Below, piece by piece: positions 1 through 64,000 of a stretch of DNA of 64,000 bases. Made by a program: the position numbers and the translations under genes. Every line of letters begins with the position of its first letter. Position 1 is the stretch's first letter. Source of the DNA: Saksenaea vasiformis B4078. Its lineage: Eukaryota > Mucoromycota > Mucoromycetes > Mucorales > Saksenaeaceae. A model generated the notes under the pieces. The model did no database searches and was not told the DNA's origin. It worked only from the letters and a program-made list of their open reading frames with translations. Location of the stretch: positions 1 through 64,000 of the forward strand of contig JNDT01002333.1 in NCBI GenBank assembly GCA_000697055.1, in the 5' to 3' direction.

Positions 1-500
1 TTTTTTTTTTTTTTCTCTGGCTCTGTTCATTTTACATCCCCAGTATGTACTTCTAATGGAATACACATCCAGGATCACTTGTGTCTTTTGGTGTATCGTT
101 TAGCCTGTATGACCTCTGTCCCGAACCGCCTCAGCCGTGGTGGCTTCTTTACCCCATCATGTAAGTAAGTAAAAATAAATGTTGTCGCACTCAGCATCAC
201 TCATCTTGTACAATAGATCGTTGGACATTGTCTCGCTTCAAGTCCTCTGCAGTGCGTTTCAATTGGTCACTTTCAGTGCCAATCTCCTCCACTTCTCCCA
301 CTCACACCCATTACGATGCTGGGTGCGGCGTCCATGAAATCATGGAAATGCCCTTCGGGGGTAAATAAACTAACATCCAAATATTATTCCATTTACTAAC
401 CATGAATAAATTTTTATGCTGTCTATATGAATTTCGCATCCATCGAGGGACCGCGTTGATGTAAGTAGTGTATAAATTTGTTGCCAACTTATGCATTAAT
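1..500 (+). repeat. Dispersed repeat family, copy A (truncated by window edge)
   Basis: This stretch is clearly related to 30872-31460 and in part to 31850-32130 and the minus strand of 58600-58870. Shared blocks in the same order include CTTCAAGTCCTCTGCAG (about 237-253), GGTGCGGCG (about 323), CCCTTCGGGGGTAAAT (about 352) and CCATTTACTAACCATGAA (about 390-407). No long reading frame is conserved, so this is a non-coding dispersed family of unknown class. A diverged match to its downstream part (TCATGGACGCA, about 543) also appears near 6672. Confidence 0.7.
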
Positions 501-1358
501 GATCACATACTTGATTCTTTTCCTAGCGTAAACGTGGTTCCTCATGGACGCAAAATTTATATAGATTAACGTAAAAATCTGTTCAATCAAACAGTATATC
601 AATTTCAACGTTTCCGATAAACTCCATGCAGCAGGAAAATAGAAAAGGAAAAAGTGGTACAAGTGCATGATTCATTTACACAGAGTAAATAAACTTCAAG
701 TCCAGTATGCTCAAAGCGGTACGGCCCGGGGAGATCTCGGTGTTTGCGGGGTCGCTCCTTCATTCTAAATTACCATCAGTCACCTAATCTTCTGTCCTCC
801 TTCAGCAATCATAGCAATATAAGCTGTCGTGTGTCCCTGAGGAGAAGCCACTCCCCTCCCAAGGGCGCACCACAGGCTCACTTCAGCAGCTCGATCTTGG
901 TTTGAGACGTCAAAAATGGATGTCAATGAACGGTGACCGGGCTTCGTTTTTTGAGCGGATGAAATAGCAACAATTTCCCAAAAGTTCAGACAAATGAAAA
1001 GGCAGCAAATAGATCGCCATAGGGCGGATGAAAAATCCAGAAAACCGATCGATTGCAAACGGGACGCAGGCGATTATTAGATAGAAGGAGGTGACAGTCG
1101 ACTCTGGCGACCGGGCAAGCACGATAAGGTTACCGAAGCATCTGCCAACTTCCCGCATCCGCAATACTAGCAAGCAAAATCATAGATAATCTCTACCTAT
1201 TAACATCCAACCAAGTCATGAGCGCACTATTCATATGCCAATTTGTATGCTTGAGCAAGTATGCCCGATCAGCCGGTAAGCACACTAGATTGGGTAGATA
1301 AATCTGGAAATGCGTCGACGAAACATTTGCCCTTGCTTTTTTACTCCCTTGCCGTTAA

Positions 1359-2800
1359 TCAGTAAACTTTACAAAGAAATCGAATTGGTATGTATTTGCT
1401 TTTTTTTTTTATGTGATTTTAACATGTCGCGGATTCTTGCGCGAATCCCTGTAGGTATCGTCAGTAGCTGGTAGTTGATTCGAATTCTTTGGTTGAACAA
1501 TGTGTGGGCTTTCCAATCTTCTGCTGATTTCTGCTATAACATAATGCAACTTCAGTAATTATTGTACTTCCAGTTATCATAATTAACCAATCTCCATACA
1601 GGCTTTCTGCTTAGTAGACGTGTAAGTAAATGAGTAGAAACAGTAAATAGCAGACCTTAATTTTGGCAGGTATATCATCTGAGTTCTCTAGAGTTTATCT
1701 CAATAAATCGCCAAGGTAAAGGCTTGCTACACTATACCTTTTAACTTTTTTACACGTGATCCTCCGTTTGATGATTGCTATGCAATACATTAATTTGTTT
1801 CCATTGCACTTGATGCTGTACCTTTTTCCTCTTCTTATCAGCAGAGATTGTATCGGGATCACTTTCATAGTTTGTCTCTTCCGATCCAAACGGTGAGGAT
1901 GATCCAAGTCTTTTGATCATTTAGCTATACTATATATACTCCATCCATTCCTCTTAGCTTACCTCCGACTTGCTACTCTGCTTGACTGTCTTCCTGCTAA
2001 ACCAAGACATTTCTCCAGATGAGGAGCGTAACGTGATGATGCCAGCATCTTGTGGCAGTTGACGCATTCATATGACGGCAAATTGCTGATGCTGTAGCTG
2101 TTACCAAACACATCGCATCCTGGTTGAGCTGCTGTTATGTATATTTTGATTATCTATATTGCGCAAGTAAATTTATGGTATTTTTACCATAAGAGCGACA
2201 TCTAGTTTTTGTTTAGCAGCTTAATGTATTATATCAAATAGTATAGACGCGTACTTTGTTTGGCAGATTTGGCAAATGGAGCTTGCTTGCTTCATTACTC
2301 GGTGTGCATCGAATAGGACATCGTAGATACACTCATCTATCAAATCTCCTAGCAGTGAAAACGCCTATCATAGCAAATGTGTAAGGTGGTAGATGATACG
2401 GCGTGCGTAAGGTCGTACCATAGTTGCCTTTGTTCTGGATCCTGCAGCTTCTTCTCTCGCCGCTTTTGCTACGTTGTTCTGCAAAACAGAGTGCGTCTGC
2501 TGTAACTCATCCACTCTTTTATTGCGTTCGGTCATTAACCTTTTAAATAGCCTAGATAGCCTTCAATGATCAGCAAGGCATGCAACTTGCATGGCGCTGG
2601 AGAAAAAAGCGGAAACATCACTTACGCATTACTGGCATCTCGTTGTTTATCTGCCCAAGCATTTGGTGCTTTTGAATTCCCTGAAGTTCCATTGCGAGGT
2701 GTTGTTGCATTTTCAGTTTGTGCATTTGATTTCTGCATGATCTGCCCTCAATATTCGAAAGAGCAAGCTCATCTGCTTTACAAGGGGAACACGTTTGCAT
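1359..2800 (-). CDS. SGF11: SAGA deubiquitinase-module subunit SGF11 (many small exons)
   Basis: SGF11/ATXN7L3 activates and anchors the Ubp8-type histone H2B deubiquitinase within SAGA in the nucleus. I rebuilt the gene from phase-compatible exons. An N-terminal charged coiled coil begins MQTCSPCKADELA at 2800. It is followed by the conserved helix LIDECIYDVLFDAHRVMKQA, a 14-nt microexon (2188-2201), and the diagnostic SGF11 zinc finger. In the finger, YECVNCHKMLASSRYAPHLE continues into KCLGLAGRQSSRVASRR; its ligands are CxxC then HxxxC. A basic/acidic linker and a C-terminal exon (WKAHTLFNQRIR...) end at 1359. Every junction has GT..AG and matching phase. The zinc finger and upstream helix are secure by family knowledge; assignment of the last two exons (below about 1700) to the same gene is inference. 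No single exon exceeds about 180 nt. Confidence 0.72.
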
Positions 2801-3142
2801 GATTCTTTAAGACTCCGATGGTGGTACGGGATCACAGTGAGGAACGCACCAAAGTATTTCCCGTTGGCAAATAGATCAAATTTCGCGAATACTGCTCGGA
2901 GATATACTCTTTCTATAGAACGTTGTACTTCTGCGTTATAGCGAAATAAATTTGTACGCTATGGTTGCAATATAAGAGGATACTCTGTTATCAAATCATC
3001 CGCGTTTCAAGAAGATATGGGACGTGAATTCCGTTGTAGAGAAATATCTGCAAAACGCGCTTCGACGGTTCATAGATGCAAAACTGTTACATCTTGTGTT
3101 GACTATACATCCGGAACCATCTTTTCTGTGCGTGCACTCAAC

Positions 3143-3495
3143 TTAATGGACCATCTGTATACGTTCAACGAGAATAGTTTTGGGGCTTTCCACCGCATCA
3201 AATTCTCCACAATCATTACATACATGTATGTCATTTTCGTGGTTCAATGTCACACACTCCTGCACCACAGGTCAGCAGCATGGTACATTTAATCCTTTCT
3301 TTTGTCAAATTGCACCATTTTCAACTATCCACAAGCTGATATGCTGTAAGGATAAGTCCTGGTTACTTGATCATGTCGCTTAAAAGCGTCATCCAACTGC
3401 CATCTAATCGTAGGAATATTCACTTATACAATGCAGTATGGTTCTATTTTGTCCGTGAATCTTGTGAATCCTTTCGCAAAATATGGATTTGCCAT
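3143..3495 (-). CDS. Possible small gene with CxxC motif
   Basis: Three exon-like stretches can be joined on the minus strand: MANPYFAKGFTRFTDKIE (from 3495), then LDDAFKRHDQ, then ECVTLNHENDIHVCNDCGEF running to a stop at 3143. The product would be about 70 residues with a C..CxxC pattern. The first intron would be unusually short (about 33 nt), and I recognise no family. It lies between SGF11 and the CK2 gene, on the same strand as both. It may be a decayed fragment rather than a gene. Confidence 0.2.
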
Positions 3496-3696
3496 GAAAG
3501 GCTTACATATACTATTACATGTTTGACCTTTTATTCCCTCATTCACTCACTTTGTCTGTCTCTTTTTTCTTTTCTCGTTTTTCAAAAAAAAAATGGATGA
3601 TCGGAAAATTGATTGCGGACTTCTTCACTTATTGCTGTTCCTTTTCCCTAACGATGTCTAATACGGCAGTTAGTAACATAATACGCTGTCCCCTTA

Positions 3697-4965
3697 TTAT
3701 TTACCAAAATAGCGATGGGCCATTGCTTCTTTCGCAGTAAGACGCTGTTGATGATCATAGCGCAGTAACTTGTCTAGGAAATCAATGGCTTCATCCGACA
3801 CCAATCGATGATTGTCGCTGTTAATAAACTTTGACCATGGCCGACGAGCATAACTAAAATCCCTTATCAGCTTATACTTCCCTCTCAAAGTAGCCATTTA
3901 TACCTTCCAAGAACTTTATGGTACTGTGGATCTAATTGGATACCATACTTATCCAGGTAGACAAACAACTCATCCGTTCCAAGCACTCTTGCGATCTTGA
4001 CTAGCTGGTCGTAATTGTCATGACCATGGAAAAAAGGCTCTTTACGGAAAATCTAAAAATCTGTTAGCAATGACAGGTCATACAATGCAGTCTTACCATG
4101 CTGGCAAACATGCAACCGTAACTCCAGAGATCAAGACTATAGTCATATATCTGGAAATCCACCAAAAGCTCCGGTCCCTTGAAATAACGTGATGCTACTC
4201 GTACGTTGTACTCTTGTCCCGGATGATAAAAGTCAGCAAGACCCCAATCAATCAAACGTAGCTGGAAACATATAAGCATACAACTATATCAGCCGATTTT
4301 TTGGTACCTGGCGTTTCTGATGATCGATCATGACATTGTGTGGCTTGACATCGCGGTGCATAATACCTTTCGAATGGCAATAGTCCAACGCCTAAAATGA
4401 GATAAGTCATCGCTCGCCAAATGGACATCTTACCTTGAGCAATTCGTACATGTAGTAGCGAATGTCGTAGTCCGTGAATCGAGGATACAAAGTTTTAAAG
4501 TCGGTATTATTTACGTACTCAAAAATCAACGCAGGTGTTTTCGACTACAACTATGTCAGTATCACTGTCGTTTCCAGAGACGCATTACCTGAGGATCCTT
4601 GACCACATCTAAGAGACCCACAACATTAGGTCCTCCAGCCAGGTTCTGCAAAATCTTGATTTCACGTTTGATCTTCTTCTTCTTGACTGGCTTCAACACT
4701 TTGATGATACATCTTTCACCGCTGGTAATGTTGATACCCTCAAACACCTCGGAATATTTGCCACGGCCTACTTTACGGATAATCTCGTAGTTGTCTTGAA
4801 GTCTGCGCGTCGAAACAGTAACATCAGCGAGGTTTCATCGCAGCAGAGAACATACCCCCATTGCACCTGGAGATTGTCATAATCCCAGTAACTACTTGGC
4901 ATCTTGGTGTTAGCATCGGCATAGCACCTAGCTACACTTTGACAAGGCATGCCAGTCGAAGTCAT
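3697..4965 (-). CDS. CKA1: Casein kinase 2 catalytic subunit alpha
   Basis: This is a constitutively active Ser/Thr kinase of nucleus and cytoplasm that phosphorylates acidic sites as part of the CK2 tetramer. About seven exons translate to a near-textbook CK2 alpha. The N-terminus has [14 protein letters not shown], the glycine-rich loop is [11 protein letters not shown], and the CK2-specific basic cluster is [15 protein letters not shown]. The catalytic loop is [11 protein letters not shown] replaces the usual DFG, and [15 protein letters not shown] follows. The C-terminal lobe has [20 protein letters not shown] and the protein ends at YFGK. A stop seen after LGRYKWLL lies inside a last intron (about 3858-3912, GTATAA..TTTTAG); splicing restores the frame into [10 protein letters not shown]. 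The ATG at 4965 is the first one in frame with the conserved N-terminus. Confidence 0.95.
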
Positions 4966-7107
4966 GGCAAGGGAGGACCACTGAATTTTGTGCCAGTGGT
5001 GATTATTTGTGCCGCAAATATGCGGTCACAGGGAGAGAGATATTGCAGTGTTCGACCAGACTTTGCACCACTGTAACACCACCTCCAATAACTTTGTAAG
5101 TTTCGTTAACTGTTGTCGTACTCGGAGTTTAGCTGCACTAGGCAACTGTATCGTCAAATCCTCAAATCGTATGTATATTTGTGTAAGCGGGTCTTACTGA
5201 GGCTCCGCTCCATCGAGCTAAACCACGGCCACTTGACTAAGCAGGCGTGAGCGTATCCGGGACCGGGGAAACACAAGATTTCCGGATAGTGCTGCTGTCG
5301 ATCGCCACATCATAACCGACTCGCCGCAAACTTGCTGTTACTTTTTTTACGTGTGCAAATTTGTCACGCATCGAAGATTAACAACAGGTTTCAAACACCC
5401 TCAGCCCAATTGCTATTTAGTTACAATGTGAATTTCTTTCGTGAACGTGACAGATACAAAGAAATACAAAGATGGACAGCGAAAGAACGTGGAGAGATCG
5501 ACTGAGAAAATTTAGCTTCAACTTGGTCTAGAAAGTTGCTTAAGAAGGCTGACTTATAGTGCAGTTATCGTCAGATCGTAGAGATAAAAGTGACTGCTGC
5601 GATAATATTCATGTCGAGCTAATATGTCTTGTTTGTACTGTAGAATGGTCTGTTTGTGCCGACAGAGGCGGCCACGTTATAGTGATATGATGTGTTAAGA
5701 AAACAGATCTAGCTGCGCAATTTGTCTTTTTTTATTTTATTTTCTTGGGCGGGGTTATTTTAGACAGGTGCTTGGTTTTCGTGTTTTGCGCGGAGTAGAA
5801 GAGATGCTTTAGCTGTGATCTTAGGAGATTGAAATGGATTCTGCTCTAAAAAAAAACCAACGAGAACTCCAGCAAGTGATGGGCACGCATGCAAGAAAGG
5901 TGGAAGAATGTGGCTGCAGCGTCAGCGGTTGAAGATCGACGGTAGAGAGATGCGGTGTTACTTTTGGAGGGATGCACAAGGAATTGATCTGTAAGGGCAG
6001 ATCCTCAGTGGATGCGCTTGCGGTTTCTGCGGATCCAACAGTGGGCTTTGAAAATCAGTTTGCATGGCTTCAAGTAATGCTTGGCCGTTCTCAGTCTAAA
6101 TGAAACACTCCCCTGATCAGACACGTCTCCGCGTACGTCACGCTATGCTCGTTCACTCGTGTCAGTGACAGACGTCTTTATCCGATACCAAAAGCATGGT
6201 TTCAGGACATGATTGGTGTTCAGGAAACGTCGACCTTTCTTGCTAACAAATATTTCATCCTTAATAACGTTCTTTAATAATGCGTGAATTCAAAGGGTAC
6301 ACTTCAATTCTACAGTTGAATGACATAGTCTTGGATAGGCAACGTGTAAAGCACTCAACGAGGTTGGGAAATCACGTTTCAAATGGTTCCTTTATAAATA
6401 GTTCAGTAGATGTTGCAACAGTACATACCGAAGAGATAACGTAAAAGAAAATAAGTAAAGTGTAAAGAAGAAAGAGAACAACCGTATGATTGATAGATTG
6501 GGTTAGTTGATGTAAGCATTCTTCCTGTAGCCCTCCCGCTCTCCTTTTGATAAGTGATTTTGCTCCTATGGGGAATATTGTTTTTATGTGTGTAAATTTA
6601 TGGTTCTTCTCATCGCTATCATATTAACAAAGTATACTTTATTTTCTCTCTGTGCGAAACTGATTCCTTCATGGACGCAGAATTTATTTAAAATAGTGTT
6701 ATTGCCGTTCGATAAGCAGCAAGATGAGATAACCTTCAAGCCCAAGAATCTTGATCTAGTCCGGGGTTAACTAGGGTGGGTCTTATTGAGCCAGTTGCGT
6801 GTCATATACTGATTCTCGCCACACCTTCTCACGTTATCCAAAAACGACCTGATAATTTACTGTCTTCCGTTAATCACGAGCTACTTTTGTAAGCGCGGCA
6901 CCATGTTCAGAATTAATCTGCAATAAGTTGATTCATCATCAAAATGAATCGGCAGGTTATGGAGATATCAGGTCGCGACTCGACTTTCAGGCACAGACGC
7001 GACATTGTGCTCCTAGAAGCGTCGTGTAAGGTTTTCCTTATTTGTTGGCGGTGTTATGTCCAGTTCTCGCAAGAAAATTCCCCCCTTCGGAGAAGTACAA
7101 CTAGTTT
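4966..7107. other. 2.1 kb without a recognised gene
   Basis: This is the divergent interval between the CK2 gene and the DDT/bromodomain gene. No coding stretch with splice-compatible homology was found on either strand. It holds poly-T tracts (for example about 5728) and, around 6655-6770, a weak resemblance to the downstream part of the dispersed repeat copy A (TTCATGGACGCA). Promoters for both flanking genes presumably lie here, but no specific site is clear. Confidence 0.5.
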
Positions 7108-9215
7108 ATGCCTTCGCAACAAACCACCAAGTCCAAGGCAAATGATTCTCGATCTGCTGGGACAAAATCCTCCAAGCAGACGGGAAAAACCAAGCCGATC
7201 GTCAGCATTTCTAACGCGTCGTCCCCTGGTACCATTCAATCATCGACGTCTACGATACTGATTGATCTGTACAGAGGAGATCCTTCATGCATCCTGGAAA
7301 TTCCTTTACGTCTTCCAGTTTTTATCTTTGTTTCGAGATTACTTCCAGCTTCCAGAATTTACCATTAGTGATCTTGAATCAGCATTAATCGATGGAGATT
7401 CCCGGTCATCTGACTGTGATGATTCTTCTGAGGACTTGGCAAAGCATCGCCTCTCCACAGAAATCCTTTTGAAGTTGCTTTTGCGTGTTCTGAATTCCAA
7501 AGACGGCAAATCGCTTATGTATGATCTAATACACGATTACATCACTCTTATATAGCTCTGTAGGGAGGATAATTACAATCAATATTTGTTTGATTTCCTC
7601 TCACAACGCGCGTCAGATGTACCTGTTCAGTTCAAGAAAACCGACGTTTACACAGACAAGATTGTACAAGAGAAAGTTGAAATACTCAAGTTTCTGGTGG
7701 ACTCTATCATAGATACGGATCGCAAATCATTGGACGCTTGGAAAGCTAATATCCCTCCAGCAAATATGGTTTGTCAATAGCACACATTCGGTACAGTGAC
7801 TAACCTATATCCCGTATAGAGGGCTCTTCCTCTTGGAGAAGACGCTGATGGTTGGACCTACTGGTGTTTTGGAGGTTTGTGCTCCTAGAATTACTTGCAG
7901 CTTTAGCTTAGTACAATACATAGAGACGCGACTCTACCGAGAATTGCCTATCCCTACTGGGCGGAAGGGTATAAATATGCTTCAAAAGACTAATTATACA
8001 TTTGAATTGGTAAGTTATAAATCCCATCAAACAAAAGTCTAACGTAGATAGGTTTGCCAAACGGTGGAGGACTGGGATATATGGATTTCAAAATTCTCGC
8101 CAACATCACGCAAAGTAACAGAAAGAAACCTTGCGATACAGCTTGAAGAAATGGGACCTCAGGTTATTAAAAAGCTACAAGCTGACGAAGCTGCGAAGAT
8201 ACGACGTGAAGCGAAACGAAGAAAAATGAAAGAGCGAGAAGAGATGCCTCGAAAGAGGAGCAGACGGTTAGAAAAAAAGGTAAATATTGTTACTTAGCAG
8301 TTCTACAAACCAAATATAGTATGACGAGGAGATTGAACGCCGTAAAATGGAAGAAGTTCAACGACAGCAAGAGGCGCTCGAAGCAATTCAACGAAAAAAT
8401 GAACAGAAAAAAAGAAAGGAATTGGAAGAGAAAGAGCGACAGCTTGTATTATCCGCGGTAGAGCCCAATAGATGGGTACGATAGAGTAACGTTGTAACCC
8501 TGATTTTAGGAAACAAAATTAAAAGCTCAGATCTACAAGATAGTCGACGAGCTTGCAATAGAAGCAGTTCGTGAAAATCGGGCGGAATCGAGTAGACGAT
8601 CGCAAATGACGATCAGTACGCGGGTGACTTTTCTGAAAGATCTCCGAGCAAAATTGAGCAAGTCAGCTGACGAGAAGGAAATAATTCAAAAAATGAGAGG
8701 TTGGATATCTCTCCTTGATCCATCAGACGCCGTTCAAGTAAATCCTGGAAATCGGCAGACGAGATCGTTGATCCAAAAACTAATTTTCAGTGGAGATGGC
8801 AGCAAAAAAGGTAACTAATTATCTCCTCTCCATTGAATTAATCAGTCTAAAAGGCATAGAAGATCCACTGTTGAAGAATGCTTTACGTGTCTTTATCGCA
8901 ACTGTTCGATCCACTGAGTCGGCCAAGCCTTTCTTAGAACCAGTTGATCCTACTGAAAAAAGCTTAACGAATTATTACGATGTGGTTTCCGAGCCGATGG
9001 ATCTACAGACAATATACAAGAAGTTGCTGTTGGACGAGTATCGGGAACTGAAACATCGACAAGGCTTTGAACAGTTCTTGTATGACTTGGGTTTGATATT
9101 TACCAATTGTTATCTATTCCACGCCGAGGACAGCCAAGAATATGAGGATGCTCAGGCAACGGAATTGTACGTGTATAATTTATTTATTTCTGTCTTTGGA
9201 CGCGATGAAGTCTGA
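7108..9215 (+). CDS. DDT-WHIM-bromodomain chromatin protein (ISWI accessory-type)
   Basis: This is a nuclear protein of the class that partners ISWI remodellers (BPTF/CECR2/ACF1-like). About ten exons are joined with good phase; for example, intron 7229-7274 leads into EEILHASWKFLYVF, and the 45-nt intron 7519-7563 removes an in-frame stop. Domain order is as follows. A short basic/Ser-rich N-terminus precedes a DDT domain (HASWKFLYVFQFLSLFRDYF). WHIM motifs follow (KVEILKFLVDSIIDTD, then PLGEDADGWTYWCF and ETRLYRELPIP), then a long Lys/Arg/Glu coiled coil (about 8150-8450). A C-terminal bromodomain ends the protein (FLEPVDPTEKSLTNYYDVV, PMDLQTIYKKL, FTNCYLFHAEDS). No PHD finger is seen between DDT and bromodomain, so it is nearest in layout to CECR2. 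The acetyl-lysine-binding Asn is replaced by His (codon 9120-9122). Small exons leave some boundaries uncertain. Confidence 0.82.
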
Positions 9216-9245
9216 AAAGAGAACCCACGGAAATTGTATATTTTT

Positions 9246-9835
9246 TTAATATATTGACACTCTCTTTTGTGAGCCAAGTGTCGCATGCACAGAAAACATT
9301 TCGAATAGAAGCGATATCCACGTTACTTTCGTCTTTATATGCTGTAGCATGGCGTCCTTGGAGAAAAAAAGTGACCTACATCCAGTTGGTTTTCTGATAC
9401 GATACATATCTATTTGTTTATAAGAATAAGGCACCAGACCTTCCAAGTCGCTCGAACTTAAGCTATCAAGATCTTCATTAATCTTTGTCATCAATGCTTC
9501 ATTTTCCAACGATCTATTGTGTTTCAATTTGTTGCTAGTGACTGATAGAAACTGTTCAATAGGACTGTTCGCGGGCGAATATGACGAAGATAACCACATC
9601 GATATCTTCGAGACCCAATATACTTGAAGATACAGTCAGCTTTACGAAAGAATCATTTTCTACGACCGGATAATGATGTGATGCAGAGACTGTGTCCAAG
9701 ATTCTGGTCGTCTTCACCCGCGCTTTCATTACCGTAGCCATCGCCAAAAGTACCTTTCTTTAACCGTGCCGTGCTGAGTTTCATGGTAACATGGAAGCAG
9801 ACTCATCGAAAAGAACACATTTTTCTTGAAGTCTA
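9246..9835 (-). pseudogene. Decayed DDE (Tc1/IS630-type) transposase fragment
   Basis: Read on the minus strand, this keeps the middle and end of a Tc1/IS630-like transposase. Near 9820 CVLFDESASMLP corresponds to the first catalytic-Asp strand (usual form C.F.DE.....). Then comes KARVKTTRILDTVSAS, and the C-terminal block SYSPANSPIEQFLSV corresponds to the PYSPELNPIEQFWSV-type motif carrying the third acidic residue. The block with the second catalytic Asp and the N-terminal helix-turn-helix are missing. In-frame stops and at least one frame change occur (around 9580). It is not functional. It lies 0.7 kb downstream of the Fanzor gene, on the same strand, but outside the candidate Fanzor termini. 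Confidence 0.7.
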
Positions 9836-10560
9836 TGTATATGGGTTATGCCCTATTTGCGCATCTATCTGAGCTTAGCTTCACGGTTCTTGGCTGCATG
9901 TTGAAAGCAAGTTTTTATTAACATGCAGTTGCATTCTTCTTTCACAACCGATCATGCATCGTTTTGGTCACTGTAGTCCGTCAAAGCTCTCAAGTAGCTA
10001 CTCTATCGATTGTTCTAGGATAGTCGACGCAATCTGGCTAACGTATTTCAAAATAACTCGCACTGTCCATTGACGACATGGGGATGACCGTCCTTTTTTT
10101 TTTATGACTGTCTCAAAAACTTTATCAGCTTCATTATCATATTGTAACCTCCTCTTTGCGCTGAACAACATGTAATCCTGACCGCTTTGCAGCGATCGAT
10201 GCACCAAAAAAAAGTTCCGGAACTTTAGTTTGAAAAATTTGCTTTATTCTCGTCCATATAGGTCGTGCACTGTCGCCCACGGGTCGTTTCTCCTGAGAAT
10301 ATCAGTATCTGAGCCCTAGATCTCATCTGTGTCTCAAAAGAAAAAGTCAGAAAACTGTAATACTGTGTTTGATTTTCTTTACCTGATCCAGAATTCACGA
10401 TAACTCCTGTCATGGCGACAGGTCCCGATCCACTCAACCTTCATTTGATAAAAGGGTTGTTATCGCAAAGGCAGAGGCAGTACTTACTCTTCGCAGAGTT
10501 TCCGTGGAGAGGTCGCGCACCTTCAAATTATGGGCGTAATATTAGTGTATACATGTCATA

Positions 10561-13500
10561 CAGTTGGCGGTAATTTATCGATAATTGGTGGCGCCGGGAA
10601 TGAATGGTCTTCAAGCCGAGGAATTGCTGGGGTCGAAAGGTGCTAACGTCCTTCTATCTACAGACAGGACATTGCTTGCGCATGCCAGACCTATTGCAAG
10701 AGCTGCTTGAACGTCTCTATTTTGCGTAGCATGGCCTGATCGGTACGCTGTGCAACTCGGATTGACACACTGAGAGGCACCGTTTACCCTCACTGTCTTC
10801 CACTCTCCCTTCTTTCTTCGCCGGGCTTTGGCCCTCTCCACTCTTCCAAAACAGTAGACACATAACTGAGAACTCCGGTGCTCGTTCGTCATTGACACTG
10901 GCACATAAAGGCGATGTCGTCTACGCAACCATGCCCCTCCACGTCTAGTATGACCCTTCCGTCGAGAACCGACACCGGTGCCCTGAGTTCCTATGGCCAT
11001 GATAGGCACGATGTTTTGTGCACCATCCTTCTCGGTCTTGGCAGCTGTCTTGACAAACCTCCGTTCCTGCGCAGCAATTTGATCATAAACGCGACTGGTA
11101 AACAGCGCCTGGGTGCGTTTCTCATGGTGAGCATGGTTTGAGTGGTAAAATGATCGCAATTGTTTTCGGCAGTTTCTTTTCACCTATTATGGATTGAATG
11201 GTCAGAGTAGAGGACAAAGACAAGGATAGTACCTCTTGCGACTCTAAAACCTGTTCTACAGTGATTGCTAAAGCCGACGAACTTTCTTGCAATTTTTTTT
11301 CCGCGGTCTTAACTTCTGAATCGTTCTAATATGAAGTGAGACCCTGAATTCACAGACTGCATTATTATACCCTCTTCCTCTTTTCTCTTTTTTGCGAAAC
11401 TTCCTGGAAAAGGTTTTTTCTTCCAGATATCCCGCCGTGATCCGCATTGGTTTTGGGAGTCTGGACATTTCTTCAGGAATGGATATTGGTATCTGGGTAT
11501 CGTCCAATTGGCGATTGTGTAAGTTGAAGTGTAAGCGAGCGCGTTCCATTGTAAGAGGGACAGTTATCGCCAGAACCCTCAACCCATAATCCGTCCCGCC
11601 AAAGGTAATAGCTTTCTTGTGATACTGGCCGACTTGCCGATCCAGCTCTGTAACGTCAAGGAACTGTGTACTGGCTTCGCAACCTGGGCGATTCCAACTT
11701 GTAACCTTACACATCTTTACCTCCTCCTCTTCATTGTCTCCCTCTGACTCCTTTTCCTTTCCCTTTTGCTTCTTCTTGAGACCATCCAGTTGCTATAGTT
11801 TGATTTAATTCGGTTGATTGACTGGTGCATGCGATATCCTTTAGTTACCTTCTGACATACATATCGCCGCCTTCGCTGATCTGCCAATTCCGACCGTATC
11901 TTGCTTAAATTATGTTGTTTCTCTGCGCGCTCCAATTTCGACGTCTTCAAATCTTCGTAGCTCTCGCTTTGCTTTTCCTTCCCCTTGCATCGCTGATATT
12001 TATTTTGTGGCGCTTACGTTTGTCCCGGATTTTCCTTTGGATAGCATCTTTTCTCCGTTGATGCTCTTCTGTCCGATTTTGGACAACATTTTCTGCCTGC
12101 TGTAACGCCTTTTTTGATTGTCTTTCTGCCGACTCCAGAACTTTGACCTTACATTTTGCATCTTCCAGGAACGTTGTAACGGTTGGAATATCTCGGTCTG
12201 ATTCATTCTCAAAGAAACTGTTCCCCTCGTCCGTATTCTTCCATTTTGCGTTCTTCCTTCTTTGTTCATAATGAGATACAGTTATGTTCCTTCCTTTTTG
12301 AACGTTCCCATCAATCATCGCCATTTGTTGGGGTGTAACAGTTACTCGCCACCGTGGTTCCAAACCGCGAGCACTGCAAATACGAGTGATTTTGTCTTGA
12401 TCAAAGAAGGAGCCGATTACGGCGGCTTTGTTCGTTCGAGCTTGCCTAATATTTGCAATCGCGCTTCCATCTTCTGTGTGTAAGTCGAATTTTGCAGAAG
12501 TCGAACCAAGGAGTTCATATATGGACGCCGCATCGAGAGGCAATGCATGGATTGAGGCAGGGCTGATCGCTGGGCAGATGTTAGCAGTGAATTTACTGTA
12601 TCCAGTAGCATGGAGAACGGTATTCGATAACAAAACAAACCGAACACGCAAGGCAATCGCAGTACTTGATCGTCCTTTCGGTATATATGGTGTTAGCGCA
12701 TTCGTAATCTGAACGACGGTATCTATCTCGAATTTCTGGAGCTTGCTATCATCATCGTTCCACAACCCCGAGACATCAGCGTCATTCACTTTTCCTTCAA
12801 TATCTGCTGATAGCAACAGTTTCTTTGCAATAGCTTGAATTCGTATCAACCTCCTTCTGCTGGGCTCTTTCTTCGCGTCATTCGCCTGAATGTCTTCTGA
12901 TTCCTCTTGCATCTCTTTGATTGCCATCTCAATTGCCTCATATACTCCTTCATCGTCTATTCCACCTATATACACAGGGATATCCAACTCAGTTACTTCA
13001 CCTTCAGGCTACATGACGTTTGATCTGTTAATATGTCGATGACATCGGATATTGCGCTCACCTCTTCATCCTTCCGAGACTGTGGATTTTCACCTTTCTT
13101 GGGCATGTGTTCCTCTCTCGTGCGTGATTGCAATCTTGTAATCGCATCTGTGCACGATTTCTCACATCGCAACAGTTTAATCCTTTGATTTTGATCCGTT
13201 TCCACTTCCAGCCGTTTCTTCAGGCGTCTTAAATTCTTGCGTTCTTGTTTTATTTGTCCTTTGATCTGACGCCGATGCCATTTCTTTTTCCTCTTCATTG
13301 GTTTGATACTCTCCTCCCGTTGCTTTTCTTTCTCTTTTGCTTTTTTCTCGGCAATCTGACGGACTTTTCGCTCTCTTTCAGGGGCAAGGTTTAGTTTAAG
13401 AAGTATACGGAGTAGGTGATTAATCGATTTATAAAACAAACCGCCTGCCCACATGTTTTGTAGATTGGTGGCGTATTGCTTCAGCTGAAAGTGCATTGTG

Positions 13501-15142
13501 GTGCTTAAGCCGGCAGGTGGTTTTGGCAAACCTTTCAACATTGGGTGTTGCAGCGCAGACCAGAAACGTTTTTCACTAGCCTTATAAGTCTGTCTCCCGA
13601 AACAGCTAGAATGGATAAATTGCAAATGGGCTTCGCTGAAGAGGTTGCTGAATTCATCATTGCTCTTCTGTGGCAAAGCCTTCAGATATTTCGACACATT
13701 GTCAGGTAGTGGCACCACTGGTACCGTCAAATTAGAGTTCAGAGCTTCTGGATTGCGGACTGATTCTTTGGGAATAACTTCCAAAATGTTAAACATCTCT
13801 GGGCTGTCCTGCTGATAACGAGCTTGCTTTGAATGCTGATCCAATATGACGGTACTGGCAGCGTAGTCCGTAACTTGTTCGGATGTGGCAGTTATGGTAT
13901 CGAGAAACACTTGCTTCACTTCATCATCCAGATCACCTCGTAAGATTCCAGATAATCGAACCGAGCATTCCCGGATCGTGTCCTCTTCGTCCTCTCTTTC
14001 GTTGTTTTCAGTAGTATCCATGCTGCAGCCTTGTTCTTTCGCCTGCACTTATTCGTCAATTTCTTTCTGTGCTTTTTCGGCAGCGTCATCAAAATTTGCG
14101 ATGGCATATTTTTGCCAAAGAGCCCCAATTTGCCCTGACCCAGGATATTCCGAAGCGAGGGTCCTCCGGGTAGTTCCTTGTTCTGCATTAAGCTTATCAT
14201 CAGCTTGTTCGAACGACGACCTTGGAATGCGATCTGCCTTCTCCAGACTTTCTCGTAGTTCTTGCAATTTTTTTCTCTGTTTTTCTTGTTTCTTTTCTTC
14301 TGACCGCTGACGTGCTTTTTTTGTAGACTTTTTCTTGGGTTTATCTTCAAGGCTTTTTAGGACTATCGCTTTCAGTTGGTCGTGGAAGACACTGCACAAG
14401 GCCTCAAGTGCTTGGTCTACCGATATCCCTGATTCAGCCGCCCTTTTCCTTTTGCGCTTCAAACGTAACTGGGGTGGCGGTACGGTCATGCTTAATAGGC
14501 AGAATATAACTGGTTATTAAGTTTCTGCATATATCGCTCGACAAATTCTCACTCTGTAAAATTCAATACGCGTATGTGAGATAAGGAGAAGAAAAAGTTG
14601 TCAGTAGACGGTCTTTTTTCTTTCTTTCAAAATTTTAACGGTCCTGTGGGTCTTGACATCATCTTTGATCCTGTTACCTGTTCAGCGTTCAGTCAGACAG
14701 CGGTCCGTAAACCTTGAACAATATACCACAATAAGCGATGCATTTGCTGATATTTTTTATATATCCTTCTGAGGTAAAACCATCAACAGAGGGCCAAGAG
14801 ATAATTATCATAGCTTCGGATCAGTAAAGGAATAAAGGGCCCACGGTCCGCAAGGGTGACTCAGATCGAACAGAAGGATGGAAATGACATCTATAAATAG
14901 ATTACAAAGCAAAATAAAACATGTACATTGCACAATGCCACTAGGTAGTCATTGTGTTTGTGGTATTCGATGGATCAAAATAACTGAATCATCTTATGGC
15001 ATTTGCGGATACGACTCGGACGAAGAGTCGGATAAAGAGTTATCCAGAAGTCGATGTATTTCTGTCCCTATCTGCCTATCGATTGTCCTATGATCGCAGC
15101 ATAACTTAACTTTAGAAATCAAAAGTAGCTTTACCCTAACTG
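10561..15142 (-). mobile_element. Candidate TA-flanked element carrying the Fanzor gene
   Basis: A TA at 10559-10560 is followed by CAGTTGGCGGTAATTTATCG. On the far side, TTTACCCTAACTG is followed by TA at 15143-15144. Read inward from each end, the termini are CAGTTGGCGGTAA and CAGTTAGGGTAA, a short imperfect inverted repeat with TA on both sides, as expected of Tc1/mariner-type integration. The 3' end of the Fanzor ORF is 50 bp from one terminus. The right end match is only about 12 bases and was found by eye, so the boundary is tentative. Confidence 0.35.
10611..14489 (-). CDS. Fanzor (eukaryotic TnpB-family RNA-guided endonuclease homologue)
   Basis: Fanzors are eukaryotic descendants of transposon TnpB; family members cut DNA using a guide RNA made from their own 3' end. 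Several minus-strand exons join by phase; introns include 13009-13061 and 11793-11860 (GTATGT..ATAG), one near 11970-12017 and 11184-11232. The N-terminal 750 or so residues are Lys/Glu-rich helical regions with Fanzor-like blocks (QLKQYATNLQNMWAGG; VIGSFFDQDKITRICSARG). The RuvC core follows. RuvC-I is TFGGTDYGLRVLAIT, with Asp at 11589-11591. The displaced RuvC-II Glu typical of Fanzors lies in TNEHRSSQLC (10881-10883), after an IGTQGTGVGSRRKGHTRR loop. A zinc-binding insert CVYC...CVNPSC is followed by RuvC-III NRDVQAALAIG, with Asp at 10713-10715. The product would be about 1,200 residues, long for the family. Damage or mis-joining is possible: an in-frame TAA at 14049-14051 splits off the first 146 codons, and the junction near 11326 needs a 32-nt intron or a frameshift. 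If translation starts after the TAA (ATG about 14021), roughly 1,060 residues remain. Confidence 0.8.
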
Positions 15143-15429
15143 TACGAGAAAGTTTGAGCAACAGGCCCTTCATGGATGAATAAAAATGACGTATTTTCTT
15201 TAAAGGTAAAGGACCCAGTAAGTGTGGATTGGAGTCTCTTTCCTTTGTACTGCTGCAATGCAGTGCTTCAATACATCTGAACTTCAGAGCATGAACTAGA
15301 GCTTTGTGGATCTCTATACTGTGGGTGACGCGGGTTTAAGGTAGAATGCAGACCACAACGCCTTTAATGTCTGTGGTTCTGCCATCGGCCAGTCCACAGT
15401 GTCTCTAATCTGCCTCCAACACTGATTCC

Positions 15430-15712
15430 GCATATATCTGGAAAGAGGGAACAATGTTTGCTTGTCTGGAATCCTTCCGCATAGTCTAGGAACAAGATAT
15501 GGAACTTCTTGGAAAAAGGATCGAAAATTATCTCGCTTTTTCAGCAGAAGAAATAAGCTCTACAAGGTTATTGAAGAAACAGCCAGGAGGGAGCGCACTT
15601 CTTGCGAAGAAGCAGCCAGAGATTGGAGCAAAGACGAGTAGAGATGGGCATATCCCTTGATAAGCTTAGAAAAACAATAAAGGATTCTGTTAGCCCGTAA
15701 AGCGGTGTATCT
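15430..15712 (+). pseudogene. Relic of a GCR1_C DNA-binding domain
   Basis: The plus strand encodes, across a stop and a frame change, IWKEGTMFACLESFRIV, then GTRYGTSWKKDRKLSRFFSR, continuing as RNKLYKVIEETARRER, and, one frame over, MGISLDKLRKTIKDSVSP. This matches the pattern of the GCR1_C domain (a W..W and Tyr-Gly-x-x-W core, then RFFxRRxxIYxxIE). That domain occurs in yeast Gcr1 and at the end of fungal Crypton tyrosine recombinases, and it is abundant in Mucoromycota genomes. No recombinase domain is visible upstream. It is not translatable as it stands. Confidence 0.5.
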
Positions 15713-16281
15713 GTACATCTCATTCAGTAATAAAAGCGAATGCCTTACAACAAGAAATGCCGTAAAGAGCCTTTCAGTTATGAAATTTGGTAACTATTAA
15801 TACAGAAGTCGTAGAATTACTCTATTTTCCAAAAGATACTAGCCTAAACTATATTCTCTTATGATATAAGGTTGTTTTACGTCCTTGTTATATAGATTCA
15901 GAGCGAAATCGATAACTCCCAAATTGCAGATCTATGCATAAAATTCACCGCGCACAGCAGCGGAAATTAAATTTTTCTTCCAGAGGGTATTTGCCTCCCA
16001 AGTCTCACTCCGCTTGAATTTCAACGAGTCTCAGGTCTGAGTCAGGGCTTAGCCCAAAAAAATACCCTCACAGCATTTCCGAGCGATAAACCTATTTAAC
16101 AGAAAAAGCTATGTTTCCAGCTGGTGAGCCCCCAGGTTACGCGACCTCTAATTTTAAAAAGGCGACATTTTCGCTGTAATATTTTTTTTTTGCTAAAAAT
16201 AAACATATGAAAAGAGACAGAGAAAGAGAGAAAGAAAAAAAAAACTTTCTCCTTTCCATCTTTTAACTTGTAGTTTGCCCA

Positions 16282-17901
16282 ATGTACAGCAACACAGCAC
16301 GGGCGGACAGTCCTCATTCACCTGTTTACAGCGGGGCACACTCGCCTCGATCACCACCCCTACCACCACAGCATCAACAACAACAATACTACGGCAACTT
16401 TGCAGCTGATACATATTCCAATCGTCCGGAAGGAAGTGAAAAGACGGCTTTGCACGATTCCTATGAAATGCACCCACAACCCACCAGATCCTATGCCACA
16501 CCGTCCCCTACTATTTACCACAATCAGCAACAACAATCACCCTATCCTCCTCCTCCACAGCATGCTGGTTACATGTATCCGCCTCAGCCCACTCTTCCTC
16601 CTCCAGCTCCTCTAATCTCAGTTCAATATGGCCCTAATCGACCACTGTGGCTGCGCATGCTGATTGGTCCTGTCCAGCACGCATGGTTCAGTTGGCTTTC
16701 TGCTCTTGGCATGTTGGCCGTCCTTATTTTAGAGTTTGTCCAGAACTATCAGTTAACAGGCCAAGTTATCCAGACCAGCCCCATCAATCCGATGATTGGC
16801 CCGAGTTTTCCTGTAAATCGATCTTCCTTTTTTTACCGCATCAACCGAGAAAAAAAAAGAAAAGTGGCTCAATGTTGTTTTCTTGTAGGTTTTAATTCAT
16901 CTTGGAGCACGCTTTACACCTTGCATGCGTCCGCTGCCTAATGTGCCCTTGTCCACGGTATACCCAGATTGTTATCGGTCGCTGCAGGATACGTGTTCCT
17001 TAGAAAGTCTCTGTGGATTCGATGGATTCGGACCTGACGGAGTACCAAATCAGTCGTTCCGGTTGATCCTGCCCATTTTCATGCATGCTGGCATCATCCA
17101 TTTCCTGGTAAATATGTTTACCCATTTACGTACAGGTGTCGATCTCGAACGCACCTTGGGATTGCCAAGGTATGTGCTACTCTACATGGCGTCAGGCATT
17201 TGGGGCTTTATCCTCAGCGCCATGTTTTCTCAAGGAAAGTCTGGTAAGTCGCAACTTGTATATGATAGGGGGAGGATGGGAGGAGCGACAACCTCAATGA
17301 AAACGTAGGATGGAATAATAAACCATGCATTTTCTTCTTTTTCTTGTATTTTTTTTTATTCTCGCAGCTTCTATGGGATGTTCAGGTGCCTTGTTTGGTT
17401 TAATTGGCTACATGCTTGTGGATGTCCTGATCAACTGGAAGGTTTTATCCCATCCTGGACGTGAACTAGCAGGTATTCTTGTAACCATCATCATCTCGTT
17501 GGTTTTGGGACTGTTGCCCGGTTTGGACAACTTTGCTCACGTGGGTATGTTTTGATTACTCTTTTGTTTTCAACCTTCCGTTTTTTACTAAAAGGAATCT
17601 ATTATTTAGGTGGACTTGCTGTTGGTATTGTGATGGGTATTTTAATTGCACCTATGCGACCCAAAGCATCCCGAAGAGCAAAACTGATCACCTGGTTTGC
17701 ACGTGCCGTTGCGTTGGTCCTCTTAGTTGTCATGTTTGTTGCTCTTATCAAAGTATTTTACTCTACACCAGATCCAAGCACGGTAAGAAATTAGAGAGGG
17801 AGAGTAGTAGTGAGCGTTGTATTGATTTGTGTTGTTAGATTTGTCCAAATTGCAAGTACATTTCTTGTATTCCTGTACAAAACTGGTGTGATATGTATTA
17901 A
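16282..17901 (+). CDS. Rhomboid intramembrane serine protease
   Basis: This is a multi-pass membrane protease that cleaves transmembrane substrates. The roughly 110-residue cytosolic N-terminus is rich in Pro, Gln, Tyr and His. A first hydrophobic segment (WFSWLSALGMLAVLILEF) is followed by a Cys-containing loop and the rhomboid core: HAGIIHFLVNMFTHL, then GCSGALFGLIG with the nucleophile Ser, then NFAHVGGLAVGI with the catalytic His. Five exons fit by phase; the first intron has GTAAAT, and one splits the HVG-G codon. A last short exon adds ICPNCKYISCIPVQNWCDMY and ends at 17901, a Cys-rich tail common in fungal rhomboids. Both catalytic residues are present, so it should be active and not an iRhom. 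ATG 16282 opens the frame. Confidence 0.92.
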
Positions 17902-17947
17902 AAGAGCTCTAGCATGAATAAAATTTACATCCCAAGATTTCACATGC

Positions 17948-17973
17948 ATTGAATTGAATTGAATTGAATTGAA
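17948..17973. repeat. (TTGAA)5 microsatellite
   Basis: About five perfect copies of the pentamer TTGAA lie about 50 bp after the rhomboid stop codon, in its likely 3' UTR. Confidence 0.9.
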
Positions 17974-18193
17974 GCACTCTCTCTTTTTTTCTTTCTCAAT
18001 AATCTGAGTGCTTGTCAAAGTAGAAGAGTCGGAACAAATCATCCGGGTTTCGGACCCCACGTTTTCCCGTCATTGTGCCTTCCCCTTCTTTTTTTTTTTC
18101 TTTTCCTTCCGCGTTTTTTCTATTTCAAAAAAGAAAGGTGTGGTCCGAGCTCTTCTCTTTTTTCTTTCTGACTGTCGTTCAGGTACGCAGCTA

Positions 18194-19794
18194 CAGTATT
18201 TTACCTTTTTTTTAGACCAATCAATTTTATTTTTAGACGATTACATTTTTTTTTTTTGAGACGCGCTTTATTTTTCTTGCGACCATTAAAGCAATTTACT
18301 GAGACAAGATGTACTACTTCAAGCCAATCTCTTTTTGCAGGCACCGATCTCAATAGGTCTCACTATGTCTTATCCAACCCTGGCAATCATCTGTCGTAAA
18401 TGTCTTGCATGCCTCAGCAATGCGTGGTGTGAGCATGTCAGATTTGCCGAGCGGGTTTTTTCTAATATGCTTCTTGATCGTGGACCAGCCTTCTTCAATG
18501 AGGTTCAATAAGGTTTAATATGGAGGCATAACAAAGGTTTATAGCTGCGCTTGTTGATAGCATCCACGACAACGCGAGAGTGATGGGTTCTGCAATTATC
18601 CATCACAATAAACATATTATTCATATTATGTTTATCCAGGATGTCCATCACTGACTTCATAAACCGGACAATATGATAAGCTGTAGTGCCTTTCTTAAGT
18701 TTCACTGGTTTTGCATCGGTTTGAGCACCAGTTTTTCTCTTCTTGGAAGGAGTCGACTCAGGAAACTCCTTCTCAATCTTGGCTGCATCACTCTTCTTTA
18801 ATGTCACCACCTTTGAGAAGCAGACCGTCCCAAAGGGAGAGATACAGCCCACAATGCTGATATTTACACCCTTCTGGGTGTGTACTTTTACGACAGCAGG
18901 ATCTCCAACCCTTGACCATGCACGGCTTCTCATCAACTGTGAGTGAAAGCCTGCTTCATCAACAAATACGCAATTCTCTTGAAAGTTGACACCGGCAGCC
19001 TTCCACTGACTAATGATGTTGAAGCGCAGCTCCATAGTTCTTGGGGCATCGCGGGCCAAAGTGTACTTGGTTGCCTACTTCAATGAGATCGCGCACTTTT
19101 TTCCGAATATGCTTATAAAGACCAGAATAGATATTCAAGGCCTTCAAAATGCTCACAGAGCTTCTGTTTTGCCTCCTCAGGAACAATTGAAGGATTATCA
19201 TCAAATAGTTTAATCAAAAAAGCTGAATGCTCAAGAAACAGCTTTTTTGGCTCACACTTAAGTTGCTTCTTTACTCTTCCAGGGAGAACTGTTCCAGGAC
19301 CGGCGTTGAACTCGCTTAGCAACCTGTAAGCAGAGCTACGAGGTATACCACACTGCTCTGCTACTTTCGGCGCTGTGAGTCCTTCCTCTTGAATTAAACT
19401 AATGAAGCGCGCAATCTGATCTTCGCCATACTTCTTGTATTTTGCCGCGTTGTAATGGCAACTTCCTTGAAATCCATTGCAACCGGCTGTGTCTCAGGCT
19501 CAGGAACAGTGTCGAATTCGATGAGCATCTCAATTTGGCCATACTCAATCGCGAAATCATCAAAGTCCATCTCATCTGAGCTCTCATCGTAGGCTAAGAG
19601 GGGGTTATCATCAGGGCAATAGTGAATGAGGTCCATTTGGTTTTAGATTTTAGACGAAAGAGATCTCAATAAGTTGCTTAATAGTCCCAAAAGAAAAAGA
19701 CATTCGTCTAAATTAGGAAGGTCAGTTCGTCTCAAAAAAATTGATTGGTCTAAAAAAAAGGCAAATTCGTCTCAATCTCCAAGTTCAGATACTG
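18194..19794 (-). mobile_element. Tc1/mariner-type DNA transposon with TA duplication
   Basis: The element begins CAGTATTTTACC after TA (18192-18193) and ends ...CAGATACTG before TA (19795-19796). Its termini form an imperfect inverted repeat of about 100 bp. TTTTTTTTAGACCAATCAAT appears at the left end and in inverted form at the right, along with repeated GAGACG/TTAGACGA words. The body carries a broken transposase on the minus strand. The complete ends and TA duplication show a transposition rather than random decay. Confidence 0.88.
18314..19636 (-). pseudogene. Broken Tc1/mariner (DDE) transposase
   Basis: The frame opens MDLIHYCPDDNPLLAYDESS at 19636, followed by a helix-turn-helix-like region (PKVAEQCGIPRSSAYRLL type). 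The catalytic blocks are NCVFVDEAGFHSQLMRSRAW and FIVMDNCRTHHS. After a frame change, the final block is PPY-stop-TLLNLIEEGWSTIKKH, ending at 18314. At least three frame changes and two stops interrupt it, one at the PPYSP motif and one near ETY-stop-DRCL. It cannot make an active transposase. It belongs to a different subfamily from the relic at 9246-9835. Confidence 0.88.
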
Positions 19795-19896
19795 TACACC
19801 AATTTTTTGTCAACCACAACTGACCGACTCACCTACGACCGACGCGGAGTCCAAGTCAAAGATTTGATTTCCCGAAATGGCAAAAGGTGAGCTATG

Positions 19897-19990
19897 ATTG
19901 GCTAGCGACTTTGCTGACAAAGAATGGATGTCTGATGTCAGAGCTGAGAACAAACGCGACATATGCGTTTTAAGTATAACGTATATAAAG
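19897..19990 (+). promoter_or_regulatory. SOD1 core promoter (inverted CCAAT and TATA box)
   Basis: ATTGG (inverted CCAAT) at 19897-19901 and a clean TATATAA at 19982-19988 lie 164 and about 80 bp upstream of the SOD1 ATG. A C/T-rich stretch then runs up to the start codon, a common arrangement for highly expressed fungal genes. The Tc1/mariner right end is only about 100 bp upstream of the CCAAT. Confidence 0.6.
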
Positions 19991-20064
19991 AGGGGGTCCG
20001 CCGTTGCCTTTTTTTCCTCCCCGAAAGCTACTGTTTTTCTTCTTTACTTTTTCTTCTCACAAAC

Positions 20065-20706
20065 ATGGTCAAGGCTGTTGCTGTTCTTCGCGGTGATTCT
20101 AAGGTCACTGGTACCGTTACTTTTGTTCAGGAGTCTGAGAACGCCCCCACTCTTGTTGAGGCCTCCCTTGAAGGTCTGACCGAGGGCAAGCACGGTTTCC
20201 ACGTTCACGAATTTGGTGACAACACCAACGGTACTGTACTTTTTTTTTTTGTTGTTAACAGAATAGTTTGCTGACAAATGGAATAGGCTGTACCTCGGCT
20301 GGTGGTCACTTCAACCCCCACGGCAAGACGCACGGTGGTCCCGAGAGTGAGGAACGTCACGCTGGCGACTTGGGTAACGTCGTTGCCGGTCCTGACGGTA
20401 AGGCTACCTTGAAGGTCGAAGATAACCAAATCAAGTTGATCGGCCCCCACTCCATCATTGGGTAAGTAAAAAAGAAGGAATATCATATACTCGACAATGT
20501 TTAACCCTTTCTTCTTCTTCTTCTTCTTCTTCAGCCGTACCATGGTTGTTCACGCCGGCGAGGACGATCTCGGTCTCGGTGGCCATGAACTCTCCAAGAC
20601 CACTGGTAACGCTGGTGATCGCTGGGCTTGCGGTGTCATTGGAAGTAAGTTATCTTATTATTTAAATACATCGTTTCTAAACAAGCCGTTTGTAGTTGCC
20701 AAATAA
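20065..20706 (+). CDS. SOD1: Cytosolic Cu/Zn superoxide dismutase
   Basis: This enzyme converts superoxide to oxygen and hydrogen peroxide. Four exons (introns 20231-20286, 20462-20534 and 20645-20695) give 153 residues, the standard length, with canonical numbering intact. Copper ligands are His46, His48, His63 and His120 ([33 protein letters not shown]). Zinc ligands are His63, His71, His80 and Asp83. The disulfide pair is Cys57-Cys146, and Arg143 lies in [10 protein letters not shown]. There is no signal or mitochondrial presequence, so the protein is cytosolic. The last exon codes only IAK and the stop. Confidence 0.98.
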
Positions 20707-21494
20707 GCGGTGATCCATGACTCAAAAAAAAAAAAAGACACGAAGGAGCTTGCTCTTTGTACCAAAAAAATTGAAAAAAAAGAAGCTGTAGTTGTAGTTT
20801 CTGGTGTATGTTGTTGATGTGTGTTACTTGTGTGTGTGTGTGTGTTTGACCGTTTAGCAAAAGAAAAAAAACGAAGTCAAAAGGTGTTGATCATCTGCTG
20901 TGCATAATAAAGGATTCTGTTGATAAGCTATTCAACGTTTTCTTCAAATAGGAGTGTATGCCAGAGGAACGCGCGTATATACAAGAATTGCGTAGGACGG
21001 GAATTAGAGTTGACACTGCAGCTTTGTGCTGGAGATAAGAATTTTTTTATGTGTCAGCGTTTCCCAATACGTCAGAAACAAAGTCAATAGCAACTGGTGA
21101 GTGCTCTTTTATATACCAAGCAGCAAAAAACACGATGTGTATAGTCCTTCCTTTGTGACATTTCACATGGGGTGATGGAGCAACGAATAATAATAGGTGT
21201 CAATGTAGCAGACTTTTTTTTTTTTTTTTTGGAAACGCGAGCTATTCTCGTTTACTACAGCTTGCGGTCTCCGAGAGACTGGATCTGGGGAGTCGCTGCG
21301 CATTGACGCGAAGTAAAGCGAAGGATGTATGTAACGTATAACATAGGCGCTCATTCGGTCTCTTTTGTCCACCGACACGGCTCATGGTTACACAGTCTTA
21401 TTCATCCACTACTTTGCGACTGTCCATGAAAGGGGGGATTTATTGCTTTGTAAAAATTCCGTCCTTCTATTTGCTAGAAGGACAAGTCTAGCGC

Positions 21495-23383
21495 ATGAAT
21501 ACAATCCGTATGATTCGGCCTGCTTCTTTTGCTAGAGGATGCCTGAGGCTGTCTGGTACAGCGCTTGAAATCAATGGCCGACAACGGTGTCATCATCCTT
21601 TCTTCTCCTCCTTGGGCGGTCTGGTTACACCGACGCCCTTATACTCTAGACAAATGTATTCTCTTGGCAACGCCTCCGAGGTGGAATCGTACACCATTCC
21701 TGGTGCTCGAGTCTTTGAGCGTTATTTCAACTGTCCTCTCGGTAAACTGGAGGAAAACAACACGGTGTTGCATGAGACTGGCATTCATTAGGAACAATAT
21801 ATAGACTACAGCAACACTGATTCGACCGAGAAGATTCGGGTGTTTGCACGCCAGCTGGTTCCCGTTGGAAAGGAAAACGCGATTAACAGTTTACCTCTTT
21901 TCCTCTATCTCCAGGTAATAATAATAATAAAAAAAGAACCCGGTTTGAATTTCGCATCTAAAAGAAAAGGAACGCAACAATGTGTGTAGGGTGGCCCGGG
22001 CTTTGAGGTCGCACTTCCAAGCAGCGCCACTTCGGGATGGATCAAGGCGGCTTTCGAGCAAGGATATCAGGTCCTTTTGCTCGATCAGAGAGGCACTGGT
22101 TTATCTTCCCAAGTTTCCATTGAATCTTTGGAAGCGCGAGGACTTGGCACGGTGGATGCCAAAGTAGAGTATCTCAGTCATTTCCGTGCAGATAGCATTG
22201 TTCGAGACTGTGAGATCATCCGACACGAACTGACAAAAGATCGTTCCGATAAAGAGGAAAAACGCATTACTCTGCTGGGTCAGAGTTTTGGAGGTTTCTG
22301 CATCGGTACCTACTTGTCTCTTTTGTAAGTGTGTGCGGGAAAAAAAAAGGATGATGTTTTTTTTTTTTTTTTTTTTGCTGACAGCACGATTGTTTGTTCA
22401 TGGTTCAGTCCTACATCTGTCAAAGAGGCGTTCATTACGGGTGGTGTGCCTCCTCTGGTCGATTCTCCGGATGAGGTGTACCGTGCATTGTATCCTCGCA
22501 TGTTGAAGAGAAACAAGCTTTACTATCAAAAGTTTCCTGGTGATGTAGCCCGTGTGCGCAAGATCCATGCCTACCTGTCAGAGAACAAGATAGTCCTACC
22601 CAATGGTGGTGTTCTGTCTCCTCGTCGTTTCCTTCAACTTGGTATTCAGTTTGGTTTCTCTGGTGGCTATGATAGTATCCATGAATTGATCGTTCTTGCT
22701 TCGGATGATTTGGAACGTATGAACCGCTTGGGGTACCGTACCCTCAACCAGTTCCAGCAATTCCAAAGCTGGGACTCCAATGTGATCTACGCTATTCTTC
22801 ACGAAGCCATCTATTGTCAAGGTCAAGCGAGCAACTGGTCGGCAGAGCGAATCCTTTCTTCTGAGTTTTCTCGTGCATTTGAATGGCGTGCAGACCACTT
22901 GAAACCAGATGAGCCTGTTCATTTCACCGGAGAGACCATCTATCCGTTCATGTTCGAAGATTATGCTGAGTTGAGACCTCTGGTGGCTGTGGCTCACCGT
23001 TTAGCTACCATTCAATGGGGATCGCTGTACAATAAGGACGTTTTACGCAAGAACAATGTGCCTGTCGCCGGTGTCAGCTATTTCGATGACATGTAAGATT
23101 ACGTCTTCAAAACTATTTGCCATACTTACGTATTTGGTTTTTTTTTCTTTTTTTTTTCCCTTAGGTATGTCGATCTTGTGCTTTCAGAGGAAACAGCGGG
23201 TACAATCCAAGGGTTCCAACAATGGATCACAAATGAATATGCGCACAAGTAAGTATCCCACCTGCTGAGTTGATCTGTCTGGCATATTAACTACTAGTCC
23301 ATAGTGGTTTGAGAGCGGATGGAGAGCGTATTTTAAATTATCTGATCAAGTTGGCACGCGGCGAAGAAAATTACAACCGTTAA
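21495..23383 (+). CDS. Proline-iminopeptidase-like alpha/beta hydrolase (S33 family)
   Basis: This is likely an aminopeptidase releasing N-terminal proline. The ATG at 21495 opens an Arg-rich, acid-free leader (MNTIRMIRPASFARGCLRLS) that could target mitochondria; a start at the later Met in QMYSLGNAS would remove it. Splicing at CTCG/GTAAAC..TATATAG removes an in-frame TAG and gives FNCPLDYSNTDSTEKIRVFA, the family N-terminal block. Then come QGGPGFE (oxyanion loop), LLDQRGTGLSS, GQSFGGF (nucleophile Ser) and a helical cap (about 22560-23000). Near the end are GVSYFDDMYVD (candidate Asp) and EYAHNGLRADGERI (candidate His). It ends at 23383 with about five introns. Confidence 0.88.
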
Positions 23384-23610
23384 TAGATCAATCACACTAA
23401 AGAAGACGAGGACGACGATGACTGACGGTTTAAAATTTTCGCCGAGCATTGATATAATATATAAAACAAAGTTTCGTCGTGTGATAGACCAAACCGGACG
23501 ACTTGGGATTTCGCGAAGAAAAAAAAAAAGCGCTTCAAATTTTCGCCGAAGTTAATTCATATAAAAGTTCATCGTGTGAAAATGTGCCCTTTTTCATTGT
23601 TCTCCGTGGG

Positions 23611-24705
23611 ATGGTTCATTCTACCAACATTACTGTTGTTGGCGCTGGCGTTACGGGCCTAACAACAGCTTTGATATTAAAGAAAAGAAGTTATGATGTT
23701 ACGGTGATGGCCAAATGGTTCCCTGGAGACATGTCCATTGAATACACATCGCCTTGGGCAGGTAATGCCGTTGAAGTGGCCACTGCATTTTAACACAACA
23801 TCGTGCAAATGACTAAGGTGCTCATTGGCGAACCATGGCGCCGAATACAGACCCGGTGTTGCAACGTAAGAGGATAACCTGCTGCGTACAAGCGAACAGA
23901 AGAATATTGACTTTGTTCATTGCAGAGTTTGATACCATTTCATACAAGAAATTCATGGAGTTGGGTGCAACCATGTCTGAAGAAACAGGTGTTATGCATG
24001 TCTCTGGAATTGACTACTATGATGTGATTGTCCCAGAGACAAACGATCCATGGTTCCGACATGTTGTGAAGAATGTAAGTTGTTATTGATTGTTTATTCG
24101 AGCACATGTAATAATAAACAGATTTGCTTCACGTCATTAGTTCCAGTTCATACCACTGTCCGAGTTGCCAAAAGGAGCAAAGGTCGGTCATCAGTACTTG
24201 ACAGGTAAAATAATAATAGTCATGCAGAAAGAAGAGACTGACTGACATGCTATCTGAAGTTGTCATTAATACGCCGCTATACTTGAAATGGCTTCTCCGA
24301 CAATTCATATCACTGGGTGGACGTACCCAACGGCGGACGTTAACGAGTCTATCCGACGTGTTTGAGCCAGGTGTGGCTGCTGTCGTGAACTGTACCGGTT
24401 TAGGTGCGCGTCAGCTTGTCCCAGATCCGTTGGTTTTCCCCACACGCGGCCAGACCGTGATTGTGAAAGGCTCCCACATCCGAAAGACAATAACTCACGT
24501 CGGTAATGACTGATCCATATGCAAAAGAAAAAGCAGGATTGTCTCAAACGATAGGAAAAAAAAAGGCAAAGGCTTTATCAATTATGTGATTCCTCGGTCG
24601 GATGATACGATTGTTTTAGGAGGAACAACACAGGAAAATGACGCGTAAGAAAGAAAGAAAGAGAAGAAGATGGCAAAACACTGATCTCTCTCTCTCTCCC
24701 TCCCT

Positions 24706-24751
<46 letters not shown>

Positions 24752-25155
24752 GACACAAACACACACACACACACACACGCACACACACACACATGATTAG
24801 TACACCGACGGTGGATGAAGCAACGGCAGAATCCATTCTACAAAAGACGCAGGCTCTATGTCCTGAACTGACAAGCCATGGACCATTGGAGATTGTACGA
24901 AACGCTGTTGGTCTACGTCCTACACGTAAAGGTGGTGTGCGCATGGAAAATGAATACTATGGTTGAGTCTATCCTAGCCACACGGAAAGTGTGTCTAAAC
25001 TTTGCCGTAAAAAATTAGATACCAGACAAGGAGTACGGATTCTTGTGACCCATGCTTATGGTCATGGTGGGTTCGGTTACCAATCCAGCTGGGGGGCAGC
25101 GGAAAAGGTTGCCGATCTAGTCGAAAAGGGTCTTTTTGCGACATCCAAACTTTGA
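23611..25155 (+). CDS. D-amino-acid oxidase, peroxisomal
   Basis: This FAD enzyme oxidises D-amino acids to 2-oxo acids, releasing ammonia and hydrogen peroxide. The N-terminal dinucleotide fold is [19 protein letters not shown]. Splicing after PWAG gives SPWAGAHWRTM, then [43 protein letters not shown] (substrate Arg block) and [19 protein letters not shown]. The protein ends in SKL, a perfect peroxisomal targeting signal. About seven introns are present; one holds a long CT/CA microsatellite. A degenerate relative follows directly downstream on the same strand. Confidence 0.93.
24685..24793. repeat. Compound (CT)n/(AC)n microsatellite in an intron
   Basis: A pyrimidine CT tract of about 65 bp is joined to an AC tract of about 35 bp within an intron of the D-amino-acid oxidase gene. 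Confidence 0.95.
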
Positions 25156-25302
25156 CGTTACCTTTTTCGTCACAGCGCAAAATGCAAAGCATATGCAAAC
25201 TAGAAAGAGTGAGAAGAAAAAAAAACAAAAACAAAAGCTCCTTTTTTTTCTTTTCTTCTAGAAAACACACAGACATAACTATTTGCTTGTTTTTCTTTCT
25301 TA

Positions 25303-26539
25303 ATGAATACCTATCCCAAGATACATGTCATTGGTGCTGATATTGTTGCTCTTACAACGGCACTCTTACTTCAGAATGAAGGATACGATGTCACTGTCGT
25401 AGCCGCTCAATTTCCATCCGACCCAATACCACCAAGCGTGCCTTGCTCTGTTTGGTGGCATACTTCTGATGCCAACCTTGATGCACGGACAAAACGTAGA
25501 GAACGCATTAAAAAAACAAAAAGAAAGGTTTCTAACGACACTGAGATGTCGCCAACTTAGGTTATGAGATCACCACCTTTCATATGTACTGGGAGCTGGT
25601 GAAATCAAGGGCGGCTGAGACTGGTCTCATGGTTGTGTCAGCGTGTGAATACTTCCAAAACACGCTACCTGATGTCTGGTGGAAGAAAGAAGTACCCAGT
25701 GTAAGCTATACAGAAAGAGGGGGGAAAGAAAAGGCATTGCTTAATGATGGTATGTTAGTACGAAGTGATTGAAAAAGAAAATCTTCCCCCTGGCGTTTTG
25801 TTTGGACATCGATTTACAACAGGTTAAGAGAAAAGCATGTGAAAAATGGGGATCCGCTGATGTTATGTAGTGGTGCTTGACCCCTTGAAATATCTACGGT
25901 GGCTTGAATTGAAGTTTCGATCGCTGGGAGGCAAACGGAAGTATCAGTCTGTGTCATGTGTCGAGGAGGCCCTGGAGGATGATACGATGGATATTATTGT
26001 CAACTGTCTCGGCGAATCGGCGTCGCCTTCTTTAGTAGATCGACGGGAGTCATCGACTGTCAAAACCACACAGTTGGTCTCAGAAGTCTGTCCAATTCGC
26101 ACTGTAGTATCTGTCAAGGGTGACACCCAGTTGCAGATCGTGCCACGTTTGACGGGGGAAGCAACCATTGCGTCCTCATCCTCATTATCTCAGATGGACA
26201 CCATTAAGGAAGCAAGTAAATTTTATCCAGATGTTGGGCGATTACAAGCATTCGATTGCAAAGTGGATGGATGTCAAGTACGAGCAGGCGGACCTCGATT
26301 AGAAAATATGTTTCTAGGTAGGCCCACACACACATGCACTTGGATTTTGTAACTAAATAGCCTCAGCAGCTCAACCGTCTAGCAGGCGCGTATTGATCAC
26401 ACATCATTATGGCCATGATGAACATGGGTACTTATCCAGCTGGGGAACGGCGCGACATGCTGTGGATCTTGTGAAGGAGGGTTGGGTAGCGTTACAGGAG
26501 CAATCAAGTAGCATTCGTTCGTTACTGGCACAGTTGTGA
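25303..26539 (+). CDS. Degenerate D-amino-acid oxidase paralogue
   Basis: This is a tandem relative of the upstream oxidase with the same exon order: IHVIGADIVALTTALLLQNE, YELVKSRAAETGLMV-like block, EKENLPPGVLFGHRFTTG, VLDPLKYLRWLELKFRSLGG and HHYGHDEHGYLSSWGTARH. Key cofactor motifs are changed. The GxGxxG loop reads [15 protein letters not shown] reads [21 protein letters not shown] reads GHDEHGYLSSWG, and the C-terminus is AQL instead of the peroxisomal SKL. Exons still join in frame and the stop is at the expected place. It is therefore either a recently silenced gene or a non-catalytic protein with a new role. The intron near 25490-25560 is uncertain. Confidence 0.72.
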
Positions 26540-26555
26540 TGGTATAGACGTAAAC

Positions 26556-26557
<2 letters not shown>

Positions 26558-26613
<56 letters not shown>
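26558..26613. repeat. (GA)n microsatellite
   Basis: About 28 perfect AG dinucleotides lie in the 87-bp gap between the two convergent genes (oxidase paralogue and SDHAF3). Confidence 0.97.
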
Positions 26614-26614
<1 letters not shown>

Positions 26615-26625
26615 TTCTCTTTTTT

Positions 26626-27097
26626 TTATTCCTGTTTCTCGTCGCCTATCGCCCGTTTCAATTCACTTCGCAATTCATACAGTTGACCAAGCTGTTCATC
26701 ACTCATTTTCTCTAACAACTGTGGATCTAGCTTTTTACCCCACCCGTCGGCAGGCATGTTGAAACTTCGGACGAGGGGATCATCAGCAGGGGCCGCAGTG
26801 ACTTTAGGGTTGGGCGCAGTTTGTGCTTTAAATGTGTCCAGATAGCTGTGGGTTGTATGCGATCAGTGGTGACAAAAGGAGGATTCGGTCCATTGCGACT
26901 TACTCTTGCCATTGCGAAACAAAGCCGACGATATGAGCAGGATTATCAATATCCTTGTGTCGTCTAAATTCGGACTTGACGTAATCGTCACCCATGGCCC
27001 GCATGGCGGGAGGCATGTACCGATGAACTCGTAAGATTTCACGGTACAGCTGTAATGGTGCCAGTAGGATCTTTGCTTCTCGGGCGCCTCGAGTCAT
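26626..27097 (-). CDS. SDH7: Succinate dehydrogenase assembly factor 3 (Sdh7/ACN9, LYR family)
   Basis: This small mitochondrial matrix LYR protein protects and matures the iron-sulfur subunit of complex II. The ATG at 27097 gives [20 protein letters not shown] with the LYR tripeptide, followed by the family hallmark [20 protein letters not shown] and [19 protein letters not shown]. One intron interrupts the codon after SQWQ (GTAAGT..CCACAG, about 26854-26909). The C-terminal half ([20 protein letters not shown]...) ends at 26626. It is divergent from the ELG1 gene and convergent with the oxidase paralogue. Confidence 0.93.
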
Positions 27098-27579
27098 TAT
27101 CGCAAGGGGTGTGTGTGTGTGGAGGGAAGGTGCAATTAGAACTCCGTGATATTTTTTTTCTTTTGTAAGTTTCACCATCATCCAGGGCTCCAGCGGATAG
27201 CTAGGATCCAGCCGGCAAATCTTTAGAAAATGCTGTCTGGACATGATTTCAGGCCGTGCCTTCGTCTACCACATGTTTTAGAGTAGATAATACAGCACAA
27301 TACTTATCGCTTGCTGTCATCCTTGCACGTTCTTCATCGAAAGAAGTTTCCTTTTTTTTTTGGGAGTCAGTTCTGCATTGGCTCTATTTCACGATACCAT
27401 TGCATTCGCCATCAATGGCACATCTCTCGAGTTTTTTTTATAACTATGTTGAGTCTCTTCGCTTTGTACAATGCGCCCGTCATTCACTTGGACATGCGCA
27501 ATTTAAAGTCACGGGTTATCCAAAAAAGAAATCCTTTTCAGGAGAGGGAGATCTCCATGCCCTGTTTCCACGCCTTGAC

Positions 27580-29822
27580 ATGACGGATTCCTCTCTACCT
27601 CGGAGACGTTTGAATCCTTTCTTCCTCCCAGGCGGCGATCTGAGGAATGATAGGAATGGCAGAGATCTTGGCGATCGTCCCACGATCAAGGTGAAAAAGC
27701 CAACGCTACCCCGTCGACTGCCCATGCCGGTACCCTCACCGGTACCTTCGCCAGCGCCAGAAGCCAAACAACCGGAAAAGAAACTGCATCCTTTCTTTCT
27801 CAAGGCTGAAAAATCAGCGAAAAAGGAAGAGCCTGCAAAGAAAGAGTCATCCTTTGTTGTTCCTGCGTTGCCACCACAAATAGCTTCTGTTAAAGAAACG
27901 CGACAATCAGGATGCGATGCGCTCTGGCCAGACAAAGTGGTGTTTCAAGGAGGGCATGTCTTTGAACAGTATGCGACGCAAGCTGTCCACGCGTTACCTG
28001 TATCAAAAAGGGAATCGAATAGGTGTTCCACGCATCATGCTGACATGATTCATGCAAGTGCTTCAAAGTTCTTTTCATCATCACCGCGCCGTAAAATGAT
28101 GACAGCTCCCAAGTTCCAGTCAACTCGAAAGCTTTCCAAAGTGCAGATCAAAGAATTGATGGATTTTCTTTATCCTTCCTGGGAAATGGACGTATGTCAG
28201 TCTATTCTAACTGCCATGTTTGAACGTCCAACATCAGCCGCTATATCATCCCACATGTGGACAGATAGATATCGCCCTCACCAGGTGTCCCATTTGTTGG
28301 GCAATCGCTGCCATTATAGCTATCTTCAAAAATGGCTCCATCGCATGAAAGTTTCATCAACAACAACCAAAGAAAACACAGAGAACTCCTGTTCAGATGG
28401 TAGCGAAACCTGGGATAGTGATCAAGAGGAAGAAGAAGATTTCATGATACCAGACCGACGGAGGAAAAGGATACGATCGAACATGATTTTGCTCGTTGGG
28501 AAACATGGCATTGGAAAAACGGCTGCCGTGTATACAGTAGCGGAGGCAGAGGGATACCAAGTATTTGAGATCAATGCTGGAGGGAGACGGTCGGGCAAGG
28601 ATGTGATGGCTGCTGTAGGAGAGATGACAAAAAATCATCAGGTCAGGTACACGAGTAAACGAGCACGAGAAGAAATTATAGAAGAAGAACGATCGACAAA
28701 CCATTTCGGGAGCAAACAACAACAACAATTGTTTGGTGCTCGGAATCCCGGTCCTCAGCAAAGTTTAATTTTATTGGAAGAAGTGGATATACTCTATGAA
28801 CAAGATAAAGGCTTTTGGTCAGCAGTAACTGAGTTGGCCCAGACCAGCAAACGCCCCATCGTCATGACGTGCAATGGTAAAGAAAAGCAGAAAAGAAGGA
28901 ACACGTCTGACTTGTAGTTTTTCTTTTTTTTTTTTTTTTCCTTTAGATCTTTCTGTGCTTCCATTACATACCTTGTACCTTCAAACGACGTTGAAACTTG
29001 ACGAACCTTCGAAAGACGAGTTATTACCTTATCTTCAACTTATTACCTTAGCAGAAGGTTATCTTGTCGAGAAAAAAGATCTTGCGAGTCTTGTGGCTGT
29101 CCTCGGCCGAGATCTGCGTAAGCTTCTGGTTACGCTGGAAATGTGGTGCAGACATAGCCAAGATTCCCCATTTTCAACATCTGAGAACGAGAATAAGGTC
29201 GTTTATGAATGTCCGAATATCTTTGCCGAGTACATGAGCATGGGCGATCTTATCAATCAAAGCGACAGTCTAGACGCCGGTAACTGCAGTACTCTTCTTG
29301 AGAGGTATAGCAGCCAATCGGCAGGTGTTTGCATGCATTACTTGACAGGCGAGACTGACAACGTCCCGTACGATTTGAGTTCGCTCAGCCACGCCATGGA
29401 CATGTCAGTGATAACAGATCTTTGGAGTACGCGACCCTACCAGGTACATGCTCGCTTGATTTCTTTTCTTTTTTTTTCTTTTTTTTTTGGGTGTCTTACA
29501 AATACTTTTGCCTAGATGAACGAAAATCAAAGTCAAGCAGATGCCGATTGTGTGCTGGGCTATAAACGGATCGAAAATGTACCTTCTTTAGACCATCATA
29601 TGGAGTCTGTCCTACATGCGTTGCAAGGTTGTATGAGAATGACCTCTTCTGCGTGGCGGAGATGTATTGAAGGCGAGAGACCGGAATGGGGGGAATTATG
29701 TCGCAAACGGTCAGTTTGTCAAATCAAGTACGCCATACTGCATGAGAACTAAAGAAATCAATTATTGTTTTCCCAGGCAATCATCGACAAATAAGCGCAT
29801 AAAATTGGCGGACGGAGCATAA
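27580..29822 (+). CDS. ELG1: Elg1/ATAD5-type PCNA unloader (RFC-like AAA+ ATPase)
   Basis: This is the large subunit of the alternative clamp loader that removes PCNA from chromatin after replication. The ATG at 27580 is chosen because MTDSSLPRRRLNPFFLPG starts with one of two hPFF motifs (the second is KKLHPFFLK). The earlier in-frame region is low quality and overlaps the shared promoter. Later parts are SHMWTDRYRPHQVSHLLGN (RFC box), Walker A VGKHGIGKTAAV, ELNAGGRRSGKDV-like sensor loop, and Walker B LILLEEVDILYEQDKGFW. Lid and collar helices continue (LAEGYLVEKKDLASLV; HAMDMSVITDLWS). Four exons are seen; the last adds QSSTNKRIKLADGA and the stop at 29822. At roughly 680 residues it is shorter than yeast Elg1 (791), mainly in the tails. 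Confidence 0.87.
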
Positions 29823-30547
29823 AGTTGTACATCGTTTCCTGTTCAAACCGGATCACTGCAACCATCGATTTATCGTGCCTGATCGATTGCCAAATTCAAG
29901 TAGGTTCGGAAAGCCTGCTAGCGTGCCACCATGCTAGCTAAAGAAGTTAGTCATAATACAGAATTTGTGTTTCATGGCATCATGACCAACTTTTTTTTTT
30001 GGCATGGATCGCCTTGTACTTCGGTTTCTGGATTTCAGCATAGTCTGCATTTAAGCAGCTGCGATTTTCCTAAAATAGTTGCTCACCTCCATGGGAGGAT
30101 ACGCAATTTGGGAAAGGCATTGATCGTTTCTTCTTTTCCTACCCTCTAAATTCCTAACGACTTCATACTCAAGCGTGTATTCTATTGGATGAAATACTTC
30201 ATCGATCTACTACTGCTTGGTACAACTATTTGGGACGACATGTTTAAGCAAGTAGCTATAGCCTATTTGGGGAAGTACAGCCGACATATGTTCTTGCATT
30301 AGAGTCATCTCAAAATCGGTTGTAACCTGCATGGCAGTGCGTCTGTCCTACATGAGAGCATATCATCTCCTGGCGCGCTTATATGTATATATTTGCTCGT
30401 CTGTTTGAGATGATTCGGCTTTGAAGTGATTATTCTTCCGTTCATCCAAGACTACGATTTGCGTGTCATGTTTCTTCCGTGTTACGTGCTTATCACTGAT
30501 GGCTTTTCGTTGTCTGAGGGAAAAGAGGTACCAGAGACAGAGTGTCA

Positions 30548-30830
30548 TCACGTCGTGCAAAGGACGTGTTAAGGGTTTGTCTCGTTAGAGATAGGGTTCT
30601 TCGTCTAATGCAAGAGGTGTATCAATGACTAGATGCCTTTTGTTCCATGCATAAAACGTGTCAATGAATAGATTTCTTTTGTCCCTTACAAAAGACGTAT
30701 CATTGATCGGATCCGCGCTACTTCATGCAAACGATGTGTCAGAAAGAGGAATTCATTGCCTCATACATTAAGATGTGTTGAAGAAGATAGATTTCTTTTG
30801 TCTCATACAAAAGACAACTTTAAGATAACG
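30548..30830. repeat. Degenerate tandem array, about 40-bp unit, 6-7 copies
   Basis: Successive units share TTTTGTYYCATRCAAAAGAC followed by GTGTCAATGAATAGAT-like sequence. Recognisable starts lie near 30600, 30640, 30680, 30720, 30755 and 30795. Units differ by several substitutions and small length changes, so the array is old. Its right end is 40 bp before repeat copy B. Confidence 0.6.
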
Positions 30831-30871
30831 GAAAGTGATGCGTTCTTAAGGGGAATATTAATCTTCCCTTT

Positions 30872-31460
30872 TTCTCTTTGGCTCTGTTGACACAAATGTC
30901 TCCGGTAAGGATATCAGTTTTTTTCTTTTTTCTTTTTTTCATTACATATCCAGGATCAATCAATGGCCTTTTGTCTGTCGTCCAGGCTGCAGGACCTCTG
31001 CCCCGAGCCGTTTAGGCTATGTTGGTACTTAACGCTCCTCGCTTAAGTAAGCGTATGTTGTCGCATTCAGGATTTACTCATTTTCCACGATAGGGTGCCA
31101 AACGATGAATCGCTTCAAGTCCTTTTCAGACCGTTTATTATACATTGGCTTCTAAGCCAAAGGGTAAACCCTCGCCTCCTCGCCGCCTTAGGTGCGGGGC
31201 TGCGCCGCTACCACTGGGAAGGAATACCCTTCGGGGTTACGTAGGATAGTATCCAATGTCATCTCATTTGCTAACCATGGGCTATTTCCAATAAGTCTTG
31301 TGCGTCCACTGGTGAGACCAAATCCATGTAAGCTGATTGAAAAAATGTGTGTACTAACGGCTGCACACTCAATCCTCTTCTTGAGCACGAACTCAACTCT
31401 CGGGTGTCTCAACAATTTTTACTCACAGCTACGTAAGATGAATCCAATAACCCGGTGTGA
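30872..31460 (+). repeat. Dispersed repeat family, copy B
   Basis: This is the longest full match to copy A. It has CTTTGGCTCTGTT, ACATATCCAGGATCA, GACCTCTGCCCCGAGCCG, ATGTTGTCGCATTCAGG, ATCGCTTCAAGTCC, GGTGCGGGGCTGCG, ATACCCTTCGGGGTTACG and TTTGCTAACCATGGG in the same order. No conserved open frame is visible. Confidence 0.75.
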
Positions 31461-31849
31461 AACACAGGATCGTCCATCATTCGGGACGTCAGTTAGACCT
31501 TTGTTCAAATGAGACCCATAATGAGAAGCAACTCGTATCCAACTTTTCTGTGGATCTCCCATTCCGTGTTATAAAAGTGAATTAGGAATAGGTTTATTGA
31601 CATGAAAGACCTTTCGTGATAATGGAATGTTCCAAGGTAACGACAAGCGTTTTCTATTTCGTTTAACTCCTGTGGTAAGCATCGCAAACATCACAATTTT
31701 TGCTTACTCCATCGCTTAGATTGCATTCCATGTGTATTCTGGATCAATTTAGTTATAACCTGCTCCCTATATCATACAAGGAAAATAGAGATAGAAAGAA
31801 AAAGGAAGCTGTCGATCCAACGGTACATTTATTTTACAAGTGCCAAAAG

Positions 31850-32130
31850 ACCTGCCAGATTGCTGTGATGGTTCATGTCCTCTGCAATCGTTGCTAGCGG
31901 GACCGGTCGCTTTTGAGAAGCCGCAACCATTTATAACTTTATCCCCCACCAGTCAATTGTGCGGGGGAGGCCCCTGCTGTTGGGCAGGTATCTTTACCCT
32001 TTGGGGGTTAAAGTGAACGTACCTCAAAATACAGCCAAGGTATTAACCATGAAAATACTGGTTAAATAAGTTTATGTCTCCCAAGCCCGCGTACCTTAAG
32101 CCAAGTGAATGTAGTAATAATGCATATTCG
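31850..32130 (+). repeat. Dispersed repeat family, copy C (partial)
   Basis: Shared blocks are TTCATGTCCTCTGCAATCG (about 31872), a GC-rich stretch with GCGGGGGAGGCCCC, then TACCCTTTGGGGGTTAAA (about 31993) and TATTAACCATGAAAAT (about 32040), in the same order and spacing class as copies A and B. Confidence 0.55.
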
Positions 32131-32973
32131 ATACTTTTCTTAGACTTAGCATCGACATTGAGTAGCGCACTCGACAAGCAGTGGTCAGAATATAGATTGG
32201 TATTTAAGTTTGACAAACAGCCCTGCTTCATGTTACATGCTCCGATTTAGCTGCATTATTCCGTTCGCGCGGTGGACGAAAATCTTTGAAGGATATCGGT
32301 TGGGAGAAATCCACATGTGAGCTACCATTCTATGATGATACCATGCTGCTCTAAAGCGGAATCTATCCGTTAGTAGCCATTTTTAGGAAAAAGGTAGCTT
32401 TTCCGTCGTCATGTAGAGTATGATGTGGCGCGTCCTTAGGATACAATAATAAAATCCATTTGAACCATTGGATAGCTAGGAGGCGTTAGCTAGCGATTCC
32501 TATCGTCATTTAATATAAATCAATGAGTATGGCCCATCTCGGGTTTGTTTGATCATATGCATAGTAAGGTGACAGTAAAGAGAGGGATGTCTTATCTATT
32601 TCAAAACAAAAAAAATTGTTATCTCCTGTGTCTATGTGTAGTGCGCCATAATGAGTCAAGTGGTACATGCAGTGGTGGGTGTGGAACCGACAATGGTGGT
32701 GCAAGAAAAAAAAGAAAAATAGGAGGGGTTTCCATATATGTCTGGATGCAGTGCTTTGACCGAGATCCTCTTTCTCCTCGCTCTTCTGCTCCCCCTTTTT
32801 TTCCTTAAAAGATATGCTTGAAAACCTTTTTTCTTCCCTTTTTCTCTATTAAATTGCTTTTTTGCCGCCACCACTTATTATTATTATTATTATTCAGTTC
32901 TCTCCACCTTTTCTGACGACGCCATAAGAAAGAAAAAGAACAACGAACGAATACCAAAAGGAAAACGAGTCCT

Positions 32974-34051
32974 ATGTCTACCAGTGCAATGAACGAAGAC
33001 TCGACCAGTCCTTTGAAAAGCGATCAGCCTTTGTCACGGCCATTTCGGCGGAACAGCTCTCAATTGCGACGGACGAACACACGTCATTGTCCGTCATGTG
33101 GTCAGGCCTGTCCCAAAAGCGATCGTACTCTTGTACGTGCTCTTGGTGAAGTCTATCATTATAACTGTTTGGTGTGCGAGGTAAAGTACCGAGAAACTAA
33201 AAAAGGGATACGGGGATTATGTAAATGCAAGGGGAAACTATCGGTGGTGAAATGGAAGGAATAGAAAAAGACGTGGAAGAGCATGACAGTCGGCTTTCTT
33301 TCTTTTTCTCAGTACGCGTCCACAGGAGCAACAAAATAAGGAGGAGGAGGAAAAAGAAGAAGAAGAAGAAGAAGAAGAAGAAGAAAACTATGGGTCTGGG
33401 TGGCGACGTTTAGTTTAAACATCATTAAAGGGAGGATTCAGGGGTTTCTAAGATAAGACCGACAAAACACAGAAAGATGGAGTGAGGGATCAAGCGAAAA
33501 GGACAAAAAAGATAAAAAAAAAGATATAGCAGTAGGAGTATAACGTTTAACATCCCCCTTTTTTCCTTTTCTGCAGGATTGCCACACACTCGTGGCTGAC
33601 AAGTTTTATACGCTTGAAGCAAATGACAGCAAAGATACGAAAAGACGACGACGTGTCGTATGTGAACACCACTATTATGCCAATCTCGGACTTGGCTGTC
33701 AAAAAGGAAACAACAAATGCTACCATCAATGTTTTAAATGTCCTGGCTGTTCGATCAGCAAGGTGGAAGACGATGAAGAAAAAGATGCTTGTTATGAATA
33801 CAATGGTCGAATGTACTGTCGTTACCATTTTTCCCGACTTCGAGGAAGTCAATGTGGCGGTTGTGGACAAGCCATTTTAAAGCAATTTGTGGAACATCAA
33901 GATCATCCTAATACGAAATGGCATCCCGAATGTTACATGATATTCAAGGTACGAACACCCCCAAGACATAAACAAATCACACCGAACTTATTATTATTAT
34001 TGTCTGCAGTACTGGAATGTTCGGCTAGTGGAGTTGACTTGTACACAAGGT

Positions 34052-34083
<32 letters not shown>

Positions 34084-36997
34084 GTTCCTTTAGGTATGAT
34101 TATTCCTCACTAAAAAAGTTGGTTGGCAGATAGCTTGACAACAATGAGTCCTTCTCAACATCGGAAAACGCAGACGGCGATGGAGGAAAAAATTAGTCAG
34201 ATATGGACCGATCTATCCGCGTTTGAGGATTCTTCTGCAACTTGTATATCGGACATGCTTCTTCACGTGGCTGCTGGTGCCTATATAGAAAGTCTCCGAA
34301 TGGCTAATCATTTTATAATGCATCTGGAAGTACTCTTTGCGGCGCTTGATGGCATGCACAAAGTATTTGTGGAGCTTGGAGAAGGTAAGGCTATCCTATG
34401 AAGATAAAGACGACAAGAGAGAGAGAGAGAAGAGAGAGAGCATGACTCACACGAGGGAGTGCATAGCTCCACAGCGACCAAATGAATCCAGAGTGGTGTG
34501 TAAACAAGTCATCAGGGTCCTCCATCTACTCGCCCACAATGATGAGGATGAATCAAGTCACAGAAGCACAATGGATATCACTCAGGAACTATTGTCCTTA
34601 ATGACTAGCCTCGCACAAAACCTAAAAATCCTCATTCGTTTTGGTCTGACAGAAGCGCTCCGATTGGTAAGCTGATCTTCATCGCAGATCAATCCATTGA
34701 TTTGCACACCGTTACTGCAGGAGTACCAACATCATGTAGAAGCAGCCATTTCGAGGTTCTTGAGTACTCTCCTGCAGCTTGAAAAGAAGAGAGTATGGAT
34801 TTCTGGCCGTTACTGGTTCAAGGATGACCCGTTAGGCATCGATTCAGCAAAAGTGACACCTGAATGTGATCGGTGCCGAGCATGTTCGAAACTTATTGAA
34901 GATGAATGCTTCCAAAAAGGAACTTATAGATGGCATGTAGCATGCTTCTTTTGCTCTCAGTGCCAGTCGCGCATCAGCAAAAATTTACACAAGGCATTGT
35001 TGACTGAACAGGGATCTTTGCTCTGCGGCACTTGCAGTAAAGATTATCCCCTACCAGGCGAGCCGACCGCAGTCCATGTGACACAGTTGGAACAATACCT
35101 TTACCTTGTCAAAGTTGCCTTGGTCCGTCTCTACGTCAAAGTCAGCGCCCACGGTAAGAGAAAAAAAAAAAAGAAGAAGAAAGAAACACAAATTAAGGGT
35201 TATCAACAGCAGAAGAGCCGATCCAGAGCATTCTACTACACGAACCGTCTCAATCAGCCATCAGCGGAAGCCATAGAGATGCACCCCACAAACATCATCC
35301 TTCCATTTTACAAGCATCCAAATCCAATGAACGTCATCATCATCATCATCGTCAGCACCATCAGCATCATCAAAGCGCCTTTGGATCTGTTCATCTTGGA
35401 AGCGTGAAACGCGCACGATCATCCAATTTGGAACGCATCAACGAAGCACCTCACGACCACGTTGAGTCTCTTGTCGTCAAACGAGCACTCACTGTCCACG
35501 ACACAGGCAAACGACCATCTGTTCCAGACACACGCACTTTTGCTACCGAACGAACAACGAATCGGCTTACCAGTATTCGACGTGCATTAAGTAGCCGTCG
35601 TGAACGTGTATCCTTATACGGCGTTTTTGATCGAAACAAAAAGGCAAACCATCTCCAATTCCAGCAAGCCCAACGCGCATCCATCTGTACATTAGACAAT
35701 GAATTACCATCATCCACTTCACCCTCAACACATCCCTTATTATTTGATCTGAATATCGGCCAAGATTTCGTTGTCCGTCGGACTGCGATGACCTTAATCA
35801 AGACAAAGTTGGGTGACCTCATGCTACCAGAACAATTGGTGGCGTATAAGAAAGCATCCTTTTGGGGGAAAATCAAAACGCATATTCGAACGACCAAACA
35901 ATCCGATGCAACCTTTGGCGTACCTTTGGCTCTATTAACAACCCGAGAAGGACGCTCTCCTTGTCCCAAAATGAACGTCACCACATGCCTTCCCATGCTT
36001 TCCAGTTTATTGTCAGATAAAAATGCATTGGTCCCCCTGTTTGTAAAAAACTGCATATACACCCTCCTACAAAGCGGTACGTTTTTGTTTTCTTAAAATC
36101 TCCTTACAAAAAGAAAAAAAAAGGAGGTTGTTTCTTTATTTGTTCTTTTTCTTTCTTCCTTTTACTGACACCTAGCATAGACTTGTCAACAGAAGGCATC
36201 TTCCGAAAAAATGGTAACATACGTGAGCTAAGGGAATTATGTGACGCGGTCGATAAGGGTAAAGCCTTGACACTGGATCGTGAGGATTCACCAATCCAAC
36301 TGGCTGCCCTTTTGAAGCGTTTCCTGCGGGAATTACCCGAGCCCTTATTGACATACAATCTGCATGACCGATTTATCATGTGCGCACGTAAGTTTAGCAA
36401 TGACCAAGAAAAATCCCTTGTATCTGACACCATCATACCTTCAGGTATTGAAGATCCAGTACTAGCGAAACAATTGCTGCATCTCACTTGTTGCATGTTG
36501 GCTAAGCCTAACCGAGACACGATGCAACTTGTATTTTTGTTCTTAAAACATGTGGCGTCCTATAGCGACTCAAACCGTATGGATATCAATAACTTAGCAA
36601 CAGTCATTGCGCCCAGCGTACTGTATGCAAGATGTCCAACCCCACAGGCCATGGAAGAAATTAAAGTGGTTGAAATGTTAATTCGGTATCAAGAAGAATT
36701 TTGCATGGTAAGACAACTCATTTTTGGGGATTTCTCTCTTAATAACTTCTATTTGTATGACAGGTTCCGCCCGAGATTAACAAGGTGCTACAGAACCCTA
36801 AATTTACAGACAATACAGAGCTTATATCAAAACAGCTTCTGAAACGTTGCAGTAGTCTGGCAAGATTACAAAAATCAGATCCAAAACACGCCAGCTTAAC
36901 TTCCTCTTCACCATTACCCTCTGCCACACAGTCTGCCATTATCACTTCCGACCATGCACCTTCCTACCGAAAATCGTGGGCTGTCAGCAGACGCTGA
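32974..36997 (+). CDS. LRG1: LIM-domain Rho GTPase-activating protein (Lrg1-like)
   Basis: This protein switches off Rho1-type GTPases controlling cell wall and polarity. The Ser/Arg-rich N-terminus leads into LIM zinc modules: HCPSCGQACP..YHYNCLVCEDC, then CYHQCFKCPGC..YCRYHFSRLRGSQCGGCG..WHPEC. A helical middle region follows (34130-34780), then another LIM (CDRCRACSKLIED..WHVACFFCSQC..LCGTCSKD). A His-rich linker has five His codons in a row (about 35335). The RhoGAP domain begins FGVPLALLTTREG and holds the arginine-finger loop TEGIFRKNGN, then ALLKRFLRELPEPLL and NRMDINNLATVIAPS. About nine introns are present. LIM-LIM..LIM-RhoGAP order is the Lrg1 layout. The second LIM seems to lack part of its first zinc half (LGLGCQKGNN where CxxC is expected), possibly a real loss or a misread exon edge. 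Confidence 0.88.
33343..33385. repeat. (GAA)n microsatellite in an intron
   Basis: A GGA/GAA tract of about 40 bp lies inside the first large intron of the LIM-RhoGAP gene. Confidence 0.9.
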
Positions 36998-37203
36998 ACC
37001 CCAACATACTTCGCTCCCTCCCTTTCCTCTTCCTTCTCCTCCTCCTCCTCCTCCTCCAGCTGGTTTTGTATGAATTGCGTATACACTATATATATCTATA
37101 TACATATACCTTCTTTCTTCATTTTTGTAAATTTTAACGTGCCACCCTGTCTCTTGGTAAAAAAAGAAAAAGAAGAAAAAAAATTAAAAAAAGATTATTT
37201 CAT

Positions 37204-39826
37204 TTACATGATATCATTGATGATCGAGAATGCCTTTTTATAAATGTCTAGCATGGATTTCCACCTTTCTCTTTCGGCGGCAATCGCAGGATCTTCCTCT
37301 AGTAGCTCAGTAAACAATTGTTCCTGATAGAGCTCTGTCACCAGTCGGTTCTGTACTGATTCCCGGGTAAAATTGACCAATAAATGCATGATCGCCTTGG
37401 GCACAACGTCTTGGATGGATTTTCGGACAATGTTAAAATAAGAGGTGATAAGATAGCCTATACATATATCGTCCCGTCATTAGAAACCCACGTCTTATGT
37501 GTTACACCGGCCTACTTACGAATGAGTTCAACCTCGATGTTATCTTGACCAGGCATGCTAGAATGAACGGCATGGTGGTCTACTACATGTGGTGCTTGCG
37601 CAAGTGCTGACTTTCCTGTGCTTGATTCTATGAGGTCAGGCCGATCTGGTTTGGAAGAACCACCAAAGAAATAGTTTAAGAAGGATTCAGACGATGTGGA
37701 TGTGACCGACATGGAGCGTTCGCGTGTGGGCGCCTCGAGGGACTTGGTGTGGATATGCTTTTCGCTCATTAAAACAAAGCCATGTCACAAGATTCCTTCG
37801 TACCTGTTTCTTTTTCTCAACTGGTCGTCGTTTAGCACGATATTGCTGTAATTCCTCCATGGCTCCTGTAGCGCCAGGGAAATCCGGATGATTTGTGTTA
37901 ATGTACGCGCATTCGATGGAGATCAAACTTTTCACATAGTCTGATGTCGGTTGCAACCGTTCACGAAGAAGATCCGAAACAACTTCGATCAGTCTGGTGT
38001 TTAGTTTTGGAAAGCGTAAGAGTTCCTAACAAATCCAAGTGTTTTCATCTAATCAGTTTTTTTCTTCTTAGATGGGCCCAAGTGACTCACTCACCTTATT
38101 GCTACATGTGTGGCATATCTTTGATAGTTCCTCAAAGGCTAAGTCAACACATCGCAAACTGGGTGCTTCTAGCAGCTTAATCTGCGGTCGAACAAGCAGA
38201 TCAAAAGCGAGTTCGGGTACAAACAGAGAGCAGCGTGGTCCGGTCGAGTTGCGGATAGCGACACGAATATCTTCATCGGTGAGATTGGCGCACGGCATGA
38301 TCGAATCAAGAGCGTAGCCAAAAATGTTGTTGAAAATGAAGTAGATCCTTGCTCCACCCGACCTACCGGTTTTTTTTTAAAAAAAAAGCTAAATTTCTCT
38401 CCCTTTTCCTGTTCACAGAAACTCACAGTTCTTTTGTTGATATTTCCGAAGAAGTACCATCAATGGATGCCACAAATTCCGTAGAAAACATGGTAAGCAA
38501 CTTAAGTATAAGTGATCCCCTGTGAACCTGGCCGACAAAAGCAGGGTCACCGTACTGTGCCAATTCATGCTGTGTTTGTCCGATGATCGCACTGAGTTTG
38601 GATCGTAGGTCAGGCAACCTCTCTCGGATATGATGAACAAGAATCTAGATAGTAGATAGCTTAATCCTGCTTGTTTGCGCAGACAAAATGAACTTACTGT
38701 GTTCAGTTGTTGCGCTAGGTATTCTGCTCCACATCGATTGGCGATGCTTCTATAGGCAGGGTGTCGTTCGAAAAACAGCTTTTCTGCCTCGAGTGCTTCT
38801 TTCATTGGCTTGTTTGTCAGGATATCCTGCTGACTACGATTGACAATGCCTACAAAGCCCAATTTAAGTGGAAAGGTGCGACCAGACAAGACGTCAAGAG
38901 CATGGGTGCCAGCATCCATGAGATCAAGTTTCGTAACCACACCAATTGTACGACTGCCTAAGAACAACAAAAGTTTCAGCCAAGTTGATCTTTCCTTTGC
39001 TCTCCCTCCCTCCCTCCCTCTCTTTCTTATTGTTTTTTATCTATTTTACCAGCTGGATCCACCATTCTCGCAATCTTCAAACTATCGGAGTTCGCCAGAT
39101 CTGAATTGGCAGGGGTCACCGCCAGAATAACACTGCATACCAAAAATTCAATCATCTGTCCTGCCAACAACTTCATTTTTCTTTGGCATTTGTATTACCT
39201 ATTTGGCTTTGAGATGTAATCTAACACGAGTTGTTGGATTTGATGGTGAATATCCTCTGGTTGATCGCCTGTTCATAAGAAAGGAATGAACATGAGATTC
39301 ATTTCTTTTTGTCGGTCAATGCAGTTAGTTTCATGTTACCTATCGGAAACTAAGTAAAAAAAGAAAAAAGAAAAAAGACTTAGCAGACCAAAGGTAAAAT
39401 CGTCATAGTTACTTTAGTTAAGCCGGGTAGATCCACAAGTGTCAGGTTAAGTACATCTCTGGAATAGATCTTCAAGTGGATCGCTTGCCGTGCAATGCCT
39501 TTGTTGTGACCTGCTACGCGTGCGGTGTCTTCCTCAATTTCGCGCCGCACTTCTGTGAAATCGTAAAACTTTTTGTTTGGAACGTGCAGAAATTCGGCGT
39601 AGTCAGGTGCATCGTTGGTCAGAAGCTGCAGCACAAGAGGTCGACGAGTAACAACCCCACTGCCTCTCGGTAAAAAGTCGCGTTTGACGATGGTCTCTAG
39701 AACAGACGATTTTCCGGAACTCTGCGCTCCCACGGTAATGATTTGAGGTAGATCTAGACCTTCATTTCCTCCAATGGTGGAACACACGTCTTGCACTTTG
39801 TTGATCAACTCGATTACGTTGTCCAT
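37204..39826 (-). CDS. DNM1: Dynamin-related GTPase Dnm1/Drp1
   Basis: This mechano-GTPase divides mitochondria and peroxisomes. From [20 protein letters not shown] at 39826 the G motifs are G1 [13 protein letters not shown]2 region [10 protein letters not shown]3 DLPGLTKV, G4 TKLDLMDAG and G5 NRSQQD. The stalk continues through [40 protein letters not shown] and [15 protein letters not shown] variable Ser-rich insert B carries [13 protein letters not shown]. The GTPase effector domain ([20 protein letters not shown]) ends the protein at 37204. About seven introns are present. TKLDLMDAG, insert B and the GED resemble Dnm1/Drp1 more than Vps1. Confidence 0.92.
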
Positions 39827-40489
39827 GATAAAATACAAGTGGGAGAAGAAAAAAAATGACAAGGTTGGACAAGGCTGTCCCTGAATTTGGCTGGCACTGC
39901 CTTTTCCCCCGTTCATTTGACTCGGTTCTGCATCCGACCTCGGCTGTCATACCATGTAACCGCTTATCACTCTGTTTAATGGTCATTACAAAAAAAAAAG
40001 AAAGGCCTTTTTGGCACATCAGTTGGATTTTCTTCTCCACTCGATGCTTCATCCCGTCACGTTCGTGGGACGATAATAGCATAAAAGAGGAAGGTGATGT
40101 TACCAAATAGAATGCCCATTTTGAGATGTGTATAGACAGTTCTATCCACATCTGAAAATGGACAAATATTAGTTAAAAAATTGCTCGTCGTTTCATAAAC
40201 AAGAAACTCCAGTTAATCCACCCCATTCTCTCGATGCGGGTAAAACATTAGATACCAGGCGAACGATCCGCCTGTCGAACTAAGAGCTTCATCCTGTGTC
40301 TCTCAACTATTACAGATAGCAGTCTAGCGACTTTCTGCAAATGAATAAAGCGAAACAGGCATGGGTGAAATGGATGCATAAACAACCTCTTCCAATTTTG
40401 GGTGACTGGCACCACACCGAGAACATCAGCGTGTTTCGCAGCGCGCGATCGATCTACCTACAGACAGAAGCTTTTTTTTTTTAAACGTA

Positions 40490-42617
40490 ATGGAGAAACG
40501 AAAATACAACGACTGGGAAGATCGATCGGACGATGAATGGGAAACCGATGCGAACTAGTAACGTGTTTTTCCTTTGTTTTGGTCGAGCCCATTAGAACCA
40601 TGATACTAAAAGACGCGTCATGGTTAGCCATGGCCAACCCAACATGTATGCCCAGTATGCAGCGACGTTGGAAGCTCAGCATCATCAACTTGTGTAAGCG
40701 ATCCACACATGGACCTTTCTGATGGACCTAACCAGCTGCTAAAGCGATACCCGTGAAGCAATGCAACAAAGACTAAACGAGTTGAATGCTACCTTGGCAC
40801 GTTTGGATCAAGATATTCCCCAGGAACAACTTGATCTCGATCATTTACTCGTGGAGGTTTGTTAGCAAAGACTCGCTCTTTTGGGGCACTCAGTTTATAC
40901 GCGAACAGTTTGAGCACACATTTGAAGATCTTGTTGACGTTGCAAGTGAAGTCGGCAAACAACGTAAGTTTATTTATACGTTAGGAATGAGAAAAAAAAT
41001 GAACATTAGTCGTCGACTGTAGAGAGTTCTACATCGTTGAGCGATACGTGGTCCGATCTGAATAAATATTTGGACGCTGATGCTTCCTTTTCTGATGAAA
41101 TTGATCGCGAATTGTCTGACTGGAAAGAGCGGATACGTGAGATGCAGGATCTAGGGAAAGACGATCAACTGTCGGTATCCAAAATGACGAGCGAACAACG
41201 CAAGACGTTTGAAATTGAAAAGCTTATGCGAGCGTAAGCCCTGTTTTCCTTCCGTACGCTGAAACTCACACACGGATTAGTTATACCTGTACAGAACGCA
41301 GATATATCCAAGCAGAAGTCCAGTGCAAAGGCTATGAAGCAAAATTCCAGCTGCTGGAAAAGGAGTTGCAAAAACTGAACAGGTTACCACAGATACCACG
41401 TATTTTACAGTAAGTGACATGCTTACAATGAAGACAGAAGACAAGTGGTTAATGATCGTTTAGAGCTGTGAAAGAGACAAACGAAAAAGAGGCTAAAGAA
41501 GCCATCGAGAAATGCAAGCAGATTGAGAAAACGAGAATCGAACCAACTCTAGCGAGTCTAAGCGAAATGAGTATTCAAACGCCATTGATGGAAGTTGAGA
41601 CACACCGCAATCACAAAGTGGTACAACAATTAACTGAAAATGTAGAACAAGTAAGTGCGCTTTAAGCAAACTGCATGAAAAAATTAACGCGATGTCAGAT
41701 ACATGAGTCGCTTGTGCGTCAGCAGTCCTACGAACTCTTTCTGTTGCATCATTTGGATAAGGAAATGAAACGTCAAAGGCATAATAAACACGTACTAAAA
41801 GCAATCATCAAGGAACTGGCGGAGAAACAGGAGAATGATAAAGAGCAGGTAACAGATGAGCATTTTACATTCTGTTGTCTTTTACATGGATCGCATATAG
41901 GTGATCAATACCGAGAACTCTCGAGAAGAAGAAGAAGAAGAAGAAGAGGAAAACAAGAATACCACAATGAAATGGATTGAATTATTACTGAATCTAAGCG
42001 CTGGTAAATGACTGTGTTACCATCCAGGAAAAGTTGCTAAAGGATGTCAAAGATACGGCTTCGGCACCAGGTGCAGCATCTGATTCAATACCAGATAAGG
42101 TTCGGTCGTTGTTGGAACAGGAGAAGCAAGCAAAAACACAATGGACAGATGCATTTAACGAAAGCTTGGAAGAGATAACACTATTGTAAGCTGGATACTA
42201 CTGTTGATAGCACACAGATCTCTCATTGTTGTCTTGTTACGATGCAAGGGAAGGGGCATTAGAACGACTATCGCATGCCCTTGATAGCCAACCTGAGACA
42301 GCAAGGGTAAGATGACACTTAGTTTAGACCGCTCTTATGCAGTTATCTTTGGTTAGGCTTGTGCTGATTTACAAAGAGAGCTTGAGGACAAAAACACGCA
42401 GTTAAAGCAAGTAGTTGATAAACTGGAACTAGTAAGAAACCGGTTTTATTTTTCTTTGATTTCCCTGCATTGACGCGGTTCTTTTTTTTTTTCTTCGTAG
42501 ATGAACGTGGCGGACCCTGCATTTGAACAGCGAAGGGGCCTGTTCTCTTTGTACTACTCCGACGAAGCACGATTTCAAGGACGACTGAAGCAGTCGAGTG
42601 ACGGAATCTCCAGATAA
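40490..42617 (+). CDS. Coiled-coil protein resembling augmin subunit HAUS3
   Basis: At least ten short exons on the plus strand encode an almost wholly helical protein. The ATG at 40490 gives MEKRKYNDWEDRSDDEWETD. Later blocks are REAMQQRLNELNATLARLDQ, FWGTQFIREQFEHTFEDLVD, IEPTLASLSEMSIQTPLMEV, IHESLVRQQSYELFLLHHLD followed by KEMKRQRHNKHVLKAIIKEL, and finally RRGLFSLYYSDEARFQGRL. The series 'L..L......plle', then 'Q..y..fLL..ld.E..r', then a C-terminal 'LF..yy.d...f' is the pattern of HAUS3, which with other augmin subunits nucleates branching microtubules in the spindle. Similarity of coiled coils is weak evidence, so the name is inference. It is divergent from DNM1. Confidence 0.6.
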
Positions 42618-43318
42618 AGAAAAAACGGAAGCAATACCTAGGAAATCGTTTTTAATCTCCCAACGTACAATGCTGCAGTTAACAGACCAGCAAAGAGGCA
42701 GGAAAAGAAAAGGAAAAAAAAAAAAAGACGGGTTCTCCTCACTGCAGGACTGTAACGGGGTTGCTGACCAAAAGACTTCTGTTCGATAAACTGTATGTAT
42801 GTCTTCATGAACGTTCAGCTGTATAGAAACACGCACATACACTTAGCTGTCTCAGTCCCTTGTTTTGTACAAATAAATATCTTTCTGGATATAATTCTAT
42901 TGAGCAACGCTACGTTATGCAGACAAACGGTAGCATGCGAATCCATTGCTTCAGAAAGATATTTCTATTGCGGTAAGGGTAGCACCTTTTTTTTTGCGCT
43001 CGTTTGCTTATTGCATTAAAAGTGGGGTAAGCCGAATTAAGAACAAGGCTGCCGAAACTAGTTGATCGGGCCTCCTTCCGATGAAGTGCTTTTCTGACCA
43101 AACGATACATAACAAACAATAGCTTCTGTTTGTTTAGTAAAGTATACGCTATGCTTCATGCATCCTTGATGCCCCATAGTTTGTTCACAAATAAAGAGAA
43201 AGAGAGAACACTGATAAAGAAAGGAAAGTGTTTTATTGTCATGCATGACAGGATTAATGTATATGTATCTAGAATAAAACTGTAGTATGTTTAGGATGGG
43301 TCGAATCTTTTTTTTTGG
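42618..43318. other. Convergent intergenic region
   Basis: This 700-bp gap lies between the stop codons of the HAUS3-like gene and the purine permease. It holds poly-T tracts and AATAAA-like words on both strands (for example about 42872) that could serve as 3' processing signals. No gene was recognised. Confidence 0.5.
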
Positions 43319-45405
43319 TTATCGTTCGTAGTATTCCGACTTTTCGTGGGTTGCTGCATGTTGGAGACGGGACATGGTAAGTTCTTCATGCGAACCGCTG
43401 ACCACGACATGGTCAGGTTCGTAGTCTGCTACGTCGTCTTCAAACTCATACTCATCTGCATGCCAATCAAAGGGCTTGCCGCGAGCCTTGGCAATCAGGA
43501 ATCGCATCCATACGGGGAGGAAGGGTCTGCCGAGGGCTGCAGTCCACCAGTCCTCGCGCAGCGAGTAATCGGGGCGGACACGGCCGCCTGTGGCCTTGTC
43601 AACAACGTACACAAAGCCATTAATGATGATGTAGCAAATGATGCCACCAATAACACCGTAGGCAATCGAGTAGGTCAATGGCATCACAGCCAAGGTAATA
43701 AACGCCGGGATGGCATCGCCAGGATAATCCCAGTTGATGTTACGGATACTCGATGTCATCATGGAGCCAACGACAATAAGGGCCGGACCAGTGGACCATG
43801 GCGGGAAACTGGCGAAAATGGGCGAAAAGAAAATGGACACGAAGAAACCAAAGGCGACGGAAATAGCAGTGATACCCGTACGACCACCTTCGGCGATACC
43901 TGCACCAGACTCTACAAAGGCAGTGCAAGGCGAGCTGCCAAAGCAAGAGCCAATGGTAATACTCAAAGCATCACACATGAAAGCGTACGTGGAATGTTCA
44001 AAATCACCAGCCTTGTCGGTAAAGCCTCCATAATGCGCCATGGAATACATGGTACCGGTGGTATCCAAGATATCAACGTACTACAGAGAGAAAGAACAAA
44101 AGGTTTTGAGTATGATGCTATTTCCAAATCGGGGAAAAGAAAAAAAAAGAGTTACCAGGAAAGTGATCAATGCAATCCAGATATCTTTTGTAGAGAGATC
44201 AAAGTGGAATCGGCCAAGGACACTAACGTTCAATTTCTGTTAGAGGATACCAAATCTAACTATCTTCAGACGTACTGCTCCATGCTGTGGACGGTGACGA
44301 CTTTTTTGAAGTAATTGAACATCGTGTCGCCTTGCGGGGTGTACGGAAAATAGGTCACCATATTATTTCGTGGCCAGGAAGTAATGGCCACAAAAATAAT
44401 GGCGATCAGAATAGCACCTCGGACACGGTACATCAGGAGAATAGCCATGATAACAAGGCCAAGAAGTCCCATGTACATTGTACCGGACTCCATATGGCCC
44501 CACTGGCATACACCATGTTCATCCAAGGCTGCTTTGGGACAACCACCTGGAAAACGGTAAAAAAAAAAATGTCAAACAAAACCAATCACATAAGATGTTT
44601 TTTTTTACCCAAGGTCACCAGAGTTGAATAGTCCAGTGTCACCAACCCAATGCCTGCTGAGGATTGTAAACCGATGAAACACAAGTAGAGACCGATACCG
44701 CATCCCATAGCGATTTTGATACTCATCGGAATGACGCGCGCTAACCATTGGCGAATACCAAAAATAGACAAGACAAAGAAGATCAAGCCTTCGATAAAGA
44801 CAGCCGCTAGTGCCGTTTGATACGACACTTTGCCAGAACCATGATAGCCAACCACAGTATAGGTAAAGTAAGCATTGAGACCCATTCTATTGTCACATAA
44901 AAAGAAAAATAATAAAAAAAATAAAAATTAGCCATGTCCTTTTTTTTTTTGATCTCTTCTTTTTTACCCAGGTGCCATGCCGATCGGGAGGTTAGCAAAG
45001 ACACCAATCATGACGCTAGAAATCATCGCAATGATCGTAGTTCCCATGATAAGGTCGAGTTTAACTTGATAGACGCAGTCGAGGTATTCCGCATTCGTAT
45101 CGCACGTTGGATCCTCGGGAGTACCTGTACAGATACAGGGTCCACCACTGTCACTGATAATGGAAGCATTGACCGAAATAATGTAGGCCTAACAGAAAGT
45201 GATGCTGTGAGCAGAAAAAGAAAAAAAAAGACAACAGGATCAAAATTTGTTGTACCATGGCAAAAAACGTGGTTAGACCCGCACGTATTTCGGTCAGGAA
45301 CCTGGTCCCTTTGCGTTCACGCCGAGCACCCGAACCATCCAATTGAAAGAACTTTCCAACGGCTGATCGGGCCACTGCATTATTCACATTCTCGGCCCAG
45401 CCCAT
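43319..45405 (-). CDS. azgA: AzgA-type purine permease (adenine/guanine/hypoxanthine)
   Basis: This is a plasma-membrane proton symporter for purine bases. From [20 protein letters not shown] at 45405 it has [20 protein letters not shown], then after an intron [18 protein letters not shown], a Cys-rich loop, [20 protein letters not shown] (the family's TM3 signature), [60 protein letters not shown] (TM10 substrate region) and [20 protein letters not shown]. The cytosolic C-terminus is acidic and ends at 43319. There are five or so exons and about 12-14 predicted membrane segments. The large opposite-strand frames here are shadows of this gene. Confidence 0.93.
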
Positions 45406-46536
45406 TTGTTTAATTAGGATAGAAGAGAAAGTACAATGGGAAGAAGAAGAACAAGAAGAAGAAGGAAGAAATGAGGGACACTCATCTGTCTTTTGGCCAC
45501 CAACTCTCTTTTTTTTTAAAATCGAAATCTACTTTGCGGAGATCATTCATTTAGGTGAGTAACCGTGCGACTGCGATTGCTAAGGTGACACGACACAAAA
45601 CGGTTTGAGATAAGCATAGCAAGATACCCAGCGAATATAGCTGTATACACTGATATCTTTGGCGCTTGATACGATTTATCATCGCAATACTGATAGGAAT
45701 CGCGTCGCATGAGACCTCCCTAATTTAGATGCTGAGCTGTTTTCTTTTTATTTGGATTAGACAATGGGGTTCTTCTCCAATTTTTTAATTTGAGCTTCCG
45801 CCCGATGCAAGATGATTCTGTGTTCCCAAGTACCAGGAAATAAAGGTCAGCAGGATGGCCCATGTGTTTATTGGCCCATTTGATAAATGTTAAGAACAAA
45901 AGTAAAAAAGAAATAGAGAGGTTTGGAATCAGGATGGCATTATGGAGAAGACAAAAAAGATATGGCCCAGACACTGGTGTAGGAAGAAACAAAAAAAATT
46001 ACGGCTTTGATAATACTATGTGTGCACAAACCAACGTTGAACATTGCTAAATTTGCTAAACTCAAACAAATCAAGTCGCCCGTTCTTTTCCGTTTCTTCT
46101 TAATCACCTAACCTACCCGAAACTACGTTACTACAAACATGTTAACCTTTTTTTTTTTTTTTCCTCCATCGAATCCTCGTATGATGGCCTCTTTCTTCTT
46201 TTCTTGCTTACCTAAAAAAAAAAACATGGCGTGGTCTAACAGCAGAGATAAAATAAATAAAACTATTGCCCCATCGTGCCGTGCGTATGTGCTCTATGAA
46301 ATTTTTTATTTTTCTTTTCTGGCTCGTCATGTCTCCTTGCGTTTTGAGACATCTGGTTCGCTTCGATAAACGCATACGAATACAGCTTCGGTATATCCAG
46401 TATGAGCTCGCAGTCTACGGACACAGAAGCTCAAGAAACGTAGCGTACTACTATTCCGATAGAGCTGCTAGTAATACGACAATGTCCCACTTTCGCGCAA
46501 CACATACTAGAAAAGAGAACCAGTTCATAACGACCT
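45406..46536. other. Upstream region of the purine permease
   Basis: About 1.1 kb with poly-T and poly-A runs and a GAA-rich tract (about 45440-45465). No coding sequence was recognised. It presumably contains the azgA promoter, but no clear site stands out. Confidence 0.4.
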
Positions 46537-46887
46537 CTAATTCTTTTCGATCCTGGTGCCATCAGGTCCCTTCTTTACAGTAAAACAAAAAGGAACAGCA
46601 TGCAATGTACTCTCGTCCAGCAGCTTTGTGATCCTCGTTACTGCTAACGTGCGCGATCGTCTATCCACAAATAGATAAGGCGGACTGTAGAAAAAAAAGA
46701 CGCTGGTGTCCTTAAATAAGACCGCTGGAAGGAACGCAGAAGGAACCTGCTCTGACCAAGGTAAGCGCTCCTTCCTGGCGTCTCTGGAATCAACGGCATA
46801 GTCCACCACGTAAGACGTATACCGGATTGCTAATGGACCGTCTACCTGGAAGACAAAAGGAAATTGCGCCAAACTTTTTCTTCTCAA
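46537..46887 (-). CDS. Hypothetical open frame of about 116 codons
   Basis: An uninterrupted minus-strand frame reads LAIRYTSYVVDYAVDSRDAR, then VPSAFLPAVLFKDTSVFFFY and RRSRTLAVTRITKLLDESTL. The frame stays open upstream of the first Met, so it may be one exon of something larger or a fragment. I recognise no family. It stands alone between the AzgA and F-box genes. Confidence 0.22.
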   Translation of the reverse strand: MRRKSLAQFPFVFQVDGPLAIRYTSYVVDYAVDSRDARKERLPWSEQVPSAFLPAVLFKDTSVFFFYSPPYLFVDRRSRTLAVTRITKLLDESTLHAVPFCFTVKKGPDGTRIEKN

Positions 46888-47374
46888 CGGATTGCGTAAG
46901 ACGAGTAGGACGAAATCAAATTTCTGTGAACAACTTGTCTAAAGCTGTCTAAATAAAGTTTTTTGTCTGAAAAAAAAAATCGTGGCATCTGTGCAGCATA
47001 AGAACCCTGGGGAAACAGGTACTCCTGTTTCCATCTGACAAAGCCCGATTATTCCCTCTCCCTCTCCCTCTCTCTCGATGCTATAGTCTCAAGCACGAAG
47101 GAATCTTTTTCCACCTGAATCGGCCTGTCAGCTGTACAGCGTTGACAGAAATTTTGGTCGATTTCCATCCGCATAGAATAGGTATTATTACTACTTTACA
47201 CTGTTTGTCTAAAAACTGTACACTATGTCAGAGAAATGAAGGCAATTTTTATGCGAAATTTTTGATCTAAACAAAAAGAAAAAGAAAGAAGAAAACAAAA
47301 AAAGACAAAAGAAACAGAGATGTAGATGGTATATATAAGATCGTAACGGTGGTGGTTAGACACTACGCACGTTT
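46888..47374. other. Intergenic region with CT-rich tract
   Basis: It contains (CCCTCT)-like sequence near 47055-47078 and a poly-A stretch. No gene was recognised. Confidence 0.4.
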
Positions 47375-50300
47375 CTAGAGGAAGGTGTCCGTCTGCAAGG
47401 GGGGTGTAGAGGTGTTAGAGTTCGTCGTCGATTTACTTCTGGCCTTCTTCTTCTTTCCTAGAATACGTGCTGTTTTCTTCTTTGTATAATGGTCTTTGAC
47501 TAGATTCAAAATATTGAGTTCCATCTCCATCATCTCGTACTTCTCGCAGAATGCATGGACATCCTCTTCAGGAGGACGGTTCTGCAGCAGATGAATAAGA
47601 ACCTGTCGTGTGAAGTGAATAGTCGACATTTATTTACCTCATAGAGCTCGATGCTTTGACGTCCACAACGTGTTGTTTCGATTTCCAATTGGAGGATGCG
47701 TTGTCCAGGATCGCCATTATTACTATTACCGTTATTGCCCTTACTGCTGCTCTTGTCGGCGGATTTCTTATCGGTCTTGCCGATGTCCTTGCTATTGCTT
47801 TTGTTCTGTACACCGTTGTTTTCATTATCATTATTGTTGCTGTTGCTGTTGTCGTTGTTGTTATTGTTATTGTTGTTGTTGTTGTTGTGGTTGCTGTTGC
47901 TATTGTCGTTGTTGACATTATTATCAAGGTCTTTGAACATTGACTCTGCTGAGAGAGCATCTGCCCATGCTGTAGCAGGAGACGATGTTTTCGTTTCTGC
48001 TGGAGATGGTGGTTGCGGTGTTTGCGCCGTCAATCGTGTATAACCTTCTTGCTCTGTTTTTTGTTCGTTTTCCTCTTCGGATCGCAGCGATTCTGGTATC
48101 GCGGGTTCTCGGTCCACTGATTCTGATACTGCTGGTTCTGCTATAACTGGTTCGTTTATAGCTGGCTCAGGTACAGTTGGTTCTGCTACGGCTGACTCAG
48201 GTACGACTGGCTTCTGCACGACTGGTGCAACCAGCTCTGGTACAACTGGCTCCAGTACAGCTGGTTCTGGCACAATTGGCTCTGGTGAAGTTGGTTCTGG
48301 TACGGATGGTTCCGAGTCCACCGGTTGTGCAGAGAGCACTGGTTGCGCAGAGAGCACTGGTTGTGCAGAGAGCACTGGTTGTGTCGAGATCACTGGTCGT
48401 GCCGAGACCACTGGTTGTGCAGAGACCACTGGTTGTGCGATGTCAGGTTGCGCTACGGAATTCCATAAATCGATGACGGTGCTGTCAGCTTTCGTGTTTG
48501 GGAAGATAGAATTGTTGGTAGCAGGTTTCTCCAACACAACATCACTTGTATCGATAAGTATCGTGTTAGGCGATCCGGTAAATACCAGTTCACTGGTCAC
48601 TAGTTCCTGTTCGGTGGCAATGATTGATTGGAACTTGGCCCATCGACCGCGCGTAGCAGCATCTGGCGATTGCGCCTCTCTTACGGACGAGCGGCGTGAT
48701 GTCGGTGTACCGCCTCGCTTTGTCGGACGTCCTGCTTTTCGAGGCGTTGTCTTGCTCGCCTGGGCCACATCGTCACTGTTTCCCCATGCTTCCGCCTGGG
48801 TGTCAGTAGTGAAACCTAAATAATGGATGAACATCAACCAATACATCTTTCAACCGGACAGATCGACTGACCGTCCGAGAGTGAATCCGCAAGCTCTGGC
48901 CATCCTCCATCGTTTGTCAATCCAAAACGATCGTTTACGTCTAAACTTGGATGGTCCACAGAGCTGGAATCCCTCACGACATGCCACTCTCTCGAGTTGC
49001 GCCACTTCGGGTTTCCCGGATGCTCTGGGGGTGCCAACAGCCCATCATCTCTTATCATACCATTGTTACCTTGTGCTTTTCCCGTGAACGAAGTCTTGAT
49101 GGTAATACCTCCGTCGTCATCCAGATCAACACTCTCGCTATCAGAACTCAACCACTCGGAAGTAAACTGTTCTTGACGCGCTCGAAGGGAAGACGGTGGT
49201 GTCTGTGGCGGCTGCTGGCTCATTGGCCGATCATTCTCAATTCCCTTGGCTGTGGCTCCTCCATGTGTGTCCACCTTTTGGTTGGTTTGACCTCTATTGG
49301 CCTTTGCCCACGCCTTCTCGTTTTCATTCCAAAAGTCGGTCTCCCGCTGCTTCTGCAAAACCTCATACGCATAGCCTTGTTTGTGGACATCATCCCAAGG
49401 AACAAACGACTTAGGCTGCCCCCATCCTTCTCTATCCACAGTCACCTGTGGAGCAGCTACCTTGCCACGGCGACGGGCAGGTTTAAAGACAGGTTCAGGC
49501 ATGGGTGTCTCCCCCCAATCGGCCGTGTGCTGCTTCACTATGTCGGCGTTCCATGACTCGATCATCTTGGGGGTTGCTGTCGCCGCACTCTGTGGAGGCG
49601 ATCGCGAAGTTGATCTTAAAGGCGATCGGGAGGTATCCCACAGCACATCTTCCGTCGATCCCCATCCACCCAAATCAAGTGGCTTCTCTCGAGATAGACT
49701 TTTTCTTTCTTCCTCTTCCTCTTCCTCTTCCTCTTCCTCTTCCTCTTCTTCTTCTTCTTCTTGTCTGTATCCATTTGACTTCTCCATCGGGGGTGACTTT
49801 ATACGTGGCGATGAGAAATCATTAAATATCGCCTCAGCGTCTGCTTCATTCGGTTCATTGACCGGTGATAAAATCATTCTGGACCCGCGGGCTAATGATT
49901 GCGATCGGGACCTTGTTGGCACATATGGATCTATCATTGAATCACTAGCACGTGCCCAAAGTGCTGGTGTCGTTGGTCGCAGTTGATTTTGATCCTTTAA
50001 CATCGAAATACGTGATATCGACCTTGGCGTTTTATCTGGAGAGTTTTTTTACCACAAAAAAAAAATTGAGCGCTATTTATAAATGAATAATCATCATCAT
50101 CGGTTACCAAATTCATTCGTTCTCTGTAACTTGATTGGGGCAGGGCTAAACATTCCCTTGGAACTATCGCCGTCGACCAGTTCACCATTCTGTGTGAAGA
50201 AAAAAAATTATTTAGTTCGCGTTCTCCTCCCTTTGTCTGACCCGAAATTTTTTTTTTTTGCTGTTTTACCTGTATAGCATCTAGCAGCTCGTCGAGATGT

Positions 50301-51928
50301 GCCACGGGTATTTGAAGCTGCTTTGCCAAGTTTACAATATGTCGTCCAGTGAGGAGTCGATTTTCAGGTATGTCCATCAGATCCAGATGTTCCGTGGAAG
50401 GCGTATTCACCAGCGCTCTAATCCCTGTCGGACCAAGCGATACAGTTGTCATGGATGGTTGTGTCCAGCGGCTACTTTGTTCTGAGAATTGGGAGATGAC
50501 GGATTTCGCAATGTTGGGGTAACCTTCAATTTGGAGGCTGCGTAAAGACGGTACTGCCCGGCAAAGGTTGTAAATGTCTTTTGGCAAGATCGCGCCGCAG
50601 GATTTGAAATAAATATGTTTCAGATTCTGACAACATCTTAACGCTTGCCATGCGTCAGAGGTGAAACCGGCACATTGAATCGCATTGAATACGCGAAGAC
50701 GTGACACTCTAACATCCAATTCGCTGAAGGCTGCATTGGTCAACCGCGAGCAGTTCGACACACCAAGCGTTGTCAACATGCCACAGCGTCGCATCAATTG
50801 CATCATGAAATCATCATCAACCGCCCAATTTTCCAACAAAAGACGCTGCAACATCACATTTGTTGATACATGATCCCATCCATCAGCCAACACGACAGCC
50901 GTTGGCTGAAAACTAGCCTCTGCTTTTTTCAGCGCCGAAGGAAGAGCTCGAAGATCTAGCTCTTGCAACCGATGACATACGATTAAGGCGTGAAGGATAG
51001 CCAGCGTCGTGACATTTTCACATCCTGTCAAGCAGAACTTGGTCAAGTTAGGAAACGCGCGTAGAACGTTATGTACAATAGCATCGGACATGTGCACTGC
51101 ATGTGTAAGTGTAAGCTGCTCAAGGTTTAAGCTACCAACGCATAGTTGTCTCAACGTTTCCTGCTCTACATGTTCTAGCGATATTTGCAGAATACGGAGT
51201 GCTGAAGCGCGGTTGGCGACAAGTGACGAGAAGTTGGGAGTTAACCCGAACCGCCCATCCAATTCGAGCCGCTTCAGACGTGATAGAGCACCTTTGATTA
51301 TAAATGGTGACCTCTGATTAGGGTTGGCTCCGATCAAACGGATTGCGGCAAGTGCTGGAAGTCTGGCTGCTAACTGTTCCAGGTGCATAAGCTCCAATCG
51401 CCAACCGTACAAGGTGATGCTTGTCAAACGTTCGCAATGCCGAGTAATCAGTTCAATCAACTTTGGACTGGAAATAACGCTGTTTTGCATGTTATGACGA
51501 CGAAGATCTGCATTCACAATGGGCGAAAATACCGATGGCGTACGTGCATCCTGCAAACACAAGTTAAGCTCGCGCACAGCCAAAGCCGATCGCTTAGACT
51601 TGCTGAGTGAATTGCAGAAAAGTGCGAGCTGTGCTGGATCGCGTATTTCCGGTGCTTCCCATAGAACGTTACTTGCAGCAGCAGACCATGAGCGACTAAT
51701 GAGACAGGCCTCGTACCGATCACGTTGGGTTGACAACAGTTGACAAATGCGCTCCATCACCGTCGTCGGAAGATTAAGAAATCCCTCACTAGGTGCACTA
51801 ATGGCAGACAGCCATTCTTCTTCATCCTGCTGTTCGGTTACCCCTCTCATGACCAAAGATCGTGAAGCGTAATACGGAATGTGAGAGTGGAGTCTGTCAA
51901 TTTTTTGTTTTAGAACAGAATAAGGCAC
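47375..51928 (-). CDS. Long F-box/leucine-rich-repeat protein with disordered C-terminal half
   Basis: This is probably a substrate receptor of an SCF ubiquitin ligase. From 51928, after a short leader, the F-box is FLNLPTTVMERICQLLSTQR followed by RSWSAAASNVLW. At least nine LRR-like units then run over about 450 residues (for example NLTKFCLTGCENVTTLAILH and GMLTTLGVSNCSRLTNAAF). Two small introns (about 50140-50280) lead without loss of frame into a long low-complexity region. It has a run of about 17 Glu (about 49710-49765), repeated WG(x)TP/WxD tryptophan-glycine motifs, a long series of PEP/VxxP repeats (about 48090-48450) and Asn-rich runs (about 47815-47900). A final exon (FCEKYEMMEMELNILNLVKD) ends at 47375. 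The joins GGACG/GTCAGT..TTTAG/GTTTC and GAG/GTAAAT..CAG/GTTCTT keep phase. The total is about 1,430 residues, very long for an F-box protein. Confidence 0.78.
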
Positions 51929-53896
51929 GTGTCCAAAACGAGGAAATTCCGACTCTCAATCTCACTACAACAGCTTGATCAAAAAGTTTACTTCCGTCAA
52001 CGAAAGCCCATTGTCCGCTCTATTTACGTCATGCATGAGCATGAGTGTGCTATAACGAATTACAAAGAATAGCCCTTTTCTTTCTCCACTAAAAATTTAG
52101 CCGCGGAGACAGAGAAAAGAACAATAAAATAGCTGCACTACTACTCGGGTTATTCCATTCGGGTTGCCCATAATCTGTTACCAAAGGCTTATTCACCGTG
52201 TGAATCATACAGAGTAAGCATGCGAAGGAGAGAAGATTGTAGCCAATGAAGATTAGCAGAGCGTATCTCTAGGAGATCGAAGATCTCCTTTAAGGAGATG
52301 CAAACATAAACAAAGATGCTACGAAACAACAATCCTGCCGTGGTAAGACAAGATACAAGGAAAAGGTTTTCTACTTTGCAAACAACGATAGCGTGACAGG
52401 ATGATATTACATTCTAAGCTTTTGTTCATGTAGATCTGTTGTGCACGTGGCTTGCTCTGGATAGAGTGCAGTCAGCGAGAACACGATCATTTCCGTACCA
52501 GTGAGAGCTGATGTCTTAGAATCGAGAACAGCCCCTATCCTTTCACATAGATAGGCATAAAAGTTCAGTTGATACCACCATTCACGTGGCTACGCATGTT
52601 TCATTCAATCGTATTGCTTAGCAAGTATGAAAATCCTCGGCGTTCTTCATGTTAACCCGAGTCTTTGTTGCATGAAATCGCGTGTTTCTTTTTCTTTTTC
52701 TTTTTTAGGCTGTCATGGTGGGATAGATTCTCGGCTATCGATCCTGTCACGTTGTTGTGTGAACAATTTCGATGAAACGTTTTCATGCCTTTAGCCAGTC
52801 TACAGTCGCATGATAGATCACAACACTTAGGAAAGTCGATCTTTTTAACCAGAAAGAAGGGAATCCAAGGAACCGACTACTGTGACATACAGTGCTAAGT
52901 CCCAGCTTTTGCGCAGCTTCCTCATCACGCTTTTTCGGATAAGCGGGTCGACGTTGTTGGGTATACAAAAAGCGCAAAAGAATAATGAGGTACCCTCGAT
53001 CTGCTAAACTTTTTCTTCTGGATTTGCGTGATGGTACCTGACTACCTTGCACTTTATCTGGTTCTAGTTATTAGATTTAACGAATCAAATGATGGGTACG
53101 CTTGGTACCATTCAATGCCTTTATTTACTTTTCCTCCGTCTCCTGTAGTGTAAAGCGGTGATAATCATGACACAAGTTTAAAGATCATATGTTTTTAGTT
53201 TGTCTTCTTGTTTGTCGTGCACCAGACGCATCATCGATCTGTTTGGGTAGTTGTTTTCAAGTTCCGAGGATTCTTTGCGCCTTTATGCATCCATTGAATT
53301 TTTTTTACATCAGTATCTCATCTACACAGAGTAGGAATCTGATTGATTGAAAAATCTGACACAAGTGTACATATTCATGACCCAGGATATCACTAGATCC
53401 TACTATCATCTTTAGTCATTATATCACCACAACGCGGTGACAGCAATGACAATTTATCTCAGACATGATATCATATCTCTCACGTACAAATGTGTCTGCC
53501 TAGCCGTCTCAACTCATGGGCGAACAGTGAGTCAGATAGCACAGGAATAAACCTGGTCCGTAATTTTGTTATTCGCGCTATTAGTATGTTAGGCGGTCCA
53601 GATCCTTGACCCCATGCAAATCGTAATACGTGATCGCTGCCAAACCAGATAAACACATAGAAACGTGCACACAGATACGCACGTGTGTACGTTTCCTCTT
53701 CCACCCTTCACTGGTCAACAGGATGGTTATGGAATGAAAAAGAAACATAGTATATCCGCCGTTTTATGTCTAATGCTAATTACTCTATTAAGACGGATGA
53801 GAGAAAGAGAACAAACTTTTACGGTGTTTCAAGTACATAAACAAATAAGATGAGGGATGGATTGGGAAGGGAGTGAAAAAAAAACAAAATGGGCCA
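51929..53896. other. 2 kb interval between the F-box and importin genes
   Basis: Apart from the homeodomain-like fragment at 52891-53052, nothing is recognised. A perfect 8-bp inverted repeat with a 3-nt loop (AGGAGATC GAA GATCTCCT) occurs near 52271-52289. Confidence 0.5.
52891..53052 (-). pseudogene. Homeodomain fragment (helices I and II only)
   Basis: The minus strand encodes PSRKSRRKSLADRGYLIILL followed by RFLYTQQRRPAYPKKRDEEA and AQKLGLST. This matches a homeodomain N-terminal arm, helix I, loop (RPAYP) and helix II (EEAAQKLGLS). A GTATGT splice-donor-like sequence follows directly at 52890, where many homeobox genes have an intron. No recognition helix (WFxNRR) was found in the next several hundred bases, and no start codon is evident. 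It is either a broken gene or an exon of an unusual gene. Confidence 0.4.
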
Positions 53897-56800
53897 TTAG
53901 ATAGACGCTTGTTGGGTTCTGTGTTGTTCAGCAGTAGACAAAACCGTCATGATAAAACTCTGTTGCTCTGCACCCAAATCTTTGGTCAAGAGGGTATAAG
54001 ACGCAGGGTTGTTTTGTTGCATCCCTGGCAAAAAATTGTCAGCTAGGCGCTCCCTCTTTGTACTCTGTGATGAACCCATACCTCTGAAAACGTGCTCGAA
54101 ACGGACGTAAGGATCAATTTCGTCCAAGGGTGATTCGAATAAGAGTTCTTCTTCCATTTCATCTTCGTATTCGTCATATTCAGAATCACCAGCATGGCTA
54201 GCTGCTTGCTGTGCAAGATATTCGAGATACTCATTCTCTTGATCAGGCACATCTTCATCTATAAGGAAGGTTTTTCACAGCGTTAAGGAACCTAGTAATG
54301 TTTCGAGCAAAACAAGAGAGCGTCTTACCTTCGTTATCTTCGTCCTCGTCGCCACTGGCACCATCAAATCCGTTCAAATCCTCACCATCGAAGACATCGT
54401 CATCGATACCATCACCATACAACTTCTCCATACTCTCGCGATCTGTCATCATTGCTGTTAGTATGGCTATCCAAAAAAAAGAAAAAGAAAGTGGCTATTG
54501 TTACTTACTCTCCATTGCTTTAGGCAGAGATTGGAATACGTTAATAATACCACCCAGTACCTGTGGCCAGCCAGCTTGCAATGACGCAGGAATTTGATCG
54601 GAGGGCAACTCCAGCAAGGCACACAAGGCAACAATAACCAGTTTCTTGTCGTGCACTCGCGAGAATTTGTCTAATGTGTTGAACCACAATGTAAAGAAGC
54701 CTTGAGTCCACTGATTCTCTTCCAGCAAGCGCAAGGTCAAAGCGGCATTGTAGTACAGACAGTTGATAACCTAGACGGAGCGTTACTAACTTGTAAAAAG
54801 AACAAACGGGCAGGACGTACCACTTCAATACAGTGCACCTTGAATTCGACTGTCTTCATGGAGCCCGTGAAGATGTACTGGAATGCAAGGTTCAAGAAGG
54901 GAGAGACGTACTGTATCTCATGATGAGCTATCTGTCGACTACAGCGAATGATCAACTAACTTACCATGTCCACTTGACCGCGGCAGTTCAACAGCACAGA
55001 TTCCATTAGTTTACATGCACAGACACGGTCGTTTTCACCCAACCGATCGCTCTTCATCACTGTCTCGATGATATCAAACATCATGCGTTGGATGTTCTCG
55101 TTACTGACAAAGATGTCTTTGCCGTAGGAGATGTAGTTGTCCAGGGGAGGAAGCATTTCATCCATGTAATCAATACCGGATTCCTTGAATGCCTTGTAAA
55201 TTAACTCAAACACACCCCACATGGTTGGCGTAACACGTTTGGCGGAGAATGTACACGAGTCGATGATCTCAAAGATTTCGTCATAGAGGTCTAGAATGTT
55301 GTTTTCAAGTGTGTAAGTGATTACGGGCAGCAAAGCGTTCTCGAGTTGTTGCAAGACGTCAGGGCTGCTTTCCAGACTTAGGATCAATGTGCCGATGGTC
55401 TTGAGAACACCCATGGCGGCCATGGTCTTGTCACTCATCTCGTCAATGTCACCGTTAAAGGAGGCGTCGTCAGCGGTCTGGTTGTTTGCCTGGGCAAGAT
55501 CTTCCATGATGCGCAAGAAAGTGTCACGCAGCTGCGTGCAGAGCTGAACGGCGAAGGGTGTCAGCTGTTCTGCGAAAACTTCTACAAATTCCTCCATCAC
55601 ATCGGCCAGCGTATCGATATCGATTTCGTTTGTCAGATTGAGAAGTTCTTGCATAATGAAGGGTAGGCTGGGGACCATGGCATTTCGGACGCTCTCGTGT
55701 CGGATCATAGGTTGCAGCGCCAACGCAGCTTGAACCTTTACGGGTAGTTCCGAATCGCGGAGACATTCAAGCACGTTTTGGTACAAGGTGGCCAAGTTCT
55801 GTTCGTTTTGAAAGTCCAAGTCTCGGAAATGCTTTGCCATGTCACATGCACGGGCTCTCAAAAAGGGGAATCGACTTTTGAATTCGGGGAAAACATGTGT
55901 AACGAAAAACGGTTCCATCATGTTTGCGACGGGGGATTTCTTATGCAAAATTTGATGTGAAAGGCATCCGATCATAGAGAGAGCACCATCCTTCTCGTGA
56001 CCGTTCTTCTGCTCATCTGGGGTTTCCGAGTACTTGTTCAGGACGCTGTTGATGAATCCCAGGATACCCATAAACGTATGCTTCTTACGATCACGGGCAA
56101 GATCAATCAAAAGGTTTGCGGCATTGGTTTGGGGCGAGTGGATATCTTCAAGAGGGTCAACCTTCTTGTGCACATATTCGACAGGATCTTCGGTCCACAG
56201 TTCTTCATCTTCCGCAGAGAAGCATAGTTGAGGATAAATAAAGTGTGCCACCAGACTTTCGGTATGTGGCTTCAAAATTTGCCATGTAATCTTGTGCTTG
56301 ATACTAACCATCCAGAATGAACACGTTTTCATTGTCACATACGTCATGTTTTACCTGTCGTCAAAAAAGGCAGCGGTCAAAGCCAGACATTTGCTTGAGA
56401 TCCAGATTTCCTTCTTGATCCAGCCTTCAATTTGTTTCAAGTAGGTTTGCAAGATGTTGGGGGCAAAATTGGTGACAAAGTTCTTTGCAAAGCCCGTATA
56501 TTTGGAAGCACTTGGAGGAAGCAAGGCTGGATTGCCGTACTTTGTGAAGATACGGTTCAGACAATGGTAAGCCCATTTTTTGGTTTTCCACCATGGGTAT
56601 TTCTCGCGTTCCTCAGGATCGGCAGGTAAAACCTCGGTAGGGATCTTTTTGTCGATCAACTGCAAAAATAGGGTTCCCCATGGAACAAGAGAAGAAGGGT
56701 CCTGAAGACATTTGGGAAGTTCAACCTAGAAATACCATTGTATTGAGTATACTCTCTCTATGTTCCATCTCGTTTTCCCAATGCTTACCTGAATACCTGA

Positions 56801-57201
56801 ATGATAAATCTTGAGGGCGAGTTTCAACATCTCAGCAGCCTCGATGCTGTCATTTCCGATAAGATTGGCACAGATGCTTTGGATACCGGGGAAAGTGATT
56901 TTGATGATCTCTTTCAGTGGGTCGCGTCTTTCCATGGATTTCCACCTAGATTATCTGTGCTCAGCCTATTGTCCACTCAAGAAGAAAAACAAAGTGCTAC
57001 TTACTGATACACCTTGACCACCTCACGCAAGGCCAACAAGCCAACGTACACTAATCGGGGGTCGGAGGAAGACAAAAAGTTTTGAAGCTCATTCACAAAG
57101 TTGGGCCACTGCTCGGGGAAATCATTACTCAAAATAGTGTTCAAAGTGGAAGTCAGCTGCACTCTGTAAAAAGAAACTTAGTACCCAAGAAAGGAATAAA
57201 A

Positions 57202-57273
<72 letters not shown>

Positions 57274-57727
57274 AGAAAACTTACTTTACAGCATTGGGTG
57301 CGGTGGCTAGTGCTTGAAGAATTGTTTGCTTGACCATGTTTCTGTCTTCATCGTTGATAGGACTGGCAGCTTGTTTTGATCTATCCCAAGCTTTGTTCAT
57401 ACGGTTTTTGAAATAAATGGCAGCTATGGATCATCCCCAAATTAGTTTATTTTGACAGGGTCAAGCAGAAAAAAAAAGGGTCTTTTTATTTATTTACCTG
57501 CTTGGCGGGCACCAAGGTCCAAGTCTTCAGAAGCCAGGATCTGCAAAACCACGGGTAGGAATCCATTGTGTGTTTCAATCTATAAAACAGAAGAGGTGGA
57601 CTTAGTGGTTTGTTTCAGCCGTGCACAATGACGTTACGTTTCGAATATTTAGTTCGGCCTGCTTATGCACATTAGGATCGGGATGGTAGGTAGCGACAAA
57701 GAGTTGGTAGACAGTATTCTGATCCAT
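53897..57727 (-). CDS. NMD5: Importin-beta family nuclear import receptor (importin-7/8, Nmd5/Sxm1 type)
   Basis: This receptor carries proteins through nuclear pores under RanGTP control. MDQNTVYQLFVATYHPDPNV starts at 57727. The importin-beta N-terminal domain follows: AELNIRNIETHNGFLPVVLQ with LDLGARQAAAIYFKNRMNKA. HEAT-type helices run through LIDKKIPTEVLPADPEEREK, YPWWKTKKWAYHCLNRIFTK, QLCFSAEDEELWTEDPVEYV and KSRFPFLRARACDMAKHFRD. An acidic C-terminal stretch (DDDVFDGEDLNGFDGASGDE and following) resembles that of importin-7/8, and the protein ends at 53897. About ten introns are present; one contains a (GA)n run of 66 bp. The overall length of about 1,020 residues fits the family. Confidence 0.93.
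57204..57269. repeat. (GA)n microsatellite in an intron
   Basis: About 32 AG dinucleotides fill most of a short intron of the importin gene. Confidence 0.97.
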
Positions 57728-57884
57728 AGCGTACAGTATAACGGAGAGATAGTATATAAGCTGCTTCTGTACAGATTCTCTTTGTCTTGTCGCTCCAACA
57801 CACGACGACGAAGCTTCAAACGGGTTGGAAAAGAAGGAGAGACCTAAAAAGATTTTTTTTTTTCAAAAGCGAAAATCCCATTCG

Positions 57885-58055
57885 GACACCCCTCCTCTCG
57901 GACCAACCCAATGCGTTCCGGACGCCCCTCTTTGGTTCTGTCGGACTGGTTCCCCTTTGAACTCCCTTTCTTTGCTGGCTGATTGCGGAGCTGAAACCAA
58001 TACCCTCAACTTCTCCTTTCAGTCCGGGACAACAGGAGCACCGGACTGGCGGATA
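57885..58055. promoter_or_regulatory. Cluster of CGGAC motifs upstream of the importin gene
   Basis: Within about 330 bp upstream of the importin start, CGGAC appears at least five times. It occurs as CGGACACCCCTC, CGGACCAACCC, CCGGACGCCCCTC, CGGACTGG and ACCGGACTGG, with one reverse-strand GTCCGGG. Two copies share the longer CGGACRCCCCTC. This could be a bound promoter element; the factor is unknown. Confidence 0.35.
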
Positions 58056-58069
58056 TTAAAAATATAGGT

Positions 58070-58599
58070 GGCTGATTGTTTGTGCCTGAGAAACGCATAG
58101 AAGAGAAAGTGAAGAACCCAGGTCAAATAAAATCACAAATCCATTTCCAGCATCATAGGAAAACATCCCATCTATTTGGGTAATTGGGATGACAGTAACA
58201 TTCGAGTCCATTCATTCGTACGAAGGGTTTCATTTGTGTTTCGGAAAAGTTAGCCATCCCTTGTCAGAGAATGCAAAAAGCTCCTTAGTTACTGCGTCTC
58301 CTCGATACGTCCTAGCCAACATTTTGGAAGCCTGATGATCCCGTGGCATTCGCAATCTCTTTCCTTATGCAGAGTGACTGTACGTGAAACTGTTTGCTAT
58401 CTCTTCTTGCAGCATCTTTGCAAACCTATGGGAGAAGTTTCCACGAGAATTTACAATGCTATGATCCTGGAAGACATAGTTTTGGTGGTCGTTTCAGACG
58501 GCACTTTTAGAATGAGAAAGGGGAAAGGGAAAGAGCTGCAGCAAAGTACTGTTCTGAAACGTTGTTTTAAGATGTTCTCAATAAATTGTGCGTTCAGGA
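58070..58599. other. Intergenic, no gene recognised
   Basis: No supported coding or repeat feature was seen on either strand. Confidence 0.4.
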
Positions 58600-58870
58600 A
58601 GAAACAAGTACACCTGGTTAGCGTGTAACCATTGCAGAAACCATAGGTTACTTCCGTGAATTTGGTCCTTCCATGGACATAGTATTTATTAGATCCGCGT
58701 AAAACATAGTTCATGGTTAGTAAATGGAATGATACATTGATATTTTACCTCGAAGGTATTCTGTCGGTTGTGCACGCGGCTGCACCGCACCAGATCCATG
58801 GTGGGCACGGTCGAGGAGGAGACAAATGTCCGGGAATGCACATCCGGCGCGAAGAAAGTAAGTCCACCCA
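58600..58870 (-). repeat. Dispersed repeat family, copy E (minus strand)
   Basis: On the minus strand the order is GTCTCCTCCTCGACC, TCTGGTGCGGTGCAGCC, ATACCTTCGAGGTAAAA, then ATTCCATTTACTAACCATGA. These match copy A blocks ATCTCCTCCACTTCT, TGGGTGCGGCG, ATGCCCTTCGGGGGTAAA and ATTCCATTTACTAACCATGA. The 19-base last block is nearly perfect. Confidence 0.6.
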
Positions 58871-61726
58871 AATTTCCAGTATCAAGTGAAGGATGTTTTG
58901 CTTGCCGAAGTTTGTAAACTGTGAATTCTTTTATCGCTTTGTTGAATTTCAATTCTTATCCGGAATCACTCGACGATTTGAACTAAACGGCTTGTTCTCC
59001 TCCCGAATTCATGATCAGACACGTTAGAGTCTCAAGGCTGCATTTGTTCTTTGTATCCCTTCTAGGATTACGTGTTATCGTTTACTAGATTACTTTGCCA
59101 CGCGTTGGATTGATAAGATAAATCAACGTGCTAACTGATTGAAGATGAATATTGACAATAAATAAGGATACAGCGCGTCAATGCAAGCAATGGGCTTCCC
59201 CAGCACGAAGCTTATTTGGAGAAAAAGCCAAATGACCTTAGACTGACGCGAATTACAGTCTGTCTGATGATGCGTAAACCTTGTTTATGCTATCGCGTTC
59301 ATTGGGGGGGTGGCAGTCCGTTGATATGAAAGAGACTCGTCAGAGAAGCGGCAGTCATCGAGCATCGCATGGCACCTTTCTTTGAAGATGGATGCAGTCG
59401 TCACTGTTACATACATATATAATTATTAAACTTACTGACGTTGTAAATGGCTATAGGTGGCTATACTAAAACCAAGATTTTACATTAATGAATACATAAT
59501 GCTTCGAATGTTTACAGCATTATACCTGGGCCATAGGAAAGACCCATTGAATCGGATCATTTCATCCTGATGATAAGCAAATGTTGACCACGAGGCAAGG
59601 AGCTATGAAGACAAATGCTTCTATTTTTTTAGTGTAAAAGTACGGGGGTTATTGGTATGCCAGGAGGTTATTTAAACCTATTTTACTTGACAAGGATCTT
59701 TTTTTTTTTTTTGCTTACAGAGAGAAAGTTTCACCCCCCAAAAAACTTTCTCAAGTGGTCCGTTCATATCTATATATATGTATATCTGTATATATATATA
59801 ATTAGTTATGAATATCAATTCACTGAAAGTTTACGGGTAATTGAGGCCTTAACCTTCCTTTTTTTATTTTTATTTTTTGGAACTCCCCCACTTTTCCCCT
59901 TCTTCTATGCATTTCAGGCAGGCAGCATCTCCCTTCAATGGTGCTTTCAAAGAGGATGATCTCCTTTTTTGTTTCCTGTATGTAGTCGACCGATCAAGAG
60001 GTTCTTTTCCACCCTAGATGAAATGGGATCGAATCACTTTTTTTTCGATATATCCCTTGATTTATTCGTCTCCTACAAACAAAAGCCAAGTGTACACTAT
60101 TGTTGTTCTTAAATGATTGATGTACGATAAGGACTGCGCAAGACATGAAGATGTCAAAAACGTTTGAATTATCATGCAACTCCTTGAGAAAGAAAGCAAA
60201 AAAAAAAAAAAAAAAAAAAGAAACCCCCCTTGCGTCTTCGGAAACATTGACGGGGAAAAGAAGGTGGCTCATGCCAAGAGACCTTAGATTAAGGTGATTG
60301 CAGAATGAGTAATGTGTACATGTGGGTCATGAGGGAATGTTAAGGTAAACTGGCTTAAGCGTTTGCACGTGGTCAGTGCAAATAGTCTCTTATTGTTGCC
60401 CAAGTCTACGGATGTATCCCATACTTGCATAAAATAAAACGAGTTTGGGTTTACTCTTAATCAAATGATAAGAATAGTGATAATTAAAAAAGAGAAAAAT
60501 TAAATCTGGTTGTAACAGACTCATTGTGCAGATTTTGCGAGAAAACGTAACGTTGCGGCACTTTTTTCTTTTTTTTTTTACCTACATTCTTCCACCGAGT
60601 CATTGTCGGCATATGCATTCTCTTTTTCCGAAGGTAACTACGTGAACTGGCGCGCACACACTACATATTCTACACACCTATTCGGTCTTTCTCTTATTTT
60701 TTTCTGCATGATGCAGGTAATCATTTGTGCACATGATGATCGGAGAGAGAGAGGGAGATTTGTTTGTTATCCAATATGTATTTCATCTTTTCTAATGAGA
60801 AGAAGACAAAGGGGAGTTGTTAAGAAGGGGAATTTGGGTTACTATGGCGATTTAAGATTACATATTGCATCTAAGAGGGAAAAGAAACAAGAAAAGAAAA
60901 AAAGGAATAATGCAAGCCAAGCTTAGGATTCACGCGCAGAAGAGAAAGATGCTACTCAAGAAAGGCAAACAACCGCTGCAAAACACAATTGACACGGAAA
61001 TCCGAAACATCGGTTCCCGCGGCAGAGTGTCAGACCATGATTGCAGTAAATTTTTAGGTGGCGATGATTTTTAGTAGAAAGTTTAGAAAAATAAGAAAAC
61101 AAGGTTATTATTTATTTTTATTTACGGACCGGACAGTAATCTCCAAGATAGTAAAAAAACCATTATTTGTTTTCTTTTGCGCAAAAACCTTTTTGTTTAG
61201 GGAAACCATGTCGATCACGAGCTAATCATGATAATGCACAACTTTACGGAATGACAGCGATCCCAAAGCCGTCTAAGCCCAATGCATCCTCACTTCTTTT
61301 TGTTCTTTTTTTTTATTCTTGACGAGAAAAGAAAAAAAAAGTGATTGGGCACAACGTAAGAAATGTCCATGAAGGATAACAATATATATTTATAAGTGAA
61401 ATTCTACTACATGAAGACCAGAATAGAAAAAAAAAGAGGGCATATAACAAAAAATAATATATGTATAATAAAATAGTGAAAAGAGAGATAAAAAGAAAAA
61501 ACAAGAAGAAGAAGAAGAAGGAAAAAAAAAAGAAGAAGAAGAATGGGTGATAGTGAGGAGTATAAACAGTGTTGTTGTTTGACTTTTTTTTTTACGGCGA
61601 ATGAATGTTAAGCACTTTCTTTTTTCTTTTTTTTTTTTGGTTCTTTTTCTTTCTGTTACATAGGCTTTTTGGTTGCTATTTGTTTTGTTTTGTTTTTTTG
61701 TTGGGTTGTCGGCATAGAACCTTCCT
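58871..61726. other. 2.9 kb without a recognised gene
   Basis: AT-rich sequence with long homopolymer runs (for example about 60197-60218), TA-rich repeats near 59770-59805 and GAA-rich tracts near 61505-61545. Open frames here are short and low-complexity. No gene, RNA or element was identified. Confidence 0.5.
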
Positions 61727-63222
61727 TCAAAAGTACCGATGTTGATGGGAAAGTAGGTTCATTTGTCGTTGTTGATACATAGCAGGAGGATGAACAGGTG
61801 GTGATGAAAGAGGAGAAGATGTAGATGATGGTGGATAGGAAGGAACTGGGGATTCGTCTTGAAAAGCTGCAGCTGATGTAGAAGGCATACTAGAAACACC
61901 TGCAGCGGCAGTCATTGCGGCGGCAGCAGCAGCCATAGCCATATCGTCGTGCTCCACTACATCATGCGAAGAAGTTGTAAAGGTCATGCTTGCTGATGGA
62001 AATTTATCCATAAAGTCGACGTAAGGCATGGAAGTAGGTGTAGGCATATAGTAATCAGAAGAAGTAGTTGATGATGAACAAGAAGGTGATGATAACCCTT
62101 GCTGCTGCTGTTGTTGTTGTTGTTGAGAAAGTTGGGATGGTGGTTGTTGTTGAGATGATGATTGCGGTGGCGAATGATGCTGTTGTTGTTGTTGTTGTTG
62201 ATGTTGAGGCATATCCATTTCGCAAGCATAACTGGGTTTCCGATCGACAAACGTAGCTGCTGTGGGTAGATATTCATAAGATTGTTGTGGAAACGCGTAA
62301 TAAAACGACGATTCCAAAGGTGCATTGGCACTAGAGGGCATACAAGAAATGGTTGACTGTTGATGATGCTGATAAAAACATGGTGGCTGTTGCCAGTACA
62401 TGTCCGTTTTGTTATCTTTTTCAAAGGAGAAGTCAATTTCATCGGCAGCAAAGGAATGCTGTAGTGCGGAGGGAGCGGCGGCGTTACGCGTCATGTAAGC
62501 CGGTGGGGTTTTGGGAGCACACATCGGTGGACTTTGGCTACCATTGCGACGTGAAATACAAAAGGGACAGTGCCTCACAAACCGTGCAATCAGTTCCTTG
62601 GGAATCCATGAATAGCGGCGACGAACCTTTCAGGAGAAAAGAAGAAAAAGAGAAAGAAAAAAAGGTTAAGGAAAAAAAAAATCAATATTAAAAATGGATA
62701 TATTATATGTACCAGTGCTGATGTTTTGTCTCTCCCACCATGGTGTGCCTCCCTATGGGCTCGAACAAGGATGTCGTAGATTTGTTCACGCATTGCCACC
62801 GGTTTATTGTCATGACAAACAATCTCCATGCCATCCAATTGGACAAGCTGAAACATTTTCTTCACCCAGAAACGGAACTGGGCGGTAGAAATAGCGGTAT
62901 TCCGTGGGTCCTTGAGAACTTGAAGAATAAGCGAATAACGATGTTGGTCTACAAGCGCCTTGTCACGTTTTTTTGAAGACAGGTTTGTAAGATATTCTTG
63001 AACAATAGCGTCGAATGCTTCGAAGGATGGATATTGGTCTTGGTCGTTGCACACCCTATAAGGACGATCACCGAGAAGGGCTTCTGTTGTGTTTCGACAA
63101 TGATGAGATTGTTGCTGAGGCTGTTGCTGAGGCTGTTGCTGAGGTTGTTGTTGCTGTTGCTGCTGTTGTGGATTATGATATCTGTGGGAATAGAGACCCA
63201 CGTTCACTTCACAGTTGTTCAT
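61727..63222 (-). CDS. Protein with integrase-type H2C2 zinc finger and polyglutamine regions
   Basis: From MNNCEVNVGLYSHRYHNP at 63222 the protein has a Gln-rich start and then a conserved block (YPSFEAFDAIVQEYLTNLSS, YSLILQVLKDPRNTAISTAQ, FRFWVKKMFQLVQLDGMEIV, VAMREQIYDILVRAHREAHH). One intron (about 62640-62760) joins RDKTSALV to RRRYSWIPKELIARFVRHCP followed by FC. The HxxxH...CxxC spacing is the retroviral/Gypsy integrase N-terminal zinc finger, but no integrase catalytic core follows. The rest (about 260 residues) is Gln, Ser, Pro and Ala rich and ends at 61727. This looks like a host gene with a domesticated zinc finger, probably a nuclear regulator; the function is inference. Confidence 0.75.
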
Positions 63223-64000
63223 TTGTTACAGTACAAAAAAGAAGAAGAAGAAGGAGAAGAAAAAGGTTGGGTTGGAGTATTTTACAGACACACAAAGTAC
63301 ACACCCAATAAGAAAGAAAAGAAAAAGAAAAAGAGGTGTTATTCAGGCAAAGAAACTAGTAAATCTTTTCTTTTTTATAATAAAAAAAAAAGAAAAAGGA
63401 CACTATGAACACAAAAAAAGTTCAATGAAGAGAGAGAGAGAGAAAGAGAGAGAAAGAAAGAGAAGGAAGAAAAGAAAAAGAAGAGGTTGGCGGTTTCTTG
63501 AAAGAAGAAGAAGAAAAAAAAAAGAAATTACAATGAAGAATGGACCCTTTTTATTTTTTTAATTGCCACGGCATGATGAAAGGGCGGCAGATCGTAAGGC
63601 ATGACAGTACGTCAACGCGTTAGAATACCAAACAGAACGTTTGTTTCCCCTTCATCCCTTAGATCCCCTATTTATTATTATTTTTGTTGCATATTATTAC
63701 ATTTCATTCTAAAACCTAACTATGAAAAAAGGAGGAATAGGTACACGTTGATCACCATACGCAAAGTAAAAAAGTATTATTAACTACAATCTTGTTATCA
63801 TTAACACATTCTAGATAACTGGTGTTATTTATCTTCAAATTATGAAGCTTTCGACTTAGAAGAAAATATATAATAATCACAAGAAAAAAAGAATAACTAA
63901 AGTATGAAGGTAAAAAAAAGAAGATATTATTATTAACAGGCGGCAACATCAGTGTCCACAATTCTTTTTTTTTTCTCATTGTCATTTGGCCCGGACCACA
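63223..64000. other. Purine-rich upstream region
   Basis: GA- and A-rich tracts (63235-63545) precede an AT-rich stretch. It probably contains the 5' UTR and promoter of the H2C2 gene. No coding sequence was recognised. Confidence 0.4.

Follow-up and report, generated by a model that had tools for sequence, protein, structure and literature searches.

The question raised by this locus, on contig JNDT01002333.1 of the Mucorales fungus Saksenaea vasiformis B4078 (positions 1 to 64,000, hereafter the window), is whether its large minus-strand gene encodes a homologue of the RNA-guided nuclease Fanzor within the nuclear genome of a fungus, as a preliminary description had claimed, and whether that gene still works. 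The three RuvC acids previously read in GGTDYG, NEHRSS and NRDVQAA, as well as a CxxC...CxxxxC insert, were found at these motifs on the minus strand. In the joined gene model the first Asp corresponds to D931 (codon 11591-11589), the Glu to E1136 (codon 10883-10881) and the last Asp to D1193 (codon 10715-10713), and the zinc-binding insert between the last two acids is formed by C1143/C1146 (C-x2-C) and C1174/C1179 (C-x4-C). All three acids and the zinc-ribbon Cys residues were unchanged in 7/7 rows of alignment A3, the window included. Among a wider set of 16, both Asp residues were altered or missing in P0005, the Glu and the last Asp in P0010, the RD segment was affected in P0008 and the start of the zinc ribbon in P0016; the fragments P0006, P0012, P0013, P0015 and P0017 of this set span only part of the motif positions.

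The superfamily motif D-X(125-275)-[TS][TS]-XX-C4 zinc finger-X(5-50)-RD, as given in PMC3627910, was recognised in D931, the 207 residues leading to SS1139-1140, the four Cys residues at 1143, 1146, 1174 and 1179, and the 12 residues before RD1192-1193. The fingerprint of Fanzor proper according to Yoon et al. 2023 (PMC10711439) consists of DPG ('near exclusively') and a Glu relocated six residues before the zinc finger. The relocated RuvC-II Glu was present, E1136 being followed by six residues and then by C1143, and DPG was absent, RuvC-I reading DYG in 7/7 rows of A3 and DNG in P0014, P0015 and P0016. The DPG rule is not absolute, because SpuFz1 coordinates the metal with D383 and N385 (PMC10432273), and the D-N-G of the distant members suggests drift at the residue after the RuvC-I Asp. 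These alignments showed a split RuvC domain with a relocated Glu and a C4 zinc ribbon.

In the comparison of predicted folds, in which a RuvC/TNB fold was recognised, SpuFz1 (the Fanzor1 of Spizellomyces punctatus) was the best structural match; the two best structures were fungal Fanzor1 proteins, and GtFz1 and Fanzor2 scored no better than TnpB. The Glu and the last Asp stood opposite E541 and D606 of SpuFz1 (numbering of PMC10432273) in an alignment that was non-significant. The Pfam scans of the window exons, of the annotated Apophysomyces ossiformis protein P0001 and of other relatives gave nothing above the curated cut-offs, the Cas12f1-like TNB family PF07282 (cut-off 26.3) scoring 10.2 bits with the window exon and giving no match with P0001. 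When 17 members were scanned with PF07282, one (L051, 29.1 bits) exceeded the cut-off, and a homology bridge leads from the window family to a PF07282-positive paralogue. No match was returned by NCBIfam with P0001 as query or by single-protein sequence searches of the PDB. Named relatives came only from fungi, namely Apophysomyces (including P0006, from Apophysomyces sp. BC1034), Helicostylum and Mortierella; others were from metagenomes.

Regarding size, the claim that the protein exceeds the characterised members held good: the joined model comprises ~1,270 codons versus the 600-700 residues that PMC11423790 gives for most Fanzor1 proteins, the group of SpuFz1 and of PpFz1 from Parasitella parasitica, and ~930 residues precede the RuvC-I Asp, compared with 382 in SpuFz1 (PMC10432273). 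A model of P0014 (pLDDT 62.7) predicted a long helical hairpin at ~228-350 ahead of RuvC, and because its matches were generic coiled coils, we rejected them as a domain identity and claim no N-terminal domain. The window family further differs from Fanzor1 by DYG in RuvC-I, seven predicted introns and PF07282 scores mostly below the cut-off. It shares RuvC and the zinc ribbon with the TnpB of IS605/IS607, but is unlike it in being eukaryotic, with predicted introns, a relocated Glu and a different transposase; its length is over double the 350-550 aa that PMC10711439 used for TnpB. As in Fanzor1, its carrier is a eukaryotic transposon other than IS607, judging from its ends, copies and Crypton-type domains. 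From the DYG/DNG, the ~930-residue N-terminus and the larger size, we therefore filed the protein as a Fanzor1-like variant rather than a canonical member. On motif and fold prediction, the gene product belongs to the TnpB/Fanzor superfamily as a very large and divergent RuvC nuclease with a fold closest to Fanzor1. The superfamily, the fold and the host named in the preliminary description are upheld by the SpuFz1 match, the positions of the Glu and last Asp in the non-significant SpuFz1 alignment, the PF07282 bridge, the predicted introns and the Mucorales relatives. A canonical Fanzor, given the lack of DPG, and a working gene are not supported. The literature searched contained no account of a giant DYG/DNG Fanzor-like family; other papers may have one.

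The exons and introns were predicted from other copies of the element, the paralogue L046 and P0001 (EC973_007782, 1285 aa). The gene begins at the ATG at 14489, as described earlier, and comprises eight exons and seven predicted introns down to the stop TAG at 10318-10316; the end at 10611 given before is a TGA peculiar to the window copy. Copy alignment defined exon 1 (13062..14489), which encodes the Lys/Glu-rich N-terminus, and exon 2 (11849..13008); exon 3 (11371..11792) was placed by copy comparison and its RuvC-I motif GGTDYG, exon 4 (11233..11325, 31 codons) corresponds to a stretch that is uninterrupted in L046, and exon 5 (10579..11183), placed by motifs and copies, carries the RuvC-II Glu, the C4 zinc ribbon and the RuvC-III Asp. 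The three 3' exons, which like the mobile element and its Crypton parts had escaped the preliminary description, are exon 6 (10488..10520, RCATSPRKLCEE), matching the C-terminus of P0001, exon 7 (10383..10438, LSGSGPVAMTGVI...) and exon 8 with the stop (10316..10326), the latter two from copy comparison. The same comparison gave intron 1 (13009..13061, GT-AG, phase 0) and introns 2 (11793..11848), 3 (11326..11370), 4 (11184..11232), 5 (10521..10578) and 6 (10439..10487); for intron 7 (10327..10382), also placed by comparison, a script reached the stop in L025, L030 and L035 only. All of these features lie on the minus strand. The earlier claim of phase-correct introns was confirmed for the first four, which are all phase 0 in the model and GT-AG at all four positions in 10/15 other copies (the remaining five being truncated or altered at one of these splice sites), and the exon joints of the model agree with P0001. 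With the four-intron model, one of the 15 other copies stayed open for 1,256 codons and the rest stopped or were truncated earlier; introns 5-7, removed by script, gave read-through to the stop in the three sequences just named (3/15), and in the other 12 a splice site was missing or the pattern picked a wrong start of intron 7.

The window copy itself has decayed. Exon 1 shows a 45-nt gap near 13859 as well as an in-frame TAA at 14051-14049, a position at which 13/13 other covering copies read a sense codon; exon 2 has a 1-nt frameshift near 11981 that recurs in 2/13 other covering copies, and an A-run is shortened near 11390. The TGA in exon 5 (10613-10611) is window-specific, with 14/14 other covering copies differing, and intron 5 has lost its 5' splice site, as it also has in L021. 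An exon boundary considered at ~11950-12010 was rejected, the feature being the 1-nt frameshift. As judged from these lesions, the window gene is a dead pseudogene copy.

Between copies, the dN/dS of exon 5 was 0.09-0.22 in 9 pairs among the window, L019, L024, L025 and L029; L019 compared with the distant L035 and L036 gave 0.06 and 0.12 (9/21 pairs were saturated). Exon 2 gave 0.11-0.59 in 13 computable pairs, with 14/28 saturated, and the recent pair of the window and L019 gave 2.7 and 0.89 from few differences. These ratios showed purifying selection between subfamilies, as estimated from the aligned copies; selection therefore retains the protein as lineages spread, most strongly at the catalytic end, and the protein decays after insertion.

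The gene resides in a mobile element. Its short form, ~5.77 kb (10303..16076), runs from a left terminal direct repeat CAGTAT (10303..10308, plus strand), the sequence of the element proper opening with TATCTGAACCC, to a right repeat CAGCAT (16071..16076, plus strand) that runs into the flank motif YAYTT, both placed by end alignment. In the 38.7-Mb genome, a blastn search with window positions 9400-15000 hit 39 stretches; eight matches beyond the window itself exceed 4.5 kb at 85-97% identity and all start at window 10302-10305, and the most complete copies start at 10297-10305 and end at 16078-16080. The left-end pattern matched 25 times (up to 3 mismatches, window included) on many contigs, and its reverse not once. 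No terminal inverted repeats were found, the best local match of the ends scoring 18 versus a mean of 17.5 and a maximum of 24 in 200 shuffles. In the nine copies with both ends, the first 3 bp of the NNGTAT repeat agreed between left and right in eight (CAG/CAG in six, CTG in L020, TGG in L029; the ends of L021 disagree), and all 6 bp were identical in 4/9. Right ends were inspected in 22 sequences, ten of which were dropped with the end missing or unalignable; YAYTT flanked 11 of the 12 placeable ends, the exception being L038. On the gene strand this flank reads AARTR, with exact RAARTA in 8/12 and GAAATG at the window. The end and copy alignments showed that the element is multi-copy, that its ends have short direct repeats but lack inverted ones, and that single copies decay.

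Opposite the Fanzor-like gene, the plus-strand ORF 15426..15641 matched the GCR1_C domain PF12550 at 15480-15623 (E 5.9e-10, 39.7 bits versus a cut-off of 23) and was taken for what is left of a recombinase gene of CryptonF type. The genome has 28 PF12550 matches, ten of them within copies of the window's element, its own included. Two long copies, L021 (~8,157 bp, its right end placed by eye) and L022 (cut by a contig end), share 7.46 kb at 93% and additionally contain fragments of PF16787, which we take to be a marker of Crypton recombinases, on the strand of GCR1_C; these tyrosine-recombinase (YR) remnants carry stop codons and were seen only in the long copies. The upstream minus-strand ORFs at 14994-15793 gave nothing above the cut-off in the profile search. 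PMC3212892 reports GCR1_C from CryptonF recombinases and host genes derived from them, and links Cbf2/Ndc10 to CryptonF. The profile matches showed putative tyrosine-recombinase and GCR1_C remnants in the two long copies and a GCR1_C remnant in short ones, and the short form is most simply interpreted as derived by deletion from a Crypton-Fanzor composite. Like CryptonF (Kojima and Jurka 2011; PMC3212892), the element lacks inverted repeats, and its YR and GCR1_C remnants and short direct repeats may correspond to the YR and GCR1_C domains and the mostly 6-bp terminal direct repeats of CryptonF. Unlike CryptonF, it has a Fanzor-like gene opposite to the recombinase gene, of which the two long copies retain a degenerate form and the short ones GCR1_C alone. 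PMC3627910 describes Mucor MCi-2A as a Fanzor with a partial Crypton recombinase, and the window element is another of this kind. It resembles MCi-2 of Mucor circinelloides (Bao and Jurka 2013) as a Mucorales element with Fanzor1 and no recognisable inverted repeats; at the level of elements, not proteins, MCi-2 differs in that its 5' regions are variable and its target duplications, ATAATTNNNN(N), measure 11-12 bp, whereas the direct repeats here have 3 to 6 bp and are accompanied by remnants of GCR1_C.

We then considered the 3' end of the element on the gene strand. Its last 117 bases (10306..10422, minus strand) can be folded into a hairpin CCUGUC/GACAGG and a closing helix of 16 bp, with the last 17 bases of the element as its 3' arm, a candidate omega/reRNA scaffold ending at the 3' terminus. 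Across 13 sequences, 94.0% of cells pair, versus 24.9-43.5% when slid, and 13/500 shuffles attained the 94.0%; covariation was weak, with a score reached by 4/500 shuffles and one pair changing on both sides, as in 463/500. Single-sequence folding z-scores (0.32, -1.94, -0.20, -1.50) were unexceptional alone, and Rfam gave nothing near its gathering score on 10100-16300. In TnpB and Fanzor systems the TAM lies just 5' of the guide match, and AARTR is a candidate TAM. For TnpB of IS605/IS607 the element end is expected to give the guide RNA and a cut-and-copy role has been proposed, an idea reportedly due to Meers et al.

With a probability of roughly 0.78, the locus is a decayed short-form Crypton-derived element of a Mucorales fungus with Fanzor1-like cargo and RNA-guided re-copying, the last of which we infer. 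The tyrosine recombinase would excise the element as a circle and integrate it at RAARTAC-NN-like sites. The nuclease would take its guide from an RNA with a scaffold that overlaps the final exons; because the proposed scaffold ends at the 3' end of the element, the guide would be the adjoining 3' host flank. The emptied site would then carry AARTR directly 5' of the guide match, the nuclease would cut it beside AARTR, and repair would copy the element back, by analogy with the proposal for TnpB. Defective copies like that of the window may have been mobilised in trans, given that one frameshift is common to three copies. No role in virulence is suggested.

A bolder version, which we put forward only tentatively and hold to be doubtful, would see a third eukaryotic lineage of RNA-guided nucleases, undescribed so far: giant (~1,270 residues), with D-Y-G/D-N-G and a relocated Glu, named so far in Apophysomyces, Helicostylum and Mortierella only. 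Where best seen, it would ride CryptonF-type tyrosine-recombinase elements with a recombination site, RAARTAC-NN, that also provides the nuclease's TAM. If true, integration and RNA-guided re-copying would depend on one site specificity. It is unlikely that eukaryotes separately captured a bacterial D-Phi-G TnpB with relocated Glu, instead of the protein being a derived Fanzor1; this reading overlaps the preferred one in having the same mechanism. DYG with a relocated Glu does fit the D-Phi-G side of the split in PMC10711439, GtFz1 and Fanzor2 fit the fold no better than TnpB, and the sequence is distant from the genome's own PF07282-positive ORFs. However, the two best structures are fungal Fanzor1, the D-N-G of distant members suggests drift at that very residue, and pattern searches of limited sensitivity in bacterial, archaeal and viral contigs gave 49 + 47 matches, none confirmed by tblastn.

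It is quite improbable that the nuclease descends from Fanzor and works without RNA guidance, e.g. as a resolving or nicking nuclease alongside the tyrosine recombinase. The large lineage-specific N-terminus, the divergent RuvC-I and a 3' structure that overlaps coding exons and covaries weakly would suit such a role, but the catalytic residues and zinc ribbon kept in every A3 row, the strong purifying selection on exon 5, and a terminal structure with a flank motif at the expected TAM position speak against it. A host gene domesticated from Fanzor, for which introns, a long protein and purifying selection between lineages could be cited, is scarcely credible, as the copies are dispersed, have precise ends with short direct repeats and differ in their decay, and is already refuted for the window copy. 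An unrelated RNase H-like nuclease or DDE transposase is excluded in practice: the weak primary similarity (10.2 bits in Pfam) would allow it, but the fold, motif order, zinc ribbon and PF07282 bridge do not. A bacterial TnpB brought in by assembly contamination shares the motifs, but is practically excluded by the seven predicted introns, the 25 element-end matches on many contigs, a bromodomain gene adjoining the element, and relatives that are fungal where named and otherwise metagenomic.

Surveys based on PF07282 or DPG would miss most members of the family: 1/17 exceeded the PF07282 cut-off, and of the 137 PF07282 matches listed for the genome (150/388 candidates scored), a comparison by eye placed none in a copy of the window's element. 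These sequences suggest that a different residue behind the RuvC-I Asp and a greatly extended N-terminus are tolerated in Fanzor-type nucleases. The copies with defined ends provide direct, testable predictions for the TAM, the guide and the scaffold, and a tyrosine recombinase and a Fanzor tied in one element offer a setting to test what RNA-guided nucleases are for when eukaryotic elements transpose.

The C-terminal tail GPVAMTGVI, encoded by exon 7 of the Fanzor-like gene in the window (10383..10438, minus strand) past RuvC-III, was found to be conserved in the family of this gene, with the differences between subfamilies lying mostly at third positions. Near the element carrying this gene, a bromodomain (PF00439, E 1.6e-19) was located on the plus strand at 8784-9215 of the window, and an ORF putatively resembling phenylalanyl-tRNA synthetase, as judged by eye, was observed in the right flank of another copy of the element, L024 (G000:C458).

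In the same genome, an open frame of the CryptonF type (661 aa, no stops), having both the PF16787 recombinase domain and the GCR1_C domain (PF12550), was identified on the contig of the window but beyond its bounds (G000:C604:99836-101485), and could possibly serve as a recombinase source in trans for the element. At G000:C309:14144-15780, a stretch 74% identical to the GCR1_C of the element was adjoined by an open tyrosine recombinase domain (PF16787, 294 aa), and this locus is possibly a closer autonomous relative.

The locus L046 (G000:C102:5100-9100), together with its further matches on C511, C186, C110, and C606, constitutes another family within the TnpB/Fanzor superfamily that is present in multiple copies. 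This family exhibited 34% amino acid identity to the Apophysomyces ossiformis relative EC973_007782 (P0001), and the compared stretch was devoid of introns and contained one in-frame stop. A palindrome was located immediately inside its apparent 3' end.

Furthermore, at least 137 exon-level matches to PF07282 were listed in the genome, with 150 of the 388 candidates scored, and thus TnpB/Fanzor-type genes, as predicted from these domain matches, are very abundant in this genome in addition to the family of the window.
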